Positions 1 through 64,000 of a stretch of 64,000 nucleotides of DNA are shown here, piece after piece. Within the stretch, counting starts at the first letter, position 1, and each line of letters opens with the position of its first letter. A program made the position numbers and the translations under genes. Source of the stretch: Pelosinus sp. UFO1 (GTDB lineage Bacteria > Bacillota > Negativicutes > DSM-13327); the NCBI RefSeq assembly GCF_000725345.1, contig NZ_CP008852.1, positions 920,001-984,000 of the forward strand. The letters run 5' to 3'. The notes under the pieces were generated by a model that saw only the letters and a program-made list of their open reading frames with translations, did not search any database and was not told where the DNA came from.

Positions 1-621
1 AGAGGATCGGGGATTATAGATACTGTCTGTTTGATCCAAATAACAGATGATTTAAGAATGCTAGAAAAATCACCATTGTACTCTAAGGATGACGCCGAGG
101 CTATGAAGCAGTGGTTCAGTAGTTATTTGGACTGGATGCTGACAAGTAAATATGGAATTCATGAATCGAAAGCGTCTAACAATCACGGTGTTTGGTATGA
201 TGCACAACTGAGTGCTTATGCTTTGTTTATCGGTAATCGGGATCTTGCTGCCCAGATTGTTAGGGAAGCTGCAGCCAGGAGAATTGACCAGCAGATACAG
301 CCTGACGGAAGCTTACCCAAAGAACTTGCTAGAACAAAATCAATGAGCTATACAACTTTTAACTTGAGAGCATTTATTACTATGGCGAGAGTAGGTAACC
401 AGGTTGGGGTTAATATCTGGGACTATAGTAGCCCTGATGGTCGAAATATAAAAAAAGCAATTGATTATCTCATTCCCTATCTTGAAGGTACTGCACAGTG
501 GCAGTATGAACAGATCGTACCCTATCATGAGCCGGGTTTTGCTAGGTATTTATATTTGGCAAAAATTCAGTATGGGACACATGAGTATGACCAGGCTATC
601 CAAAATCTTTTAAAAAATTAA
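1..621 (+). CDS. Alginate-lyase-family polysaccharide lyase, 5' end outside window
   Basis: The reading frame is open from base 1, so the true start lies left of the window; the TTG at 31 is internal. The visible 206 residues fit the C-terminal half of the alginate lyase (PF05426-type, alpha/alpha toroid) fold: a conserved SNNHGVWYD motif followed by ALFIGNRDLAAQIV, then a QPDGSLPKELARTKSMSYTTFNL stretch, all characteristic of this family. Such enzymes cleave uronic-acid polymers by beta-elimination. No signal peptide can be judged because the N terminus is missing. Neighbouring pectin genes (GH28, GH105) suggest the real substrate is pectic or glucuronan-like rather than alginate; that is inference from context. 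Confidence 0.8.
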   Translation, partial: RGSGIIDTVCLIQITDDLRMLEKSPLYSKDDAEAMKQWFSSYLDWMLTSKYGIHESKASNNHGVWYDAQLSAYALFIGNRDLAAQIVREAAARRIDQQIQPDGSLPKELARTKSMSYTTFNLRAFITMARVGNQVGVNIWDYSSPDGRNIKKAIDYLIPYLEGTAQWQYEQIVPYHEPGFARYLYLAKIQYGTHEYDQAIQNLLKN

Positions 622-623
622 GA

Positions 624-654
624 ATCTTAAGAAAGTAAATACTTGTCTTAAGAT
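624..654. repeat. Short inverted repeat after the lyase gene
   Basis: ATCTTAAGA (624-632) is matched by TCTTAAGAT (646-654), a 9-bp perfect stem with a 13-nt loop directly after the stop codon. No T-run follows, so it is at best a weak terminator or an mRNA-end stabiliser. Confidence 0.35.
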
Positions 655-735
655 GTTAGATTCTCTGGAAAGTCATTGCAAACTATAATAGATTTGTATT
701 TGGATTAGTAAGAGATTATAAGGTAGGGTGTAGAA

Positions 736-2457
736 GTGTTGAAATTGAACAACGTTAGTATTGTGTATAAACTCTTTATATTGTTGGTTATTTCTATTGT
801 AGGAGTGGGTATAGTAGGATACACTGGTTATTCCCATTTACTAAAAACAAATCAGGATATGAACGCTATGTACCAAGATCGATTAATTGCTGTAAAGTTA
901 ATTAATGAAAATATTGGTCATTTTCGTTTCATACAAGCATTTGTGTTTGAAGCGATGGTTACTGTAGATGGGGCCCGGAAAGAGGCGGTGGTAAAAGCCA
1001 TAGATCTTAGGGATGAGATGTTTAATAAAAATATTATAGAGTATGAAAAAAATAACTTGAATGCAAAAGAGATAGAACAATTGAAGGAAATGAAAATTGC
1101 CATGGAAAAATATCGTGATGGGCGAAAAAGAATCATGAATTTAGCTATGGAAAACAAAAGTGCAGAAGCATATAAAGAATATGTTACAAACGTGTTGCCT
1201 TATTCCAATATCTTTATAGACTTGTTAAAGAAAATAGCAGAGGATAATACAAAAGCGGCTGATGAACTCAACAAACAAAATGGTGAAGCGTTTATTCGTG
1301 CGAAAAACTTAATTGGTGGTAGTTTTATCGGGGTGTTAAGTATCATGGGATTAGTTAGCTTTTACATTGGTAGAAACATAACCAATCCTATGAAAATAGG
1401 TACTAGCCATTTGTGTGAAATGGCAAAAGGAAATTTTTCTATTGATGTACCTAAAAAATTGCTAGAAAATAAAGATGAATTCGGCATCATGGGACAAGCC
1501 TTTCATATGTTAAATCACAATATGAGGATGTTAGTACAAAAGATTGGACATTCTGCGGAGAAGTTGGCAGCAGCATCAGAGCAATTAACTGCTAGTGCCG
1601 AACAATCTGCGGATGCCTCAAATCAAGTAGCTGCTTCAGTGACTGATATTACCTTTGGAACCGAGAGACAGGCAAGTGCTCTGAAGGAAACGACTGGAGT
1701 TATGGAAGAGATGTCTCGTCAAATTCAAATTGTGGCAGATAATACAGAACAAACTGTAGTCTTATCTGAAAAGACAGCTGTAGCATCTAAGAATGGTACT
1801 TATTCGGTCAGTGTTGCATTAGAACAAATGAGAAATATTGAAAGAACGGTCAATACATCTGCAGAGGTTGTGACTAAGTTAGGAGAGCGCTCCAGTGAAA
1901 TTGGACAAATTGTTGGCACTATCTCTACGATTGCTGGACAGACGAATCTTTTAGCGTTAAATGCCGCTATCGAAGCGGCAAGAGCTGGAGAGACGGGGCG
2001 AGGGTTTGCCGTCGTTGCGGAGGAAGTAAGGAAACTAGCGGAACAATCTCAGGAGGCAGCGGAGCAGATTTCTACTTTGATTCATGGGATTCGCAGGGAA
2101 ACAGATAGTGCTGTTACCGCAATGATGGCAGGAACGCGAGAAGTCGTAAGCGGAATGGTAGCTGTCAATGGAGCAACGACTGCCTTTTCAGATATTGCTG
2201 ATTTGGTGAATTCTGTATCTGGTCAGGTACATACCATTTCTAGTGCTATGAAGAATGTACTAGAAGGAAGCAGGCACGTGAATTTAGTAATGAAGAACGC
2301 CGCTGATATTACTACAACTACATCCATGGAAGTACAGAATGTATCAGCAGCCACACAAGAACAATCAACAGCTGCGGCTGAAATTGCATCCTCTAGTCGA
2401 GAACTAGCAAAATTGGCGGAAGAATTGCAGATTACAATGCATCAGTTTAAGGTATAA
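736..2457 (+). CDS. Methyl-accepting chemotaxis protein
   Basis: A 573-residue transmembrane chemoreceptor with a GTG start behind an AGGTAGGG ribosome site. A first membrane helix (about 11-31) is followed by a roughly 155-residue helical extracellular region of the four-helix-bundle type, a second membrane helix (about 190-211), a HAMP linker and the long coiled-coil signalling domain. The conserved hairpin tip is present as [20 protein letters not shown]. It should bind CheW/CheA and pass ligand information to the flagellar motor. It lies between two polysaccharide-degrading enzymes, so sensing of sugars or uronates released by them is plausible but unproven. The che genes themselves are 34 kb away. 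Confidence 0.95.
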
Positions 2458-2531
2458 AGTATTTAGCCATTTTTAATATATTCGCTTATGGAAATAAAAC
2501 TAAGGGTTACTTTGTGATGGAGGTAAATATT

Positions 2532-3893
2532 ATGAAGTCTGAACACATTATGGATCATGGGGCAGAAGCAGAACAAGGGTGGGGGAAACTAGAGGATATT
2601 CTAAGTCAAATTACGCCTCCCATTTTTCCGAATCGGGATTTTGTGATAACAGATTATGGTGCGGTTGGGGATGGGATAACGGATTGTACAGATGCTTTTA
2701 AGAAAGTAATGAATGTGGTGAATGCAGCTGGTGGAGGGCGGGTGATAGTTCCCTCAGGAATCTATCTTACAGGCCCAATCCATTTTAAAAGCAACACCAA
2801 TTTGTATATTTCGAAAGAGGCTACGATAAAATTCAGCCAAGACTTAGAGAAGTATTTACCGATGGTGTTAAATCGGTTTGAGGGAGTAGAACTGTACAAC
2901 TATTCTCCGTTAATCTATTCCTACGGGGCAATAAATCTGGCGATTACTGGAGGGGGTATTTTAGATGGAAATGGTGATAATGAACATTGGTGGCCATGGA
3001 AAGGGCTAACGCAGTACGGCTGGCAAGTAGGGCAGCCCCATCAAGCTGAGGATCGCGATGTGCTTTTTGCAATGGCGGAACAGAATGTACCGGTAGAGGA
3101 AAGAAAATTTGGTAAGGGACATTATTTGCGTCCAAGCTTTATCCAGTTTTATAACAGTAAAAATATTTTAATTGAGGGTGTAACAGTAAAGGACTCTCCC
3201 ATGTGGCAGATTTCTCCCATTCTGTGTGAAAATATTACGATTGATAAGGTGAGAATTATTGGACATGGACCTAATACGGATGGTTTTGATCCCGATTCTT
3301 GCAAAAATATGTTGATTAAAAATTGTTATTTTGACAACGGAGATGATTGTATCGCCATTAAATCAGGCAGAAATGGCGATGGTAGGCGGATCAACATTCC
3401 CTGTGAAAACATTGTGATTCAGAATAATTACATGAAGGATGGGCATGGGGGAATAACAATCGGAAGTGAAATATCAGGGAGTGTTCGCAACGTTTTTGCT
3501 GATAATAATGTGATGGACAGTCCCAATTTAGATCGCGCTTTACGGTTTAAAACCAATTCTGTACGTGGCGGTATCATTGAAAATATTTACTTTAGAAATA
3601 CAGTAGTAAAAAGTATTGGAGAAGAAATCCTTATTGTAGATATGGATTATGAAGAAGGAGATGCTGGAGAACATACGCCCATTGTTCGTAATATCTTTGT
3701 TGAAAATTTAGAGAGCTATGGCGGGAAAACCGGAATTTTGATGAGCGCATATGACCGCACTCCCATTACAAATGTACAATTCAAGAACTGTACATTGCAC
3801 GATGTAAAAACGCCCTTTGTGTTGAAGAATGTTGAAAAATTAATATTTAAAAATGTCAGTATTAATGGAAAATATTATGATGACATAAAATAA
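2532..3893 (+). CDS. Glycoside hydrolase family 28 polygalacturonase-type enzyme
   Basis: A right-handed beta-helix pectinase of 453 residues. The family motifs are all visible: N248-T-D250, the catalytic pair D271-D272 (GDD), the GHG motif with H305 and RFK at 338-340 in place of the usual RIK. The N-terminal ITDYGAVGDGITDCTDAF is also typical. There is no signal peptide, so it probably acts in the cytoplasm on imported oligogalacturonides or rhamnogalacturonan fragments as an exo-enzyme. The ATG at 2532 is preferred over a GTG at 2514 because GGAGGT (2519-2524) lies seven bases upstream of it. A strong terminator follows, so it is not cotranscribed with the ABC operon. Confidence 0.93.
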   Translation: MKSEHIMDHGAEAEQGWGKLEDILSQITPPIFPNRDFVITDYGAVGDGITDCTDAFKKVMNVVNAAGGGRVIVPSGIYLTGPIHFKSNTNLYISKEATIKFSQDLEKYLPMVLNRFEGVELYNYSPLIYSYGAINLAITGGGILDGNGDNEHWWPWKGLTQYGWQVGQPHQAEDRDVLFAMAEQNVPVEERKFGKGHYLRPSFIQFYNSKNILIEGVTVKDSPMWQISPILCENITIDKVRIIGHGPNTDGFDPDSCKNMLIKNCYFDNGDDCIAIKSGRNGDGRRINIPCENIVIQNNYMKDGHGGITIGSEISGSVRNVFADNNVMDSPNLDRALRFKTNSVRGGIIENIYFRNTVVKSIGEEILIVDMDYEEGDAGEHTPIVRNIFVENLESYGGKTGILMSAYDRTPITNVQFKNCTLHDVKTPFVLKNVEKLIFKNVSINGKYYDDIK

Positions 3894-3898
3894 ATTTT

Positions 3899-3934
3899 AA
3901 AAGAGTGCAAGCCATATTTGGTTTGCACTCTTTT
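3899..3934 (+). terminator. Rho-independent terminator after GH28 gene
   Basis: AAAAGAGTGCAAGCC pairs with GGTTTGCACTCTTTT (15 bp with one G-U pair) around a short loop, ending in a T-run. It starts six bases after the GH28 stop codon. Confidence 0.85.
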
Positions 3935-3952
3935 GCATAGCGGCAATAACAT

Positions 3953-4017
3953 ATTAAAATATTTAATAGTTATCTTAATATATCAAATTCTTAGAAAATT
4001 GATTTTATTCTATAATG
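3953..4017 (+). promoter_or_regulatory. Promoter/operator of the ABC sugar importer operon (shared element copy 1)
   Basis: TATAAT at 4011-4016 is preceded, with a 17-bp spacer, by a poor -35 (TTCTTA, 3988-3993), which suggests activator dependence. The 65-bp block is 57/65 identical to 8590-8654 upstream of the LUD/GH105 operon, including an uninterrupted 25-bp identity (3970-3994). The identity covers the -35 and the region just upstream, where an activator or repressor would bind. Confidence 0.7.
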
Positions 4018-4052
4018 ACAATAAGATAAAAGAATGAGGTGAACAGATATCT

Positions 4053-5012
4053 ATGCAATTACAACGAAAAGATAAAGCACTAAAAAAACAGGCAAAAGGG
4101 CGGCAATCTTCTTATCAAGAGAGTACGTTTGATTTCGAGAAGTGGCTTCCCTATCTTTTTATCTCGCCTGCGCTTGTATTTATCGCAGGATTCTTATTTT
4201 ATCCTCTAGGGAATGTATTTTACTACAGTCTGCAGAACTATAATGCAAATACGCCTTTCTATAATGGTTTTGCAGGCTTAGATAATTTTATACGCATATT
4301 AACCCAAGATCCTCAGTTTTACGCTAGTTTGTGGATTTCGGGTAAATGGGTAGGGTCACAAGTTTCACTTCAAGTAATATTTGGAATGAGTATTGCCCTA
4401 ATTTTAAATCAAAAGTTTAAATTCCGTACCTTCTTTAGAGCTGCTGCCTTTACACCATGGGCTATTTCAGGTGTACTGACTTCCGTTATGTGGTCCTTAA
4501 TGTATAATGAGCACATGGGCGTTATTAATGATTTATTCTTGAAATTAGGTGTCATTGACTATAAGGAGGCATGGATAGCAGATCTTGATACCGTCTTTCC
4601 AGCAGTTGTGGTTGCAGAGCTTTGGCGTGGAATTCCGTTTTTTGCCATTACTTTACTATCTGCTTTGCAAAGTATTCCTGATGAGCTTTATGAGGCAGCA
4701 AAAGTTGACGGGGCGGGTCGCATAAAAACTTTTATCCACATTACCTTACCCCAACTGAAGAATACTCTTGTTTTGACAACACTATTACGTTGTGTTTGGG
4801 AGTATAATAACGTTGATTTAATTTTCAACTTGACAGGCGGTGGACCGGCTCATCACACCACTACTCTGAGTATGTATGTTGCTGAACTAGCGATTCGTGA
4901 AAATAATTTTGGTTATGGCTCAGCGATAACAGTGATAAGCTTTAGCATTTTGCTTATATTTGTTGTTACATATCTGAAAATCAGTCGCATGGAAAGAGGT
5001 GCTGAGGTATGA
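4053..5012 (+). CDS. ABC sugar transporter permease (MalF/UgpA type)
   Basis: A 319-residue inner-membrane protein with six predicted helices after a charged, Lys-rich N terminus. The cytoplasmic EAA loop, which docks the ATPase, reads YEAAKVDGAGRIKTFIHITLP. This is the first permease of a carbohydrate uptake CUT1-type importer, which usually carries oligosaccharides. The ATG at 4053 has a GAGGTGA ribosome site. It is the first gene of the operon and overlaps the second permease by four bases (ATGA), indicating translational coupling. Confidence 0.93.
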   Translation: MQLQRKDKALKKQAKGRQSSYQESTFDFEKWLPYLFISPALVFIAGFLFYPLGNVFYYSLQNYNANTPFYNGFAGLDNFIRILTQDPQFYASLWISGKWVGSQVSLQVIFGMSIALILNQKFKFRTFFRAAAFTPWAISGVLTSVMWSLMYNEHMGVINDLFLKLGVIDYKEAWIADLDTVFPAVVVAELWRGIPFFAITLLSALQSIPDELYEAAKVDGAGRIKTFIHITLPQLKNTLVLTTLLRCVWEYNNVDLIFNLTGGGPAHHTTTLSMYVAELAIRENNFGYGSAITVISFSILLIFVVTYLKISRMERGAEV

Positions 5013-5842
5013 TAAAGACTCCAAAAGTGGAACGATTTTTTTCGTTATATTTTCCATTGCTAGTAACTATGACATTTATCATGTTCCCCTTTTACTGGAC
5101 AGTAAATACAGCCCTCAAGAATGAGGGGGATATTGTCAAGACACCGTTAGAATATATTCCAAGTCAAATTACCTTCGATAATTTTATAAATGCCTGGAAT
5201 AATATTGGATTTGCAATCTATTTTAAAAATAGTTTATTTCTAGCTGGATGTACTGTTGTATCTGTTGTTTTTTTTGCTACTCTAGTAGGATATGCCTTAA
5301 GTCGCTACCGTTTTAAAGGGAAAAAAGCATTTTTATTGTTGTTGTTGTGTACTCAGTTTGTACCTGGGGCAATGCTAATTATTCCTCTTTTTATCATCTT
5401 TAAAAACTTAGGGCTTATTAGCAATCCGCTTTCACTTATTATTGCCTATACAACCTTCCAAATACCTTTTAATTCGATTCTTATGAACGGGTTTATCTCT
5501 AATGTACCAGTACAACTTGAAGAAGCGGCAATGGTTGATGGATGCAGTCGTTTACAAGCCATACGCCATGTGATTTTTCCCTTATTGTTACCTGGAATTG
5601 TTGCTACGGGCGTGTTCACTTTTATCTATGCTTGGAATGAATTTTTATTTGCCTTTATGCTTACGAATAAGGCAGCAAACTTCACACTTTCGGTTGGTTT
5701 AAGTTACATGATGGGTGAATTTAACATTAATTATGGTGCCCTTGCAGCAGGTAGTGTAATTGCGTTAGTCCCTGCAATTATCATGTTTGCCTATGCGCAG
5801 CGATATCTAGTCAATGGCATGGGAGGTGCTGTTAAGGGATAG
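5009..5842 (+). CDS. ABC sugar transporter permease (MalG/UgpE type)
   Basis: A 277-residue polytopic membrane protein, the second half of the CUT1 importer channel. The EAA loop reads LEEAAMVDGCSRLQAIRHVIFP, and the C-terminal region has the usual AWNEFLFAFML segment. The start overlaps the preceding permease stop by four bases. The substrate cannot be read from sequence; the pectinase genes on both sides suggest an oligogalacturonide or rhamnogalacturonan fragment. Confidence 0.93.
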   Translation: MIKTPKVERFFSLYFPLLVTMTFIMFPFYWTVNTALKNEGDIVKTPLEYIPSQITFDNFINAWNNIGFAIYFKNSLFLAGCTVVSVVFFATLVGYALSRYRFKGKKAFLLLLLCTQFVPGAMLIIPLFIIFKNLGLISNPLSLIIAYTTFQIPFNSILMNGFISNVPVQLEEAAMVDGCSRLQAIRHVIFPLLLPGIVATGVFTFIYAWNEFLFAFMLTNKAANFTLSVGLSYMMGEFNINYGALAAGSVIALVPAIIMFAYAQRYLVNGMGGAVKG

Positions 5843-5908
5843 GTTAATTTTCTTGTCTAGAAGGTAAGCAATCTTAAAAATACGAAACAAGAAGGAGTGA
5901 TGTTAACC

Positions 5909-7240
5909 ATGTTCACAAAAGGTACTAAGGCTCTATTGTCTGCCTGTGTCTTGAGTTCGCTTGTACTCTTGTCTGGGTGCGGACAAAAAGATGTTGCCAC
6001 CCAGCCCAAAACGGGGGAAAAGGTCAATATTGTATTTTGGGACGAAAATGCAGGTCCTGATCGTACTCCATACTATGAAGTATTGATTAAAAAATTTGAA
6101 GCCCAGAACCCCAACATTCACGTTGAGTATGTTGGCCTTCCTAAGAAATCAGCAAAACAAAAAATTGATACTGCCATTGCAGCCAATGACCTTCCTGATG
6201 TATCGGGTATTCAAACAAGCTGGATAGCAGATTTTACCGCGCGAAAAGTATTATTGGATCTAGATCCAATGTTTGATAAATGGAGTGAGAAGGAAAAAAT
6301 CTCTCCGTCGATCATACAATCCAACCGTGATATGGTATTGGATAAAAAACTATACCAAATTCCAAATACGATGAATATGGAAATTCTATGGTATAGACCT
6401 GATTGGTTTAAAGAAGCAGGGGTAAAGGTTCCTGAAAATTGGGATGAGTTTTTTGATACTGTTGAAAAAATGACAGATAAAGAAAAAAATCGTTATGGAT
6501 TTACCATCCGCGGTGGTGATGGTGCAGCAATACAATTACCAAGAATGATGTTTGCTTATTCCGGTTATACTGATTTTTTTGACGCAAATGGTAAGTGCCG
6601 GATTAATGATCCTAAACATGTTGAATTTGTTAAAAAGTATTTAGCCCTTTATAAAACCTTTACACCGAAGAGTGATGTAACGAATGGTTATAAAGAAATG
6701 GTTGCTGCTTTTGATACGGGTGCTGTTGCTATGGTACAGCATAATATTGGTTCCTACTCAGAACATAAAAAGTCTATGAAACCAGAACAATATGCTCCGT
6801 TAACCTTGCCTAAGACAGCAGATGGTAAGGTAATACAAGAAGGTGGAAATACAATTGGGTATGGTATTTATAACACTTCCAAACACCCAGAAGAAGCGTG
6901 GAAGTTTGTAAGTTTCTTATGTTCGCAAGAAAGTCAAAGTTATTGGAATCAAAGTATTGGTCAAATTCCTACACACTTAGATTCACTAAAAGAGCCATGG
7001 GCGAAAGAATTGCCTCATATGCAACTTGCATTCAAGGTGCTCTCCGATCCTAACCTTAGATTCTATCAGCCTCCTATGTATTTGCCTGAATATCGTTCCA
7101 TTCTGGATCAAACAGGTGACCCAGGTATTCAAGCTGTAATGACTGGTAAGAAAACAGTAGAAGAGTTTCTCAATGAGTGGGCTGCCACTTTTGAAAAGTC
7201 AAAACAAAAATATGATGCGTACATAGCAGGCAAAAAGTAA
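5909..7240 (+). CDS. ABC sugar transporter substrate-binding lipoprotein
   Basis: A 443-residue extracellular solute-binding protein of the family 1 (MalE/UgpB) type. The N terminus is a lipoprotein signal: KGTKALLSACVLSSLVL followed by the lipobox LLSGC, so the mature protein is tethered by its Cys. The body begins VNIVFWDENAGPDRTPYYE as in sugar-binding proteins. The ATG at 5909 is chosen because the GAAGGAG site (5891-5897) lies 11 bases upstream; the upstream GTG/ATG codons (5897, 5900) overlap or abut that site. It lies between the permease and ATPase genes of the same importer. Confidence 0.93.
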   Translation: MFTKGTKALLSACVLSSLVLLSGCGQKDVATQPKTGEKVNIVFWDENAGPDRTPYYEVLIKKFEAQNPNIHVEYVGLPKKSAKQKIDTAIAANDLPDVSGIQTSWIADFTARKVLLDLDPMFDKWSEKEKISPSIIQSNRDMVLDKKLYQIPNTMNMEILWYRPDWFKEAGVKVPENWDEFFDTVEKMTDKEKNRYGFTIRGGDGAAIQLPRMMFAYSGYTDFFDANGKCRINDPKHVEFVKKYLALYKTFTPKSDVTNGYKEMVAAFDTGAVAMVQHNIGSYSEHKKSMKPEQYAPLTLPKTADGKVIQEGGNTIGYGIYNTSKHPEEAWKFVSFLCSQESQSYWNQSIGQIPTHLDSLKEPWAKELPHMQLAFKVLSDPNLRFYQPPMYLPEYRSILDQTGDPGIQAVMTGKKTVEEFLNEWAATFEKSKQKYDAYIAGKK

Positions 7241-7326
7241 TCCCATTGTGGCAAGGAATATCGATATGAAGAATAGTAGGTGTAAGTAGCAATTGGATAT
7301 AATAGGGGAAAGGTAGAGTGTAAACG

Positions 7327-8445
7327 ATGGCGGGTGTGAAGTTACAGAATATATATAAAAGATATGGTGATACAACAGTCGTTCATGATGTGAATTTGGA
7401 AATCAAAGATAAAGAATTTGTCGTCTTAGTTGGACCTTCTGGATGCGGAAAATCAACAACTTTACGTATGATTGCTGGTTTAGAAGAAATTTCTGATGGA
7501 GATATGTACATCGGAGATAAAAGGCTGAATAATATACCGCCTAAAGATCGTGATATTGCAATGGTTTTTCAAAACTATGCACTATATCCTCATATGGATG
7601 TATATGAAAATATGGCATTTGGGTTGAAGATGCGTAAGTTTGCCAAAACTGAAATTGATAAACGGGTACAGGAGGCCGCAAGTATTTTAGATTTAGAGCC
7701 TTTGTTAAAACGCAAGCCAAAGGATTTATCGGGTGGCCAGCGTCAGCGTGTAGCGTTAGGTAGGGCGATCGTCCGTGAGCCACAGGTTTTTCTAATGGAT
7801 GAGCCACTATCCAACCTTGATGCTAAACTTCGTGTGCAAATGCGCACGGAAATCAGTAAGTTACAGAAGAGATTGCAAACTACTACTGTTTATGTAACCC
7901 ATGACCAAACAGAAGCTATGACAATGGGAGATCGTCTGGTAGTTATGAAAGACGGAGTGATTCAACAAATAGCGACACCTGATGAGATATACAATGCTCC
8001 TACTAATATGTTTGTAGCCGGATTTATTGGTTCCCCTGCAATGAACTTCATTGATGGAGTTTTATGCGGGCAGGGAAATGACGTAATGTTTACGGCTTGT
8101 AATGTTGCATGGAAACTTACTGAAGATCAGGCAAAAAAAATAAGCAGCTTAGGTTATCTTGAAAAAGAAGTGATAGTAGGCATACGCCCTGAAGATATTC
8201 GTAAGGATACTTCTTCTATTGAGCCAGATACAAGAAATATATATAAGACTTGTATTGAAGTTCAGGAAAATACCGGGGCAGAAGTATATTTGCATTGCAC
8301 AGGTTTTGCTGATAAAATGCTCACTTTACGGAGTGATTGTAGTATGAAGATGAAATGTGGAGAAACAGTTACTTTAAGTATAGATATGGCGAAGGCGCAT
8401 ATTTTCGATAAGAGTACTGAGCAAAATATTATGCTGTGTAAATAA
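7327..8445 (+). CDS. ABC sugar importer ATPase (MsmK/UgpC type)
   Basis: A 372-residue ATP-binding subunit. The Walker A motif is GPSGCGKSTT, the signature is LSGGQRQRVALGRA, Walker B is VFLMDEP followed by the D-loop SNLDAKL, and the switch His lies in VYVTHDQTEA. The C-terminal ~130 residues form the TOBE/regulatory domain of MalK-like proteins. MsmK-like ATPases can serve several importers, but here it is the last gene of a complete importer set and is followed by a strong terminator. Confidence 0.95.
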   Translation: MAGVKLQNIYKRYGDTTVVHDVNLEIKDKEFVVLVGPSGCGKSTTLRMIAGLEEISDGDMYIGDKRLNNIPPKDRDIAMVFQNYALYPHMDVYENMAFGLKMRKFAKTEIDKRVQEAASILDLEPLLKRKPKDLSGGQRQRVALGRAIVREPQVFLMDEPLSNLDAKLRVQMRTEISKLQKRLQTTTVYVTHDQTEAMTMGDRLVVMKDGVIQQIATPDEIYNAPTNMFVAGFIGSPAMNFIDGVLCGQGNDVMFTACNVAWKLTEDQAKKISSLGYLEKEVIVGIRPEDIRKDTSSIEPDTRNIYKTCIEVQENTGAEVYLHCTGFADKMLTLRSDCSMKMKCGETVTLSIDMAKAHIFDKSTEQNIMLCK

Positions 8446-8506
8446 TTTCTGATCTTCTTTGATCAAAAGATGTTCCTTAGCAAAACTTATCTTGATGAAT
8501 TATAGG

Positions 8507-8556
8507 AAAGTACCCAATGATTGCAAAAGACCATTGCAATCATTGGGTACTTTTTT
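8507..8556 (+). terminator. Strong terminator after ABC operon
   Basis: A 20-bp perfect stem (8507-8526 with 8534-8553) closes a 7-nt loop and runs into six Ts. It cleanly separates the ABC operon from the LUD/GH105 operon. Confidence 0.93.
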
Positions 8557-8589
8557 CATTTGCCAAATAATGAGATTTGGCAAAATCTT

Positions 8590-8654
8590 ATTAAAATAGT
8601 AAATAATTATCTTAATATATCAAATTCTTAGGAAATTCTTTTCGTTCTATAATG
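8590..8654 (+). promoter_or_regulatory. Promoter/operator of the LUD-GH105 operon (shared element copy 2)
   Basis: Same layout as copy 1: TATAAT at 8648-8653, 17-bp spacer, weak -35 TTCTTA at 8625-8630, and the same 25-bp block at 8607-8631. The spacing of every matching block is identical in the two copies, so both promoters are probably controlled by the same regulator. Confidence 0.7.
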
Positions 8655-8693
8655 GAGTCAAGTTCAAACAGTATTTAAGGAGGTGAGTTGTGA

Positions 8694-9335
8694 ATGGATA
8701 AAATGAAAAAATGGAAGAATCTTTGTAAAGCAAAGGATATTGTAGAAGTATTAAATAAAAAACATTTTAAGGCTTCCTATGTGGAAACTTTAGAAGAAGC
8801 CAGGGATAAACTCCTTGAAATGATAGAAGAAGGAGCCAGTGTTGCCATTGGCGGATCGACAACCTTAAGTGAAATGGGATTGGTTGATATTTTAAGAAAC
8901 GGCAAGTATAAGTTTTTTGATAGGTATCAAGATCTCCCTTTTGATCCGGATATAGTAGAGATACACAGAAAATCTCTTACTGCAGATTTTTTGGTGACAG
9001 GTACTAATGCTATTACTAAAAATGGAGAGTTAGTGAATACAGATTGTACTGGAAACCGGGTTGCACCAATGATTTTTGGCCCTAAGAATGTCATTATCGT
9101 AACAGGGGTTAATAAAATTGTAGGTAGCTTAGAGGATGCTTTTAAGCGAATAAGAGAAATTGCACCGATGAATGCTAAAAGAATAAAACATGAAACACCC
9201 TGTGTAGAAACTGGAACCTGTGTAGACTGTGATTGCAAAAAAAGAATCTGCAATTTTACTACGATTATTCACAATGGCATCAAGTTTGAAGGCAGAATCA
9301 AAATCATAATTATAGCCGATGAAATTGGATACTAG
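8694..9335 (+). CDS. LUD-domain protein (LutC/YkgG-like, DUF162)
   Basis: A 213-residue stand-alone LUD domain protein. The family hallmarks are GASVAIGGSTTLSEMG near residue 50, FLVTGTNAITKNGELVNTDCTGNRV in the middle and a C-terminal Cys-rich segment CVETGTCVDCDCKKRICN. The domain is best known from the LutABC L-lactate oxidation complex, but single LUD proteins of this kind are widespread and mostly uncharacterised. No lutA or lutB is nearby. It is first in an operon with GH105, so a link to uronate or rhamnose catabolism is inferred from position only. The start has AAGGAGGTGA upstream. Confidence 0.85.
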   Translation: MDKMKKWKNLCKAKDIVEVLNKKHFKASYVETLEEARDKLLEMIEEGASVAIGGSTTLSEMGLVDILRNGKYKFFDRYQDLPFDPDIVEIHRKSLTADFLVTGTNAITKNGELVNTDCTGNRVAPMIFGPKNVIIVTGVNKIVGSLEDAFKRIREIAPMNAKRIKHETPCVETGTCVDCDCKKRICNFTTIIHNGIKFEGRIKIIIIADEIGY

Positions 9336-9382
9336 CGGAACATATTCAGTTAACGGCAGAACTGAAAATAAGAGGTGAAAAT

Positions 9383-10468
9383 ATGAAAAATTATGCACAA
9401 TGGATGGCAGACTCTATCATAGCAAGGAAAACAAATTTAACAGATCACTGGGGATATGAATATGGCTTAACTTTAGATGGTTTTATAAAAGTGTGGCAAC
9501 AAACGGGGGACAAGAAATATTTTGATTTTATTGTAACGACAATGGATCATTTTATACAAGAAGATGGCTCAATAAATGGGTATCGCTTAGACGAGTATAA
9601 TATTGATCATTTAAATAACGGAAAAATATTAATAACCTTATATAAGGAAACTGGAAATGAAAAATATAAAAAAGCATTACAGCTCATCAGAAAACAAATC
9701 GATACTCATCCGCGTACCAAGGAAGACGTTTTTTGGCATAAAAATATCTACCCTCATCAAATTTGGTTAGATGGATTGTATATGGGAGCAACATTCTATG
9801 CTGTGTATATAAAAGAGTTTGGAAATATAGCAGAATTTGATGATGTGGCTACCCAGTTTATAATATCTGAGAAAAATTTGAAGGACGAAAAAACAGGTCT
9901 TTTATACCACGCTTGGGACGAGGCAAAAGAACAGCCTTGGGCAGATAAAAAAACAGGATTATCACCACATTTTTGGGTAAGAGCAATGGGCTGGTATGTG
10001 ATGGCATTAGTTGATACATTAGAAGTTTTCCCAGAAGAAAATAAAAATCGGGAAAAACTAGTGACTATATTTAACGATTGTATGCAAGCCTTACTGAAGG
10101 TACAAGACAAAGCTAGTCATGTGTGGTATCAAGTTTTGGATGCGGGAGATCGAAAAGGTAACTATTTAGAATCATCAGGATCATCTATGATCGTATATGC
10201 TTTACTAAAAGGCGTAAGAAAAGGATATCTGCCAGCAAGCTTACAAGAAACTGCAAAACAAGCCTATCAAGGATTAGTTGACGAATTTATCCTAGAAACA
10301 AAAGAAGGATTAATCAATTTAAATAAGGTTTGTTATGTGGCAGGACTAGGGGGAAAAGACAAAAGAGATGGTACCTTTACTTATTATATAAGTGAACCAA
10401 TCATCAGCAATGAGCCAAAAGGTTTAGGTCCGTTTATATTAGCTTCTGCCGAAAAAAAATCATTTTAA
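9383..10468 (+). CDS. GH105-family unsaturated rhamnogalacturonyl hydrolase
   Basis: A 361-residue (alpha/alpha)6-barrel enzyme of the GH88/GH105 (YteR/RhiN) type. It removes the unsaturated galacturonic acid left at the non-reducing end of oligosaccharides by rhamnogalacturonan lyases. Recognisable blocks are WGYEYGLTLDGFIKVWQQTG, the IWLDGLYMGATFYAVY segment and SPHFWVRAMGWYVMALVDTL, which line the active site in the family. No signal peptide, so it acts inside the cell on imported fragments. It follows the LUD gene by 47 bases and is probably cotranscribed with it. Confidence 0.9.
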   Translation: MKNYAQWMADSIIARKTNLTDHWGYEYGLTLDGFIKVWQQTGDKKYFDFIVTTMDHFIQEDGSINGYRLDEYNIDHLNNGKILITLYKETGNEKYKKALQLIRKQIDTHPRTKEDVFWHKNIYPHQIWLDGLYMGATFYAVYIKEFGNIAEFDDVATQFIISEKNLKDEKTGLLYHAWDEAKEQPWADKKTGLSPHFWVRAMGWYVMALVDTLEVFPEENKNREKLVTIFNDCMQALLKVQDKASHVWYQVLDAGDRKGNYLESSGSSMIVYALLKGVRKGYLPASLQETAKQAYQGLVDEFILETKEGLINLNKVCYVAGLGGKDKRDGTFTYYISEPIISNEPKGLGPFILASAEKKSF

Positions 10469-10535
10469 ATTGATCATACTTGTATTGAAATAAATTTTAG
10501 AATAAGTAAGAAATTTAAATAGTTGGAGGTTTATT

Positions 10536-12062
10536 ATGGCTAGAAAAGTAACGCTAAAGAATATTTTGGGCTATGCTTCTGTAAACTTTTTAGGAGGTGG
10601 AGCTCAGTTACTAATATCCTTGTGGCTCATGTATTTTTATACTACGATGTGTAATTTGAGTGCGGTACAAGCTGGTCTTATTTTTACTGTGGCAAGGTTA
10701 TTAGATGCTGTTGGTAATCCCATCATGGGCTTTATAACTGATAACTTTCGCAATACAAGACTGGGGAGAAAGTTTGGTCGAAGAAGATTTTTTATTCTCA
10801 TGGGCGTACCTACCGTAGCGATTGTATACCCTTTATTATGGATTACAGGCCAATCCTTCACTTATTATCTTATTATGAATTTACTATATGAAGCAATATT
10901 CACCATGGTTATTGTTCCCTGTTCCACTTTGCCTGCAGAGATGACGCAGGATGCTGGTGATAAAGCTAAGCTAACGGGAGCAAAACAATTTACTGGTACA
11001 ATCGCCAATTTTATTGCATCCTTTATACCTGGCCAATTTTTTCTAATGTATGGAAAGAATTCTCCAGAAGCCTTTTGGATAACTGGTCTTGTTTATGGAC
11101 TCTTGACAGCCTTTACATTACTATTAGTGTGGGCCTTTACCTTTGAACGTGATCCTAAAGAAGTAGAATATAATAGTAATATCGGCAGTATTTGGTCAAT
11201 TTTACCTCAGATTTGTTCAGATGTAGCATCAAGTATGAGGATTAAAACCTTTAGACTACATTGTGTATTGATGGGGGTAGGCGGTATATTCAAAAATCTA
11301 ACTACTGGCGTGTTTACCTATTTTGTTATATTTGTTTTAATGTTAGACACGGTTGCCACTGCGAAGATAACAAGTGTTATGGCTTTTGTTGCCCCGGTAG
11401 TGTTAATGTTCTATATCGGGACCTGTTATAAGTATGGCGGACCTGTCACTTACAAAATATCTACTATATTTGTTTTTGCGTCATTATTTGGATATTATGC
11501 ATTGACTACAGGGATTTCTACAGGATTGGTAATGATGGTAACTATTTTTGCAATAATCAATACCATAGGGAGAACCGGTATTGATTATGTACCTGTATTT
11601 CAGTTAGCATTTATGGCTGATATAGATGAAGCCGTAACAGGGCAAAGAAGAGAAGGACTTTTTTCTGGAGTTAATTCCCTACTCTCGAAAGTAGCAACTG
11701 CAGTAGAAGCAGCACTCCTTGGCTTTGTGTTACAGGCGTATGGCTTTAAAGCAGGCGTTACTGTGCAACCAGAGAGTGCAATACTTGGAATCACTGTTTT
11801 AACCATAGGTGCTCCATTTATACTACTGGGAATAACATGGATTGCTTCTACTAGACTGAAGTTAAATAAAGAAAGACATAAAATTTTGGTGGATGAAGTT
11901 CATCGGTTAAGAGCCGGCGGTTCTATGAAGGACGCTACAATAGAAGCAAAAACTGCTTTCAAAGAATTAACCGGGTGGGAATATAAAGAATGTTGGGGAA
12001 ACAATAATGTAGTACGTACAAAAATACATAATACTAGTCAAGTGGTGGGAAAATTAGGCTAA
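10536..12062 (+). CDS. GPH-family (MelB-like) sugar:cation symporter
   Basis: A 508-residue, 12-helix secondary transporter. The cytoplasmic loop between helices 2 and 3 has the GPH signature ARLLDAVGNPIMGFITDNF followed by GRKFGRRRFFI. GPH transporters carry glycosides or uronides with Na+ or H+. It is immediately downstream of GH105 and so is a likely second route for uptake of pectic di- or oligosaccharides. The ribosome site TTGGAGG is well placed. A terminator-like hairpin follows. Confidence 0.88.
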   Translation: MARKVTLKNILGYASVNFLGGGAQLLISLWLMYFYTTMCNLSAVQAGLIFTVARLLDAVGNPIMGFITDNFRNTRLGRKFGRRRFFILMGVPTVAIVYPLLWITGQSFTYYLIMNLLYEAIFTMVIVPCSTLPAEMTQDAGDKAKLTGAKQFTGTIANFIASFIPGQFFLMYGKNSPEAFWITGLVYGLLTAFTLLLVWAFTFERDPKEVEYNSNIGSIWSILPQICSDVASSMRIKTFRLHCVLMGVGGIFKNLTTGVFTYFVIFVLMLDTVATAKITSVMAFVAPVVLMFYIGTCYKYGGPVTYKISTIFVFASLFGYYALTTGISTGLVMMVTIFAIINTIGRTGIDYVPVFQLAFMADIDEAVTGQRREGLFSGVNSLLSKVATAVEAALLGFVLQAYGFKAGVTVQPESAILGITVLTIGAPFILLGITWIASTRLKLNKERHKILVDEVHRLRAGGSMKDATIEAKTAFKELTGWEYKECWGNNNVVRTKIHNTSQVVGKLG

Positions 12063-12081
12063 CGTTACCTTTTTAATAAAA

Positions 12082-12130
12082 ATAGCATTTGTAAACCTAG
12101 CAAAAGTGGGTTTTCAAATGCCATTTTTAT
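12082..12130 (+). terminator. Terminator between symporter and esterase
   Basis: AAAATAGCATTTGTAAACC pairs imperfectly with GGGTTTTCAAATGCCATTTT, followed by TTATAT. It ends only about 30 bases before the esterase start, so the esterase may be read by leak-through or from a promoter not resolved here. Confidence 0.65.
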
Positions 12131-12161
12131 ATACAATAATAAAAAAAGAGGAGTTAATAAA

Positions 12162-13148
12162 ATGAAAAAGAATAGAACTTCTGATTTTTTTACAATAGTA
12201 AGTGTTTTTGTTTTTTCCATCTGTATATTGATTCAGGCCGTTATCCCATCGTTTGCTGCAAGCTCACCAGCAACTAATGAAGAGATTTTTCTATGGCCTG
12301 GCGTAGCTCCTGGTTCAGAAGGATTAAATCTTTCTGAAATTGTGAAAGATGAAAGCGAAGATCCAAAGATACAAAGTCGTGGTATTACAAAAATAGTGAA
12401 ACCATCTATTACTGTATTTATGCCTGAGCAAAAGAATGGTATTGCTGCATTAGTTGTTCCAGGTGGCGGTTACACTCAAAATGTTTTTGACAAAGAAGGG
12501 ACTGATATTGCCAAGTGGCTTAATAATATAGGGATTACTGCTTTTGTTTTGAAATCACGTCTACCTGGAGAAGGACATGCTGATGCAAAGCATGTTCCAT
12601 TACAAGATAGCCAAAGGGCACTCAGGATCATTCGCAGTAATGCTGCTCAGTGGGGGCTGAATACACAGAAGGTTGGAGTTGTAGGTTTGTCTTCAGGAGG
12701 ACATCTCGCTTCTATGCTTGGTACTAACTATGATAAAAAAGTATATGTTCCTGTTGACCCTGTCGACGAGGAAAGTGCTAGACCAGATTTTATGGTGCTT
12801 GCTTATCCTCCCGTTTCTACCAATGCACGAATTCCACAAAATGGACCGGAAAAAACTCCATTAAGTCCAATAGCCAAGCAGGAGCTATATGACGAATATC
12901 CAACAGATTTGCAAATAACCAAAGATACACCAAAAACTTTTATTGTTACAGCTGATGATGATCCTAAAGTACCTAGTGAAAATGCAGTCCGCTTTTACAT
13001 GGGGCTTAAGAAAGTTGGAATCCCAGCAGAACTTCATATTTTTATGAATGGTGGTCATGGCTTTGCTATTCGCAATGCCAAAGGTGCAGTAGCAGCATGG
13101 CCGGAACTTTGCCGGGAATGGATGATTGAAATAGGTTTGTTTAAATGA
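12162..13148 (+). CDS. Exported alpha/beta-hydrolase esterase (acetyl-xylan/pectin esterase-like)
   Basis: A 328-residue protein with a classical signal peptide (about 1-33, hydrophobic core VSVFVFSICILIQAV, ending SFA-A). The mature part begins IFLWPGVAPGS, typical of small exported carbohydrate esterases. The oxyanion motif PGGGYT, the nucleophile elbow GLSSGG, an Asp in ADDDPKVP and the terminal His in GGHGFA complete a Ser-Asp-His triad. It probably removes acetyl groups from plant polysaccharides outside the cytoplasmic membrane before degradation; the exact acyl group is not evident. Confidence 0.85.
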   Translation: MKKNRTSDFFTIVSVFVFSICILIQAVIPSFAASSPATNEEIFLWPGVAPGSEGLNLSEIVKDESEDPKIQSRGITKIVKPSITVFMPEQKNGIAALVVPGGGYTQNVFDKEGTDIAKWLNNIGITAFVLKSRLPGEGHADAKHVPLQDSQRALRIIRSNAAQWGLNTQKVGVVGLSSGGHLASMLGTNYDKKVYVPVDPVDEESARPDFMVLAYPPVSTNARIPQNGPEKTPLSPIAKQELYDEYPTDLQITKDTPKTFIVTADDDPKVPSENAVRFYMGLKKVGIPAELHIFMNGGHGFAIRNAKGAVAAWPELCREWMIEIGLFK

Positions 13149-13242
13149 GGTAAGGAGGATCAACCCTTAGCTTTACAGTCAGATTGAGTTAGCTTTGTGA
13201 TAAAAGTAGAACCTGCTTATTTGATTATAATAAGGAAAGTAT

Positions 13243-13287
13243 GTGATCATTTCACAAAAAAACCGAATCGATTTATGAAATGATCAC
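13243..13287. repeat. 12-bp-arm inverted repeat
   Basis: GTGATCATTTCA (13243-13254) and TGAAATGATCAC (13276-13287) are perfect inverted copies separated by 21 bases. No T-run follows. It could be an operator or a transcript-end hairpin of the esterase gene. Confidence 0.6.
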
Positions 13288-13369
13288 AACCATATTCCGT
13301 TGACTGTCTCTAGAAAGTCTGTTATTCTAAAAAAAACATAACAATTCCTGTAAGGGATATAGTCAAAGA

Positions 13370-13418
13370 AGACTGGAAAGCAATGTATATTATATATGCA
13401 TGATTCCAGTCTCTTTTT
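13370..13418 (+). terminator. Intrinsic terminator upstream of aldehyde dehydrogenase
   Basis: AGACTGGA pairs with TCCAGTCT around an AT-rich partly paired interior, followed by CTTTTT. It is one of several hairpins in the 422-bp interval 13149-13570, which holds no recognisable gene. Confidence 0.7.
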
Positions 13419-13421
13419 AAC

Positions 13422-13526
13422 GGAATCAGAAAGTATAACACTTTCTTGATTCCAAGTAAGAACGACTAAGGCTTCTGCCTGCGTCCGAGGACTTGGAACA
13501 AGCCAAGTCTTTTCTTATGGCTACGC
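13422..13526 (+). repeat. Cluster of hairpins, possible structured RNA or intergenic repeat
   Basis: Four adjacent hairpins are visible. GGAATCAGAAAGT pairs with ACTTTCTTGATTCC (13422-13453). AGGC pairs with GCCT around 13469. GACTTGG pairs with CCAAGTC (13490-13509) and is followed by TTTTCTT. CACC and GGTG enclose TTCA around 13527. The segment shares the flank CGACTAAG...AAGTCTT with the structured region at 51184-51312, suggesting a common family. It sits directly before the aldehyde dehydrogenase gene and could act as its leader. Confidence 0.45.
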
Positions 13527-13570
13527 CACCTTCAGGTGCAGTATTCTAAAGAAGATAAGGAGGTAGTAAT

Positions 13571-14989
13571 GTGAAAGAATATGGTTTATTTATTAATGGA
13601 AAGTGGATTGTAACGGAAGAAAAAATTGGTGTAATGAATAAGGCAACAGGCAGTAATAATGCCTTTATTTCTGTAGCGGGCGAAAAAGAGGTAAAAGAGG
13701 CGGTAGATGCTGCCGAAACTGCATTTAAAACAGTAAAAATGGAGCCTTACCAACGTTACGAAATATTGATGAAGGTCAGTCAAATACTGATGGATAATCA
13801 AAGGAAAATGGCAGAGTTCCTGTCTGAAGAGGTAGGAAAGCCTATAAAGGAAGCAATGGCTGAAGTAGCAAGGGCAAAGCAGACACTAATTCTTTCTGCT
13901 GAAGAAGCAAAGCGGATGACTGGCGAAATGGTTCCTCTTGAGGGAGCACCAGGTTGTGGCAACCGTTTGGCTTTTACCATGCGGATGCCTGTGGGGATTG
14001 TTTGCGCCATTACTCCATTTAATTTTCCTCTTAACTTAGCATGTCATAAAATTGGTCCTGCTCTTGCTGCGGGAAATTCTGTCGTGTACAAGCCAGCGAC
14101 CGTTACTCCCCTATCCGCAGTATTTCTATGTGAGATTTTTGCAGAAGCAGGATTGCCTGGAGGTTACCTAAATTTACTGACAGGATCAGGTTCTAAATTG
14201 GGGAAATTTTTGACAGAAGAGCAACGGATTGGATTTTACAGTTTTACAGGCAGTCCAGTTGTTGGTAAACACTTACTGGAAAATGCAGGGTTTCGCCGGG
14301 TGGCTCTTGAATTAGGATCAAACTCGGCAAATATTGTACATCATGATGCAGATAGTAAGGTGACGGCAGAATTGTGCGTCAAGCATGCTTTTGCGAATGC
14401 TGGCCAGGTTTGCATATCTTGCCAGAGGGTGTATGTACACCGTACTATTTACAATGAATTTTGTAGCCAAGCAGTGGCCTATACACAAAACTTCGTAATG
14501 GGTGATCCTCTTGATCCTAAAACTGACATTGGACCCATGATTAGTGAGGCAGAAGCTGCAAGAGCAGAAGAGTGGGTAAAAGAAGCTGTTGCCCAAGGGG
14601 CCAAAATCTTGGCAGGTGGTAAACGGCGTGGAGCTTGGTTTGATCCCACAATTCTCACAGATGTACATCATGATATGAAAATCGTATCGATGGAAGCCTT
14701 TGCTCCTGTTTTTTCTATAATACCTTATGATACGATTGAGGAAGCCATTGCCTTGGTCAATGATTCGATTTATGGGCTGCAAGCCGGTGTGTTTACTAAT
14801 TCTTTAGAGATTGCTAGGTTATGTGCCATGAAAATTGAAACTGGCGGCGTAATTATCAATGATGGTGCAACCTTCAGAACAGATAACATGCCTTATGGCG
14901 GTATTAAGGAAAGTGGCATTGGCAAAGAGGGTCCACAGTATGCTGTTAAAGAGATGACAGAAGAAAAATTGATCGTATTTAAATTTTAG
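13571..14989 (+). CDS. NAD(P)-dependent aldehyde dehydrogenase (lactaldehyde/GAPN-like)
   Basis: A 472-residue aldehyde dehydrogenase superfamily member. The catalytic Cys281 lies in NAGQVCISCQR and the general base Glu247 in ALELGSNSANIV; the cofactor segment ITPFNFPLNLACHKIGPALAAGN is intact. The subgroup includes lactaldehyde, phosphonoacetaldehyde and non-phosphorylating glyceraldehyde-3-phosphate dehydrogenases; sequence alone does not decide. Next to a pectin/rhamnogalacturonan locus, oxidation of L-lactaldehyde from rhamnose is attractive. The start is GTG behind AAGGAGG; an overlapping ATG at 13569 is out of frame and hits a stop at once. Confidence 0.9.
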   Translation: MKEYGLFINGKWIVTEEKIGVMNKATGSNNAFISVAGEKEVKEAVDAAETAFKTVKMEPYQRYEILMKVSQILMDNQRKMAEFLSEEVGKPIKEAMAEVARAKQTLILSAEEAKRMTGEMVPLEGAPGCGNRLAFTMRMPVGIVCAITPFNFPLNLACHKIGPALAAGNSVVYKPATVTPLSAVFLCEIFAEAGLPGGYLNLLTGSGSKLGKFLTEEQRIGFYSFTGSPVVGKHLLENAGFRRVALELGSNSANIVHHDADSKVTAELCVKHAFANAGQVCISCQRVYVHRTIYNEFCSQAVAYTQNFVMGDPLDPKTDIGPMISEAEAARAEEWVKEAVAQGAKILAGGKRRGAWFDPTILTDVHHDMKIVSMEAFAPVFSIIPYDTIEEAIALVNDSIYGLQAGVFTNSLEIARLCAMKIETGGVIINDGATFRTDNMPYGGIKESGIGKEGPQYAVKEMTEEKLIVFKF

Positions 14990-15018
14990 CATTTTAAACA
15001 ACGAGGGGGATGCCTGTT

Positions 15019-16245
15019 ATGATTAGTTGTCGAGAAATCATCAAATTGCCTTCTCTGACCAAGCTTACTACTGTGGCTGGGAAGTCTGGTCTAGATCGAT
15101 TGGTGCGCTGGGTGCATTTTATTGATTTACCGGACGTAATCCCCTGGGTGCAGGGTGGAGAACTATTGATCATAACGGGTATCGGTTTAAACGGTGATGA
15201 AAATAAACTGAAAGAAATTGTTCAAGGAATTATAAAAAAAAAATTAGCTGGGCTAATTGTGAATATCGGTCCTTATATTAAAAAAGTTCCCACGGAAGTT
15301 ATTAATTTGGCAGACCAAGCTGGTTTTCCCATTTTTGAACTTCCTTGGGAGGTAAAACTCATTGAGGTAACTAAAGAAATCTGTGGTCATATTGTTATGA
15401 AGCAGACAGAACAACGCTCCGTAAAGGATTTTCTGGAGCAACTATTGCTTTGTCCTTTGGAAAACCCTGAAGTCTTAATTCAACGAGCGGCTTACTATGG
15501 ATATGATTTGGCGAAGGCTCATCAGGTAGCTATTGTAAGTCCTACCCGCTTAACTGAGTTTTTACAGGGGCGAAAAGCAAAGGATGAAAAAGCCCTGATA
15601 GCTCTTAAATTACGTTTTGAACAAATAATCCAAGAGGTTTTAATGATACACGGTAGGAAAATTCTACAGATGTTGTGGGCAGATAATGTTGTATTATTGA
15701 TGCCTTACGAAAATGAGAGCGCGGGAGTCCAACAAAACATAGATATTTTATCGGAGGTTTTGGAGAGGATTACGAATAAAATGCCAGGTCTCGTAGTTAC
15801 TGCTGGCTTAGGCGGCAGGTTTGAAAGTTTAGAGGCGGCTAGGCAAAGTTATCTTCAGGCCCTTAAAGTGCTACGTTTTGCTGAGCTAAAGACAACCTCT
15901 AAATCCATATATGCGTATGAACAGTTGGGAGTATATAAGCTGTTATTTGAGATTGAGCCTGAAAAGCTGGCAAGGTATTATCAAGAAGTAATGGAACCTA
16001 TCCAGACGTATGATAATAAGCAGCAAATGGACATGGCATCTACCTTATTCGTATATTTTGAGGAAAATTGTAATGCAGTAAAAACTGCCAAGCGTTTGTT
16101 TGTACACCGTAATACCCTTGACTATCGCTTGAAAAAGATTGAAGAAATTACTGGCAGAAGTTTGGATGATCCTTATGATCGTCTTACATTGCAGTTAGGG
16201 GTTATTGTTGGCAGTGAAATGTTTCCTAATAAATTGCAAAAATAA
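15019..16245 (+). CDS. PucR/CdaR-type transcriptional regulator
   Basis: A 408-residue regulator with an N-terminal PucR domain (about 1-125, including GLDRLVRWVHFIDLPDVIPW), a middle CdaR/GGDEF-like domain (about 170-290) and a C-terminal PucR-type helix-turn-helix with the conserved AKRLFVHRNTLDYRLKKIEE motif. Members sense small metabolites and usually activate the neighbouring catabolic gene. It follows the aldehyde dehydrogenase by 29 bases and probably controls it. ATG 15019 is preferred over 15010 because the GAGGGGG site ends at 15009, directly against the first ATG. Confidence 0.88.
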   Translation: MISCREIIKLPSLTKLTTVAGKSGLDRLVRWVHFIDLPDVIPWVQGGELLIITGIGLNGDENKLKEIVQGIIKKKLAGLIVNIGPYIKKVPTEVINLADQAGFPIFELPWEVKLIEVTKEICGHIVMKQTEQRSVKDFLEQLLLCPLENPEVLIQRAAYYGYDLAKAHQVAIVSPTRLTEFLQGRKAKDEKALIALKLRFEQIIQEVLMIHGRKILQMLWADNVVLLMPYENESAGVQQNIDILSEVLERITNKMPGLVVTAGLGGRFESLEAARQSYLQALKVLRFAELKTTSKSIYAYEQLGVYKLLFEIEPEKLARYYQEVMEPIQTYDNKQQMDMASTLFVYFEENCNAVKTAKRLFVHRNTLDYRLKKIEEITGRSLDDPYDRLTLQLGVIVGSEMFPNKLQK

Positions 16246-16251
16246 TAAAAC

Positions 16252-16312
16252 GTAAACCGCTTTAAGATTCCCTGCTTTTTAGAAAGTAAGGATCTTGGAG
16301 CGGTTTATTTTT
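16252..16312. terminator. Bidirectional terminator between convergent regulators
   Basis: AAACCGCT and AGCGGTTT form the base of an imperfect stem-loop, with internal pairs AGAT/ATCT and CTTT/AAAG, followed by TATTTTTA. It lies between the PucR gene and the convergent LysR gene and could serve both. Confidence 0.7.
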
Positions 16313-16314
16313 AC

Positions 16315-17232
16315 TCAACTTTTGCGGCTCAAATCAGGTAATGCGCCTTGATATAATTGAGCCGAATTTTTCATGTCATAATATTTTTTTATATAGTCTA
16401 TAAAAGCATGCACTGCTGATAGTTCTAATGATGAATTCCGGTACAACATCCATGTTCGTCGTAAAACCGGCGTACCATCGCGCCAGTGCAATTTTTGGGT
16501 GTAGAGGGAGTCATGTTCTTTTAATCCAATGAAGGGTAAGATTGCCCACCCAAGACCATGGAGAACCATTTGCCGGCAGGTATCCATACTATCAACCTCC
16601 ATCGTTATATTGGGAGGACAGGGAAAGATTTCATGCCACCAATTTTCTAGCATTTCGTGTAAAGAGGAGTCTGTCCCGTAATTAATTCGCGGAAGTTGAG
16701 GTAAATCGTCAAAATTTATCTCACTCCGTGAGGTAAGGCAAATATGCTCTTCCTGTAGCATGTGTTTTTCTTCTGGCCAGAAATGATCTCCACGTAATAT
16801 TGCTACAGTAAATTCATCTTTTTGCAACATTTTATTAATTTGAGAACTTAAACCAGTTTTTAGGGATATATCCACATCTGGATAGCATTCAAGGAATCCT
16901 TTTAATATCGAGGGAAGTTCATAGTGGGCAAAGATAGCAGAAGTTCCGATACGTAATGTTCCTTGTATTTTATTTTTCATATTCTGAATTCGTTCTTTGG
17001 TTATTGTCAATTGCGATAACATTTTCAGTGCATAGTCCAATAGATATTCGCCTTGATGAGTAAATACAACTCCTGTAGTGTTGCGCAATACGATTTTAGC
17101 TCCGAATTCCTTTTCAAGATTTTTGAGTCGGTAGCTAAGGGCAGGCTGTGAGATGTATAGACGTTCAGCGGCTTTGGTGATATTTTTTTCTTCTGAAATA
17201 GTTCTTAGCATTAGCCAATCTTTATTGTCCAC
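16315..17232 (-). CDS. LysR-family regulator of the citrate lyase operon
   Basis: A 305-residue LysR regulator. The N-terminal winged helix contains NITKAAERLYISQPALSYRLKNLEKEFG, and the remainder is a two-lobed effector domain. It starts with GTG behind a GAGGT site and is transcribed divergently from citD with 179 bases between starts, the classic arrangement for a LysR activator of the opposite operon. The co-inducer is likely a di- or tricarboxylate such as citrate, inferred from the target genes. Confidence 0.9.
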   Translation of the reverse strand: MDNKDWLMLRTISEEKNITKAAERLYISQPALSYRLKNLEKEFGAKIVLRNTTGVVFTHQGEYLLDYALKMLSQLTITKERIQNMKNKIQGTLRIGTSAIFAHYELPSILKGFLECYPDVDISLKTGLSSQINKMLQKDEFTVAILRGDHFWPEEKHMLQEEHICLTSRSEINFDDLPQLPRINYGTDSSLHEMLENWWHEIFPCPPNITMEVDSMDTCRQMVLHGLGWAILPFIGLKEHDSLYTQKLHWRDGTPVLRRTWMLYRNSSLELSAVHAFIDYIKKYYDMKNSAQLYQGALPDLSRKS

Positions 17233-17411
17233 CGTTATTACCTCGCTTTATCAATTTGTAAATAAAAAAAACTTATGGATTATAATAAAATATCAATATT
17301 AGATTTATTGGATACATTATAGTACAATTTTCTTGAAATTAAAAGATTCAGAAGATAATGAAAAAGAGTTAATTAATAAGTCTTTTTTAAAAATAAAGTT
17401 GGAGGTGTCTT

Positions 17412-17702
17412 ATGCTGAAAATAATACAATCTAGTCAAGCTGGCACAGTTGAGTCAAATGATATCTTAATTATTCTTAATCCTGCTGAAGCAGGCAGTGG
17501 AATTAAGATTGATTTGACAAGCCCGGTATTGCAAAAATATGGTCGCCAAATAAAGAATGTCATTCAGGAAGTTTTAAATGGACAAGGAATTGTAGATGCC
17601 GAGGTGTCAGCAAATGATCGGGGGGCATTGGATTGTACTGTTCGAGCTCGTATGATGACAGCAATTGATAGGGCACTACTCAAAGAGGAGGCAAAAGGAT
17701 GA
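17412..17702 (+). CDS. citD: Citrate lyase acyl-carrier (gamma) subunit
   Basis: A 96-residue acyl carrier protein. Ser15 in AGTVESNDI is the expected attachment site of the 2'-(5''-phosphoribosyl)-3'-dephospho-CoA group, and the DRGALDCTVRARM segment near residue 78 matches the family. It carries the acetyl group that is exchanged for citrate in the lyase cycle. It is the first gene of the operon, with a GGAGGTG ribosome site, and overlaps citE by four bases. The genes that make and attach the prosthetic group (citX, citG) and activate it (citC) are not in the window. Confidence 0.95.
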   Translation: MLKIIQSSQAGTVESNDILIILNPAEAGSGIKIDLTSPVLQKYGRQIKNVIQEVLNGQGIVDAEVSANDRGALDCTVRARMMTAIDRALLKEEAKG

Positions 17703-18586
17703 AACTACGCAGAACAATGATGTTTGTACCTGGCAATAATCCAGGCATGTTAATAAATGCTGGTATTTATGGCGCGGATACTATTATCTTTGATTTAGAA
17801 GATTCGGTAGCAATCAGTGAAAAGGATGCTGCTCGTCATTTGGTATATAACGCGATGAAAGCCATTAAATATCCTTGTGAAGTAGCAGTACGAATTAACC
17901 ATATTAGTACTCCTTTTGGCTATAAGGATTTAGAAGTTATTTTAGCAGTAAAACCTGACTTAATTCGCCTACCTAAGTCTGAGACAGCTGCAGATATACA
18001 AGAAATAGATGCTATCATTACTGCTGCAGAGATAAAACATGGATTTGTGCCTGGTAGTATAAAAATGATGGCCGCCATTGAGACGGCTAAAGGTATACGT
18101 AATGCTTTTGAAATTGCTACTGCAAGCCCACGTATGGTGGCGATTGCAATCGGTGGAGAAGACTTCTTAGCAGATTTACAAACTTCTCGGACAAAAGATG
18201 GTAAAGAGTTTTATTCGGCTAGAGGACAGTTGATTTTGGCGGCGCGAGAAGCTGGAATTCATGCCATTGATACGGTATTTGGTGATGTGAATAATGAGGA
18301 AGATTTTATTGCCGAAACTACTCGTATTAAGGAAATGGGATTTGACGGAAAATCTGTGGTTAATCCACGTCAAATTAATATTGCCCATCAAATCTTTATG
18401 CCTACTACGAAGGAAATCGATCATGCGGAAAGAGTGATTACAGCATATAAGGAGTCTTTGGCTCGCAAATCAGGTGTAGTGTCATTAAACGGTAAGATGA
18501 TAGATGTTCCAGTTGTAAAGAGGGCAGAAAGAACTCTTGCTTATGCGAATGCTGCTGGCAAGAACAACGGGAGGGTGAAATTGTGA
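17699..18586 (+). CDS. citE: Citrate lyase beta subunit (citryl-ACP lyase)
   Basis: A 295-residue HpcH/HpaI-type TIM barrel that splits citryl-ACP into acetyl-ACP and oxaloacetate. Typical segments are RRTMMFVPGNNPGM at the N terminus, IIFDLEDSVAISEKDAAR with metal-linked acids, and IAIGGEDFLADLQTSRT. It is full length and lies between citD and citF with four-base overlaps on both sides, so a 1:1:1 complex can be produced by coupled translation. Confidence 0.95.
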   Translation: MKLRRTMMFVPGNNPGMLINAGIYGADTIIFDLEDSVAISEKDAARHLVYNAMKAIKYPCEVAVRINHISTPFGYKDLEVILAVKPDLIRLPKSETAADIQEIDAIITAAEIKHGFVPGSIKMMAAIETAKGIRNAFEIATASPRMVAIAIGGEDFLADLQTSRTKDGKEFYSARGQLILAAREAGIHAIDTVFGDVNNEEDFIAETTRIKEMGFDGKSVVNPRQINIAHQIFMPTTKEIDHAERVITAYKESLARKSGVVSLNGKMIDVPVVKRAERTLAYANAAGKNNGRVKL

Positions 18587-20127
18587 TCAATGCAATCGGT
18601 AGAGAAATACCAGAAAACATAGCGGGAATAAAAAATATAAAACCCTATGGTGGTCCTTTTGAGTATGTACCGACAGGACGATTGACGGGTCCTAACATTA
18701 TTTTGAATAGACCTCGTTCGGAGAAAGTTCTCAAGTCAATTGAACAGGCGATTGATGCAACCGGCTTAAAAGATGGTATGACGATTTCCTTTCACCATCA
18801 TTTCCGTAATGGAGACTATGTTCTCAATATGGTGGTTGCTGCTATTGCCAAGAAAGGTATAAAAGGTTTAACGTTAGCTCCTAGTTCATTGAATAATATT
18901 AATGAAGAGATTATTCCCTATATTGAGCAAGGGGTTATTACTGCAGTTGAAACTAGTGGTGCTAGGGGAAAAATGGGCAAGCTTCTGACTAGTGGGAAAA
19001 TGGCAAAGACAACTATTATTCGTTCCCATGGTGGAAGGGCTAGAGCCATTGAATCCGGTGAACTTCGAATTGATGTGGCTTTTATTGGAGCACCAGCTTG
19101 CGATACCTATGGCAATATCAATGGTGTAGAAGGAAAATCAGCATGTGGTTCTCTTGGCTATGCTATGGTAGATGCGGCTTATGCGGATAAAGTTGTTGCC
19201 ATTACCGATCATTTAGTACCGTATCCTCTCTTTCCTGTTAGTATTCCTCAAACTCAGGTTGATTATATTGTGGAAGTGGAAGCGATTGGCGATCCCAAAG
19301 GCATTGCATCAGGTGCACTTAGGATTAGTAAAGACCCAAGGGAATTATTAATTGCTCAATATGCTACAACAGCTATCGAATATTCCGGATATTTTAAACA
19401 AGACTACTCCATTCAGTTGGGGAGTGGTGGAGCATCTTTGGCAGCAGCTCAATTTCTGAAAGCAAAGATGAAACAACAAGGTATTACGGCGAGTTTTGGC
19501 TTAGGCGGCGTAACAGCGCCTTTTATTGAAATGTTGGACGAAGGATTAATTAAGGCTATTTATGATGTACAGGATTTTGATATTCCATCCATACAATCGA
19601 TGAAGAAAAATGCGAACCATCAGGAAATGTCAGCCTCTTTTTATGCTAATCCACATAATCGAGGACCGATTGTTAATCAGCTTGATGTGGTTATTTTGAG
19701 TGCCACAGAAGTAGATGTAGATTTTAATGTCAACGTAATCACTGATTCAAATGGTGTAATTATGGGGGCTGTAGGCGGGCATCAGGATACGGCGGCAGGT
19801 GCTGCTTTATCAATTGTGGTAGCACCACTCTTACGTGGCCGTTTGCCGATGGTTATTGATCAGGTGCATACCGTTTGTACACCGGGAGAGACAGTGGATA
19901 TTATTGTTACTGAGCGGGGAGTGGCTGTAAATCCTCGGCGTAAAGACTTGCGAGATAATTTAAGAGAGGCGAATATTCCAGTAATGGATATTGAAGAGTT
20001 AAGAGACCTTGCCTATGAATTTGCTGGCAAGCCTGACCCTATTCTGGTAAGTGATGAAATTGCTGCTGTTGTCGAATATCGTGATGGCACATTGATTGAC
20101 GTTATTCGTAGACCTTTGCAACTATAA
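18583..20127 (+). CDS. citF: Citrate lyase alpha subunit (citrate:acetyl-ACP transferase)
   Basis: A 514-residue CoA-transferase-type subunit that swaps acetate for citrate on the CitD prosthetic group. Diagnostic blocks include TISFHHHFRNGDYVLN, the FIGAPACDTYGNINGVEGKSACG segment and IMGAVGGHQDTAAGA near the C terminus. It starts with GTG overlapping citE. With CitD and CitE it makes a complete citrate lyase giving acetate plus oxaloacetate from citrate, an anaerobic citrate fermentation step. Confidence 0.95.
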   Translation: MINAIGREIPENIAGIKNIKPYGGPFEYVPTGRLTGPNIILNRPRSEKVLKSIEQAIDATGLKDGMTISFHHHFRNGDYVLNMVVAAIAKKGIKGLTLAPSSLNNINEEIIPYIEQGVITAVETSGARGKMGKLLTSGKMAKTTIIRSHGGRARAIESGELRIDVAFIGAPACDTYGNINGVEGKSACGSLGYAMVDAAYADKVVAITDHLVPYPLFPVSIPQTQVDYIVEVEAIGDPKGIASGALRISKDPRELLIAQYATTAIEYSGYFKQDYSIQLGSGGASLAAAQFLKAKMKQQGITASFGLGGVTAPFIEMLDEGLIKAIYDVQDFDIPSIQSMKKNANHQEMSASFYANPHNRGPIVNQLDVVILSATEVDVDFNVNVITDSNGVIMGAVGGHQDTAAGAALSIVVAPLLRGRLPMVIDQVHTVCTPGETVDIIVTERGVAVNPRRKDLRDNLREANIPVMDIEELRDLAYEFAGKPDPILVSDEIAAVVEYRDGTLIDVIRRPLQL

Positions 20128-20164
20128 ATAGAGGATTGATTTGAAAAAAGGAGTGTAATATTCT

Positions 20165-22087
20165 ATGGGACAAAATTTATTTAAAAAGATTATAGCTGCT
20201 CATTTAATGTCAGGTACTATGACCGTAGGTAGTGAGGTGGGAATACGCGTCGACCAAACTCTTACCCAAGATGCTTTAGGTACTATGGCCTATCTGCAGT
20301 TTGAGGCGATGGATGTACCTGTAGTGAAAACGAAATCCGTATCTTATATTGATCATAATACATTGCAAGATGGTTTTGAAAATGCCGATGATCATCGATA
20401 TCTGCAAACAGTAGCAGATAAACACGGTATTAAATATTCTAAAGCTGGTAACGGCATTTGTCACCAAGTTCATTTAGAGCGTTTCAGTCGTCCAGGAGAT
20501 ACGCTAATCGGTTCTGATAGTCATACGCCTACCTGTGGTGCAGTCGGGATGAGTGCTATGGGTGTTGGCGGCATGGACGTTGCAGTCGCTATGGCGGGAG
20601 GCCCCTTTTATTTTGTGTATCCCCAAGTAGTTCGTGTGAATCTAGAAGGTAAATTACAACCATGGTGTGCGGCTAAGGATATTATATTAGAACTTTTAAA
20701 AATTCTTACAACCAAGGGTAATGTAGGAACCGTAATCGAGTATGGTGGTTCTGGTTTAGCTCATTTGACAGTGCCTGAACGGGCTACGATTACTAATATG
20801 GGTGCAGAATTAGGAGTCACTACTTCTTTATTCCCTAGTGATGAAATGACTCGGCAATTTTTCAAAGCTCAAGCGAGGGAGCAAGACTGGCAGGAGTTAA
20901 AGCCTGATGAAGATGCTGACTATGATAGGGTAATTAATTTAGATTTAGCTTCTATTGAACCTAATATTGCTTGTCCCCATTCTCCAGACAATGTGAAGAT
21001 GGTTCGCGAAGTTGCAGGACTTGAGGTCCAGCAGGTTATGGTTGGTAGTTGTACTAATTCTTCCTACCGCGATCTTATGATGGTAGCTGCCATGCTTAAA
21101 GGCAAGCAGGTTCATCCTAAAGTCAGTCTAGGTATTGCTCCAGGCAGTAAACAAGTATTAGCTATGATAGCAGAAAATGGAGCACTGAAGGATCTGGTTG
21201 CTGCTGGGGCACGTATATTAGAGTCCACCTGTGGTTTTTGTGTCGGTTGTGGTCAGGCACCTCAGACGAAAGGAGTGTCATTGCGTACCAATAATCGGAA
21301 TTTTGAAGGACGTAGCGGTACGAAGGATGGTCAAGTCTATCTGGTCAGTCCCGAAACGGCGGTGGCAGCGGCTCTAAGTGGAAAGGTTACTGATCCCCGA
21401 GAACTAGATATGGAATACCCTACTATTATTTTGCCAGAAGTATACGAAATTGATGATAGTATGATTCTTTTACCTTCAGAGGATCAATCTGTAGAGGTGT
21501 TTCGCGGTCCTAATATTGGCGAACCGCCGAAAAATACCCCAATGCCTGAAAAATTGACTGCTAAGGTTGCTATTAAAGTAGGGGATAAGATCACGACTGA
21601 TCATATTATGCCAGCAGGTGCGTATTTAAAATATCGGTCTAATGTTCCTAAATATTCGAGCTATGTTTTTTATCACATAGATCCTGAGTTTGCGCCTAAA
21701 TGTGCTACGAATAAGGCAGAAGGCTTAGCCTCTGTAATTGTTGCCGGTCTGAGTTATGGACAAGGGTCATCGCGGGAACATGCTGCTTTATGCCCAATGT
21801 ATTTAGGTGTTCGCGTGTTATTGGCTAAGAGTGTAGAGCGAATTCACGGGGCCAACTTAACGAATTTTGGTATTTTGCAACTTACTTTTGCTGACGATAC
21901 GGACTATGAACGCATTCAGGCTGGAGATGAATTGGCAGTTGATAACATGTACCAAGCGATAAAACAGGATATAGTGCTTGTGCGCAATGTAACGCAGGGA
22001 TATACCTTCGAAACAAAATGTAACCTGACACCAAGGCAAAGAGATATTGTGTTATGTGGTGGCTTGTTAAATTATACAGCAAAATAA
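20165..22087 (+). CDS. acn: Aconitate hydratase (640-residue bacterial type)
   Basis: Full-length aconitase with the large (LeuC-like) and small (LeuD-like) parts fused, at 640 residues like the shorter anaerobe enzymes. The [4Fe-4S] ligands are Cys296 (GSCTNSS) and Cys356/Cys359 (TCGFCVGC). The swivel domain has DKITTDHIMPAGAYLKY and YGQGSSREHAALCP. It interconverts citrate, cis-aconitate and isocitrate. Placed 37 bases after citF, it most simply feeds cis-aconitate or isocitrate into citrate for cleavage; isocitrate dehydrogenase is not present here. Confidence 0.95.
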   Translation: MGQNLFKKIIAAHLMSGTMTVGSEVGIRVDQTLTQDALGTMAYLQFEAMDVPVVKTKSVSYIDHNTLQDGFENADDHRYLQTVADKHGIKYSKAGNGICHQVHLERFSRPGDTLIGSDSHTPTCGAVGMSAMGVGGMDVAVAMAGGPFYFVYPQVVRVNLEGKLQPWCAAKDIILELLKILTTKGNVGTVIEYGGSGLAHLTVPERATITNMGAELGVTTSLFPSDEMTRQFFKAQAREQDWQELKPDEDADYDRVINLDLASIEPNIACPHSPDNVKMVREVAGLEVQQVMVGSCTNSSYRDLMMVAAMLKGKQVHPKVSLGIAPGSKQVLAMIAENGALKDLVAAGARILESTCGFCVGCGQAPQTKGVSLRTNNRNFEGRSGTKDGQVYLVSPETAVAAALSGKVTDPRELDMEYPTIILPEVYEIDDSMILLPSEDQSVEVFRGPNIGEPPKNTPMPEKLTAKVAIKVGDKITTDHIMPAGAYLKYRSNVPKYSSYVFYHIDPEFAPKCATNKAEGLASVIVAGLSYGQGSSREHAALCPMYLGVRVLLAKSVERIHGANLTNFGILQLTFADDTDYERIQAGDELAVDNMYQAIKQDIVLVRNVTQGYTFETKCNLTPRQRDIVLCGGLLNYTAK

Positions 22088-22123
22088 AAGATAGGTAATT
22101 TAAAAGATTGAGGAGATTTTTAC

Positions 22124-23488
22124 ATGGATATTTTTGCTGTTTTTAAGGGTATTATTCAAGCGGGACCGACGGTCTTACTTCCGGTTGTTATTTTTATATT
22201 TGCAATCGCCTTCAGATTAGAGTTAGGCAAAGCCATACAAAGTGCACTGACAGTTGGAGCTGCATTTGCAGGGTTGAAGTTAGTTGTTGAGTTCCTGGCA
22301 AAAAGCCTAGGACCGGCAACTAAAGAGATGGTTACACAATTAGGAGTTCACTTAAATGTCATTGATATGGGTTTTGGTACGGTAGCTGCAATTGGCTGGA
22401 GCTCTCCCATTGTTCCCTTTATGGTTTTTGCGATTATGGGAGTCAATATTGTGTTATTAGTGCTAAATAAAACGAACACATTAAGTGTCGACATTTGGAA
22501 TTATCATCATGCTCTCACCATCGGCAGTCTGGTTTATCTTGAAACTAACAACGTTGCGGTTTCTGTCGCGGCAGCTGCCTGCACAGGATTGTTTGTGTAC
22601 AAAATGGCTGACTGGGCTGCACCACTGGTAAGTAATTACTACAAAATACCAGGTGTCACAATACCCGCTATCCATGCGTTGATGAACTTGCCGATTGCTG
22701 CTCCTATCAACGTATTATTTGATAAGATACCGGGGTTTAACAAGATCGACTTTAACATGGAAACTCTCCGCAAATACTTCGGCGTTTTTGGGCAGCCACT
22801 TGTGATTGGTTTAATTCTTGGAACTAGTATTGGACTTTTAGCTGGCTATGCTCCTTATAAGGCTTTTGGACTTGGCATAAACATGGCAGCAGCCATGATG
22901 TTACTGCCCAAAATGACGCATATGTTCGTCGACGGTTTAAAGCCTATTTCGGAGCAAGCCAGAAAGATTACCGATAATAAATTTAAGGGAAGAAGGATAC
23001 TGATTGGTTTAGATCCCTCTGTTCTATTGGGAGATGCCGCCGTAATTACTACAGCGTTATTGATGGTGCCTATACTCATCGGACTCGCTATAATTATTCC
23101 CGGAAACAAGTTGTTACCCTTTGCGGACTTGGCTGCATTACCGTATAAGGTGGCAATGGTTGTTGCCTTGACAAACGGGAACATATTCCGAAGTATCATT
23201 TTATGTACAATTGCTTTTATTCCGTATTTTTTCTTTGGAACGTGGACGGCTCCAATTATTACTGCAGCGGCAACATCTGTGGGTTTAAGTGAAAGCATTC
23301 CGGCTGGGATGATGATTAGTTCTTTCACAGGTACTACTATGCCAATAAGCTTTATGCTGTATAAAGTGTTCACAGGCAATGTAATGGTAACCGTGCCAAT
23401 ATTGTTAGCAGTCTTTTTAGCTATATGGATTTTTATGGAGAAAAAAATTATGCCGAAAATAGAAGTTAAAGATAATATCTCAGGTTAA
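22124..23488 (+). CDS. Orphan GatC-type PTS IIC membrane protein
   Basis: A 454-residue polytopic membrane protein that aligns along its length with galactitol PTS IIC (GatC): an N-terminal GPTVLLPVVIFIFAI segment, VDIWNYHHALTIGSLVYL, YKMADWAAP, IPGFNKIDF, KYFGVFGQP and the LIGLDPSVLLGDAAVI motif are all recognisable. GatC normally needs GatA and GatB for phosphate transfer, and no IIA, IIB, HPr or EI gene is in this operon. It lies between aconitase and a PrpF-like isomerase, so it may move an organic acid or work with an unlinked IIB; the substrate is unknown. Confidence 0.85.
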   Translation: MDIFAVFKGIIQAGPTVLLPVVIFIFAIAFRLELGKAIQSALTVGAAFAGLKLVVEFLAKSLGPATKEMVTQLGVHLNVIDMGFGTVAAIGWSSPIVPFMVFAIMGVNIVLLVLNKTNTLSVDIWNYHHALTIGSLVYLETNNVAVSVAAAACTGLFVYKMADWAAPLVSNYYKIPGVTIPAIHALMNLPIAAPINVLFDKIPGFNKIDFNMETLRKYFGVFGQPLVIGLILGTSIGLLAGYAPYKAFGLGINMAAAMMLLPKMTHMFVDGLKPISEQARKITDNKFKGRRILIGLDPSVLLGDAAVITTALLMVPILIGLAIIIPGNKLLPFADLAALPYKVAMVVALTNGNIFRSIILCTIAFIPYFFFGTWTAPIITAAATSVGLSESIPAGMMISSFTGTTMPISFMLYKVFTGNVMVTVPILLAVFLAIWIFMEKKIMPKIEVKDNISG

Positions 23489-23564
23489 AGTCATCATCAG
23501 CTGTTTGGCTTTATTATTAGGCGACATAAGCGGCGATTACTAAAAGCAAAAGGAGGAGAGGAAT

Positions 23565-24713
23565 ATGGGGGAGTATTTAAAGATTCCTGCAGTACTTATG
23601 CGGGGTGGAACAAGTAAAGGTGTATATTTGATGCAAAGTGATCTTCCGGCAGATAGCGGGCTCCGAGATCAAGTTATCCTTGCTATTTATGGTAGTCCAG
23701 ATATACGTCAAATTAATGGAGTGGGTGGTGCCGATCCTCTTACCAGTAAAGTAGCTATTATAGCACCATCAACTAGGGAAAATGTTGATGTGGATTATAC
23801 CTTTGGTTATGTGGGAATTAAAGATGCAGTTGTGGATTATGAAGGTAACTGTGGCAATATGTCCTCTGGCGTAGGTCCTTTTGCAATTCAGCAGGGACTG
23901 GTGGCGATAACAGAGCCTATTACTAAGGTACGGATTTATAATACAAACACCAAGAAAATAATTGAAGCTGAGATTCCGGTAAAAGATGGTGAAGTGGTTA
24001 CTGAAGGCGATTATGCCATTGACGGTGTACCGGGCACCGGTGCGAAAATAGTTCTAAATTTTTTAAATTCCGGTGGCTCTAAAACTGGTAAGCTGTTGCC
24101 TACTGGTAATGTAGTCGATGAAATTGTCCTCAAGGACGGTAAAAAAGTGCGGGTGAGTTTGGTTGATGCAGCCAATCCATCAGTTTTTATCAAAGCTACA
24201 GATATTGGTCTTACAGGGATCGAATTACCCAAAGACACAGAAGCAAATCCTGAGATATTGGAAATTATGGAGGATATCCGGACAACTGCAGCTGTTATGA
24301 TGGGCTTGGCAACTAGTAAAGATGCAGTAGGCCCTGCTGTTCCTAAAGTAGCTTTTGTTTCCGCACCTAAAGACTATTTCACCATCAATGGCGTCGGAGT
24401 AAAGGCCAAGGATATTGATTTGGTGGCTAGGACCAAGGCATTGGCAGTTATGCATAAGGCTTATGCTGTTACAGGTGGCATCTGTGTATCTACAGCCGCC
24501 TTGATTGAGGGGACAGTAGTCAACGAAATCGTTGGTGAACAGGCTAAAGTTAGGGGTACTGTTCGCCTAGGTCACCCTTCTGGCATCCTGGATTTTGAGA
24601 TTAATCTGGAAAAAAACGGGGAAAAGTGGCAGCTTGATAAGGCTGGAGTAAGCCGTACGGCAAGACCAATTATGGATGGTCACGTATACGTTTCTCGCAG
24701 AGTTTTTGGCTAA
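23565..24713 (+). CDS. PrpF-family isomerase (aconitate/methylaconitate/methylitaconate type)
   Basis: A 382-residue protein of the PrpF fold (two diaminopimelate-epimerase-like halves). The signature MRGGTSKGVYL opens the protein; NCGNMSSGVGPFAIQ holds the catalytic Cys region, with a second Lys/Cys-containing active-site element in the C-terminal half. Family members shift double bonds in aconitate analogues (PrpF, 3-methylitaconate isomerase, 4-oxalomesaconate tautomerase). Beside aconitase and citrate lyase, conversion of trans-aconitate to cis-aconitate is a reasonable inference. No prpBCD genes are present. Confidence 0.85.
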   Translation: MGEYLKIPAVLMRGGTSKGVYLMQSDLPADSGLRDQVILAIYGSPDIRQINGVGGADPLTSKVAIIAPSTRENVDVDYTFGYVGIKDAVVDYEGNCGNMSSGVGPFAIQQGLVAITEPITKVRIYNTNTKKIIEAEIPVKDGEVVTEGDYAIDGVPGTGAKIVLNFLNSGGSKTGKLLPTGNVVDEIVLKDGKKVRVSLVDAANPSVFIKATDIGLTGIELPKDTEANPEILEIMEDIRTTAAVMMGLATSKDAVGPAVPKVAFVSAPKDYFTINGVGVKAKDIDLVARTKALAVMHKAYAVTGGICVSTAALIEGTVVNEIVGEQAKVRGTVRLGHPSGILDFEINLEKNGEKWQLDKAGVSRTARPIMDGHVYVSRRVFG

Positions 24714-24721
24714 AGATTAAT

Positions 24722-24743
24722 ATGGTATCCCATATTGATACCA
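24722..24743. repeat. Small inverted repeat
   Basis: ATGGTATC and GATACCAT are perfect 8-bp arms separated by a 6- to 7-nt loop, just after the PrpF-like gene. No T-run follows, so it may stabilise the message end or mildly attenuate expression of the downstream transporter. Confidence 0.4.
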
Positions 24744-24796
24744 TGATATGAGTTATTACTTGGTCAAAAATATAGAAAGTTCGGGAGGGTGAAAAA

Positions 24797-26257
24797 ATGT
24801 CAGAAGCTACAAATAAGGTGTCTTATAAGTCGATACACATTTTGATTGGGTTGTTGATTATGACTGCCATTGCTGTTATGCCGCAGATAGCAGGGCTTTC
24901 ATCAGCTGGACAGAAGATGATTGGAGTACTGGCTTTTTCCGTATATATCTGGATTACAGAAGCTATGCCTTATCCTATAAGTGCTATTGCCATCTGTTTT
25001 TCGATGATTATGTTTCTTGGCTTATCGCCTGCAACTGGTACTACAGGTAAGCTTCTGGGTACAACGCAAGCTATTCCTTTGGCCATGTCAGGTTTTATAA
25101 ATTCCGGATGGGTGCTGGTGGCTGCAGGAATGTTTCTAGCAGAAGCTGTCCGTTTTACCGGTTTAGATCGGCGTATTGCACTAAATATATTAAGAATTGT
25201 AGGAACTGAGCCTAAAAGAATCATCGGGGGAATTATGATTGCCGCATATATACTGGCTTTTATTATTCCTTCTATTGCAGCACGGGCAGCCGCTTTAATT
25301 CCTATATCCATGGGACTCATTACAGCTTTTGGTGTTGATCTGAGAAGTGTTTTTGCTAGACAGCTCATGTTGGTTACAGGAATAATAGCACCGATTACGG
25401 CACTAATGGTTCTAACCGCCGGAGCTCCCAATCCTTATACAGTTGGTCTTCTTAACAGTCAATTAAATCATACTGTTACTTGGAGCCAATGGCTACTTTA
25501 TGCTGGACCTTTTTCCATTGCATTAGGGGTTATTGCGTACATTTTAGTTATTACGATGAACAAGTTTGAACCACTTCCTGGGGGACCTGCCCTAGTAGAA
25601 AAATATATGGCAGAGATCGGACCTATGAGCTCTAAAGAAAAACGCATTGGTAGTATATTTATCATCACTATCATTCTATGGGGATCAGAACACTGGCATC
25701 ATATTGATGCTAATACGATTACTGTATTTGCAACTTTGCTTCTCTTCTTAACCAGGGTAGCTACCTGGAAACAAATGAGCGACAGAGTACAATGGGGTAC
25801 TTTGGTATTATTCGGTATTGGGATATCCATTGGTGAAGTGTTGCTAAAGACTGGTGCAGCGACCTGGGGAGCGAAAGCAACTTTGGGTGCCTTGGGGCTT
25901 CAAACCATGAGTGCGCCAATGATGTTGGCAGTGATTGCAGTGCCTCTCATTGTGATTCGTTTAGCATTTTCAAGTATCGTAGCATTAGGAGCTCTTGTAG
26001 TACCAACGATATTGGGACTGCTAGTTAGCTTTAATGATCCGAACATTTCCGTATGGAGTATTACCTTAATATCCTCATTTCTTGTATACTTTTCCTTCAT
26101 TCTTCCCGTAAATACTCCTGCTACATTATTGACATATGCTACAGACACTTATGAACTAAAAGATATGCTTAAGTTAGGCGTTCCTTTAACTATTCTAGGC
26201 TTATTAGTGTACGTTTTATTTACTCACACTTATTGGCACTGGATAGGCTTGCTTTAA
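24797..26257 (+). CDS. DASS (SLC13) family anion transporter
   Basis: A 486-residue membrane protein with about 12 helices of the divalent anion:Na+ symporter family. Seen are the paired hairpin regions SGWVLVAAGMFLAEA and the second-half LVLFGIGISIGEVLLKTGAATW, and the SFILPVNTPATLLTYATDTY segment near the C terminus, matching the family's substrate- and Na+-binding SNT-type motifs. Position after citDEF-acn-PrpF points to a di- or tricarboxylate substrate. The ribosome site CGGGAGGGTG is strong. Confidence 0.85.
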   Translation: MSEATNKVSYKSIHILIGLLIMTAIAVMPQIAGLSSAGQKMIGVLAFSVYIWITEAMPYPISAIAICFSMIMFLGLSPATGTTGKLLGTTQAIPLAMSGFINSGWVLVAAGMFLAEAVRFTGLDRRIALNILRIVGTEPKRIIGGIMIAAYILAFIIPSIAARAAALIPISMGLITAFGVDLRSVFARQLMLVTGIIAPITALMVLTAGAPNPYTVGLLNSQLNHTVTWSQWLLYAGPFSIALGVIAYILVITMNKFEPLPGGPALVEKYMAEIGPMSSKEKRIGSIFIITIILWGSEHWHHIDANTITVFATLLLFLTRVATWKQMSDRVQWGTLVLFGIGISIGEVLLKTGAATWGAKATLGALGLQTMSAPMMLAVIAVPLIVIRLAFSSIVALGALVVPTILGLLVSFNDPNISVWSITLISSFLVYFSFILPVNTPATLLTYATDTYELKDMLKLGVPLTILGLLVYVLFTHTYWHWIGLL

Positions 26258-26312
26258 AAATAATCAAAATAAAACCTCATTTGAAATTTTATATAAGAGG
26301 GGGGGATATTGG

Positions 26313-26912
26313 ATGAATATTTTAGATCAAATATTAAGGGCAAATCAGTCGTTTATTGAAAAATTACCAAATGAGTATGTGGATTTTCACAGTTGTCCGG
26401 AAAAAGGCAAATATCCAAACCGACATTTGGCGATTTTTACTTGCATGGATACTCGACTGGTGAATTTTCTGGAACTGGCGATGGGAATTAAGCGGGGGGA
26501 AGCTAAAGTAATAAAGAATGCCGGGAACTCTATTACTGGCCCCTTTGAGGCTACTATTCGAAGCTTATTAGTAGGGATTTTTGAATTAGGCATTAAAGAA
26601 ATTCTTGTAATTGGCCATCTGGATTGTGGCGTCTCTAAATCGACGGCCCAAAGCCTAATTCAGAAAATGCTAGCTAGAGGAATATCGGCAGATGCTATAA
26701 AAATGATAGAAAAAGATTTAGTGGACTGGATCGACAATTTCCATAATCCAGAACAGAACATAACAGACACGGTCTTGAAAATTAGCCAAAATCCATTAAT
26801 CCCTAAAGATGTGCCTGTGCATGGTTTAATCTTAGACCCTCATACTGGTGAGTTAAAATTATTGGTTGATGGGTATCAATATTGTGATAAACCACTTTCT
26901 TCCGTCAGCTAA
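26313..26912 (+). CDS. Beta-class carbonic anhydrase
   Basis: A 199-residue zinc enzyme interconverting CO2 and bicarbonate. The zinc ligands appear as CMDTR (Cys and the Asp-Arg dyad), and GHLDCG (His and Cys); KNAGNSITGPFEATIRSLL is also typical. It is the last gene before a terminator in the citrate lyase operon. Oxaloacetate metabolism consumes or releases CO2/bicarbonate, which would explain its presence; that link is inference. Confidence 0.9.
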   Translation: MNILDQILRANQSFIEKLPNEYVDFHSCPEKGKYPNRHLAIFTCMDTRLVNFLELAMGIKRGEAKVIKNAGNSITGPFEATIRSLLVGIFELGIKEILVIGHLDCGVSKSTAQSLIQKMLARGISADAIKMIEKDLVDWIDNFHNPEQNITDTVLKISQNPLIPKDVPVHGLILDPHTGELKLLVDGYQYCDKPLSSVS

Positions 26913-26952
26913 TGTTTCTTGTGCAAAGTAATGTAGCCAATTGACATAAAAG

Positions 26953-26998
26953 AGAAAGGGCCACAAAATTCTTGTATAGATTTTAGTGGCTCTTTTTA
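26953..26998 (+). terminator. Terminator of the citrate lyase operon
   Basis: AGGGCCAC pairs with GTGGCTCT (one G-U) with extra AAAA/TTTT pairs inside the loop, followed by a T-run. It lies 40 bases after the carbonic anhydrase gene. Confidence 0.8.
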
Positions 26999-27076
26999 TA
27001 GAATTTGTAGACATATCCAACAAATAACCTCTTGTTGCACTAGTGGTTATTATAAAATGATAATGGGAGAGAAAAG

Positions 27077-28483
27077 ATGAACGGAAAGCTTATAAAAGGA
27101 TTGATTTGCTTAGGTGTTCCTGGGATTGTGTTACTATGTCCTACACCTGCTGGTTTGAAGCTTTGGGCTTGGCAACTTTTTGCAGTGTATCTTGGTGCAG
27201 TGCTTGGACTTATTTTAAGACCTGTAAAAGAACCCATTGTCTTAATTACAGCTATGGGTGTAGTGTCTTTATGTTTTAATCAGACAAAAGTTGCATTGGA
27301 AGCTTTTGGTGAAACAACTCCGTGGCTAGTATTTACAGCCTTTATTATCGGTCAATGTTTTGTGGAAACAGGACTAGGAAGTCGAATCGCTTACGTACTC
27401 ATTGATAAATTTGGCAAGTCTACGTTGCGCTTAGGGTATATCGCGGCGCTTTCTGACTTAATATTATCGCCAGCAATTCCTTCGAATACCGCCAGATCAG
27501 GCGGACTGGTATATCCAATTTTCCAGAGTTTAGCATATACGCTCAATTCTCGCCCAGATGATGGGACAGAGCGAAAGATCGGTTCTTATCTAATGGTCTT
27601 AATGTATCAGAACAGCTTGATCACTGGAACAATGTTTATCACAGCTGGGGCTATTATGCCGCTGATGATTAAACTGACGAATGACATTATGCATGCTGAT
27701 ATTTCCTGGATACAATGGGCGGTGGCCATGTCCGTGCCTGGGTTATTGTGTTTGCTACTAGCGCCGTATATGGTTTACAAAATTTATCCACCTGATCTAA
27801 AAGAGGTAGATAACAAGGCTGTTGCTCAAGAGGGGTATAAAAAAATAGGCTCTATGAGCCGGCAAGAAAAGACATTGGCAGTGCTTTTTTTGTGTGCTAT
27901 CATTGGCTGGGCAACAGGTACTATTACCAAAATTGATTCAACAGCAGTGGCTTTAGCTTTACTATCTTTAAGTTTATTAACAGGCGTGATTTCATGGGAA
28001 AAAGTATTAGCAAGTAAAAGTGCATGGAGTACGTTTATCTGGTATGGCGGTATCATTTCTTTGGCTAATGGTTTAAATAAAGCTGGTTTCTTTGTATGGT
28101 TGGGAAAACTATTTTCAGAGCATTTAGACTTTACTGGGGTCCATAGCGTAGCTATACTTGGCGGATTGATTTTTATAACAATTATCGTTCGTTATTTATT
28201 TGCATCAACGATTGCTTTTGTCGTCACGTTCATTCCAGTAATCTATACTTTGGGGGCCGTTACTCATGTGCCAGCCCTTCCGCTGCTATTGATGACAGCT
28301 GCTTCAGCTCAAATCGCTAGTTTAATGACTCATTATGGTAATGCAGTAGGTACAGTATTGTATGGCGCAGGATATGTCCCACAAGGGACATGGTGGAAGA
28401 TTGGACATGTTGTAATGGTTGTCTCAATGACCGTTTATTTTATTATTGGTCTTTCCTGGTGGAAATTTTTAGGATTATGGTAA
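27077..28483 (+). CDS. CitT/TtdT-like DASS carboxylate transporter
   Basis: A 468-residue membrane carrier. It resembles the citrate:succinate and tartrate:succinate antiporters: the key motif PSNTARSGGLVYPIFQ, the second-half SLANGLNKAGFFVWLGK and the C-terminal SLMTHYGNAVGTVLYGAGYV are in family positions. It sits outside the terminator of the citrate lyase operon but only 165 bases on, so it could have its own promoter yet share physiology: uptake of a tricarboxylate with export of a dicarboxylate end product. Confidence 0.88.
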   Translation: MNGKLIKGLICLGVPGIVLLCPTPAGLKLWAWQLFAVYLGAVLGLILRPVKEPIVLITAMGVVSLCFNQTKVALEAFGETTPWLVFTAFIIGQCFVETGLGSRIAYVLIDKFGKSTLRLGYIAALSDLILSPAIPSNTARSGGLVYPIFQSLAYTLNSRPDDGTERKIGSYLMVLMYQNSLITGTMFITAGAIMPLMIKLTNDIMHADISWIQWAVAMSVPGLLCLLLAPYMVYKIYPPDLKEVDNKAVAQEGYKKIGSMSRQEKTLAVLFLCAIIGWATGTITKIDSTAVALALLSLSLLTGVISWEKVLASKSAWSTFIWYGGIISLANGLNKAGFFVWLGKLFSEHLDFTGVHSVAILGGLIFITIIVRYLFASTIAFVVTFIPVIYTLGAVTHVPALPLLLMTAASAQIASLMTHYGNAVGTVLYGAGYVPQGTWWKIGHVVMVVSMTVYFIIGLSWWKFLGLW

Positions 28484-28522
28484 TACTTTAGTAGGATTAT
28501 ATAGTTTTTTATTGATTGGAGA

Positions 28523-28567
28523 GAATCAGCAATTGATTTACGTAGATCGATTGCTGATTCTTTTATT
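28523..28567 (+). terminator. Terminator after CitT-like gene
   Basis: GAATCAGCAAT pairs perfectly with ATTGCTGATTC, with TGAT/GATC pairs in the interior, followed by TTTTATT. It lies between convergent genes and is oriented for the plus-strand gene. Confidence 0.85.
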
Positions 28568-28590
28568 ATTGGATAACGTTCCCTTGGAAC

Positions 28591-29526
28591 TCATATAAAT
28601 GCCATATAAATAGGGATAGCGAGTATGGCAAAGAGTGTTGTAATAGTCACTAGAACCGCTGCATATTCAGCATCGGCTTCATAAACCTTGGCAAGGATTG
28701 TAGTTTGAGTCATAGACGGCAAGGCTGCTTGAATAACAAAAACTTTTTTCATTAAATCTGGAATGGGGATAACAGATGCAACTAACAAAACTGCAATTGG
28801 TGAGATAACAAACCTTCCTACTAATACTGCGATGACATCCTTGCTAAATTTGATTGTATTTAATTTGACCCCGAATATTGCAACTCCAATAAAGAGCATG
28901 GATAACGGAGTCGTCATATTACCTAAATATTTGCAAGTACTCATTATGAAATTGGGTAAGGGAATTTCTAAAAGGATGAGTACTACTGCCAACATAAATC
29001 CTATAAATGGCGGTGAAAATACTCTTTTGACAGTAGCGATACTAATTATTTTAGATGGGGCTGTCTTCCCGTCCAAACTGATGGAGTAGTTTCCGATTGT
29101 CCAAAAAAGAAAGGCATTTGCAAGGAAATATACGAGGACATAAGGTATGCTATTTTCACCCATTAAAGCTAGGTTAACTGGGACTCCTATAAAAAGAGAA
29201 CTAGAGCAGAAAAAGGCTGAGCGAAAAATACCTTTTCGATTAGGGGGTAAATGAAGAAGGTTAGAGATTAGAAAGCTGATCATAAAGCTAATGATCATCG
29301 AGAGAATAGGAACGATGATTCCACTAAACAGGGTTATAAAATGTTCCTTGTTAAATGTATTGAGTAAGTTCCAAACCATATAAGTTGGTAAGGAAACGTA
29401 GGTAACTAATTTAGGAAGTAGCTTTGAGTTTTCGGGGTTAAACCACCCTTTGCTAGTAAGGATATATCCTAATGAAACCATAATAATAATGCTCATTAGT
29501 CCTTCAATTGCATGTAAAAAGACCAT
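28591..29526 (-). CDS. AEC-family (auxin efflux carrier-like) permease
   Basis: A 311-residue protein with ten predicted membrane helices. Conserved AEC features include GYILTSKGWFNPENSKLLPKLVTYVSLP at the first hairpin, SSSLFIGVPVNLALMG in the middle and VIQAALPSMTQTTILAKVYEAD near the C terminus. Bacterial members include malate permeases such as MleP, so a dicarboxylate role fits the locus. The ATG at 29526 has GGAGGT just upstream; the ATG at 29541 lies before that site and is less likely. Confidence 0.85.
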   Translation of the reverse strand: MVFLHAIEGLMSIIIMVSLGYILTSKGWFNPENSKLLPKLVTYVSLPTYMVWNLLNTFNKEHFITLFSGIIVPILSMIISFMISFLISNLLHLPPNRKGIFRSAFFCSSSLFIGVPVNLALMGENSIPYVLVYFLANAFLFWTIGNYSISLDGKTAPSKIISIATVKRVFSPPFIGFMLAVVLILLEIPLPNFIMSTCKYLGNMTTPLSMLFIGVAIFGVKLNTIKFSKDVIAVLVGRFVISPIAVLLVASVIPIPDLMKKVFVIQAALPSMTQTTILAKVYEADAEYAAVLVTITTLFAILAIPIYMAFI

Positions 29527-29647
29527 GTTTACCTCCTGCATTTGCTATAAGTTATGATAATGAAAAATTGTAAAATAGAATACTGTTACATTGATTATGA
29601 AGAGTATTTCTTTACTCAATAATTAGGAAGAAGGCTATTAGGGGGTT

Positions 29648-30100
29648 TTAGGCTTGAAGGGAGCATTTTTTTAATTTATATCCATCAAGGTCCCTTTGAC
29701 TTAAAGCGCTCTTGCAGGTAAGTTGCTGCCGAAATTCACGGTAAGAAAGTAAAGAATCTTTAAGCCGCTCAAAATTAAAGGGTTTAAGTATATAATCAAA
29801 TATCCCGTGACGTAAAGCCCAATTGATTGCGTTACCATTAGTTATTGCAGTAATTATAATAAAATCAATTGGTAGCTCTTCGATTCGAGTAAAAGATATC
29901 ACTTCGATAGTGTTACTATCTGAGACACAATCATTAATAATTACTAAATCGGGTTTCTTCCTATCTAATAGTTCGAAAACTTCACTATGACTTCTGCCAA
30001 TCCCTACTAGTGTAAAGCCACCTACCTCTTGAATATAAGATTTATGTATGTTAGTAATAACAGCTTCAGGATCTACAATCAGTACTTTAATATCGGTCAT
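29648..30100 (-). CDS. Degenerate receiver-only protein related to CitB/DcuR response regulators
   Basis: A 150-residue protein matching the receiver domain of citrate/fumarate response regulators (CitB/DcuR): KVLIVDPEAVITNIHKSYI at the N terminus and IFDYILKPFNFERLKDSLLSY at the conserved Lys. The usual phosphoacceptor Asp appears to be Asn in DLVIINDCVSD, and one acidic pocket residue is Pro (VDPE). It ends 30 residues after the receiver, so the usual C-terminal helix-turn-helix is absent. No partner kinase is adjacent. It may be a remnant or a phosphorylation-independent regulator. ATG 30100 is preferred; GGAGG abuts the ATG at 30109. Confidence 0.7.
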   Translation of the reverse strand: MTDIKVLIVDPEAVITNIHKSYIQEVGGFTLVGIGRSHSEVFELLDRKKPDLVIINDCVSDSNTIEVISFTRIEELPIDFIIITAITNGNAINWALRHGIFDYILKPFNFERLKDSLLSYREFRQQLTCKSALSQRDLDGYKLKKCSLQA

Positions 30101-30214
30101 AGTCGACATCCTCCGGTGTATTCATATTTAATATCAACTACTCGTTTTGTGTTTAATGAAGGACAAGAGATATATTAATAGTAGGGTTATTTAACGAAAA
30201 TAAATGAATCTGTT

Positions 30215-30243
30215 TTGACAATACTTAACCCTTCTTATATCAT
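30215..30243 (+). promoter_or_regulatory. Sigma-A type promoter of the LysR gene
   Basis: TTGACA (30215-30220), a 17-bp spacer and TATCAT (30238-30243) form a near-consensus promoter about 85 bases before the LysR start. The divergent receiver gene starts 115 bases away on the other side. Confidence 0.65.
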
Positions 30244-30326
30244 TATAGCAAAGCATTAGATATATATATAATATTAAAAAAGTTACTTTGCTATACGAAA
30301 AAAATATATCAGAAGGATGGGGTTTT

Positions 30327-31205
30327 GTGAATAGTAAGCAGCTTACCTATTTTTTGGCCATTGCTGAGGAGGGGCAAATTTCAAAGGCTGCCAAACGGTT
30401 ACATATGGCTCAACCTCCATTGAGTCAACAACTTAAATTATTAGAAGAAGAATTAAATGTAAAATTAGTAGAACGTGACCGTCGAGGAATCATATTAACC
30501 GACGCGGGTCATTTGCTCTATAAAAGGGCGTCGCACATACTAGAGTTCATGAATATGACTACGAAAGAATTAAAAGAATTAGATGAAGGATATACAGGAA
30601 CCTTATCGATTGGAGCTGTTGCATCCTCAGGAACGACCTTCTTACCCTTCAAAGTTGTCAACTTCCATAAACAATATCCCCATATAAGTTTTCAGTTATG
30701 GGAAGGTGACACAAACAAAATTTTAGATTTACTGAATTCTGGAATCATTGAAATAGGCATTGTAAGAGCAATTTTTGATTCAAAAATGTATCATTCCGTG
30801 AATTTACCGAATGAACCCATGGTAGTTGCCATGTGCAAAGATTGGGAAGATGAAGAACAGGCGACTCAACATATAAAGCTAGAAGAACTTGTAGATAAGC
30901 CCTTATTACTTCATCGGAGTAATGAAAGTATGATTGTGGAGTGTTGCCAGAAAAATGGTTTTGAGCCTCAAATTTTGTGCCGAGGGGACGATGTTAGATC
31001 CTTACTCGTATGGGCTGACGCAGGATTAGGCATGGCTATAGTACCTAAATCGGCAGTAGGTCTTGTGCCGAGCAACACATTAATATACAAAGAAATCATT
31101 GAATCTTCCTTAGAAATAAAAAAAGCAATTATTTGGCTGCGAAATCGCTACCTCTCAGCGAGTACTAGGAATTTTATAGATATGATACTGTCAGACTTAT
31201 CTTAA
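30327..31205 (+). CDS. LysR-family transcriptional regulator
   Basis: A 292-residue LysR regulator (CynR/CatM-like). The helix-turn-helix reads GQISKAAKRLHMAQPPLSQQLKLLEEEL and the effector domain follows. The GTG at 30327 gives the normal LysR N terminus (NSKQLTYFLAIAEEG) and has AAGGATGGGG upstream; a TTG at 30288 would add 13 unusual residues. It lies divergently from the receiver/AEC genes and just before the GABA aminotransferase; either side could be the target. Confidence 0.88.
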   Translation: MNSKQLTYFLAIAEEGQISKAAKRLHMAQPPLSQQLKLLEEELNVKLVERDRRGIILTDAGHLLYKRASHILEFMNMTTKELKELDEGYTGTLSIGAVASSGTTFLPFKVVNFHKQYPHISFQLWEGDTNKILDLLNSGIIEIGIVRAIFDSKMYHSVNLPNEPMVVAMCKDWEDEEQATQHIKLEELVDKPLLLHRSNESMIVECCQKNGFEPQILCRGDDVRSLLVWADAGLGMAIVPKSAVGLVPSNTLIYKEIIESSLEIKKAIIWLRNRYLSASTRNFIDMILSDLS

Positions 31206-31213
31206 GGATAAAA

Positions 31214-31259
31214 GTGAATAGGTCACAATGTAGTACAACACAATCTGTGATCTATTCAC
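31214..31259. repeat. 14-bp-arm inverted repeat
   Basis: GTGAATAGGTCACA (31214-31227) pairs with TGTGATCTATTCAC (31246-31259) with a single G-T position. No T-run follows. It may be the end of the LysR transcript or an operator for the aminotransferase gene. Confidence 0.5.
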
Positions 31260-31329
31260 ATAGACGCTAGTAGATACCTCTGGTATTATTTAAGTATCAA
31301 CAAAATATGAGTGATGTATTTAGCAACGG

Positions 31330-31370
31330 CGCTGAATGTATATCCTGGAGATATATTCAGCGTTTTTATT
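31330..31370 (+). terminator. Terminator/attenuator before aminotransferase
   Basis: CGCTGAATGTATATC pairs with GATATATTCAGCG and runs into TTTTTATT. It ends just before the aminotransferase ribosome site, so it may end the LysR transcript or attenuate the aminotransferase. Confidence 0.75.
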
Positions 31371-31399
31371 TTTATAAAAATGTTAGGAGGGACTTTATA

Positions 31400-32719
31400 A
31401 TGGATAATGGAAAAAGTAAGACTGAAACACTGATACAAAGAAAAAACAATGCAGTTGCTAGAGGGATAGCTAACTCAACAGGGGTTTTTGTAGAAAAGGC
31501 CAGTGGAGCGGTCATTACAGATGTAGAGGGTAGAGAGTTTCTTGACTTTTATGCGGGTGTAGGGGTTTTGAATGTTGGTCATTGTCCAGAATCGGTAGTT
31601 AAAGCCATACAAAAACAAGCGGAACAATTACTTCATTCATTCTTTGCCATTGCCATGTATGAACCCTATGTCCAGCTGGCAGAAAAGATGAATTCTCTAA
31701 TGCCTGGGTTTTCTCCCAAAAAGACGATGTTCGCTAATAGTGGTGCAGAAGCCGTTGAGAATGCGGTGAAAATTGCCCGCCATGCAACGAAAAGAACCGG
31801 AATCATTTCTTTTGAGTGTGCATTCCATGGACGTACTTTTATGACCATGGGTCTTACCAGTAAAGTAAAACCTTATAAATATGGTTTTGGGCCTTTTGCT
31901 CCAGAGGTTTACAAGGTTCCTTCCGCATATTGCTACCGCTGCCATTATCGTTCTACCTATCCTGGTTGTGGGATGCATTGTCTAGAAAATTTTGAACGGT
32001 TTTTTGCAGCAGAAATTGATGCTGAGCATATTGCAGCTATGATTATTGAACCGGTACAGGGGGAAGGTGGTTTTCTCGTACCGCCACCAGAATTTTTGCC
32101 AGGTCTTAAGACTATCTGTGAGAGTAAGGGAATCTTATTAATTGCTGATGAAGTACAAAGTGGTTTTGGTCGTACAGGGAAAATGTTCGCCATTGAAAAT
32201 TGGGGTGTGGAACCGGACTTAATGACTACGGCGAAGTCAATCGCTGCCGGTGTTCCTCTCAGTGCTGTAACAGGCAAGGCTCAGTATATGGATGCACCTG
32301 ACGCTGGTAATATTGGCGGGACCTATGGCGGTAACCCTTTAGCCTGTGTGGCAGGTTTAGAAACGATAAAATTAATTGAGGAAAACAATCTCTGCAGCCG
32401 AGCAACAGAAATTGGCCATAAAACTATGAAGAGACTGGAAGCCTTACAGGAGAGATGCAGTGCTATCGGTGACGTGAGGGGTATTGGTGCGATGATTGGT
32501 ATTGAACTAGTCAAAGATCGAAAAACGAAAGAACCAGCGAAAGAACTGACTAGCAAGGTAGTAAAATATTGTCTGGAACAAGGTGTAATTCTAATTAGTG
32601 CTGGTATTTTTAGTAATGTAATTCGTTTATTGATTCCTTTGGTGGTTACTGATGAACAATTAGATCGTGGACTTACGGTTTTAGAACAAAGTATCCTAAA
32701 AGCTACTGCTGAAGAATAA
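31400..32719 (+). CDS. gabT: Class-III aminotransferase (4-aminobutyrate aminotransferase-like)
   Basis: A 439-residue PLP enzyme. Conserved blocks are FANSGAEAVENAVKIARHAT, the AFHGRT segment, MIIEPVQGEGGF, LLIADEVQSGFGRTGK and the PLP lysine in TTAKSIAAGVPLSAV. The overall pattern matches GABA/5-aminovalerate aminotransferases. The ATG at 31400 is chosen because AGGAGGG is correctly spaced; upstream in-frame codons run through the preceding hairpin. Unusually many Cys/His (AYCYRCHYRSTYPGC) lie near residues 175-195, a pattern seen in a clostridial-type subset. It is paired with a downstream amino-acid permease. Confidence 0.88.
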   Translation: MDNGKSKTETLIQRKNNAVARGIANSTGVFVEKASGAVITDVEGREFLDFYAGVGVLNVGHCPESVVKAIQKQAEQLLHSFFAIAMYEPYVQLAEKMNSLMPGFSPKKTMFANSGAEAVENAVKIARHATKRTGIISFECAFHGRTFMTMGLTSKVKPYKYGFGPFAPEVYKVPSAYCYRCHYRSTYPGCGMHCLENFERFFAAEIDAEHIAAMIIEPVQGEGGFLVPPPEFLPGLKTICESKGILLIADEVQSGFGRTGKMFAIENWGVEPDLMTTAKSIAAGVPLSAVTGKAQYMDAPDAGNIGGTYGGNPLACVAGLETIKLIEENNLCSRATEIGHKTMKRLEALQERCSAIGDVRGIGAMIGIELVKDRKTKEPAKELTSKVVKYCLEQGVILISAGIFSNVIRLLIPLVVTDEQLDRGLTVLEQSILKATAEE

Positions 32720-32747
32720 TGTAGTGTAAATAAAATAGCTGCAAGCA

Positions 32748-32792
32748 AAGACGCTTGTCAACAACCGTGAGGTTGTTGATGAGCGTCTTTTT
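32748..32792 (+). terminator. Terminator between aminotransferase and permease
   Basis: AAGACGCTTGTCAACAACC pairs with GGTTGTTGATGAGCGTCTT around GTGA, then a T-run. The permease ribosome site starts about 15 bases later, so the hairpin can set a lower expression of the permease. Confidence 0.88.
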
Positions 32793-32817
32793 ATATAAAA
32801 AAAGGAGGCGAACAGAT

Positions 32818-34227
32818 ATGAAAGAACAATCCTTATATTTAGAAAAAGAGAACTTGAAGAAAGATCTAAAAGACAGACATATCCAGTTGATTGCTATTGG
32901 TGGAGTTATTGGCGTTGCTCTATTTATGGGATCTGCTCAGGCGAGTAAGATGGCAGGACCAGCTCTCACATTAGCCTATGCCCTTGGTGGTATTGTTATG
33001 TACTTTGTGCTGCGTGCACTAGGTGAAGTCGCTGTAGAACATCCTGTAGCTTCATCCTTTGCTGGCTATGCCAGAGCCTTTTGCGGGCCACTAGTTTCCT
33101 TTGTTACTGGATGGACTTATTGGTACCAATGGGTTGTCTTAGCTATGTGTGAAATTTCAGCAGTCGGCATGTATATGAAATACTGGTCACCGGATATAGA
33201 GCAGTGGATTCCTGCGCTGATTTGTCTTGGTGTAATTCTGGCCATTAATTTAGTTGCAGTGAAATATTACGGTGAGTTTGAATTTTGGTTTGCGCTAATT
33301 AAAGTTGTAACCATCATAGCCATGCTGCTAGTTGGCTTTGCAATGATTCTCTTTGGCCTTGGTAACGATGGAGTGGCAATTGGTTTTTCTAATCTGTGGA
33401 CTCACGGGGGTTTTATGCCTTTTGGTTGGAGTGGTGTAGCCATGGCATTGGTTATGGTGGTGTTTGCTTATTCAGGAGTTGAACTAATCGGAATTACTGC
33501 TGGTGAAGCCATTAATCCTGAGTCCTCTCTTAAATCCGCGATTGATAAGGTATTTTGGCGTGTATTGGTTTTCTATGTTGGCTCTATGGTAGCCATTCTA
33601 TCTATTTTTCCTTATGATACGTTGCCGAAAGGCATTAGTCCTTTTGTAATGATCTTTGAAAAAGCCGGCATACCTTATGCAGCTTCCATTATAAATGTTG
33701 TAATTTTATCCTCGGCAGCTTCTTGCTTAAATAGTGGTATGTATGTTTGTGGACGAATGCTTTATGGATTAGCACTTAGAAATGAGGCTCCCGCATTCTT
33801 AGGGAAACTATCAGCCAGTCAAGTTCCCGCCAATGGCATTCTATTTTCTAGTGCTGTTTGCTTGATAGGCGTTTATCTAAATTATGCATCTCCAGACAGC
33901 GTATTTTATTATATGTCGGCTATTACAACCACGGGTTGTATGTGGACTTGGTCATTGATCATGTATATTCAGTACAAATGGCGAAAAAGCCTTAGTAGTG
34001 AGCAAATTACTCAGTTAAAATATCCTATGCCTTGTTATCCATATGCCAATTATGCAGTAGGGATATTTATGCTGGCTGTAACCTTAGGTATGGGATATGA
34101 CCATGATAATCTGGTAGGATTATATGTTGCACCTGTTTGGTATGGTGGTCTTTATATTGTATATAAACTATTAAAAATTGGTGAAGCGCAACAGAAAGCT
34201 GATTTGAGTATTCGTACAGAATGGTAG
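32818..34227 (+). CDS. Amino-acid permease (GabP/CycA-type APC family)
   Basis: A 469-residue, 12-helix amino acid:H+ symporter of the AAT group in the APC superfamily. Typical blocks are RHIQLIAIGGVIGVALFMGSA at helix 1, ALGEVAVEHPVASSFAGYARAF, FAYSGVELIGITAGEAINPE at helix 6 and SSAASCLNSGMYVCGRMLYGLA at helix 8. GABA, D-alanine/glycine or related amino acids are possible substrates; the preceding GabT-like gene favours GABA or 5-aminovalerate. The ATG at 32818 follows AAAGGAGGCG. Confidence 0.88.
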   Translation: MKEQSLYLEKENLKKDLKDRHIQLIAIGGVIGVALFMGSAQASKMAGPALTLAYALGGIVMYFVLRALGEVAVEHPVASSFAGYARAFCGPLVSFVTGWTYWYQWVVLAMCEISAVGMYMKYWSPDIEQWIPALICLGVILAINLVAVKYYGEFEFWFALIKVVTIIAMLLVGFAMILFGLGNDGVAIGFSNLWTHGGFMPFGWSGVAMALVMVVFAYSGVELIGITAGEAINPESSLKSAIDKVFWRVLVFYVGSMVAILSIFPYDTLPKGISPFVMIFEKAGIPYAASIINVVILSSAASCLNSGMYVCGRMLYGLALRNEAPAFLGKLSASQVPANGILFSSAVCLIGVYLNYASPDSVFYYMSAITTTGCMWTWSLIMYIQYKWRKSLSSEQITQLKYPMPCYPYANYAVGIFMLAVTLGMGYDHDNLVGLYVAPVWYGGLYIVYKLLKIGEAQQKADLSIRTEW

Positions 34228-34259
34228 GTTAGTTACTTTGAGGATTATTAGTAAAAAAT

Positions 34260-34293
34260 TAAGCCAGGCAGAGGAATGCTTGGCTTTCCTTTT
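34260..34293 (+). terminator. Terminator after permease
   Basis: AAGCCAGGCA pairs with TGCTTGGCTT around a short loop, ending in TCCTTTT. Confidence 0.75.
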
Positions 34294-34308
34294 ATGAATT
34301 CATAGAGT

Positions 34309-34336
34309 AAAAAAAGGGAGCACAACTGTGCTCCCT
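34309..34336 (-). terminator. Terminator of the amidase gene
   Basis: AGGGAGCACA and TGTGCTCCCT make a 10-bp perfect stem. On the minus strand it is followed by a run of seven Ts, so it ends the convergent amidase transcript. Confidence 0.85.
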
Positions 34337-34379
34337 AAGGATGTTTAAAAATTTTACAAATTAACTGGTGAGGTCGCGC

Positions 34380-35090
34380 TTATTGCGCAAAATATTTTTT
34401 AATTCCATTGTAAATTCCAAGTGCTGCCTTTTTGTCAAAAGTAGGATTAAGGAGTAGTTTTTCTTCTTTTGGATTGGAGATAAAAGCAACTTCTGTTAAT
34501 ATGGCTGGCATCGTTGTGTTTTTAAGAACGTAAAAATCATTAGGTTGATAGCCTCTATCAGACAACTTTAGTTGGCTAACCATACTATCTTGTACTAAAC
34601 TGGCAAGAGTATCGCTATTGCCTGGGTAAAAATAAGTTGCTGTACCACTGACAGGTTCGTCAGAAGCGTCAGCATGAATGCTAATAAACAAGTCTGCACT
34701 AGCCTGGTTTGCAATAGCAACGCGAGCCTGTAGTTCGTCAATGTCTGATGTTCCCTCATAGGCAACATCCTTGTCAGAGGTACGGGTCATGATAACCTTC
34801 GCTCCTCCATCAGATAATAACTTACCTAGATCACGAGCAATGGCCAGTGTAACATTTTTTTCCGCAACATGATTAGGGCCTATGGCACCAGTATCACTAC
34901 CACCATGACCGGGATCAACAACGATTACCTTGCCTTTCATTGAAGAATTTTTTGTTTGGTTGCTTTGAAGACCTATAAAGTTGATGATATCTTGACTCAG
35001 TGAATCAAAGGAAGCGGCACTCGCAGTAGCTGCTGGTAAGCTAGTTAGTAACAATAATAGAGCTATTAAAAGAGGTATTTGTTTTTTCAT
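34380..35090 (-). CDS. Exported N-acetylmuramoyl-L-alanine amidase (Amidase_3)
   Basis: A 236-residue cell-wall hydrolase that cuts between N-acetylmuramic acid and the stem peptide. It has a signal peptide (1-26, core PLLIALLLLLTSLPA, ending ASA-A). The zinc-binding His and Glu lie in VVDPGHGGSDTG and EKNVTLAIA, the third His in FISIHADA, and the catalytic Glu in ILTEVAFISNPKEE. No cell-wall-binding or SPOR domain is present, as in short CwlD-like amidases. Monocistronic, ribosome site AAGGA. Confidence 0.92.
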   Translation of the reverse strand: MKKQIPLLIALLLLLTSLPAATASAASFDSLSQDIINFIGLQSNQTKNSSMKGKVIVVDPGHGGSDTGAIGPNHVAEKNVTLAIARDLGKLLSDGGAKVIMTRTSDKDVAYEGTSDIDELQARVAIANQASADLFISIHADASDEPVSGTATYFYPGNSDTLASLVQDSMVSQLKLSDRGYQPNDFYVLKNTTMPAILTEVAFISNPKEEKLLLNPTFDKKAALGIYNGIKKYFAQ

Positions 35091-35141
35091 GTAATGTATC
35101 CTTGCTAATTTTATAGTTTTATGTGGTATTCAAATTATACT

Positions 35142-35306
35142 TTAATTACATTCTTCGCAGCAAACGTAATATTTGCCATTCTTTTTTGTATTAAAACAAG
35201 ACCTAGGTCCTGGGGAAACATACCAGAGTCCCGAAATGCGTTGACGAATATATGGAATAATAATATAATATAAGAAAATACTACATAGATAGACAAAAAT
35301 TAACAA
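35142..35306 (-). CDS. Possible small membrane protein with Cys-rich tail
   Basis: A 54-residue reading frame starting at a TTG (35306) with AGG ten bases upstream. It would give one hydrophobic helix (LIFVYLCSIFLYYIIIPYI) and a polar tail ending NGKYYVCCEECN, a CCxxC pattern able to bind metal. On the other strand the same DNA holds the strong promoter and the first bases of the c-di-GMP riboswitch, which argues for caution. The frame stays open up to 35387, but that part is the reverse of the riboswitch. Confidence 0.3.
   Translation of the reverse strand: MLIFVYLCSIFLYYIIIPYIRQRISGLWYVSPGPRSCFNTKKNGKYYVCCEECN
35241..35269 (+). promoter_or_regulatory. Promoter of the riboswitch-chemotaxis transcript
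   Basis: TTGACG (35241-35246), 17-bp spacer, TATAAT (35264-35269). This near-consensus sigma-A promoter would start RNA around 35276, about 30 bases before the riboswitch core. Confidence 0.75.
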
Positions 35307-35396
35307 TATTGGCAAACCTATCGAAAGATAGGGACGCAAAGCTATGGGTCTACAGTCGCTGGGCGACCAAGACTGCCAGGCCGCCATGTTAGCTTA
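35305..35396 (+). ncRNA. Cyclic di-GMP-I (GEMM) riboswitch
   Basis: The conserved GEMM-I core is clear: AACCTATCGAAAGATAGGG forms the first helix with a GAAA tetraloop, followed by ACGCAAAGCTATGGGTCTA, a second variable helix (CAGTCGCTGGGCGACCAAGACTG) and CCAGGCCGCC. These are the ligand-contacting and tetraloop-receptor elements of the class. A terminator follows at once, so binding of c-di-GMP should change read-through into the downstream cheY-cheA genes. The sign of regulation cannot be decided by eye. Confidence 0.9.
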
Positions 35397-35410
35397 AACT
35401 ACCATGTTTT

Positions 35411-35437
35411 AGGTCAGGTATCCCTGACCTTTTTTTG
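35411..35437 (+). terminator. Expression-platform terminator of the c-di-GMP riboswitch
   Basis: AGGTCAGG and CCTGACCT form an 8-bp perfect stem with loop TATC and seven following Ts, 15 bases after the aptamer. Confidence 0.88.
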
Positions 35438-35448
35438 CGTTTTTTTTG

Positions 35449-35592
35449 ATGGCTTCAATTATTTCTGATTGGGATAAAGTAGGTGACATTATAGTCGAAA
35501 TATTTCGAACAGAAATGATGCTTACATTGAAAAGGGTAAGAGAAGCAGGGAAGCTAAAATATGTAGGTAACGATTATGTGATTGCAAGTTGA
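35449..35592 (+). CDS. Small open reading frame of 47 codons between riboswitch and cheY
   Basis: The frame begins with ATG right after the terminator T-run and lacks a ribosome site. The product would be acidic at the start and basic at the end, with KRVREAGKLKYVGNDYVIAS resembling the wing of a winged-helix domain. It may be the tail of a decayed gene or a short leader product. It ends 32 bases before cheY. Confidence 0.25.
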   Translation: MASIISDWDKVGDIIVEIFRTEMMLTLKRVREAGKLKYVGNDYVIAS

Positions 35593-35624
35593 CATTACTT
35601 GTAGATGAAAGGATGAAGATATAT

Positions 35625-35978
35625 ATGAAAGTACTTATTGTTGATGATGCAGTTTTTATCCGGTTAACACTAAAAATGATGTTAGAGAAAAATGGCTACC
35701 AAGTAGTAGGCGAAGCTGCAAATGGTGCAGAAGCAATCCTAAAATACAATGAACTTAAACCTGATCTGGTTACAATGGATATAACAATGCCTCAAATGGA
35801 TGGAATAACGGCTTTGAAGGCAATAAAAAAAATGGATTCTAGTGCGAAAGTCGTTATGATATCGGCTATGGGGCAAGAAGCGACTGTAAAAGATGCCATT
35901 GTGTCTGGTGCTAATGGATTTATCGTAAAACCGTTTGTTGAAGAACAGGTCATTCGAGGGCTAAGCAAGTTCAAATAG
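35625..35978 (+). CDS. cheY: Chemotaxis response regulator CheY
   Basis: A 117-residue single receiver domain. The acidic pocket is D7-D8, the phosphoacceptor D52 lies in VTMDITMPQMDG, the Ser/Thr switch is S80 and the conserved lysine K102 lies in FIVKPF. It carries the phosphoryl signal from CheA to the flagellar switch. ATG 35625 gives the standard CheY N terminus; upstream in-frame codons at 35589 and 35613 are badly placed for the AAAGG site. It is first in the che cluster behind the riboswitch. Confidence 0.93.
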   Translation: MKVLIVDDAVFIRLTLKMMLEKNGYQVVGEAANGAEAILKYNELKPDLVTMDITMPQMDGITALKAIKKMDSSAKVVMISAMGQEATVKDAIVSGANGFIVKPFVEEQVIRGLSKFK

Positions 35979-36053
35979 AAACGCTAGATTTTGAAAAAGA
36001 TTATGCAGTACCGTACTTCCAGTATTTGCAGTAATTTGTGAGGGTGATTGAAA

Positions 36054-38078
36054 TTGGCCAATAATGATAGCAAAGCCCCAATGCTTGACCTCTTTGTATT
36101 TGAAACAAACCAGATGTTAGAACAGCTTGAACGCCTTATTTTAGATAGTGAAAAGTCCGGGGGCTTGGAAGTCGTTATCAATGAAGTATTTAGAATTATG
36201 CATACACTAAAGGGGTCGGCTGCTATGATGATGTTCAATGACATTTCTTCGTTAGCCCACTCTTTAGAGGATGTTTTCTATTATATTCGCGAGACAAAGC
36301 CTCAAAGTGTAGATTATTCGGAACTGACAGATCTAGTTTTAAATGCCGTAGATTTCATTAAAGGTGAAGTGGCTAAGGTGGAAAACGGGGCAGATCCAAC
36401 AGGTGATTCCTATGTTGTTTGCGAGAAAAGCAGGGAGTTTTTGTCCAGTTTAAAGGAAAGTCATCCCAAACTGACTGATACTACGAATTTCAATATTGAT
36501 GAATCAAATATCCATTTTGGGGCTGATGCATCTGAGGATGAGGGAAAAATCAGATATGAAGCCAGGATCTTTTTTGACGAAGATTGTGGAATGGAAAATA
36601 TAAGAGCTTTTACTCTAATTCATGAGCTTAGTGATCTTGCAGAGAACATTGTACATTCACCAATGGATATTTTAGAAAACGATGCTACATCGGAAGTTAT
36701 TAAAAATGAAGGATTCCAGATAACATTTTTGACGCAAAAATCTTTGGAAATAGTACAAGAATTTTTCTGCAACACAATGTTTCTAAAAGAGTTCAACTTA
36801 AATGTAGTGGCGGATGCCAGCGTCAAAAAAGCGCAGCAGAAAAAGGTAATTGACTTAGATGACCCAATTCCAGATGAGCCCGTGAATGCTGCCGTCAAGG
36901 AAGTGGAGCAGCAAACGGAAGGGACACAAAGTTTTATTAGTGTAAATGTGTCAAAGATGGATATCCTTATGGATTTAGTGGGAGAGCTTGTCATTGCTGA
37001 GGCAATGGTAACTCAAAATCCTGAACTGCAAGGATTGAGGCTTGATAAGTTCTATAAGTCAGCACGACAATTAAGAAAAATTACTAGCGAACTTCAAGAT
37101 ACTGTTATGTCCATACGAATGGTGCCGTTATCAGCAACTTTTCATAAGATGAATCGCATTGTCAGAGATATGGTGCGAAAGCTTGATAAAGAAGCGCAGT
37201 TAGAGATTATTGGAGAGCAAACCGAAGTAGACAAAAATATTATAGAAAGCATATCAGACCCGCTTATGCATCTAATTCGTAATGCTGTGGACCATGGTAT
37301 TGAGCCTGCTCAAGAAAGAATTGCCCAAGGGAAACCGAAAGTGGGCAAAATTCGACTAGAAGCAAAAAGTGCCGGTGGCGATGTTTTGATTACGATACAA
37401 GATGACGGTGGAGGGTTAAACAAAGAAAAAATTCTTAAAAAAGCTTGGGAACGCGGTTTAATTGAAAAGGAAGAGACCTCTTTAAGTGATAACCAGGTCT
37501 ATTCTTTTATTTTACAGCCTGGCTTTTCTACCAATGATACTGTGACAGAATTCTCTGGTCGTGGAGTTGGTATGGACGTCGTAGCCAAGAATATTGAAAA
37601 AATAGGTGGTACGATTAGTGTTGATAGCGTAGTGGGGGAAGGCACAACAATGTTTATAAGAATTCCTCTTACTCTTGCGATCATTGATGGGATGAATATA
37701 AAGGTCGGAAATTCCATCTACACGATACCGATTATTGCGATAAAAGAGTCCTTTCGGCTGAAAGAGCAGAATTTGATAAAAGATACAAATAATAATGAAA
37801 TGATTATGATTCGGGGGGAGTGCCACCCTGTTTTGCGTCTTTATGAAAGGTTTCAGGTAAAAACAGAGGTCAAAGATCTAAGAGAAGGAATCATGGTAAT
37901 GGTTGAAGCTGACGGAAAAGGAATTTGTTTATTTGCTGACTCTTTAATAGGGCAGCAACAGGTAGTGGTCAAAGCTTTGCCTTCCTATATCAAAAAGACG
38001 AAGGGAATTGCGGGTTGTACCTTGCTCGGAGATGGTGGTGTTAGCTTGATACTCGATGTTGCCGCCCTGAACTCTTAG
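36054..38078 (+). CDS. cheA: Chemotaxis histidine kinase CheA
   Basis: A 674-residue kinase. The Hpt domain at the N terminus has the phosphorylated His50 in RIMHTLKGSAAMM; a less conserved linker/P2 region follows; the dimerisation domain begins about residue 300 (SVNVSKMDILMDLVGELV); the ATPase domain contains HLIRNAVDHGIE, DDGGGLN and FSGRGVGMDVV; the CheW-like domain forms the last 135 residues. It couples receptors to CheY and CheB. The start is taken as TTG 36054, six bases after GAGGGTGA; TTG 36048 abuts that site. Confidence 0.95.
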   Translation: MANNDSKAPMLDLFVFETNQMLEQLERLILDSEKSGGLEVVINEVFRIMHTLKGSAAMMMFNDISSLAHSLEDVFYYIRETKPQSVDYSELTDLVLNAVDFIKGEVAKVENGADPTGDSYVVCEKSREFLSSLKESHPKLTDTTNFNIDESNIHFGADASEDEGKIRYEARIFFDEDCGMENIRAFTLIHELSDLAENIVHSPMDILENDATSEVIKNEGFQITFLTQKSLEIVQEFFCNTMFLKEFNLNVVADASVKKAQQKKVIDLDDPIPDEPVNAAVKEVEQQTEGTQSFISVNVSKMDILMDLVGELVIAEAMVTQNPELQGLRLDKFYKSARQLRKITSELQDTVMSIRMVPLSATFHKMNRIVRDMVRKLDKEAQLEIIGEQTEVDKNIIESISDPLMHLIRNAVDHGIEPAQERIAQGKPKVGKIRLEAKSAGGDVLITIQDDGGGLNKEKILKKAWERGLIEKEETSLSDNQVYSFILQPGFSTNDTVTEFSGRGVGMDVVAKNIEKIGGTISVDSVVGEGTTMFIRIPLTLAIIDGMNIKVGNSIYTIPIIAIKESFRLKEQNLIKDTNNNEMIMIRGECHPVLRLYERFQVKTEVKDLREGIMVMVEADGKGICLFADSLIGQQQVVVKALPSYIKKTKGIAGCTLLGDGGVSLILDVAALNS

Positions 38079-38148
38079 TAGGTTTATCCCTACAGCAACG
38101 AATCTATAGGCTAGTAAAGAAGAATAGATTGAAAAAAGGAGACATATC

Positions 38149-38646
38149 ATGTCTGAGATTGCTGAAAATGTGCTAGATGATGAAGAAGACACGCAAAAGG
38201 ACAAATTTCTGACATTTTCCTTGGGGACTGAAGTCTATGGTATTGAAATAAAATTTGTCACTGAGATAATCGGTATGCAGTCTGTAACAGAAATACCTGA
38301 CCTTCCAGAATATGTACAAGGCATCATTAACCTTAGGGGGAAGATTATCCCTGTTATTGATGTTAGGCTACGGTTTAAAAAAGTATATCGAGAGTACAAT
38401 GACCGCACTTGTATTGTAGTAGTTGATATAAAAGGTGTTACCTTAGGGCTCATTGTGGATGCGGTAGAGGAAGTGCTCATCATTGCAGCTCAAGAAATTG
38501 TTTTGCCGCCTCAATTTGATAATGGCAGCTATCATCAACGCTTTATTAAAGGGATAGGTAAAGTAGGTAAAGATGTAAAGCTAATCCTCGATAGTGATCG
38601 ATTATTAAATGATAATGAAGTTAGCAGCTTAGAGAGAATTTGTTAG
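38149..38646 (+). CDS. cheW: Chemotaxis coupling protein CheW
   Basis: A 165-residue CheW that links receptors to CheA. Seen are KFLTFSLGTEVYGIEIKFVTEII, EYVQGIINLRGKIIPVIDVRLRF with the conserved Arg, and LGLIVDAVEEVL. It starts 70 bases after cheA with an AAAGGAG site and precedes an MCP gene, the usual order. Confidence 0.95.
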   Translation: MSEIAENVLDDEEDTQKDKFLTFSLGTEVYGIEIKFVTEIIGMQSVTEIPDLPEYVQGIINLRGKIIPVIDVRLRFKKVYREYNDRTCIVVVDIKGVTLGLIVDAVEEVLIIAAQEIVLPPQFDNGSYHQRFIKGIGKVGKDVKLILDSDRLLNDNEVSSLERIC

Positions 38647-38682
38647 GATTTATTTAACAAATAGTAAAGGAAGGCGAAAAAA

Positions 38683-40410
38683 ATGATGAAATGGTTTCAG
38701 AATCTTAAAATTGCTAACAAACTTACTGTTGCGTTTCTTTGTGTAGCTGTAATTGCAGGGATGGTAGGAGCGGTAGGTGTATATAATCTTTCTAGTTTGT
38801 CCCAGGCGGATACGGATTTGTATGAAAAATATACGGTGCCTATGGGACAGATGGGTGATATTAGTGAAGCCTATCAAAAGGGGCGCGTAAGTTTTAGAGA
38901 TATCCTTTTGACAAAGGATGTAAATATCCAAAATCAAAAAATGAAAAGTTTTAATGAATCCATCAGTAAAATGAAATCGGGAAGTAACGAGATTGGTAAA
39001 ACGTTAGTGAGCGATGAAGGACGTAAATTGCATAAGACCCTCGACGATACGATTGCTCAATATGATTCCTATTCTAAAAACCTATTTCCCATGCTTCAGG
39101 CGGGACAAGTAGCACAAGTAAATCAATTAATACAAACTGAGGGTATTCGAATCGCAGAGACTATGGAAGATACACTCAATAAGTTAAGTGCAATGAAAAT
39201 AGAGTTAGCAAAACAAAAGGCAGCAGCCAATAAAGCAGATGCAAATAGGGCTATGCTCTTTATGATAATTCTTGTTGCCTTTAGTGTCGTTATAGCGATT
39301 ACCCTTGGTATTTATATTGCTAGAATCATTTCTCAACCAGTTAAAGAGATTGTTGAAGTTGCTGGCAAGATCGCAAGTGGCGATTTGAACGTTGCAGTAA
39401 ATGTTCGAACAAGTGATGAAATTGGCCAACTAGCCCAAGCCTTTAATTTGATGGCAGAAAATATAAATCGAGCGATGAGTAGCATCAATGAAGCCGCAGA
39501 GCAAGTAGCTGCTGGTGCTCAGCAAATTGCTTCATCTGGAGAAGTTCTGTCCCAGGGCTCTACAGAACAAGCTAGTTCTATTGAAGAAATAACTGCTTCT
39601 ATGACACAAGTAGCTGTGCAGACTAAACAAAATGCGGTAAATGCAAATCAAGCCAATGAATTGACGATATCTTCTAAAGAACAGGCCATTGAAGGTAATA
39701 CACAAATGCAGGAAATGATAAAGGCGATGTCTGAAATTAATGAATCATCGGCTAATATATCAAAAATTATTAAGGTTATCGATGAAATTGCCTTCCAAAC
39801 GAATATATTGGCTCTTAATGCAGCCGTAGAAGCGGCTAGAGCAGGACAGCATGGTAAAGGATTTGCTGTGGTAGCGGAAGAAGTCAGAAATTTAGCTGCG
39901 AGAAGTGCTAATGCGGCGAAGGAAACAACAGCCATGATTGAAGGATCAATCAAAAAGGTGGACATCGGAACAAAGATCGCCAACGATACAGCAGAAGCTT
40001 TGAATGGCATTGTAGGTGGTGTTGCAAAGGCAGCGGAACTTGTCGGTAATATTGCAGCTGCCTCAAATGAGCAAGCTTCCGCAATTTCCCAGATTAATCA
40101 AGCTATCAATCAGGTATCTCAAGTGGTCCAGACGAACTCAGCAACAGCAGAGGAAAGTGCATCTGCCAGCGAGGAATTATCAAGCCAAGCCGAGGTCATG
40201 AGAGATAATGTATCTAAATTTAAACTAAAACAACAAGCTACTCAAGGTTTCAGGGCTTCAGCAGGAGTCAGTCCAGAAGTTTTACGAGCAATTGAAAACA
40301 TGATGGAGCAAAAAAAATATAGACAAGAAAGACGAGACGATAAATACGAAGTGGCATTGGCATCCCCAGGGAAAATTGATCTTGATGATAAAGAGTTTGG
40401 TAAGTACTAG
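38683..40410 (+). CDS. Methyl-accepting chemotaxis protein of the che cluster
   Basis: A 575-residue receptor with membrane helices at about 11-31 and 190-212, a four-helix-bundle sensory domain between them (MCP N-terminal type, [21 protein letters not shown] at the start), HAMP, and the signalling coiled coil with tip [20 protein letters not shown]. The C terminus is Lys/Arg/Glu-rich without an obvious CheR-binding pentapeptide. Its ligand cannot be read from the sequence. Confidence 0.95.
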
Positions 40411-40454
40411 TAGGACTCAATGATAAAATAAGAATAGTTCTTGGTGATAAGGAC

Positions 40455-40512
40455 TCCTACAAGTCTTAGTAGTATTTTAGAAAGTGTACATTAAGATTTG
40501 TAGGATCTTTTT
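40455..40512 (+). terminator. Internal terminator/attenuator between mcp and cheR
   Basis: TCCTACAAGTCTT (40455-40467) pairs with AAGATTTGTAGGA (40493-40505), 13 bp with one G-U, followed by TCTTTTT. It ends only six bases before the first possible cheR start, so it may partly separate cheRB expression from the upstream genes. Confidence 0.65.
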
Positions 40513-40517
40513 ATCCA

Positions 40518-41351
40518 TTGAAGGGCGGGAGAACTATAAAGGACATAACAGAACGGGAATTTAGCGAGCTTGTTCATTTTATTAAACAGAACTATGGAAT
40601 CAACTTATCGCAAAAAAGGACTTTGGTGTATGGTCGTCTAAATAATTATATAGTACAAAGCGGCTTTACTAGTTTTTCAGAGTATTTTTCCTATGTGAAA
40701 AATGATCTTACAGGTAAGGCTGGAGTGACTTTGGTAAACAAACTAACGACCAACCATACCTACTTTCTACGGGAACCCCAGCATTTTGAGTTGCTCAAGA
40801 ATGTGGTTTTACCTTATCTTGCCGAGGCTGAGAAGAAAAACAAAGATCTACGGGTATGGAGTGCTGGCTGCTCCACAGGAGAAGAGCCATATACCTTGGC
40901 AATGATGATTGACTCCTATTTTGGACCTGAGAAGTACCTATGGGATACTAAGATACTGGCAACGGATATTTCTACATCTGTCTTGGGAAAAGCGCAGAAA
41001 GCAATTTATTCTACGCAGCAACTAGAAATGCTGCCAGACAAATGGCGAACGACATACTTTCAGAAATTCAGTGAAGAGTCTAGCATTTTAAGAGAGACAA
41101 TTCGACGTGAGGTCATTTTTCGACGATTTAATCTTATGAATGAAATCTTTCCTTTTAAAAAAAAGTTTCATCTTATCCTATGTCGCAATGTAATGATATA
41201 TTTTGATGAAAAGACCAAAAAAGATTTGATCAATCGATTTTATGAGCATATGGAACCAGGGGGGTACTTGTTTATTGGACATTCTGAATCGATTAATCGT
41301 TATGAAAGTAAATATCGGTTTATAGCACCCGCTGTTTATAGAAAGGGTTAA
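40518..41351 (+). CDS. cheR: Chemotaxis methyltransferase CheR
   Basis: A SAM-dependent methyltransferase (277 residues from TTG 40518) that methylates receptor glutamates. The N-terminal CheR helical domain is followed by the Rossmann fold with VWSAGCSTGEEPYTLAMM, LATDIS and FHLILCRNVMIYFD. The start is unclear: TTG 40518 has no ribosome site and abuts a terminator, whereas GGGCGGGAG (40523-40531) would serve an ATA codon at 40536, giving KDITEREFSEL as expected for the family. Overlap-free but close (4 bases) to cheB. Confidence 0.92.
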   Translation: MKGGRTIKDITEREFSELVHFIKQNYGINLSQKRTLVYGRLNNYIVQSGFTSFSEYFSYVKNDLTGKAGVTLVNKLTTNHTYFLREPQHFELLKNVVLPYLAEAEKKNKDLRVWSAGCSTGEEPYTLAMMIDSYFGPEKYLWDTKILATDISTSVLGKAQKAIYSTQQLEMLPDKWRTTYFQKFSEESSILRETIRREVIFRRFNLMNEIFPFKKKFHLILCRNVMIYFDEKTKKDLINRFYEHMEPGGYLFIGHSESINRYESKYRFIAPAVYRKG

Positions 41352-41355
41352 AAAT

Positions 41356-42396
41356 ATGAATAATAACAAACGTAAGATTCGAGTTTTGGTGGTAGATGAT
41401 TCTATCGTCTTTCGCGAAACATTAGCACGCCAAATATCACAAGATCCTTTAATTGAAGTTGTAGCAACAGCATCCGACCCTTATATAGCAAGGGATAAAA
41501 TTTTAGAATTTGAACCTGATGTTATGACTCTTGATGTAGAGATGCCCCGAATGAGCGGCATTGAATTTTTAAAGAAATTGATTCCCCAATATCCCATACC
41601 AGTTGTTGTGGTAAGTGCCGTAAGTCAAAGCGTATTCGATGCTTTAAAAGCAGGTGCAGTTGATTTTGTTACAAAACCAGATCCACTGAATGGGCGGGGC
41701 GTTGAGGCGTTTATCAGTGAATTGATAGTGAAAATTAAAATTGCGTCTACAGCTAAGGTGGCAACGCCAAAGGGGAATGTTATCACATCTTCTAATAACC
41801 AAGGGGCCGGCTTAGCGAAGCAAAATTGCATTATTGCAATTGGCGCCTCTACTGGGGGAACGGAAGCAATTGATAGGATACTCAAAGGATTTCCTGCCAA
41901 TATGCCAGGTACGGTTATTGTACAACATATGCCACCTGTTTTTACCGGCTTGTTTGCTGCACGATTGAATAGTTCTTGCATTGTAGAAGTGAAGGAAGCC
42001 AAAACAGGAGATATGGTGTTACCGGGACGAGTGTTAATCGCCCCCGGCGATCATCATATGCGTATCAAAAAGGTGAATACGAATTATATGGTAGAATGCT
42101 TTCGCGGTGAGAAGGTTAACGGCCATTGCCCTGCTGTTGATGTTCTGTTTCATTCTGTAGCTGAACATGCTGGTAAGAATGCAATTGGAGTGATTTTGAC
42201 GGGAATGGGGAATGATGGTGCTAATGGTTTGCTCGCTCTTCGTAAATCTGGGGCCAATACTTTAGGACAAGATGAACGTTCTTCCGTTGTCTATGGTATG
42301 CCCAAGGCAGCTTTTACCATTGGAGCTGTCCAGGAACAAGTTCCCCTTGATCTTATGCCGCGAAAAATATATGCTTTGGTAAACAATAGGAGATAA
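41356..42396 (+). CDS. cheB: Chemotaxis methylesterase CheB
   Basis: A 346-residue two-domain protein. The receiver has acidic residues D14/D15 and phosphoacceptor D60 (MTLDVEMPRMSG). The esterase domain has the catalytic triad S165 (GASTGGTE), H191 (VQHMPP) and D287 (GMGNDGA). It demethylates receptors, opposing CheR, and may also deamidate them because no cheD is seen here. It is the last che gene before a terminator. Confidence 0.95.
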   Translation: MNNNKRKIRVLVVDDSIVFRETLARQISQDPLIEVVATASDPYIARDKILEFEPDVMTLDVEMPRMSGIEFLKKLIPQYPIPVVVVSAVSQSVFDALKAGAVDFVTKPDPLNGRGVEAFISELIVKIKIASTAKVATPKGNVITSSNNQGAGLAKQNCIIAIGASTGGTEAIDRILKGFPANMPGTVIVQHMPPVFTGLFAARLNSSCIVEVKEAKTGDMVLPGRVLIAPGDHHMRIKKVNTNYMVECFRGEKVNGHCPAVDVLFHSVAEHAGKNAIGVILTGMGNDGANGLLALRKSGANTLGQDERSSVVYGMPKAAFTIGAVQEQVPLDLMPRKIYALVNNRR

Positions 42397-42415
42397 TTAT
42401 CTTACATAAGTGATT

Positions 42416-42440
42416 AAATTAAATTAAATTAAATTAAATT
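42416..42440. repeat. AAATT pentanucleotide microsatellite
   Basis: Five tandem copies of AAATT lie between the cheB stop codon and its terminator. They are non-coding, so slippage would have no protein effect. Confidence 0.9.
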
Positions 42441-42441
42441 G

Positions 42442-42480
42442 CCTCTCGAGGATGCTTAACATTCTTCGAGGGGTTTTTTT
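42442..42480 (+). terminator. Terminator of the chemotaxis operon
   Basis: CCTCTCGAGGATG pairs imperfectly with CATTCTTCGAGGGG and runs into seven Ts. Confidence 0.8.
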
Positions 42481-42614
42481 ATTCGGATGTAAAGTAATAG
42501 CAAGGAGTTATAGTAAGTGATCAATAGGCGATAGGTATACATCAAGTGAGGGGCTCCGATTCCTTTGCATCTGCATAGATTATCATAATACGAGGTTTAT
42601 AAAGGGGGGAGTTT

Positions 42615-44015
42615 ATGTTTGAGCTTACTTCTTTGCACTGGATTTTCACTCTATTTATCGTATTAATCGTAATAGCTATGATGATGCGCAGGGATACAAG
42701 TATAATTTGTATTATTGGGATATTTTTAATTGGTTATATGGCAAAAGGGACAATCAACCAAGCTATCATTGGGATATTTAATAGCTTTGTTTATGCATTG
42801 AATGAATTGTCTGGAACCATATTAATCATTTCTCTGATTGTAGCAATGAGTAAAGCCTTGTTATACACAGGGGTAAATGAAATTATGGTAGAACCATTTG
42901 CTAGGGCAATTCGTACTCCAAGTATGGCCTATTGGATCATTGGCGTATTTATGATGACGATTTCCTGGTTTTTTTGGCCATCACCAGCTGCGGCACTTAT
43001 GGGTGCTGTATTATTGCCTGTTGGTCTTCGAGTAGGTTTGCCAGCTATGGGAGTGGCTGCCTCGATGAACTTGTTTGGACACGGCATTGCTTTATCTAGC
43101 GATTGGGTGATTCAGGGGGCACCGAAGCTTACCTCAGCAGCTGCGGGAATTCCTGTTCAGGACGTAGTAAATGCAAGTGTACCATTAATTCTTGTAATGG
43201 GATTGGTAACTGTTAGCGTTGCTTACTGGATATTGAAACGTGACATCGAAAAAGGCAGATTGAGCATTGAAAAGGACACTGTGTTAATTCATTCATCTGA
43301 TTCTTTAGATGAGGTAGCTGCATTTCCTCTCGCCACCAGAGCGAAAAAATGGTTAGCAGCCATGGTGCTTATTCTTTTTGGTATTGATGTGGCTGTTATG
43401 GTTAGTTTTAACCTTCGGGGAGGAGACGCAACGGCTCTCATTGGTGGGACAGCAATTTTGATTATGATCATTATAGTGCTTGTAGCCCACAAAGGGAAAG
43501 GGATTGAGCAGGCAACAAATTATTTAGTAGAAGGGTTCAAATTCGGCATTACGGTCTTTGGGCCAGTCATTCCTATTGCTGCATTTTTTTACCTAGGGGA
43601 TAGTGGTTTTGTTACTATATTTGGCAAGGTTTTGCCACTAGACTCACAAGGATTGGTCAATGATTTAGGGCTTGTTATGGCGCAGAACGTTTCGATAAGT
43701 CCAGTGATCGGAGCATTTACCATCATGATTGTTGGCATTATCACAGGTTTAGATGGTTCAGGTTTTTCGGGGATTTCTCTTGTTGGATCGTTAGCTAAAC
43801 TTTTCTCTGTATCCATTGGATCTGGCACAGCGACTCTCACTGCCTTGGGCCAGATTGCGGCAATTTTTACCGGAGGAGGTACATTAGTTCCCTGGAGCTT
43901 AATTGCTGTTGCAGCTATTTGTAACGTGAATCCTTTTGAACTAGCTAGGCGAAACCTGCTACCAGTAATGGCGGGACTTATTGTGACGACGGTAGTAGCC
44001 ATCTTCCTACTATAG
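42615..44015 (+). CDS. Multi-pass membrane transporter of unknown substrate (ion-transporter superfamily type)
   Basis: A 466-residue protein with about 11-12 hydrophobic helices. The two halves and helical-hairpin segments (SWFFWPSPAAALMGAVLLPVG and VGIITGLDGSGFSGISLVGSLA) look like carriers of the ion transporter superfamily (GntP/CitM/ArsB-like), but no signature fixes the subfamily. It is monogenic, preceded by a strong AAAGGGGGGAG ribosome site. Gluconate, carboxylate or cation/proton antiport are all possible. Confidence 0.6.
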   Translation: MFELTSLHWIFTLFIVLIVIAMMMRRDTSIICIIGIFLIGYMAKGTINQAIIGIFNSFVYALNELSGTILIISLIVAMSKALLYTGVNEIMVEPFARAIRTPSMAYWIIGVFMMTISWFFWPSPAAALMGAVLLPVGLRVGLPAMGVAASMNLFGHGIALSSDWVIQGAPKLTSAAAGIPVQDVVNASVPLILVMGLVTVSVAYWILKRDIEKGRLSIEKDTVLIHSSDSLDEVAAFPLATRAKKWLAAMVLILFGIDVAVMVSFNLRGGDATALIGGTAILIMIIIVLVAHKGKGIEQATNYLVEGFKFGITVFGPVIPIAAFFYLGDSGFVTIFGKVLPLDSQGLVNDLGLVMAQNVSISPVIGAFTIMIVGIITGLDGSGFSGISLVGSLAKLFSVSIGSGTATLTALGQIAAIFTGGGTLVPWSLIAVAAICNVNPFELARRNLLPVMAGLIVTTVVAIFLL

Positions 44016-44126
44016 TGTTAAAGGCATCAGGCAACTTAAATTGTGGATATTGTTAATTTAGATTGTATTTTTTAAGAGAATGATTCATTATAATAGTAGA
44101 ATATACTCAATTTGAGAGGTGCTTTT

Positions 44127-44630
44127 ATGTCGCGTAGACGCTGCTGTGGTCTGGTAGAAGAAATACCCTATAGTAAACGATTTGTGCCAGACAATCAAAG
44201 AAATGTTGCAGTATCCGAAATTCTTATTGAAGAAATTGAATCAATTCGATTAAAAGACGTAGAAGGCTTGGATCAGCAAATGTGTGCAGAAGCAATGGGA
44301 GTATCAAGAACAACCTTTCAGCGGATTTTACAACGTGCAAGATTCAAGGTTGCGTCGGCATTAGTGCAAGGCCAAACGATACTCATTAGGGGCGGAAACT
44401 ATATACTGAAAAACAGAGTCTTTGAATGTTTAGATTGTCATCATGTTTGGGATGTAGAGCCTTGTGAAAAAGGGGCAAAGCATGGTTATGAAATTCCCTG
44501 CCCTGCATGTAACAGTATGAAAAAAATAAAGGTTTCTGATGAAGACGTTAGGTGTACTTGTGGCAGACGTCATCAAGGTGATAGATGTTGTGGTGGAATG
44601 AAACTTAGTGAACAGTCAACAAAATTTTGA
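44127..44630 (+). CDS. DUF134-family DNA-binding protein with zinc-ribbon tail
   Basis: A 167-residue member of the UPF0251/DUF134 family. The N-terminal RRRCCGLVEEIPYSKRFVP is the family hallmark, followed by a sigma-70 region 4-like helix-turn-helix (GLDQQMCAEAMGVSRTTFQRIL). The C-terminal third contains Cys pairs CLDCHH and CPAC plus CTCGRRHQGDRCC that could bind zinc or iron-sulfur. Function is unknown; a metal or redox-responsive regulator is a guess. The ATG at 44127 has GAGAGGT six bases upstream. Confidence 0.8.
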   Translation: MSRRRCCGLVEEIPYSKRFVPDNQRNVAVSEILIEEIESIRLKDVEGLDQQMCAEAMGVSRTTFQRILQRARFKVASALVQGQTILIRGGNYILKNRVFECLDCHHVWDVEPCEKGAKHGYEIPCPACNSMKKIKVSDEDVRCTCGRRHQGDRCCGGMKLSEQSTKF

Positions 44631-44665
44631 AATTAGACAATAATCTCTTTATTGTAATTGTATTA

Positions 44666-44702
44666 AAACCCGTATGAGCATTTCATGCGGGTTTGCTTGT
44701 TT
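44666..44702 (+). terminator. Terminator after DUF134 gene
   Basis: AAACCCGTATGA pairs with TCATGCGGGTTT (one G-U) around a GCAT-type loop, followed by GCTTGTTTT. Confidence 0.8.
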
Positions 44703-44796
44703 TATCAACTAATTTAGTCATGGACCTTTCTTTTAGTATAAATACCAATTGGTAAGGTTAATTTAATGACATTCTGTCAAACCGGAGGTGGTTATA

Positions 44797-45387
44797 ATGA
44801 ACAAGACTCAATCTGAGGGCATCGGAGATTTACAAAAAGCAGATAAATTAGGGCAGACGTTATTAGCAGGAATACATGGGATACCTGAAATAAGGCGTGA
44901 TGAAAAAAGATATCATCTGGGGGAGTTTAAGGAACGGATACTAAGAAAACTATCAAAAAAACAAGTAACTGAAGCTGCTATTTATCCAGAAGTTTTTCAA
45001 ACTTTAAAAGATCAAAGAGTAAATAAGTTAATTCTTAACGGTGAAATTGATAGATCTTCTATAGAAAAATACCGGGTATTAGCAAGACGTGTAAATAAAA
45101 ACTGTACTGTACGCATTGATCCTAGTTTCAAAGGAGATACAGGCCTTGTCGTAGCAAGTAATCAGGCAGTAGAGGAACAAGAGATTACTGTTGTCGATAG
45201 AAGTCTACGATTACAAAGGCTTGGTTTATCAACCGCCCTTATCCAGGCAGCAGGCAAAAAGGTATGCCGAGAATGTATTAAGAGAATTGTTGAAGTTGAT
45301 GAAAATGAACTGATTAACTATCACCAGCTTACATGGATAGATCGTTTAGGTGGAGAAAGATGCCCTGTGCATAGTAAGAAAGTATGA
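44797..45387 (+). CDS. YueI-like (DUF1694) protein
   Basis: A 196-residue cytoplasmic protein. The segment KRYHLGEFKERILRKLSKKQVTEAAIYPE is the typical opening of the DUF1694/YueI family, where a GTFRERV-like motif precedes a nucleotide-like Rossmann core. The C-terminal part adds CRECIKRIVEVDENELINYHQLTWID and a final ERCPVHS, with Cys residues that may bind metal; this tail seems longer than in Bacillus YueI. No function is known. ATG 44797 is eight bases after GGAGG. Confidence 0.65.
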   Translation: MNKTQSEGIGDLQKADKLGQTLLAGIHGIPEIRRDEKRYHLGEFKERILRKLSKKQVTEAAIYPEVFQTLKDQRVNKLILNGEIDRSSIEKYRVLARRVNKNCTVRIDPSFKGDTGLVVASNQAVEEQEITVVDRSLRLQRLGLSTALIQAAGKKVCRECIKRIVEVDENELINYHQLTWIDRLGGERCPVHSKKV

Positions 45388-45524
45388 CCTTTTTTGTAGT
45401 TCACATAAATTTTAGATTGTATACCTTAAGATGGAGGTAATCCTTCTAAAAATAGATTATTATATAAATACTGTATATAGCTTACTGTTTTATGTGCTAC
45501 TATAAAAAGAAGTTAGGTGAGATT

Positions 45525-45614
45525 GTGAATTATTCTGAATTAAAGGCACTCAAAGATGTGATAATACTTGTTACATTTCTATATTTATTGAAGGTTCTGG
45601 ATGTTGTAAATTAA
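45525..45614 (+). CDS. Possible 29-residue membrane peptide
   Basis: A GTG start with AGGTGAG six bases upstream gives a short product with a charged start and one hydrophobic stretch (VIILVTFLYLLKVLDVV). The surrounding interval 45388-45806 contains no other recognisable gene. Such short hydrophobic frames arise by chance in AT-rich DNA, so support is only the ribosome site and composition. Confidence 0.25.
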   Translation: MNYSELKALKDVIILVTFLYLLKVLDVVN

Positions 45615-45806
45615 GGAATCATCGTCTCATGTTTGTGAGATAGTTATGATACTGTAATAATGAATAGTACTTTCTAGATAAAGTACTATTTTATAAATAC
45701 TGCTACAGAACATTAGATATGGGGATTTTTCAAACCGTTAATACAGGAGGGATGCTACTGGCATCTCTCTATTAATGCCTACTACTAATGGGTTTAGTTG
45801 GTATGT

Positions 45807-45867
45807 TGACAAAGGCAAGGTTACAGTATATGATTAAAAATTAATATAATCATGTACTGTAACCTTT
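45807..45867 (+). promoter_or_regulatory. ars promoter with overlapping inverted-repeat operator
   Basis: TTGACA (45807-45812), a 17-bp spacer and TATGAT (45830-45835) form a near-consensus promoter. A 19-bp-arm inverted repeat (45818-45836 with 45849-45867, one mismatch) overlaps the spacer and -10. It begins AAGGTTACAGTA on one side and ends TACTGTAACCTT on the other. ArsR repressors bind such sites over promoters, so this is the likely autoregulatory operator, relieved by arsenite. Confidence 0.75.
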
Positions 45868-45914
45868 ATATATAACATAGTTTCATTAAATCAATCGGAG
45901 AGTTGGAGGAGAAC

Positions 45915-46271
45915 ATGAACATAATACGGACATTAAAGGCATTAAGCGATGAAACTAGATTAAGAATTATAAATTTGTTATGGGTTGAAAATTTGTGCGT
46001 TTGTGAGATTGAAGCCATTCTGCAAAGTAGTCAGTCCAATGTATCTAGGCATTTGGCGAAACTTCGTGATTCAGGAATTATTTATAGTGAAAAAAAGTCT
46101 CAGTGGGTGTATTACGGCATGAGTATTGAAGCCATAAAACACTACGCCTTTATAAAGACATTATTAGATGTAGATGTTGCAAAATATCCTCAATACCAAG
46201 AGGATATAGCAAAACTGAAGAGCTACCGAGAGCAAAATATCACATGTGGATCTTTGGAAGGTTCACATTAA
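45915..46271 (+). CDS. arsR: Arsenic-responsive repressor ArsR
   Basis: A 118-residue winged-helix repressor. The DNA-reading helix (SSQSNVSRHLAKLRDSGII) is preceded by ENLCVCEIEAIL, the CxC arsenite-binding pattern of classical ArsR proteins in the alpha3 helix. Binding of As(III) or Sb(III) should release it from the promoter. The ATG at 45915 follows GGAGGAG; the in-frame TTG at 45903 precedes the site. It heads the arsR-arsD-arsA set. Confidence 0.92.
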   Translation: MNIIRTLKALSDETRLRIINLLWVENLCVCEIEAILQSSQSNVSRHLAKLRDSGIIYSEKKSQWVYYGMSIEAIKHYAFIKTLLDVDVAKYPQYQEDIAKLKSYREQNITCGSLEGSH

Positions 46272-46353
46272 AATTTTTCATTTTTTAGAATATAGTGAGT
46301 GTTCTATGGAAGTCTCCTTTACATATAGCAGATATAGGGTAGGTTGGATACTG

Positions 46354-46382
46354 TTGACAAAGAGCTATGAAAAGTATATGAT
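46354..46382 (+). promoter_or_regulatory. Second ars promoter, upstream of arsD
   Basis: TTGACA (46354-46359), 17-bp spacer, TATGAT (46377-46382). The layout copies the arsR promoter, including AGTATATGAT at the -10. The -10 overlaps a small palindrome TATGATCATA, but the long inverted repeat of the first promoter is not present. Confidence 0.65.
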
Positions 46383-46512
46383 CATAATTGAATATAGTAA
46401 TATAATATGCGGGATAAAAATGGTGTAAGGATATTTCTTCAGTTAAATCAATACTTAATTAGATTCCATGTGAGCGTATTGTGAAAAATATAAACAATAA
46501 GGGGAGCTTAAA

Positions 46513-46881
46513 ATGAGTAAAATTGAAATTTTTGATCCAGCTATGTGTTGCGAAACAGGAATTTGTGGACCTGGTATTGACCAAGAACTTTTAAGGGTGG
46601 CAACTACGATTAATAGGCTTACCAGCAAGGGAGTTTCCGTGATTCGCTACGGCCTCTCAAGTAACCCACAAGCCTTTGTCGATAATAAAAAAGTAAATGA
46701 ATATTTGATGAAGGAAGAAGTTGAGGTTTTGCCAATTACCTTAGTAGACGGAGAAGTGGTTAAAACTAGAGAATATCCAACAACTGCTGAATTTGCTCAA
46801 TGGTCAGGCTTATCCAAGGAAGAGATAACAGCAGATGAAGATGAAAATAAACAATGTTGCTGTGAGGGCGGATGTTGTTAG
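46513..46881 (+). CDS. arsD: Arsenite metallochaperone ArsD
   Basis: A 122-residue ArsD. The arsenite-binding cysteines C12, C13 and C18 (MCCETGICG) are in the usual places and a C-terminal Cys-rich tail (CCCEGGCC) is present, matching the vicinal pairs of plasmid ArsD. It hands As(III)/Sb(III) to ArsA and raises its affinity. Ribosome site AAGGGGAG. It is 28 bases upstream of arsA. Confidence 0.95.
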   Translation: MSKIEIFDPAMCCETGICGPGIDQELLRVATTINRLTSKGVSVIRYGLSSNPQAFVDNKKVNEYLMKEEVEVLPITLVDGEVVKTREYPTTAEFAQWSGLSKEEITADEDENKQCCCEGGCC

Positions 46882-46909
46882 TCTAAGGAGAGAAACTTAG
46901 GAGGATTTT

Positions 46910-48664
46910 ATGTATAAATCATTTCATCCAGATTCTATAAATATGACGAAGTATTTATTTTTTACCGGTAAAGGCGGCGTAGGTAAAACCTCGACGGCTT
47001 GTGCTACTGCGATTACCTTAGCGGATCAAGGGAAAAAAGTATTATTAGTCAGTACCGATCCAGCTTCCAATTTACAAGATGTTTTTGGTATTGCACTTAC
47101 TAGTAAAGGAATTGCCATCCAAGAAGTTCCAAATCTTGTGGTTGCAAACTTAAACCCAGAAGAAGCTGCCAAAGAATATAAAGAATCAGTGATTGCGCCC
47201 TTTCGCGGCAAACTACCTCCCAGTGTACTGAGGAATATGGAGGAGCAGCTTTCAGGGTCATGTACAGTGGAAATTGCTGCCTTTAATGAGTTTTCCAACT
47301 TTATAACCGATGAAAAAATACAAACGGAATACGACCACATTCTGTTTGATACAGCGCCAACGGGGCATACTTTGCGTATGCTGCAACTGCCATCTGCGTG
47401 GAGTAATTTTATTAGTGAAAGTACCCATGGGGCGTCTTGCCTCGGTCAATTATCTGGATTAGAAAGTAAGAAAGAAGTTTATAAAAATGCAGTGAATATC
47501 TTAGCAGATGGTAACATGACAACCTTGGTCTTACTAACGAGACCCGAATACGCTCCCTTACAGGAAGCTGAGCGGGCATCTAAAGAACTGAAAGAATTAG
47601 GGGTTAACAATCAGCTTCTAATTGTTAATGGCGTATTGGAACTGGATATTAAAGATGATGAAATTGCAAACCAATTGTATGCGAAACAGCAAAAAGCATT
47701 GGGAAATATACCGGAAGCTCTCAAAGAGACTAAAACCTATAAAATTCCTCTAAGGGCATACAATGTAACAGGTATTAAAAATATAAGAATGATGTTAAAA
47801 GAAGATTATCTAGAAACCCAAGACTATAAACTAAACAAAGCAGAATTACCAAAAGTCAAAGCTTTAATTGAGAATCTGTATGCCTCCCAGAAAAAAGTTA
47901 TTTTCACTATGGGTAAAGGTGGAGTTGGAAAAACCACCTTGGCCGCAGCGATTGCCCTTGGCCTTGCTGAACGGGGTGTAAAGGTACATTTAACAACCAC
48001 CGATCCAGCCGACCACTTGAAGTTTGTAGTCGAGGAAGGTCGTCATGGCATTCGAGTCAGTAAGATTGACGAGAAAGAAGAGCTTCGTAAATACTCAGAG
48101 GCTGTGCTAGAAAAGGCAAGAGAAACTATGAGCGAGGCGGATATTTCTTATGTAGAAGAAGACCTGCGTTCCCCATGTACCCAGGAAATCGCTGTATTCC
48201 GTGCTTTTGCACAGATTGTCGATCAGGCTGACGATGAAGTTGTAGTAATCGATACAGCACCCACAGGGCACACTTTATTATTATTAGATGCCACCCAAAG
48301 CTATCATAAGGAAATACAACGCTCCCAAGGCGATATACCTGAATCTGTGAAGAACCTACTGCCAAGATTACGAGATGAGAAGGAAACAGAGGTTGTTATC
48401 GTAACCCTGCCGGAAGCTACGCCTGTGTATGAAGCAATGAGATTGCAAGAGGATTTAAAACGGGCAGGTATTCGAAATAAATGGTGGGTAATTAACTCAA
48501 GTTTATACATGACGAATACCCAAAGCCCATTATTAAAAACTAAATCCCAAAACGAAATTCCATGGATCAATAAAGTGGATGAAATTTCAGAAGGGAATTT
48601 TGCGGTTATACCATGGAAAGGTGAAGAAATAAAAGGCGAGAAACTAGTTGAATTAATTAAGTAA
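46910..48664 (+). CDS. arsA: Arsenite-stimulated ATPase ArsA
   Basis: A 584-residue tandem ATPase with both halves intact: P-loops GKGGVGKTSTA near residue 18 and GKGGVGKTTLA near residue 336, signal-transduction DTAPTGHTLR and DTAPTGHTLL motifs, and cysteines in SGSCTVEIAAF, ASCLG and RSPCTQEIAVF that match the metalloid-binding triad. ArsA energises an ArsB-type membrane pump; no arsB or acr3 gene is in the window, so its partner must be elsewhere. Confidence 0.95.
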   Translation: MYKSFHPDSINMTKYLFFTGKGGVGKTSTACATAITLADQGKKVLLVSTDPASNLQDVFGIALTSKGIAIQEVPNLVVANLNPEEAAKEYKESVIAPFRGKLPPSVLRNMEEQLSGSCTVEIAAFNEFSNFITDEKIQTEYDHILFDTAPTGHTLRMLQLPSAWSNFISESTHGASCLGQLSGLESKKEVYKNAVNILADGNMTTLVLLTRPEYAPLQEAERASKELKELGVNNQLLIVNGVLELDIKDDEIANQLYAKQQKALGNIPEALKETKTYKIPLRAYNVTGIKNIRMMLKEDYLETQDYKLNKAELPKVKALIENLYASQKKVIFTMGKGGVGKTTLAAAIALGLAERGVKVHLTTTDPADHLKFVVEEGRHGIRVSKIDEKEELRKYSEAVLEKARETMSEADISYVEEDLRSPCTQEIAVFRAFAQIVDQADDEVVVIDTAPTGHTLLLLDATQSYHKEIQRSQGDIPESVKNLLPRLRDEKETEVVIVTLPEATPVYEAMRLQEDLKRAGIRNKWWVINSSLYMTNTQSPLLKTKSQNEIPWINKVDEISEGNFAVIPWKGEEIKGEKLVELIK

Positions 48665-48685
48665 ATGTAAGGTATTACTAACTAT

Positions 48686-48744
48686 GCATCCGGTACTGTT
48701 TCGCTACTCACTTTGAAAAGAGCAAGACATGCCGGATGCTTTTT
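48686..48744 (+). terminator. Terminator of the ars operon
   Basis: GCATCCGG pairs with CCGGATGC across a 38-nt loop and is followed by five Ts. Confidence 0.7.
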
Positions 48745-48778
48745 AGTAATTACGTAAGAAGTATAGTTGTTGGGTGAT

Positions 48779-48854
48779 CCGCCCAGTATCCATATTATTA
48801 ACGTTCCGCCATTAGCATTTAACCTACACTTATAATAATATGGATACTGGGCGG
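48779..48854. repeat. 22-bp perfect inverted repeat upstream of CoA-disulfide reductase
   Basis: The arms 48779-48800 and 48833-48854 are exact reverse complements (the left begins CCGCCCAGTATCC, the right ends GGATACTGGGCGG) with a 32-nt spacer. It lacks a T-run on either side. Such length exceeds a normal operator; it could be a miniature mobile element remnant, an mRNA leader hairpin, or a long regulatory palindrome. Confidence 0.85.
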
Positions 48855-48911
48855 AGACTTTTGCTAAAAGGATGCGTAAGAGTTTTTCACATTATGAAAG
48901 GGAGCATAATT

Positions 48912-50549
48912 ATGAGAATTATCATTATAGGATCTGTAGCAGCAGGAACGTCGGTAGCTGCGAAAGCTAGAAGAAATAATATCGATAATGAAATTGTTAT
49001 TTACGAAAAAGATAGGGACATATCCTATTCCGTTTGCGGACTACCTTATTATATCGGAGAAGAGTATATCAGTCGGGAAAACCTTAATCCCAGGAATCCA
49101 GAATGGTTTAAAAAACGTTTCGCGATTGATATTAAAACGGAACATGAAGTCATTGGAATTGATGCTGACAAAAAAGAACTAGGAATCAAAGATTTACAGA
49201 CAGGAACAACCTTTCATGATTCCTACGATATTCTTGTATTGGCGACAGGGGCAGCTCCTGTAAAACCTGATATTAAAGGGTTAGAGGGCAATAATGTATT
49301 TATAGTACGTAATATTACTAGTGCTGATAAGATTAAAGAGCATATTGAAAAGGAGCACCCAGCTTCTGCAGTTATTATTGGTAGTGGATTTATTGGCATG
49401 GAGATTGCAGAAAATCTCGTAAAAAAGGGCATTCAGATAGCAGTAGTAGAAGCTCTTGGACAAGTGATGCCTTCTTATGATCCAGAAATGTCCTTACGTA
49501 TTAAAAAAGAACTTATCGAAAATAAAGTACAAGTTTTTAGCGGAGAAAAAGTTGTAAAAGTAGATGACGAAAATAAATCAGTACTGACGGATACAGGCAG
49601 AATGCTGCCAGCAGATATGGTTATCCTTTCTACAGGAGTCAAACCAGCAGTAGATCTTGCCAAACAAGCTGGTATAGAGCTCGGCACGACGGGAGCTATT
49701 AAGGTAGATACTAAGATGGAGACGTCCATCAAGGGGATATACGCAGTTGGGGATTGTTCAGAAAGTTATTTTCTCATTGATGGGAACCCTTGCTACCGTC
49801 CGATGGGATCCACTGCAAATAAGACAGGTAGAATCGCAGGAGATGTTATTACAGGTGGCGATTTAGAGTTTAGAGGAATACTCGGTACAGGAATTGTAAA
49901 AGTATTTGATTTAACCTGTGGGCAGACAGGGTATACAGAAAAGGAAGCTAGAAGAGCAGGGTACGATGTAGAAATCATTCATAATATAAAGCCGAATCAG
50001 ACAGAGTATTTTGAAGGCAGTTCAGAAATGATCATTAAGGCGGTTGCCGATAGAGCAACCCAGAAGCTTTTAGGTGTTCAGATCATTGGGAAAAAAGGTG
50101 TAGATAAAAGGATTGATATATTTGCGACTGCCATTACTTTTGGAGCAAAAGCGGGTGATTTATCACATCTAGATCTTGCCTACGCTCCTCCTTATTCCAC
50201 AACGAAAGATCCTGTAATGTATACGGGCATGATTTTAGATAATGCCTTAAATCGGGGTAGAAAAATTATTACAGCCCAAGAGTTAATTGCAGACAGAATG
50301 AAATATACCGTTATTGATGTTAGAAGTAACAAAGATTTTGCCAAAGGTCATATTGAAGGTGCTGTCAATATCCCATTGGGAGATCTTAAAGAAAAGGTTA
50401 GGGAATTATCGCAGAATGAATCTATCGTCGTTCATTGCAACAAAGGGGTAACAGGGAATGCAGCCCAGAATATGTTAATTAATCTTGGCTTTACGAAGGT
50501 TTATAACCTTTCTGGCGGTTACAAAGAATTTAAAGTGGAAAATCAGTAA
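48912..50549 (+). CDS. CoA-disulfide reductase/NADH oxidase with C-terminal rhodanese domain
   Basis: A 545-residue FAD/NAD(P)H flavoprotein. The FAD-binding N terminus IIIIGSVAAGTSVAAKARR precedes the redox-active Cys42 in SYSVCGLPYYIG, the single-Cys motif of CoA-disulfide reductases and NADH oxidases. A second dinucleotide fold has IIGSGFIGMEIAENL. The last ~90 residues are a rhodanese domain with catalytic Cys in VVHCNKGVTG. It probably reduces CoA disulfide or persulfide/polysulfide. The ATG at 48912 follows GGGAG. Location after the ars genes may reflect a thiol/redox role. Confidence 0.9.
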   Translation: MRIIIIGSVAAGTSVAAKARRNNIDNEIVIYEKDRDISYSVCGLPYYIGEEYISRENLNPRNPEWFKKRFAIDIKTEHEVIGIDADKKELGIKDLQTGTTFHDSYDILVLATGAAPVKPDIKGLEGNNVFIVRNITSADKIKEHIEKEHPASAVIIGSGFIGMEIAENLVKKGIQIAVVEALGQVMPSYDPEMSLRIKKELIENKVQVFSGEKVVKVDDENKSVLTDTGRMLPADMVILSTGVKPAVDLAKQAGIELGTTGAIKVDTKMETSIKGIYAVGDCSESYFLIDGNPCYRPMGSTANKTGRIAGDVITGGDLEFRGILGTGIVKVFDLTCGQTGYTEKEARRAGYDVEIIHNIKPNQTEYFEGSSEMIIKAVADRATQKLLGVQIIGKKGVDKRIDIFATAITFGAKAGDLSHLDLAYAPPYSTTKDPVMYTGMILDNALNRGRKIITAQELIADRMKYTVIDVRSNKDFAKGHIEGAVNIPLGDLKEKVRELSQNESIVVHCNKGVTGNAAQNMLINLGFTKVYNLSGGYKEFKVENQ

Positions 50550-50574
50550 GAAATATACAGTCTTGTATATTTCT
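50549..50574 (+). terminator. Hairpin after CoA-disulfide reductase gene
   Basis: AGAAATATACA pairs perfectly with TGTATATTTCT around GTCT, overlapping the stop codon by one base. A weak A/T tail follows, so termination may be incomplete. Confidence 0.5.
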
Positions 50575-50628
50575 AAATAAAGTGCTATTATATGTGTGAA
50601 GACGATTTAACTGAAAACTTTATAAATA

Positions 50629-50788
50629 GAGATAGGTGCCCTAAGGGGCTTAATAGGGAAGTCCGGTTTCATGCCGGCGCGGTCCCGCCACTGTAATGAG
50701 GAGCGAACCCAAGGTATACCACTGAGGCGAAAGTTTTGGGAAGGTTTGGGGAAGCGATGATCCAGAGCCAGGAGAACTGCCTATTTGA
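50629..50788 (+). ncRNA. Cobalamin (B12) riboswitch
   Basis: Hallmarks of the adenosylcobalamin class are in order: GGTGCC, an AATAGGGAAGTCCGGT segment, GCGGTCCCGCCACTGTAA (the core with the B12-box-type GCCACTG), ACCACTGAG, GGGAAG and the terminal AGCCAGGAGAACTGCC. P1 is formed by GATAGG with CCTATT. It is followed by a terminator, so B12 binding probably stops transcription. The next coding gene is the chelatase CbiK at 51398, in a pathway that makes sense for B12 control. Confidence 0.95.
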
Positions 50789-50858
50789 TAATCACCGTTT
50801 TACCCACGAGCGATGGGGAGGGGATTAAGTGCACACCAAGGTTGTATTGTACTTATTT

Positions 50859-50887
50859 CCCGGCGTATATAACGCCGGGATTTTTAT
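50859..50887 (+). terminator. Terminator of the cobalamin riboswitch
   Basis: CCCGGCGT and ACGCCGGG make an 8-bp G/C-rich stem with loop ATATA, then ATTTTTATT. Confidence 0.9.
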
Positions 50888-50914
50888 TAGATATAACTAG
50901 ATGTTCTTAATGTT

Positions 50915-50945
50915 CTCCCGACTTGTGGTCGGGAGATTTTTATTT
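50915..50945 (+). terminator. Second terminator downstream of the riboswitch
   Basis: CTCCCGAC and GTCGGGAG form an 8-bp stem with loop TTGTG and tail ATTTTTATTT. It lies 28 bases after the first terminator, so read-through of the riboswitch meets a second stop before cbiK. Confidence 0.85.
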
Positions 50946-51023
50946 GTTATGTGACTGTTTCGTATTTGGGTGCGAAATAGCTAACATATGCTTCAAACTT
51001 TCAAATCCATATTGTTGTGAGTT

Positions 51024-51070
51024 GTCCTTGGGAAGGACAGCTAGTTCCGTGGAAGCGGAACTTCCTTTTT
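51024..51070 (+). terminator. Third hairpin with T-run before cbiK
   Basis: GTCCTT/AAGGAC and AGTTCC/GGAACT form two adjacent hairpins, followed by TCCTTTTTC. The interval 50888-51397 holds no recognisable coding gene, only hairpins. Confidence 0.5.
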
Positions 51071-51183
51071 CAGTCAAGTGTGATGTAGTGTAGTTGCTTA
51101 ATTAGCCGAATGCATTACATGCGCTAACATATAAAAGTATAAAAAAATCTTACACATTATTTTTAGGTAATCTGGCTGAAGTT

Positions 51184-51312
51184 TTATCCGATGACTAAAC
51201 CGCTCTAAGACTCCCATCTTCTATAAGTGGGAGTTAAGAGCGGCTAAGTCCCTGGATAAGTGCGACTAAGATTCAGGTGGAGTTAAAACTCCATCTGAAT
51301 CAAGTCTTCTTT
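51184..51312 (+). repeat. Structured intergenic element with two long hairpins
   Basis: First hairpin: TTATCC/GGATAA at the base, then CCGCTCT/AGAGCGG and ACTCCCA/TGGGAGT (51184-51259). Second hairpin: GATTCAG/CTGAATC and TGGAGTT/AACTCCA (51270-51301), flanked by GACTAA and AAGTCTTCTTT. Paired arms with G-U and bulged positions suggest an RNA rather than DNA structure. The flanks resemble the element at 13422-13526. It ends about 85 bases before cbiK and could be its leader or a repeat family member. Confidence 0.55.
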
Positions 51313-51397
51313 ATTTTCGATGAGTGAGGTGAATTAAGTTACTAATCTAATAAGCAAAAATTCTATCTAATAAATAGGAAGGGTTAGGTGTAGTGTT

Positions 51398-52357
51398 ATG
51401 AATCAAATCATGAGAGTACTTGGAATTTTATTTTTATCCATTGCCATTATTGGAGGCTTTACAATGAGGCAAACAGCTAGTGCTGCTGCCTTGACAGATA
51501 AGAAGGCTATTTTAGTTGTTAGCTTTGGTACTACTTTTGCGGATACACGAAAAGTAACGACTGATGCTGTGGAGGCTAAAATTCGCGAAGCTTTTCCTGA
51601 GTATGAAGTCCGCCAAGCGTTTACTTCTCGAATTATTATTAAAAAATTAGATGAGCGGGACGGTATTAAAATTGATACCGAAAAGCAAGCACTCGATAAG
51701 TTGAAAGCAGAAGGGTATACGGAAGTAATTGTACAACCCTTGCATATGGAAGCTGGCGACGAATATGCAAAGCTAACTCGTGTTGTTGAAAAGTATGAGG
51801 AAAATAAGGCATTTAATAAAATATCCATAGGTCGTCCTGTTCTATACTATACAGGACAAGCAGGGGAAAAGCCGGATGATTATGCAATTGCTATCAAAGC
51901 GTTAGAAAACCAATTTCCTAAATTAGGAAAACAAGAAGCGATTGCTATGATGGGCCATGGTGGTGTAAATCCTTCTAACGCTGCTTATGCTGCATTACAA
52001 ATGAAGCTGAAAGATGCTGGGCTTAAAAATGTCTTTATTTTCACAGTCGAGGGATATCCAACTGTGAGTAATCTTATAAGTGAATTAAAAGAAAATAAAA
52101 TTAAAAAAGTAACACTAATGCCTTTTATGTTGGTTGCTGGTGACCATGCCACCAACGATATGGCTGGAGATGACAAGGAATCATTCAAATCTCAGCTGCT
52201 AGCAGCAGGGTTCAAAGTAGATACTTATCTTCATGGGCTGGGTGAAAATGTGGGAGTACAAGACATTTATGTACAACATGTGAAAGATGCCATCGAAGGA
52301 AAGTTTGACAAAAGCAAAAGAAGTAAAGACCGCCCTGTGATTCCAGTTATTGATTAG
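51398..52357 (+). CDS. cbiK: Exported sirohydrochlorin cobaltochelatase CbiK-like
   Basis: A 319-residue class II chelatase. Residues 1-30 form a signal peptide (core VLGILFLSIAIIGGF, ending ASA-A), so the enzyme should be exported or anchored, like the periplasmic CbiK of Desulfovibrio. The mature part begins KKAILVVSFGTTFADTRKVT, and metal-binding histidines are seen in VQPLHMEAGDEY (His116), MMGHGGVN and AGDHATNDM. It inserts Co2+ (or Fe2+) into sirohydrochlorin. An external location is odd for cobalamin synthesis and may mean a metal-sequestering or haem-related role. A B12 riboswitch lies upstream. Confidence 0.9.
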   Translation: MNQIMRVLGILFLSIAIIGGFTMRQTASAAALTDKKAILVVSFGTTFADTRKVTTDAVEAKIREAFPEYEVRQAFTSRIIIKKLDERDGIKIDTEKQALDKLKAEGYTEVIVQPLHMEAGDEYAKLTRVVEKYEENKAFNKISIGRPVLYYTGQAGEKPDDYAIAIKALENQFPKLGKQEAIAMMGHGGVNPSNAAYAALQMKLKDAGLKNVFIFTVEGYPTVSNLISELKENKIKKVTLMPFMLVAGDHATNDMAGDDKESFKSQLLAAGFKVDTYLHGLGENVGVQDIYVQHVKDAIEGKFDKSKRSKDRPVIPVID

Positions 52358-52377
52358 GCAGTTTTAGAAAGAAGCAA

Positions 52378-52421
52378 AGAACGCACCTTACAGCCAGAGG
52401 ATGGCCTGTAAGGTGCGTTCT
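52378..52421. terminator. Bidirectional terminator between convergent cbiK and arsR-type gene
   Basis: AGAACGCACCTTACAG and CTGTAAGGTGCGTTCT are 16-bp perfect arms with a 12-nt loop. The T-run is poor on both strands, but the stem is strong and placed between convergent genes. Confidence 0.7.
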
Positions 52422-52433
52422 GTTAGAGAATTA

Positions 52434-52703
52434 CTAAAATAGTATTGCTACAATATCTTTTACCTGCTGATTGGCTACCTTATAACAGATTTCTAACCCT
52501 TTTCGTTCCCCCTCAATAATCCCTGCTGACTTTAATTTTGCTAGATGCTGAGATACCGTGGATTGGGGGAGATTCAGACATTCTTGCATCTTCGTTACGT
52601 TACATTGGTTATTAATTAATCCCCTTACAATACAAAGTCTTACGGGATGGGCGATTGCTTTGAGTACTTCGCTTTGCTGAATATAGTTTTTCATATCTTC
52701 CAT
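52434..52703 (-). CDS. ArsR-family repressor, probably for the sulfur-transfer fusion gene
   Basis: An 89-residue compact winged helix: LKAIAHPVRLCIVRGLINNQCNVTKMQ, then LNLPQSTVSQHLAKLKSAGIIEG. Two Cys (in RLCIV and NQCNV) could sense persulfide, metal or oxidants. ATG 52703 has GAGG upstream; the open frame extends to 52802 but overlaps the preceding gene and lacks a ribosome site. It follows the fusion gene by 25 bases in the same direction, so the palindrome at 55218-55251 is its likely operator. Confidence 0.88.
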   Translation of the reverse strand: MEDMKNYIQQSEVLKAIAHPVRLCIVRGLINNQCNVTKMQECLNLPQSTVSQHLAKLKSAGIIEGERKGLEICYKVANQQVKDIVAILF

Positions 52704-52728
52704 ATTATCATCCTCAATTTCTACTGTA

Positions 52729-55188
52729 TTAGATAAATAAATTGGTATCGGATAATTCTGCAGCACTGAGATACGTAGCAACACCGGCAACTTCAATACC
52801 ATCTATTAATTCCTCTGCTTTGATGCCCATTACATCCAAGGACATGCTGCAAGCTACGATTCGAATGCCTTGTTTCTGAGCTTGTTGAATCAGATCTTCT
52901 AGAGAAGAAACATTTTTTTTGTTCATAATATACCGAATCATTTTACCACCGATGCCACCCATATTCATAGTGGATAAGCCAAGTTTTTTAGATCCTCTAG
53001 GCATCATCATGCCAAACATAGTTTCTAGCAGTGTTTTACTAGTATTTACTTTAGTAGGTTTTCTAAGAATATTAAGTCCCCAAAAGGTGAAAAACATCGT
53101 TACTTTTCTTCCCATAGCAGCGGCTCCATTGGCAATAATGAAGGCAGCAATTGCCTTATCTAAATCACCACTAAAGACAACCATCGTTTTATCATTGTTA
53201 GGGGAACTAAGGGATTGGCTTTCCTTTTGTAATGCACTGCCTTTTTTTATATAGGCTTTGACAAGCTGGCCTGAGGTATTAACGTCTAGTAATGAATTTC
53301 CGGTGCTAGCGCACCAAGCCTTTATATCAGAGCCAAAAGCTAGATCTGTACTGGTTACTTCTAAAATTTGGCCAGGTTGCATTGTACTAAGGGTATTATA
53401 AACTTGCATAATCGGACCAGGGCATTGTAAACCACAAGCATCAATCGTAACATCGGCGTGAGTATTGTGAGCAGCAGGTATAGTTTGCTGTACGATATTT
53501 TCCTGCAATTCTTCATAACGGAAAATATCCCGATTGGATTGTTCTTGCATGGCAGCAGTATAGGTTTTGTAGCCGCCACTTAAATTTTTCAAATTGGTAT
53601 AGCCATTTTGTACTAGGATTCTATAAGCCAAATAGCCTCTTAATCCGATCTGGCAAAACAGAATGAGTTCTTTATTTTTAGGAATTTCCTGGAGTCTGCC
53701 TCTTAGCTCATCGAGTGGAATGTTGATGGCACCTTCTATCGAACCCATACCAAATTCTAAAGGAGTTCGTACATCGACAAAAAGAGCACTTCCTTTATCT
53801 ACTTGCTGGATTTCGTCCCAATGAATAATTTTGTGATCTCCTTTTAATATGTTGGATGCAACATAGCCAGCCATATTGACAGGATCTTTTGCGGATGAAT
53901 AGGGAGGTGCATAAGATAATTCTAATTTTTCTAAATCATAGACTGTCATGCCTGCGCGAATCGCTGTTGCAATGACATCAATTCTTTTTTCCACGCCTGC
54001 CTGGCCAATCGCTTGTGCGCCAAGTATTTTTCCATCGATGGGAGAAAAGAGGAGCTTTAGAGAAATAGTGGTTGCCCCACGGTAGTAACCTGCATGGGAT
54101 AAAGAATGGGTGTAGGATTTTTCATAAGGAATCTGAAATCTCTTTAGTATTTTTTCATTATTTCCTGTAGAAGATACTGTTACATCAAATACTTTGAGTA
54201 CAGAAGTTCCTTGTGTTCCAGCATACTCATCCTGCCTGCCTAAGATATGATTAGCAGCAATTCGTCCTTGTTTATTCGCGGGCCCAGCCAATGGAATGAG
54301 GGTAGGGTGACCATTTATATAATCAATTACTTCAATGGCATCACCAACAGCGTAAATGTCAGGATCTGAAGTTTTTAAATTTTTGTCAACTCGGATTCCG
54401 CCTCTTTCTCCTAAAGCCAAATTTGCTGTTTTTGCTAGTTTAGTATCTGGAATTACGCCAATGCCTAATAGAATGATATCTGCTTTAAGCTCTGTATTGC
54501 TTGTAAGTGAAACAATGGAGTAATTCTCTTCTTGACGCACTGATGTTACGCCATCTTCCAGATAAACTTCCATGCCTTTTTCTTTTAAATATTGATGCAC
54601 TAAGGCTGCCATTTCAAAGTCGATAGGCCCCATTACTTGATTGGCTAGTTCCACTAAGGTAACTTTGATGCCTCTTTCTACTAGATTCTCGGCTAATTCA
54701 ATACCGATGAATCCTCCTCCTACGACAATCGCTCGTTTAGGATGCTGAGTATCAACAAAATCTTTAATAGCGTAGGTATCCGGAATATTTCTCATGGTGA
54801 AAACATTCGCTGCCTCTAAGCCTGGGATCGGAGGCTTAATCGGAGCAGCACCTGGCGAGAGAATTAATTTATCATAAGATTCTCTATAGTTAGTACCTTT
54901 TATAAGATCTTTTACCACAAGTTCTTTTTTCTCCGTATCAATACTTAGGACTTCGCTAAAGATTCGCACGTCAATATTAAATCGAATATTCATTGCTTCT
55001 GGCGTTTGTACGACAAGCTGTTCCTTTTCTCGAATAATTTCACCTACATAATAAGGCAATCCACAATTAGCAAAGGAAATATGCTCTCCTTTTTCAAAAA
55101 GAATAATCTCAGCTGTTTCATCTAAACGTCTTAAACGTGCCGCTGCACTTGCGCCTCCAGCTACTCCGCCAACGATCAATATCTTCAT
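52729..55188 (-). CDS. Four-part sulfur-transfer fusion: CoA-disulfide reductase, rhodanese, TusA, DsrE-like
   Basis: An 819-residue multidomain protein. Residues 1-440 are an FAD/NAD(P)H CoA-disulfide reductase (ILIVGGVAGGASAAARLRR; active Cys42 in SFANCGLPYYVG). A rhodanese domain follows (about 455-545, active Cys in LFCQIGLRG), then TusA (about 575-650, CPGP motif with DACGLQCPGPIMQV) and a C-terminal DsrE/F-like domain (about 660-819, Cys in IVACSMSLDVMGI). Together these can reduce, carry and relay persulfide sulfur. ATG 55188 is preferred; GGAG is only two bases before ATG 55197. Confidence 0.92.
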   Translation of the reverse strand: MKILIVGGVAGGASAAARLRRLDETAEIILFEKGEHISFANCGLPYYVGEIIREKEQLVVQTPEAMNIRFNIDVRIFSEVLSIDTEKKELVVKDLIKGTNYRESYDKLILSPGAAPIKPPIPGLEAANVFTMRNIPDTYAIKDFVDTQHPKRAIVVGGGFIGIELAENLVERGIKVTLVELANQVMGPIDFEMAALVHQYLKEKGMEVYLEDGVTSVRQEENYSIVSLTSNTELKADIILLGIGVIPDTKLAKTANLALGERGGIRVDKNLKTSDPDIYAVGDAIEVIDYINGHPTLIPLAGPANKQGRIAANHILGRQDEYAGTQGTSVLKVFDVTVSSTGNNEKILKRFQIPYEKSYTHSLSHAGYYRGATTISLKLLFSPIDGKILGAQAIGQAGVEKRIDVIATAIRAGMTVYDLEKLELSYAPPYSSAKDPVNMAGYVASNILKGDHKIIHWDEIQQVDKGSALFVDVRTPLEFGMGSIEGAINIPLDELRGRLQEIPKNKELILFCQIGLRGYLAYRILVQNGYTNLKNLSGGYKTYTAAMQEQSNRDIFRYEELQENIVQQTIPAAHNTHADVTIDACGLQCPGPIMQVYNTLSTMQPGQILEVTSTDLAFGSDIKAWCASTGNSLLDVNTSGQLVKAYIKKGSALQKESQSLSSPNNDKTMVVFSGDLDKAIAAFIIANGAAAMGRKVTMFFTFWGLNILRKPTKVNTSKTLLETMFGMMMPRGSKKLGLSTMNMGGIGGKMIRYIMNKKNVSSLEDLIQQAQKQGIRIVACSMSLDVMGIKAEELIDGIEVAGVATYLSAAELSDTNLFI

Positions 55189-55217
55189 AAATTCCATCTC
55201 TCCTCAACTGATATATC

Positions 55218-55251
55218 TTTATATCTATATATTACGATATATAGATATAAA
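55218..55251. promoter_or_regulatory. Palindromic operator upstream of the sulfur-transfer fusion gene
   Basis: TTTATATCTATATAT (55218-55232) and ATATATAGATATAAA (55237-55251) are perfect 15-bp arms around TACG, 30 bases upstream of the fusion start. It fits the extended palindromes bound by ArsR/SmtB dimers and overlaps the AT-rich promoter region. Confidence 0.8.
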
Positions 55252-55300
55252 GTGCAAGAGAAAGACAATTAAATTATATGGGAAATTGAGGAAATTGGGT

Positions 55301-56188
55301 TTAGATAAGAGTTTGAAGATAAGAGAGAAAGGTTTGGGTTGCAATCGATAAATCTTTTTTCTTATTAAATATTATGCCGATGGTGCGAGACGGAATGGGA
55401 GGGGAAACGGGAATTTCTACAAGGTTTCCATTGGCCAGATCTTGTTCAATAAAATTTTTAATTACAACAGTTACACCTAAGCCGATTTTGGCAAATTCAA
55501 TAAGGAAGTCCATAGTATTAATCTCTATTTCAGGTTTAATAAATATATTGTTTTCAATAAAAAATTGATCAATATATTGGCGTGTAATATTATCTGATTC
55601 AAGTAGCATAAAGATGGCTTTTGTGAAGATATCGTTAGGCGCTACTACTTGAATGGTTTTTAAATACTCTTTTTCAGCAACAAAGATGTCTTGAATAGTA
55701 GCCAATTTGATAAAAGTATAGGAATCTAGATTAAAAGGGCGGCTGACAATGCCAAAGTCAATCATTCCTTGGTCAATGTGCTGTAACGTATCAAAAGTGG
55801 TTTTATTAATAATTTTTATTTTAATTTCAGGATATTGATTCATAAAGGGTTTAAGGTGGGGGAGAAGAAAATGTTTGCATAACGTCGTACTAACCCCAAT
55901 GGTAATTACACCTTGTTTTTTGCTCTTAAGTTCCGTTAGGGTATTTTCACCTTCCGTAATGAGATGGAGTGCTTTTTCTATATATTCATAGAAAAGTTTC
56001 CCTTCTGTCGTTAGAGTAACTCCCTTTGAGCTGCGGGAAAATAATTTAATATCAAGAGTTGCCTCTAGTTTTTTTATGGACTTACTTACTGCCGGTTGAC
56101 TGATATACAATGCCGCTGCTGCATGGGAAATATTCTTATAGTATGCAACAGTATGGAAAATTTTATATAGTTCTAAATCTTTACTCAT
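55301..56188 (-). CDS. LysR-family regulator of the tandem hydro-lyase operon
   Basis: A 295-residue LysR regulator (CysL/YwfK-like overall shape). Its helix-turn-helix reads NISHAAAALYISQPAVSKSIKKLEATL and the remainder is the effector domain. The start ATG has GAGAGGT upstream. It is divergent from the LeuD-type gene with about 100 bases between starts, where TTATATT-A-AATATAA (56203-56217) forms a small palindrome suitable as its binding site. Effector unknown; a branched or methylated dicarboxylate is likely from the targets. Confidence 0.9.
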   Translation of the reverse strand: MSKDLELYKIFHTVAYYKNISHAAAALYISQPAVSKSIKKLEATLDIKLFSRSSKGVTLTTEGKLFYEYIEKALHLITEGENTLTELKSKKQGVITIGVSTTLCKHFLLPHLKPFMNQYPEIKIKIINKTTFDTLQHIDQGMIDFGIVSRPFNLDSYTFIKLATIQDIFVAEKEYLKTIQVVAPNDIFTKAIFMLLESDNITRQYIDQFFIENNIFIKPEIEINTMDFLIEFAKIGLGVTVVIKNFIEQDLANGNLVEIPVSPPIPSRTIGIIFNKKKDLSIATQTFLSYLQTLI

Positions 56189-56202
56189 ACTATAACCTCT
56201 CG

Positions 56203-56217
56203 TTATATTAAATATAA
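56203..56217. promoter_or_regulatory. Short palindrome between LysR and leuD-type gene
   Basis: TTATATT and AATATAA flank a central A. The position in the divergent intergenic region suggests a LysR binding site; the AT-rich composition makes chance occurrence possible. Confidence 0.4.
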
Positions 56218-56288
56218 TTAATATGTATTATTATTATAACACGTTAACTTTTATAATAGTAGAAAGGCTAGAAAGAGAGATGATTAAA

Positions 56289-56771
56289 ATGATTAAAGGT
56301 AAGGTATGGAAATTCGGTAATGATGTAGATACGGATCAAATCATTCCGTCCCAATATTTGCTACTGCCCACCGTAGAGGAAATGAAGCAGTATACCTTTG
56401 AACCTTTGGACAAAGACTTTGCTTCTACTATATGTACAGGTGATGTTATTGTAGGAGGAGAAAATTTTGGCTCTGGGTCTTCCAGGGAACAGGCCCCATT
56501 AGTACTAAAAGCCTTAGGCGTGAGTGCAGTGGTTGCAAAATCTTTTGCAAGAATTTTCTTTAGAAATGCGATTAATATTGGATTGCCAGTAATTATCTGT
56601 AAAGAAGTTTATGATGATGTACAAAACCAGGATACCCTCGAGATCGATGTGCAGAGAGGCAGTATCCGAAGTGTCAAATCAGGTGAAACTTTTACATCTA
56701 CCACATTGCCAGCTCACGTTATGAACATATTAGAAGCAGGCGGTTTGATCGGATTTTTAAATCAGAAATAA
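56289..56771 (+). CDS. LeuD-type hydro-lyase small subunit, pair 1
   Basis: A 160-residue swivel-domain subunit of the aconitase superfamily. It starts KGKVWKFGNDVDTDQIIPSQYL and has [21 protein letters not shown], the conserved substrate-binding loop. It pairs with a LeuC-like large subunit immediately downstream. There is no leuA or leuB in the operon, so leucine biosynthesis is not obvious; the substrate may be a related malate such as citramalate, dimethylmalate or homocitrate-like acid. ATG 56289 gives the family N terminus; ATG 56280 abuts the GAGAG site. Confidence 0.88.
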   Translation: MIKGKVWKFGNDVDTDQIIPSQYLLLPTVEEMKQYTFEPLDKDFASTICTGDVIVGGENFGSGSSREQAPLVLKALGVSAVVAKSFARIFFRNAINIGLPVIICKEVYDDVQNQDTLEIDVQRGSIRSVKSGETFTSTTLPAHVMNILEAGGLIGFLNQK

Positions 56772-56784
56772 AGGGGGTATGGCA

Positions 56785-58041
56785 ATGGGAATGACGATAG
56801 GAGAGAAAATATTGGCTCGGGCAAGTGGTAAGGATGTTGTGAAACCTGGGGAAATCATCACGGCAAAAGTAGATCTATGTATGAGTAATGATGGTACAAC
56901 CCATTTAAATATTGATATATTTGAAAATCAGCTGAAGGCAGAAAAAGTCTATAATCCGGAAAAGGTAGTTTTTATTGTAGATCATAATGTGCCTTCAGAA
57001 AGTGCCAAAACGGCTGAGGTACACAAAAAAATGCGAATATTTGCGCAAAAACATCAAATTCCATTTTACGAAGGAACAGGCGTGTGTCATCAGATCATGA
57101 TTGAAGATTTTGTTGTACCAGGACAGTTGATCATTGCGGCAGATTCTCATACCTGTTCTTATGGTGGGCTAGGAGCCTTTGGCACAGGGGTGGGTTGTAC
57201 GGATTTTACTTCTGTAATGAATACAGGAGAAATATGGCTGATGGTGCCGGAGACATTAAAGTTTATTATTGAAGGTAAGTTTAAACCAGGTGTATATGCA
57301 CGGGATCTGATCTTAAAAATTATTGGTGACATAGGGGCAAATGGAGCTAACTACAAGATTATGGAGTTTGGCGGACCTGCCGTGAAAGCTTTTACCATTG
57401 ATGACAGAGTTGTGCTTTGTAATATGGCGGTGGAGGCAGGGGCAAAAAGTGGCCTTGTTGCGCCAGATGAAACTACTATTGAATATGTTACCTCCAAAGG
57501 GCGTCAGGATATGCATCTATTTACTAGTGATGAGGATGCAGTGTATGAGAAGATATATTACTATAACTTAGATGAATTAGAACCGATGATTGCTATACCT
57601 CACTGTGTAGATGATGTCGTTCCCATAAAAGAGATTTCCGAAGTAAAGATTAATCAGGGATTTATTGGTTCCTGCAATAATGGAAGAATCGAAGAACTTC
57701 GTGCTGCCGCAAAAATTTTGCAGGGAAATAAGATTGATCCTTATGTGAAGTTACTGATTTCCCCTGCTTCAAAAGCAGTATACTTACAGGCTTTATCAGA
57801 AGGGCTCATTGATATTTTCGTCGAAAGCGGAGCCATGGTTCTGAATCCTAATTGTAGTGTTTGCTGGGGAAGTTGTCAGGGGGTAATTGGTGAAGGGGAA
57901 GTCTTATTATCTACAGGAACACGAAACTTTAAAGGTAGAGCAGGCCATCCTAATTCCAGTATTTACTTGGCTTCAGCAGCTACGGTTGCTGCTTCAGCTC
58001 TTACAGGAAAAATAACAGATCCCAGGGGGGCGGTACAATGA
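56785..58041 (+). CDS. LeuC-type hydro-lyase large subunit, pair 1
   Basis: A 418-residue [4Fe-4S] dehydratase subunit. Cluster cysteines lie in GSCNNGRIEEL and in NPNCSVCWGSCQG. The active-site histidines and DSHTCSYGGLGAFGTGVG are present. GSCNNG and the NCSVC pair differ slightly from LeuC consensus (GSCTNG, PSCGPC). ATG 56785 is seven bases after AAGGGGG. It overlaps the next small subunit by four bases (ATGA). Complexed with the preceding LeuD-like protein it would isomerise or dehydrate a hydroxy-acid. Confidence 0.9.
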   Translation: MGMTIGEKILARASGKDVVKPGEIITAKVDLCMSNDGTTHLNIDIFENQLKAEKVYNPEKVVFIVDHNVPSESAKTAEVHKKMRIFAQKHQIPFYEGTGVCHQIMIEDFVVPGQLIIAADSHTCSYGGLGAFGTGVGCTDFTSVMNTGEIWLMVPETLKFIIEGKFKPGVYARDLILKIIGDIGANGANYKIMEFGGPAVKAFTIDDRVVLCNMAVEAGAKSGLVAPDETTIEYVTSKGRQDMHLFTSDEDAVYEKIYYYNLDELEPMIAIPHCVDDVVPIKEISEVKINQGFIGSCNNGRIEELRAAAKILQGNKIDPYVKLLISPASKAVYLQALSEGLIDIFVESGAMVLNPNCSVCWGSCQGVIGEGEVLLSTGTRNFKGRAGHPNSSIYLASAATVAASALTGKITDPRGAVQ

Positions 58042-58532
58042 ATAGAAAATTTACAGGAAGAGTTTGGAAACTAGGGGATGATATTGATACGGATATTATT
58101 ATCCCTACCCAGTTTCTTGCCTTGAAATCAGTAGAAGATATGAAGAGATATGCATTTTATCCTCTAAGGCCCAGGTTGCCTGAATTGATTAACCCAGGGG
58201 ACATTATTGTAGCAGGGAAAAACTTTGGTTGCGGTTCTTCGAGGGAACAAGCACCAGAAATTATCGCAGCATTGAAAGTTGGCTGTATTATTGCTAAGTC
58301 TTATGCTAGAATATTTTATCGCAATGCGTTTAATAATGGCTTGCTGCTTCTTGAGAATGAAGAACTTTATGACTGTTGCGGGGAAGGCGATGAAGTTTCT
58401 GTAAATCTTGAAAGTAGTAAAGTATCCCTCGGGAAAAAAGCGTTTAAGGTATCTTCCATACCCAGGGATTTACTGAAGATGGTGGAAGCAGGCGGACTAG
58501 TTCCTTTTATGAGAGAACGGAACGGCAAGTAG
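58038..58532 (+). CDS. LeuD-type hydro-lyase small subunit, pair 2
   Basis: A 164-residue subunit with [22 protein letters not shown] at the N terminus and [22 protein letters not shown]. It has GCGSSREQ in place of GSGSSREQ of pair 1. The start overlaps the first large subunit gene. It is clearly a paralogue of the 56289 product, about half identical by eye, indicating an internal duplication of the operon. Confidence 0.88.
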
Positions 58533-58552
58533 TGTAAAAAGGAGGTAGGATT

Positions 58553-59806
58553 ATGGGATATACCCTAGCAGAAAAAATCATCATGAAAAATACTGGGAAA
58601 AAGTCGGTTACTCCAGGCGAACTGCTCAATGTTAATGTGGATCGAGTCATGGTCCACGACATCTTCGCCCCATTTGTAGTTGAAAAATTTAAAGAAATGG
58701 GTTTTGAGAAGGTCTGGAATCCCGATAAGATTGTTTTTGTATATGATCATCTTGTTCCCACTAGTTTTATTGAAGATTTTCGCCACCATAAAATAGGGGA
58801 TGACTTTGCTAGAGAACAAAATATTAAGGCTGTTCATCGTTCCGATGGTGTTTGTCACCAATTGATGCCAGAGTTACGATATGTTGTTCCTGGTCAAGTG
58901 GTTTTTGGTACAGATTCTCATACGACTACCTATGGGGCAATTGGTGCTTTTTCTACAGGGATTGGTTATACGGAAATGGCGGCAATTTTTGGTACGGGAG
59001 AGTTATGGATAAAGGTTCCGCCAACCCTAAAGTTTAACATAAATGGTGATCTACCAAAGGGCGTATATGCCAAAGATATCATCTTAAGAATTCTTGGGGA
59101 TATTGGAGCTGACGGAGCTACTTATAAAGCCATGGAGTTTAGTGGCTCCACGATTGATGGTTTAAGTATATCTTCAAGAATGACACTTTCCAACATGGCA
59201 GTGGAAGCGGGAGCTAAGGTCGGAGTGATTGCTCCTGACGAAAAAACTTTTGCATTTAGTGGCGTAGATGGCAAGGAGTATCAGGATTTAAAAAGCGACC
59301 ATGATGCAAAGTATGAAAAGATTTTCACCTATGATGCATCCTCATTACAACCTGTTGTTGCCTGCCCATCAAATGTAGATAATATTAGTGATGTGAAAGC
59401 GCTGTATGGAACAAAAATAGATCAAGGTTTTATTGGGTCCTGTACCAACGGTAGGCTTGAAGATTTGGAGATCGCAGCCGAAATACTAAAAGGACGTAAA
59501 ATTGCACCTTTTACAAGGCTTATTGTGACCCCTGCTAGCCGCAGTATCTACGCAGAAGCTGCAAAAAAAGGTATTATCGGAATTTTAGTGGAAGCGGGAG
59601 CCATTATGAATCCACCTTCCTGTGGCTTATGCTGTGGCAGGAGCGGTGGTATTGTGTCAGATGGGGAAAAAGTCATTGCAACGAATAACCGAAACTTCTT
59701 AGGCAGGATGGGCAGTCCTAAGTCAGAAATCTTTCTTGCCTCCCCTGCAACTGTTGCTGCTGCTGTATTAGAAGGTAAAATTGTCGATCCAAGAAAGTAT
59801 TTATAA
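58553..59806 (+). CDS. LeuC-type hydro-lyase large subunit, pair 2
   Basis: A 417-residue [4Fe-4S] hydro-lyase large subunit. The cluster cysteines appear in GSCTNGRLEDL and PPSCGLCCGRSGG, nearer to consensus than in pair 1. FGTDSHTTTYGAIGAFSTGIGYTEMA is the conserved active-site block. AAAGGAGG provides a strong start. It is the last gene of a four-gene LysR-controlled operon of two complete dehydratases. Confidence 0.9.
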   Translation: MGYTLAEKIIMKNTGKKSVTPGELLNVNVDRVMVHDIFAPFVVEKFKEMGFEKVWNPDKIVFVYDHLVPTSFIEDFRHHKIGDDFAREQNIKAVHRSDGVCHQLMPELRYVVPGQVVFGTDSHTTTYGAIGAFSTGIGYTEMAAIFGTGELWIKVPPTLKFNINGDLPKGVYAKDIILRILGDIGADGATYKAMEFSGSTIDGLSISSRMTLSNMAVEAGAKVGVIAPDEKTFAFSGVDGKEYQDLKSDHDAKYEKIFTYDASSLQPVVACPSNVDNISDVKALYGTKIDQGFIGSCTNGRLEDLEIAAEILKGRKIAPFTRLIVTPASRSIYAEAAKKGIIGILVEAGAIMNPPSCGLCCGRSGGIVSDGEKVIATNNRNFLGRMGSPKSEIFLASPATVAAAVLEGKIVDPRKYL

Positions 59807-59815
59807 CTACGAAAA

Positions 59816-59856
59816 AAGCACTAGCGGCCGTTTTATTGGCAACTAGTGCTTCCTTA
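59816..59856 (+). terminator. Terminator after tandem hydro-lyase operon
   Basis: AAGCACTAG and CTAGTGCTT form a 9-bp perfect stem, followed by CCTTATT. Confidence 0.75.
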
Positions 59857-59902
59857 TTGCGATAGAGAGTATAGGTTTTAGAATAGAGCGAGAAAAGAAT
59901 GA

Positions 59903-59989
59903 TTTAACCACAGAGGCGCAGAGTTCACGGAGGGGAATTTTTTAACCCTATCTATTTTCCTCTGTGCCCTCTATGTCTCTGTGGTTAAA
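59903..59989. repeat. CACAGAG-type dispersed palindromic repeat
   Basis: TTTAACCACAGAG and CTCTGTGGTTAAA are 13-bp perfect outer arms. The interior (GGCGCAGAG..CACGGAGG and CCTCTGTG..CCTCTATG) repeats the CACAGAG theme in both orientations. Similar elements are scattered through genomes of many environmental bacteria. It lies between convergent genes and does not encode protein. Confidence 0.75.
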
Positions 59990-60009
59990 AAATGTGTAAA
60001 TTTTTCTTC

Positions 60010-60771
60010 TTACTTTCTACTAAAGGCAATGTCTTTTACTACTTCGCCAGCGATGATTAGGCCAGCAACGGATGGCACGAAAGAGATACTACCAGGGATT
60101 TGACGGCGAATAGTACATTTTCGGGTAGTGCCTGAGGGGCAGATACAACCTGTTGTACAGCTTGACCCTTCCGTTTCTTTTGGGGTTATTGGTATTTCCT
60201 TTGAATAGACCACCTTTAAGGAAGGAATCCCACGCTTTTTTAATTCTTTACGCATTACTTTGGCTAAGGGGCATACTGAAGTTTTGTAAATATCCGCTAC
60301 TTCAAATTGTGTTGGGTCTAGTTTATTACCGGCTCCCATGCAGCTTATAATGGGGATGTTTTTCGCATTGGCCTTTTGAATTAAATCAATTTTTCCTGTT
60401 ACTGTATCAATGGCATCTACGATATAGTCATAGTCATCAAAAATTAATTCATCGGCAGTATCGGGCATATAAAATTTTTGTAAGGTCGTTACTTCTACGT
60501 CAGGATTAATTTCTAAGATTCGTTCTTTCATAACCTCAACTTTGGCCTTGCCCACAGTTTTGCGGGTTGCAAGTAATTGACGGTTAATGTTGGTTAAGCA
60601 AACGCAGTCGTCATCAATGAGGACTAGCTTGCCCACACCTGAACGAACCAATCCTTCCACAGTATAAGATCCTACACCGCCAATGCCAAAAACAGCTACT
60701 TTACTGTTCTTTAATCTTTCTAATGCTTCCTCCCCGATTAATAATTCAGTTCGAGAAAATTGATGTAACAT
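60010..60771 (-). CDS. tcdA: tRNA threonylcarbamoyladenosine dehydratase
   Basis: A 253-residue E1/ThiF-like enzyme that uses ATP to form cyclic t6A (ct6A) at position 37 of tRNAs. The ATP-binding GIGGVGSYTVEGLVRSGVG is at the N terminus, followed by IDDDCVCLTNINRQLLA and YDYIVDAIDTVTGKIDLI. The C-terminal part has SCTTGCICPSGTTRKCTIRRQIPGSISFVPSVAGLI, a Cys-rich loop typical of the TcdA/CsdL group. Start ATG follows AGGTGACAAG. Monocistronic. Confidence 0.9.
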   Translation of the reverse strand: MLHQFSRTELLIGEEALERLKNSKVAVFGIGGVGSYTVEGLVRSGVGKLVLIDDDCVCLTNINRQLLATRKTVGKAKVEVMKERILEINPDVEVTTLQKFYMPDTADELIFDDYDYIVDAIDTVTGKIDLIQKANAKNIPIISCMGAGNKLDPTQFEVADIYKTSVCPLAKVMRKELKKRGIPSLKVVYSKEIPITPKETEGSSCTTGCICPSGTTRKCTIRRQIPGSISFVPSVAGLIIAGEVVKDIAFSRK

Positions 60772-61088
60772 CTTGTCACCTATTCCTATTCAATATTTTA
60801 TCGGATGAGCTGTATGACGAATTCAGTCCAGCCCACTCTCCTTAGGCTTTGTATCTGCAAAATTTGTCCTAGATTCGTTGATTTGTAATCTAGAATAAAG
60901 GCAATTCAACTCACCAAATCTTATCAAAAATACGTATAAAATTCAACTGTATCTTATATTAAAACTCATTCTTTTAAGGTTATTACTTTCATACAAGGAA
61001 ATAGTCGTTTTCATATGGAATATAAATAGGAGTAAAAATATGTAAGAATTGTCCTGTAAGAAAATCAATTGAAAAAGGAGTAATTCCT
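60772..61088. other. Intergenic region between tcdA and phosphatase
   Basis: These 317 bases are AT-rich and separate divergent genes. Apart from the ribosome site AAAAAGGAG (61070-61080) of the phosphatase, no convincing hairpin, palindrome or promoter pair was found by eye. Confidence 0.6.
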
Positions 61089-61982
61089 ATGAAAAAAATA
61101 GCAATTATGATTGTATCCCTCTTATTATTTTGTCCATCCTTTCTATGGGCTATGTCCGAAGTCTCACAAAATGAGCCAATCATTAGAATTGACAGCAATC
61201 ATGAATTACAGCTTCCTAAAAATTTTAGAACAACAAGTAATCTAGAGAATTTTAAGGATAACATACCTTCGATCATGGGGCTTATAGAGCTGCATGAATC
61301 AGGGAGCTCTCAATTTTCAGAAAAAGAATTTACTCAAGTTTTGGGTAAAATATCTGGGAAAATTATTGTTGTTGACTTACGGCAAGAATCTCATGGATTT
61401 TTAGATGGCACAGCTGTAAGCTGGTATGGGAAACGAAATTGGGCAAATGTTGGTAAAAGTCTAGGGGAAATTGAAAAAGATGAACAAGAACGATTGCGAT
61501 CATCACTAACTACTCCCATTAACATAGCACCTTTTACTGCAAACGAGGGAAAAATCAACAATGCATTTACGGAAGCTCAACTTGTTTCTTCTTATGGAGT
61601 ACAATATTTTCGTATTCCTGTTACGGATCATATGCCGCCTAGTAATGAAAATGTAGATCAATTTATTCAATTTTATAAGAGCTTACCTCAGGATGTTTGG
61701 CTTCATTTTCACTGTCATGCTGGCCATGGTCGAACGACTACTTTTATGGCGATGTATGATATTTTGCGAAATGGAAAAAAGGTTAGCTTTGAAGATATCA
61801 TGATGCGCCAAGCTTTATTAGGTAATATGGATCTTCGGGAAATACCATCATCTAAAAAAGCATGGGAACGGAAACTTTATGAAGATCGAGCGCTCTTTAT
61901 TAAGCAGTTTTATGATTATGTAACTCAATCAAATGATGATCTCCCCGTAATGTGGTCTGAGTGGATTGGGCAGCATCAATAA
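61089..61982 (+). CDS. Exported protein-tyrosine-phosphatase-like phytase / inositol phosphatase
   Basis: A 297-residue protein with a signal peptide (about 1-20, core IAIMIVSLLLFCPSFLWA). The catalytic P-loop is HCHAGHGRTT, where Cys attacks the phosphate and Arg binds it; VVDLRQESHGFLDGTAVSWYG and the general-acid loop RIPVTDHMPPS also match the Selenomonas ruminantium PTP-like phytases. It should hydrolyse inositol polyphosphates (or phosphotyrosine) outside the cytoplasm. It precedes an MFS transporter by 45 bases in the same direction. Confidence 0.88.
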   Translation: MKKIAIMIVSLLLFCPSFLWAMSEVSQNEPIIRIDSNHELQLPKNFRTTSNLENFKDNIPSIMGLIELHESGSSQFSEKEFTQVLGKISGKIIVVDLRQESHGFLDGTAVSWYGKRNWANVGKSLGEIEKDEQERLRSSLTTPINIAPFTANEGKINNAFTEAQLVSSYGVQYFRIPVTDHMPPSNENVDQFIQFYKSLPQDVWLHFHCHAGHGRTTTFMAMYDILRNGKKVSFEDIMMRQALLGNMDLREIPSSKKAWERKLYEDRALFIKQFYDYVTQSNDDLPVMWSEWIGQHQ

Positions 61983-62027
61983 GTAGTCCTTAGAACAAAT
62001 TGAAATTTGGAATTAAAGGAGCTATTC

Positions 62028-63224
62028 ATGAACAATAAGGGGCTAGAAGCAAAGCAATTTAGTAATACACCAATTACAATTTTATTAGTTTTGCTATATG
62101 TAATTGTTGCTATGAGTGATAACTTTAAAGGAATCTTTGTGCCCTTTTTTAAAGAAGATTTTGGGCTTAATAATACGGAAATTGGCTATATGTTAACAGC
62201 AGGTCTGTTGGCATATGCAGTCTTTCAGTATATTGGCGGAATCTTTATTGAAAAAATTGGCTATAAGAAAGTCATTGCTCTTGGCTTTTTAATTGGTATG
62301 GCTTCCTTATTACTTTTAATTACCTGTAAAACCTACCTAGTATTAATTCTTGGCTTATTTGGTTTAAATATTGGCATGGCCATGTTTAATGTAGGGGTAA
62401 ATACCTTAGGGCCAGTCCTTACCGTTGCCTCAACCGCCGTACTGATGAATTTCGTAAACTTTTCTTATGGAGCTAGTAACACTGTAATCCAAAAAGTCGT
62501 TGGTAATCTTTTATCAAAAGGAGTAGAGTGGACTCAATTCTATGTTTTTATGCTGTTTTGTTCTGGGGTTTTATTTGTATATTTGCTACTAATAAAAATA
62601 CCCTATGCACCCAAAAGTGAAAAAGCAAATTATAATAAAATGGATTTGCTTAAAAATAAAATGCTTTATCTTTATATTATCGCTTTAGGTTTTTACCTTG
62701 CCTCTGAATACGGGATAGGAAATTGGTTTGTTACTTACATGGGAGATGAGTTCAAATTAGACGCCGATAGGAGGGCGCTGTACGCAGCCTTATTCTTTGG
62801 GTCTGAAACAGTGGGAAGATTATTTGGTGGATATATCGTTGATCGATTAGGAACTTTTAAGAGTATGCTACTCTATGGATGTTTTGCTACCGTATTTTCT
62901 ACCGTCGGTATTTTATTAGGCGAAGCGGGGCTCATCATTTTCTCTATCGCAGGGTTATTTTATTCTATAATCTATCCTACGATTATAATGACGGCACATA
63001 CAGTTTTTAAGGAAGCTGCATCCTATGCCACAGGGCTAATTTTGATGTGTGCAACCCTTATTGCTATGGTCGTTAATATGCTTATGGGTATAGCAAACGA
63101 TGTAATAGGTGTTTATTATTCTTATTATAGTATAGCTATTTGTATAGCAATCACTACGTTATCGATTTTATTTATTAAGGGCAAAGTAGAAACTGTAGAG
63201 GTAAAGGTAGGAGAGATAATCTAA
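62028..63224 (+). CDS. MFS transporter
   Basis: A 398-residue, 12-helix major facilitator. TM helices are evenly spaced from about residue 13; loops with the MFS GxLxxxxG pattern lie after helix 2 and helix 8 (GGYIVDRLG). It resembles FucP/sugar or nucleoside-type members, without a decisive motif. The ATG at 62028 has AAAGGAG. Its stop codon overlaps the ATG of the AraC regulator (TAATG), so the two are coupled. Confidence 0.85.
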   Translation: MNNKGLEAKQFSNTPITILLVLLYVIVAMSDNFKGIFVPFFKEDFGLNNTEIGYMLTAGLLAYAVFQYIGGIFIEKIGYKKVIALGFLIGMASLLLLITCKTYLVLILGLFGLNIGMAMFNVGVNTLGPVLTVASTAVLMNFVNFSYGASNTVIQKVVGNLLSKGVEWTQFYVFMLFCSGVLFVYLLLIKIPYAPKSEKANYNKMDLLKNKMLYLYIIALGFYLASEYGIGNWFVTYMGDEFKLDADRRALYAALFFGSETVGRLFGGYIVDRLGTFKSMLLYGCFATVFSTVGILLGEAGLIIFSIAGLFYSIIYPTIIMTAHTVFKEAASYATGLILMCATLIAMVVNMLMGIANDVIGVYYSYYSIAICIAITTLSILFIKGKVETVEVKVGEII

Positions 63225-64000
63225 TGGGTGTACAATTTTATCGTGATAAGGATTTGCCATATTTTGAATTAAAACAATGTGATACAAGTCAACTTTCCTA
63301 TAAAAAACATGCTCATGAAGAATACTCCCTTGGAATTGTGGATAAAGGGAAGAGTTCTTTTTGGTATGAAGGAAGGTCCGAAGAGGTATCTCCCCGAACA
63401 ATTGTCTTTATACCACCTGACTTAGTTCACTCCTGCAATCCACAACATGAAGAGCAATGGAAGTATAACATGTTATTTATTAATGCTACATGGATTGATA
63501 GATTTATGAATAGTGAGGCAAAAGATTTATACCAATATCCAGTTGTAAAGAATATTTCAGATCCTGAAATATTTAGCATGACGAATAAAATGATAGAGAA
63601 TTTAGTTCAGAATGCAAGCCCCCTAGAGAAAGAAGAAAGTATTATCGCTATTTTTGAAAAAATCGTTAGTCAAATCGATCCAGTAGATAAAGGAAGATGT
63701 AAGAAGGAATTACCTAAATTGCAAATCATTAAAGAGTATTTGCAAAGTAATTTCTTCGATAAAATTACTTTGGATCTGTTAGAACAAGTATCAGGAGTTA
63801 ATAAATTTCATATCATTCGCCTATTTAAAGAAGAATTTGGTATTCCCCCTCATATGTATCAAACCCTATTAAGAATTAATTATGCAAAAAAACAACTACG
63901 TAAACAACGACAAATAACAGACGTAGCATTAGAAGCTGGATTTTATGACCAAAGTCATTTTATTAAAGTTTTCAAAAGCCATACGGGAATCACTCCTGAT
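63224..64000 (+). CDS. AraC-family transcriptional regulator, 3' end outside window
   Basis: Frame open from ATG 63224 (RBS TAGGAGAG) to the window end, 259 residues without a stop. An N-terminal cupin-like sensor (HAHEEYSLGIVDKGKSSFWYEG, then TIVFIPPDLVHSCNP) is followed by the two AraC helix-turn-helix units (LDLLEQVSGVNKFHIIRLFKEEFGIPP and ITDVALEAGFYDQSHFIKVFKSHTGITP). Only the last few residues should be missing. It overlaps the MFS gene by one base, so it likely controls that transporter and perhaps the phosphatase. Confidence 0.9.
   Translation, partial: MGVQFYRDKDLPYFELKQCDTSQLSYKKHAHEEYSLGIVDKGKSSFWYEGRSEEVSPRTIVFIPPDLVHSCNPQHEEQWKYNMLFINATWIDRFMNSEAKDLYQYPVVKNISDPEIFSMTNKMIENLVQNASPLEKEESIIAIFEKIVSQIDPVDKGRCKKELPKLQIIKEYLQSNFFDKITLDLLEQVSGVNKFHIIRLFKEEFGIPPHMYQTLLRINYAKKQLRKQRQITDVALEAGFYDQSHFIKVFKSHTGITPD

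Follow-up and report, generated by a model that had tools for sequence, protein, structure and literature searches.

A LeuD-LeuC quartet beside a divergent LysR gene

The window, the 64,000-nucleotide stretch of Pelosinus sp. UFO1 DNA that we analysed, carries four intact, tightly packed open reading frames in the order leuD1-leuC1-leuD2-leuC2 (Table 1). All four products are placed by NCBIfam in the LeuC and LeuD families, in keeping with the earlier note, which had described two complete tandem LeuD-LeuC pairs with differing cluster motifs; those motifs are as stated, GSCNNG...NCSVCWG in LeuC1 and GSCTNG...SCGLCCG in LeuC2. At 47% identity, LeuC1 and LeuC2 are too far apart for either to be a recent copy of the other, and recent tandem duplication is ruled out. 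The same gene order recurs in all eight Pelosinus genomes. A scan of named genomes (Sporomusa, Desulfosporosinus, Lachnospiraceae and others) shows it at 49 of 50 loci, the fiftieth running off a contig end, and because of this recurrence a chance arrangement is excluded. We found no account of the quartet in the open-access literature.

Table 1. Features of the quartet locus (positions in the window)
Feature	Position	Strand	Remarks
LysR-family regulator	55301-56188	-	divergent from the quartet; kept with it in Pelosinus and Sporomusa
ATAAC-N5-GTTAT inverted repeat	56192-56206		candidate LysR site, T-N11-A type, in the divergent spacer
leuD1, small subunit	56280 or 56289 (ATG) to 56771	+	specificity loop SQYLLL
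leuC1, large subunit	56779-58041	+	changed cluster surroundings: GSCNNG (T359N), TGTRNF (N446T), CSVCWG
leuD2, small subunit	58038-58532	+	loop TQFLAL; ATGA overlap of its start with the leuC1 stop
leuC2, large subunit	58553-59806	+	canonical catalytic residues (GSCTNG, NNRNF) and CGLCCG

The quartet had also been described as part of one LysR operon. A LysR gene does adjoin it, but because of its divergent orientation that gene lies outside the operon. Its orthologues (75-98%) sit beside the quartet in Pelosinus and Sporomusa; at other quartet loci LysR matches are 40% or less, or absent. In the first two genera the LysR protein probably regulates the quartet, and may bind at the inverted repeat, whose arms are identical in eight of nine spacers (seven from Pelosinus, two from Sporomusa), with one change in S. 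ovata. This repeat was spotted by eye; a scripted palindrome filter picked a different, overlapping AT-rich repeat. Scans for promoters (14 versus 11.4 in shuffles) and terminators (1 versus 3.0) gave no signal.

Active sites and substrate class

For the comparison of LeuC proteins we used residues that we take to be catalytic from work on aconitase, with the aconitase numbering checked in this analysis. The residue table holds 53 of 54 LeuC1 and 51 of 53 LeuC2 sequences (truncated ones left out), together with 4 degenerate LeuC1 relatives (C', described below), 3 of 5 LeuC2 relatives, 10 of 11 LeuC3 and 13 of 14 other sequences (over-long reading frames left out). The cluster cysteines and the listed catalytic positions are intact in 53/53 LeuC1 and 51/51 LeuC2, and LeuC1 has fixed changes near the cluster, T359N in 52/53 and N446T in 53/53. 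The specificity loops of LeuD1 and LeuD2 are both hydrophobic and differ from each other. Judged by such clade-fixed residues, the LeuC1-LeuD1 and LeuC2-LeuD2 pairs are not equivalent.

The equivalog cut-offs of TIGR02083/TIGR02084 are not reached by any of the four proteins: LeuC1 scores 476.2 and LeuC2 477.4 against 610.65, and LeuD1 188.9 and LeuD2 138.5 against 245.85. As a control, the LeuC of a sister-genus leu operon scores 702.9, and its LeuD, at 242.6, falls just under the cut-off. We counted the low NCBIfam scores against a role as isopropylmalate isomerase (IPMI). The leu-operon LeuCD of Bacillota, which these models describe, belongs to the same family and probably serves the same pathway step; unlike it, the quartet LeuCs form a separate clade and lie outside the C-D order found between leuA and leuB. 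The cut-offs leave the quartet genes with generic aconitase/isopropylmalate dehydratase family names, which may lead pathway tools to a wrong verdict on leucine synthesis in genera of the gut, Anaerostipes and Blautia among them.

The closest solved relatives of all four subunits are the IPMI/citramalate isomerase subunits of Methanocaldococcus jannaschii, ahead of homoaconitase. With MJ0499/MJ1277 (4nqy, 4kp1, 3vba) the quartet shares the two-subunit layout, the cluster cysteines and the GSSRE motif; M. jannaschii has one such pair, whereas the quartet has two, and LeuC1 departs from MJ0499 in having N359, T446 and W425 in place of T, N and M. Homoaconitase (HacAB), which we would recognise by equivalog score and by a small-subunit loop with an arginine, as in PYLRT of MJ1271, is disfavoured: the quartet loops lack the arginine, the LeuCs score 452 and 457 with HacA_Meth against a cut-off of 550, and with the HacB models LeuD1 scores 174-178 and LeuD2 135-136 against 230. 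Citramalate isomerase is likewise disfavoured, LeuA being the sole HMGL-family match at E<=1e-30 in 16 of 19 genomes whose only LeuCs are those of the quartet (weaker matches not listed). Both substrates had been put forward in the earlier note, and these loops and matches speak against them. Some Pelosinus genomes do encode a second protein like 2-isopropylmalate synthase (IPMS). The dimethylmalate dehydratase DmdAB, which acts on 2,3-dimethylmalate, is linked to dimethylmalate lyase and nicotinate-fermentation genes; no reading frame of either kind was recognised at 55-64 kb of the window, and no neighbour is widely shared at the 50 loci.

Leucine pathway genes in quartet genomes

The note's remark that leuA and leuB are missing is true locally, but both are present elsewhere in the genome, at C1:4.51 Mb, in an ilv-leu operon without leuCD; in the sister-genus genomes G001 and G002 the order is leuA-leuC-leuD-leuB. 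The Pelosinus operon without leuCD keeps leuB in 8/8 genomes and leuA in 6/8. In four of the eight no LeuC-size PF00330 member occurs besides the quartet LeuCs, and three of these four have leuA; G003, G004 and G007, in which the quartet supplies the only LeuCs, keep both leuA and leuB. Outside Pelosinus, 19 of 28 quartet genomes yielded no LeuC-size protein apart from the two of the quartet; many of the 28 are MAGs of unstated completeness, in which absences may be gaps. All 19 have a LeuA-size HMGL match and a LeuB match. Every one of the 20 LeuA proteins scanned matches 2-isopropylmalate synthase models; the Blautia luti LeuA (L317) is not in our alignment A3, and a correct LeuA reading frame is present there.

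Because the Pelosinus leu operon lacks leuCD, and because the only LeuC-size proteins beside LeuA and LeuB in those 19 genomes are the quartet's own, we believe that the quartet quite likely supplies the IPMI step of leucine synthesis, its two pairs being old paralogues that cooperation may have kept together. LeuA would make 2-isopropylmalate, the quartet would isomerise it via isopropylmaleate to 3-isopropylmalate, and LeuB would oxidise the product; in Pelosinus the quartet would replace the canonical leuCD missing between leuA and leuB. The earlier view that the two pairs serve something other than leucine synthesis is, on the same gene content, probably wrong.

Several observations were counted against the IPMI role. 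A further LeuC is present in 7 of the 28 genomes outside Pelosinus, and in four of these (two Sporomusa, G509 and G510) it adjoins LeuB, so that the quartet may have another function in those genomes. In G006 (P. propionicus) and G009 the operon lacks leuA and no other IPMS-size HMGL match was found, and the quartet and leuB are kept. Such genomes would suit a catabolic or specialised-biosynthesis module outside leucine synthesis, acting for example on dimethylmalate or another substituted malate, as would the fact that some quartets (L199, L200, L222) adjoin other metabolic genes and that the nearest relatives of LeuC2 sit in catabolic-looking clusters; the one scanned, G006:C121, encodes a pyruvate:ferredoxin-oxidoreductase-like protein, a phosphotransacylase, an acetokinase-family kinase, a KdgT permease and an RraA-like protein. 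However, no transporter or degradation gene is widely common to the 50 quartet loci, and with the Pelosinus leu operon lacking leuCD and the quartet LeuCs standing alone beside LeuA and LeuB in most other quartet genomes, we regard such a module as improbable.

The window's genome also holds a third intact pair, LeuC3-LeuD3, at C1:189330, which was counted against the IPMI role as well. In this genome the quartet genes are not the only LeuCD homologues, whereas in others they are. That LeuC3-LeuD3 is the genome's own IPMI, leaving the quartet some other function, would fit an intact pair whose clade keeps the three cluster cysteines (10/10). We nevertheless consider this very improbable: inspection by eye of the genes around the pair shows a DASS-type transporter, a sigma-54 regulator and LutABC-like genes, the motif GSCTNG is replaced by GSCTGG in its clade, and the pair is absent from G003, G004 and G007.

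Possible cooperation between the pairs, and the degenerate C' proteins

That the two pairs may share the IPMI step is suggested by their inheritance. In a LeuC1-based scan all four genes are in order at 49/49 testable loci and neither pair occurs alone, and the quartet recurs in other bacteria often as the only apparent IPMI. Further evidence comes from six related, catabolic-looking trio loci, in all of which a LeuC1 relative, C', stands upstream of a LeuC2 relative. In a later residue check of all six LeuC2 relatives and all six C' proteins (that of L085 except at D100/H101), every C' lacks H147, D165, E262, R447 and R452, the accompanying LeuC2 relative keeps them all, and three of the six C' also lack the cluster cysteines. 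A decaying pseudogene is disfavoured for C': the reading frames are open, dN/dS between two genomes is about 0.14 (a rough value, dS being saturated at 2.1), and one C' is predicted to adopt the LeuC fold (pLDDT 84.9, TM 0.89 to 4kp2). Our prediction for LeuC1 reached a mean pLDDT of 41 on a shallow nine-row alignment and was not used.

Since non-equivalent pairs are inherited together and a degenerate C' precedes an intact LeuC2 relative, we infer that, if the IPMI role is right, the pairs may cooperate, a reading to which we give slightly less than an even chance. LeuC2-LeuD2 carries the canonical active site; LeuC1-LeuD1, with all listed catalytic residues in an altered cluster environment, would either join it in a mixed complex or take one half-reaction, dehydration or rehydration. 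The suggestion in the earlier note of sequential steps survives to this extent, that the pairs may act in sequence or together. More tentatively, we propose a heteromeric C1D1-C2D2 enzyme of non-equivalent subunits in which LeuC1 is the obligate partner of LeuC2; in the derived catabolic trio LeuD1 would have been lost and LeuC1 turned into a non-catalytic pseudoenzyme, C', still supporting LeuC2. To our knowledge, no other aconitase-family enzyme has a catalytically dead LeuC partner. Alternatively, a single pair, most plausibly LeuC2-LeuD2, could be the IPMI and the other an independent hydro-lyase for another alkylmalate that merely travels with it. The canonical residues of LeuC2 beside the fixed deviations in LeuC1, and the differing LeuD loops, would be explained in this way, but the pairs are never found apart at the 49 testable loci of the LeuC1-based scan, no second source of alkylmalate was seen beyond LeuA in 16 of the 19 genomes (at E<=1e-30), and outside the four genes themselves the loci have no widely common neighbour; we consider this single-pair explanation rather unlikely.

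If the pairs do cooperate, LeuC1 with all its listed catalytic residues, C' with a cluster and C' without one would form a natural series in which an iron-sulfur hydro-lyase subunit becomes a pseudoenzyme, and the quartet would offer a bacterial test of dehydration and rehydration divided between two enzymes. A model for such division is homocitrate isomerisation in fungi and Thermus, which, according to PMC3556520, aconitase and homoaconitase share, one half-reaction each; there, unlike in the quartet, the substrate is a tricarboxylate and the two separate enzymes have other roles. Arabidopsis IPMI, as described in PMC7308503, has one large and three small subunits and resembles the quartet in that its paralogous subunits differ in their substrate recognition loops; it multiplies the small subunit only, whereas the quartet multiplies both, in one cassette.

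As to origin, in a large-subunit tree of 75 chosen rows (18 LeuC1, 17 LeuC2) LeuC1 and C' join at 100. A grouping of C' with LeuC2 is rejected (p 0.001). For LeuC1 and LeuC2, a test on a tree without C' neither establishes nor rejects sisterhood (p 0.15). Among the small subunits, compared together with two from the trios, LeuD1 and LeuD2 are sisters (97), and with LeuC1/LeuC2 sisterhood not rejected, an old duplication of the whole pair is possible.

A conserved four-gene unit

Four closely spaced genes, leuD1-leuC1-leuD2-leuC2 (the quartet), lie in the window (G000:C1:920001-984000; genome size 5.1 Mb) and confirm the tandem LeuD-LeuC pairs described in the earlier note. The 91-base spacer between the quartet and the LysR gene contains an ATAAC-N5-GTTAT repeat, the arms of which are, by eye, the same in eight of nine spacers (seven from Pelosinus, two from Sporomusa).

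Features of the quartet locus, in window coordinates
Feature	Position	Remarks
LysR gene	55301-56188	divergent from quartet
leuD1		first quartet gene, before leuC1; close spacing
leuC1	56779-58041	
leuD2	58038-58532	overlaps leuC1 stop
leuC2	58553-59806	

Scanning named genomes with the LeuC1 alignment kept 80 of 95 loci, 50 of them with LeuC1 at 58% or above. The D1-C1-D2-C2 order on one strand is found in 49 of these 50; the other locus, L238, stops at a contig edge after LeuC1. The contigs of L215 and L218 end within LeuC2; in L215, moreover, the third gene is a slightly better match to LeuD1 than to LeuD2. The holders are Pelosinus, Sporomusa, Desulfosporosinus, Anaerostipes, Blautia, other Lachnospiraceae and a few other Bacillota. 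Since every protein cluster other than LeuC and LeuD is limited to at most 11 of the 50 loci, we regard the four genes alone as the conserved unit; the two clusters that reach 11 loci are mixed LysR proteins and an apparent antisense ORF.

A Sua5/YrdC-like gene, identified by Pfam at L200 only, lies close to three quartets (L199, L200, L222). MFS and metallo-beta-lactamase genes occur at L200 and, by eye, at L222, where fatty-acid-synthesis-like genes follow and the quartet proteins are diverged. In the window itself, 61089-61982 encodes a PTP-like/phytase-like protein (NCBIfam XopH match of 194.5 bits against a cut-off of 500), with an orthologue at the same place in one genus genome, G008.

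The quartet and the isopropylmalate step

The earlier note proposed that the two pairs act in sequential steps or on different substrates rather than in leucine synthesis. A role outside leucine synthesis is unlikely, as in 19 of 28 genomes outside Pelosinus the quartet holds the only LeuC-size proteins found beside LeuA and LeuB. PF00330 was searched in 30 quartet genomes, two of them Pelosinus; the other 28 were counted, many being MAGs with completeness not stated. In 19 there was no LeuC-size member beyond the quartet; seven of these (G513, G518, G520, G528, G530, G531, G533) bear a strain name without a MAG label. All matches were listed for 17 of the 19, while G524 and G529, in which both quartet LeuCs were read, each have one unlisted piece, taken as the second half of LeuC2. 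Every one of the 19 has a LeuB match (50-55% identity) and a LeuA-size HMGL match. LeuA matches 2-isopropylmalate synthase models in 20/20 genomes (18 among the 19) and is the sole HMGL match at E<=1e-30 in 16/19, so that no citramalate or homocitrate synthase is visible there. Because in these 19 genomes the quartet supplies the only LeuC-size proteins found beside LeuA and LeuB, we assign it to the isopropylmalate step.

Against this favoured reading, seven of the 28 genomes (G506-G510, G512, G526) have an extra LeuC, which adjoins LeuB in four (two Sporomusa, G509, G510) and lies away from it in G512 and G508, the quartet proteins miss NCBIfam cut-offs, and the copy in G254 (LeuC1 77%), on a short MAG contig, might be contamination. 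G521 and G527 are unclear and belong to neither count, the first having two unlisted PF00330 pieces and the second one unlisted piece together with an AcnA-like fragment at the edge of a contig. At L332, L333 and L334 (G512, two Sporomusa) an extra LeuC (403-406 aa) shows canonical residues and stands beside a PrpF-like protein, with LeuD also present at the two Sporomusa loci; these clusters are probably catabolic.

Within Pelosinus, the quartet is present in all eight genomes of the genus set, which includes P. fermentans JBW45 (G003, NZ_CP010978.1) and P. propionicus DSM 13327 (G006, NZ_FOTS01000039.1). G001 and G002, which belong to the sister genus, and G024 of the class have the operon order leuA-leuC-leuD-leuB. 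In the genus, leuCD is absent from the leu operon and leuB is kept in 8/8, and leuA in 6/8. The window genome has ilvN-ilvC-leuA-leuB-ilvB at C1:4.51 Mb, without leuCD inside, and its LeuA and LeuB both score above curated equivalog cut-offs. The two large subunits of the quartet are the only LeuC-size PF00330 members in G003, G004, G007 (89% complete) and G009 (85%). The exceptions for leuA are G006 and G009 (L164, L168), where ilvC and leuB are 18 bases apart and no HMGL protein of IPMS size was found elsewhere; the HMGL proteins at C59 and C186 are 335-336 aa and adjoin an apparent acetaldehyde dehydrogenase. Retention of the quartet in these two genomes also counts against the favoured reading. 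In both (L179, L180), a Cys/Met metabolism PLP enzyme of 412 aa directly follows leuC2 (Pfam on L179 only).

Possible cooperation of the two pairs

Residues were taken from the alignment, with aconitase numbering checked. LeuC1 has T359N in 52/53 sequences and N446T and W425 in 53/53, LeuC2 has T359, N446 and C425 in 51/51, and leu-operon LeuCs retain T359 and N446 in 25/25; N446 is not universal, being serine in 3/10 rows of the LeuC3 clade. Residues 359 and 446 presumably contact cluster or substrate. Both LeuC1 and LeuC2 have all of the listed catalytic residues. The small-subunit loops are hydrophobic in both pairs, typically LLL in LeuD1 and LAL in LeuD2, compared with LVY in M. jannaschii isopropylmalate isomerase and LRT in its homoaconitase; PMC7308503 gives this loop a role in substrate choice.

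Among 120 genomes of the class, the nearest relatives of LeuC2 (above 440 bits) are eight Pelosinus LeuC2 and six others (G006, G053, G079, G097, G115, G117), every one of them in a tandem arrangement. Each of the six follows a LeuC1-like gene, C'; in G079 the two are separated by a small subunit and a further ORF. The G006 cluster adds a pyruvate:ferredoxin-oxidoreductase-like protein, a phosphotransacylase, an acetokinase-family kinase, a KdgT permease and an RraA-like protein; the other clusters were inspected by eye. In C', H147, D165, E262, R447 and R452 are replaced in 6/6 and all three cluster cysteines are gone in 3/6; the residues are intact in all six LeuC2 relatives. W425, retained by three C', is otherwise found only in LeuC1 among the groups compared. 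LeuC1 and C' form one side of a branch with support 100, the exact place of C' being uncertain owing to long branches; a grouping of C' with LeuC2 was rejected (p 0.001). As the LeuC2 relatives nest within LeuC2 (support 97) and the two small subunits tested from these clusters group with LeuD2 (support 100), the three-gene arrangement looks like a quartet that has lost leuD1. Between G053 and G117, C' is 64% identical and its partner 91.5%, C' diverging faster; its dN/dS of about 0.14 is rough because dS is saturated.

It is mainly because this catalytically degenerate relative is kept that we think LeuC1 helps LeuC2. We favour cooperation of the two pairs in isomerisation, either in one complex or with one half-reaction each, and the quartet is plausibly a two-part enzyme. 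A precedent for shared half-reactions is the isomerisation of homocitrate, which is split in fungi and Thermus (PMC3556520). The main rival is that one of the two pairs serves another substrate.

Other LeuC and aconitase-like loci

A third LeuC-LeuD pair in the window genome (C1:189330, L017) has GSCTGG and, by eye, a DASS-type transporter, a sigma-54 regulator and LutABC-like genes as neighbours; it is probably a catabolic hydro-lyase. The window also holds a cluster citE-citF-acnA (640 aa)-EIIC-GAT-prpF-transporter (17699-26257), and citE-citF-acnA-prpF occurs in P. fermentans JBW45 (L186). In other Bacillota (L156, L158, L169) a recurrent operon encodes amidotransferase-like proteins (gatA/gatB by eye), HMGL, LeuC, LeuD and an isocitrate/isopropylmalate-dehydrogenase-like protein; its LeuC forms a separate clade with the loop (Y/H)KFKT.
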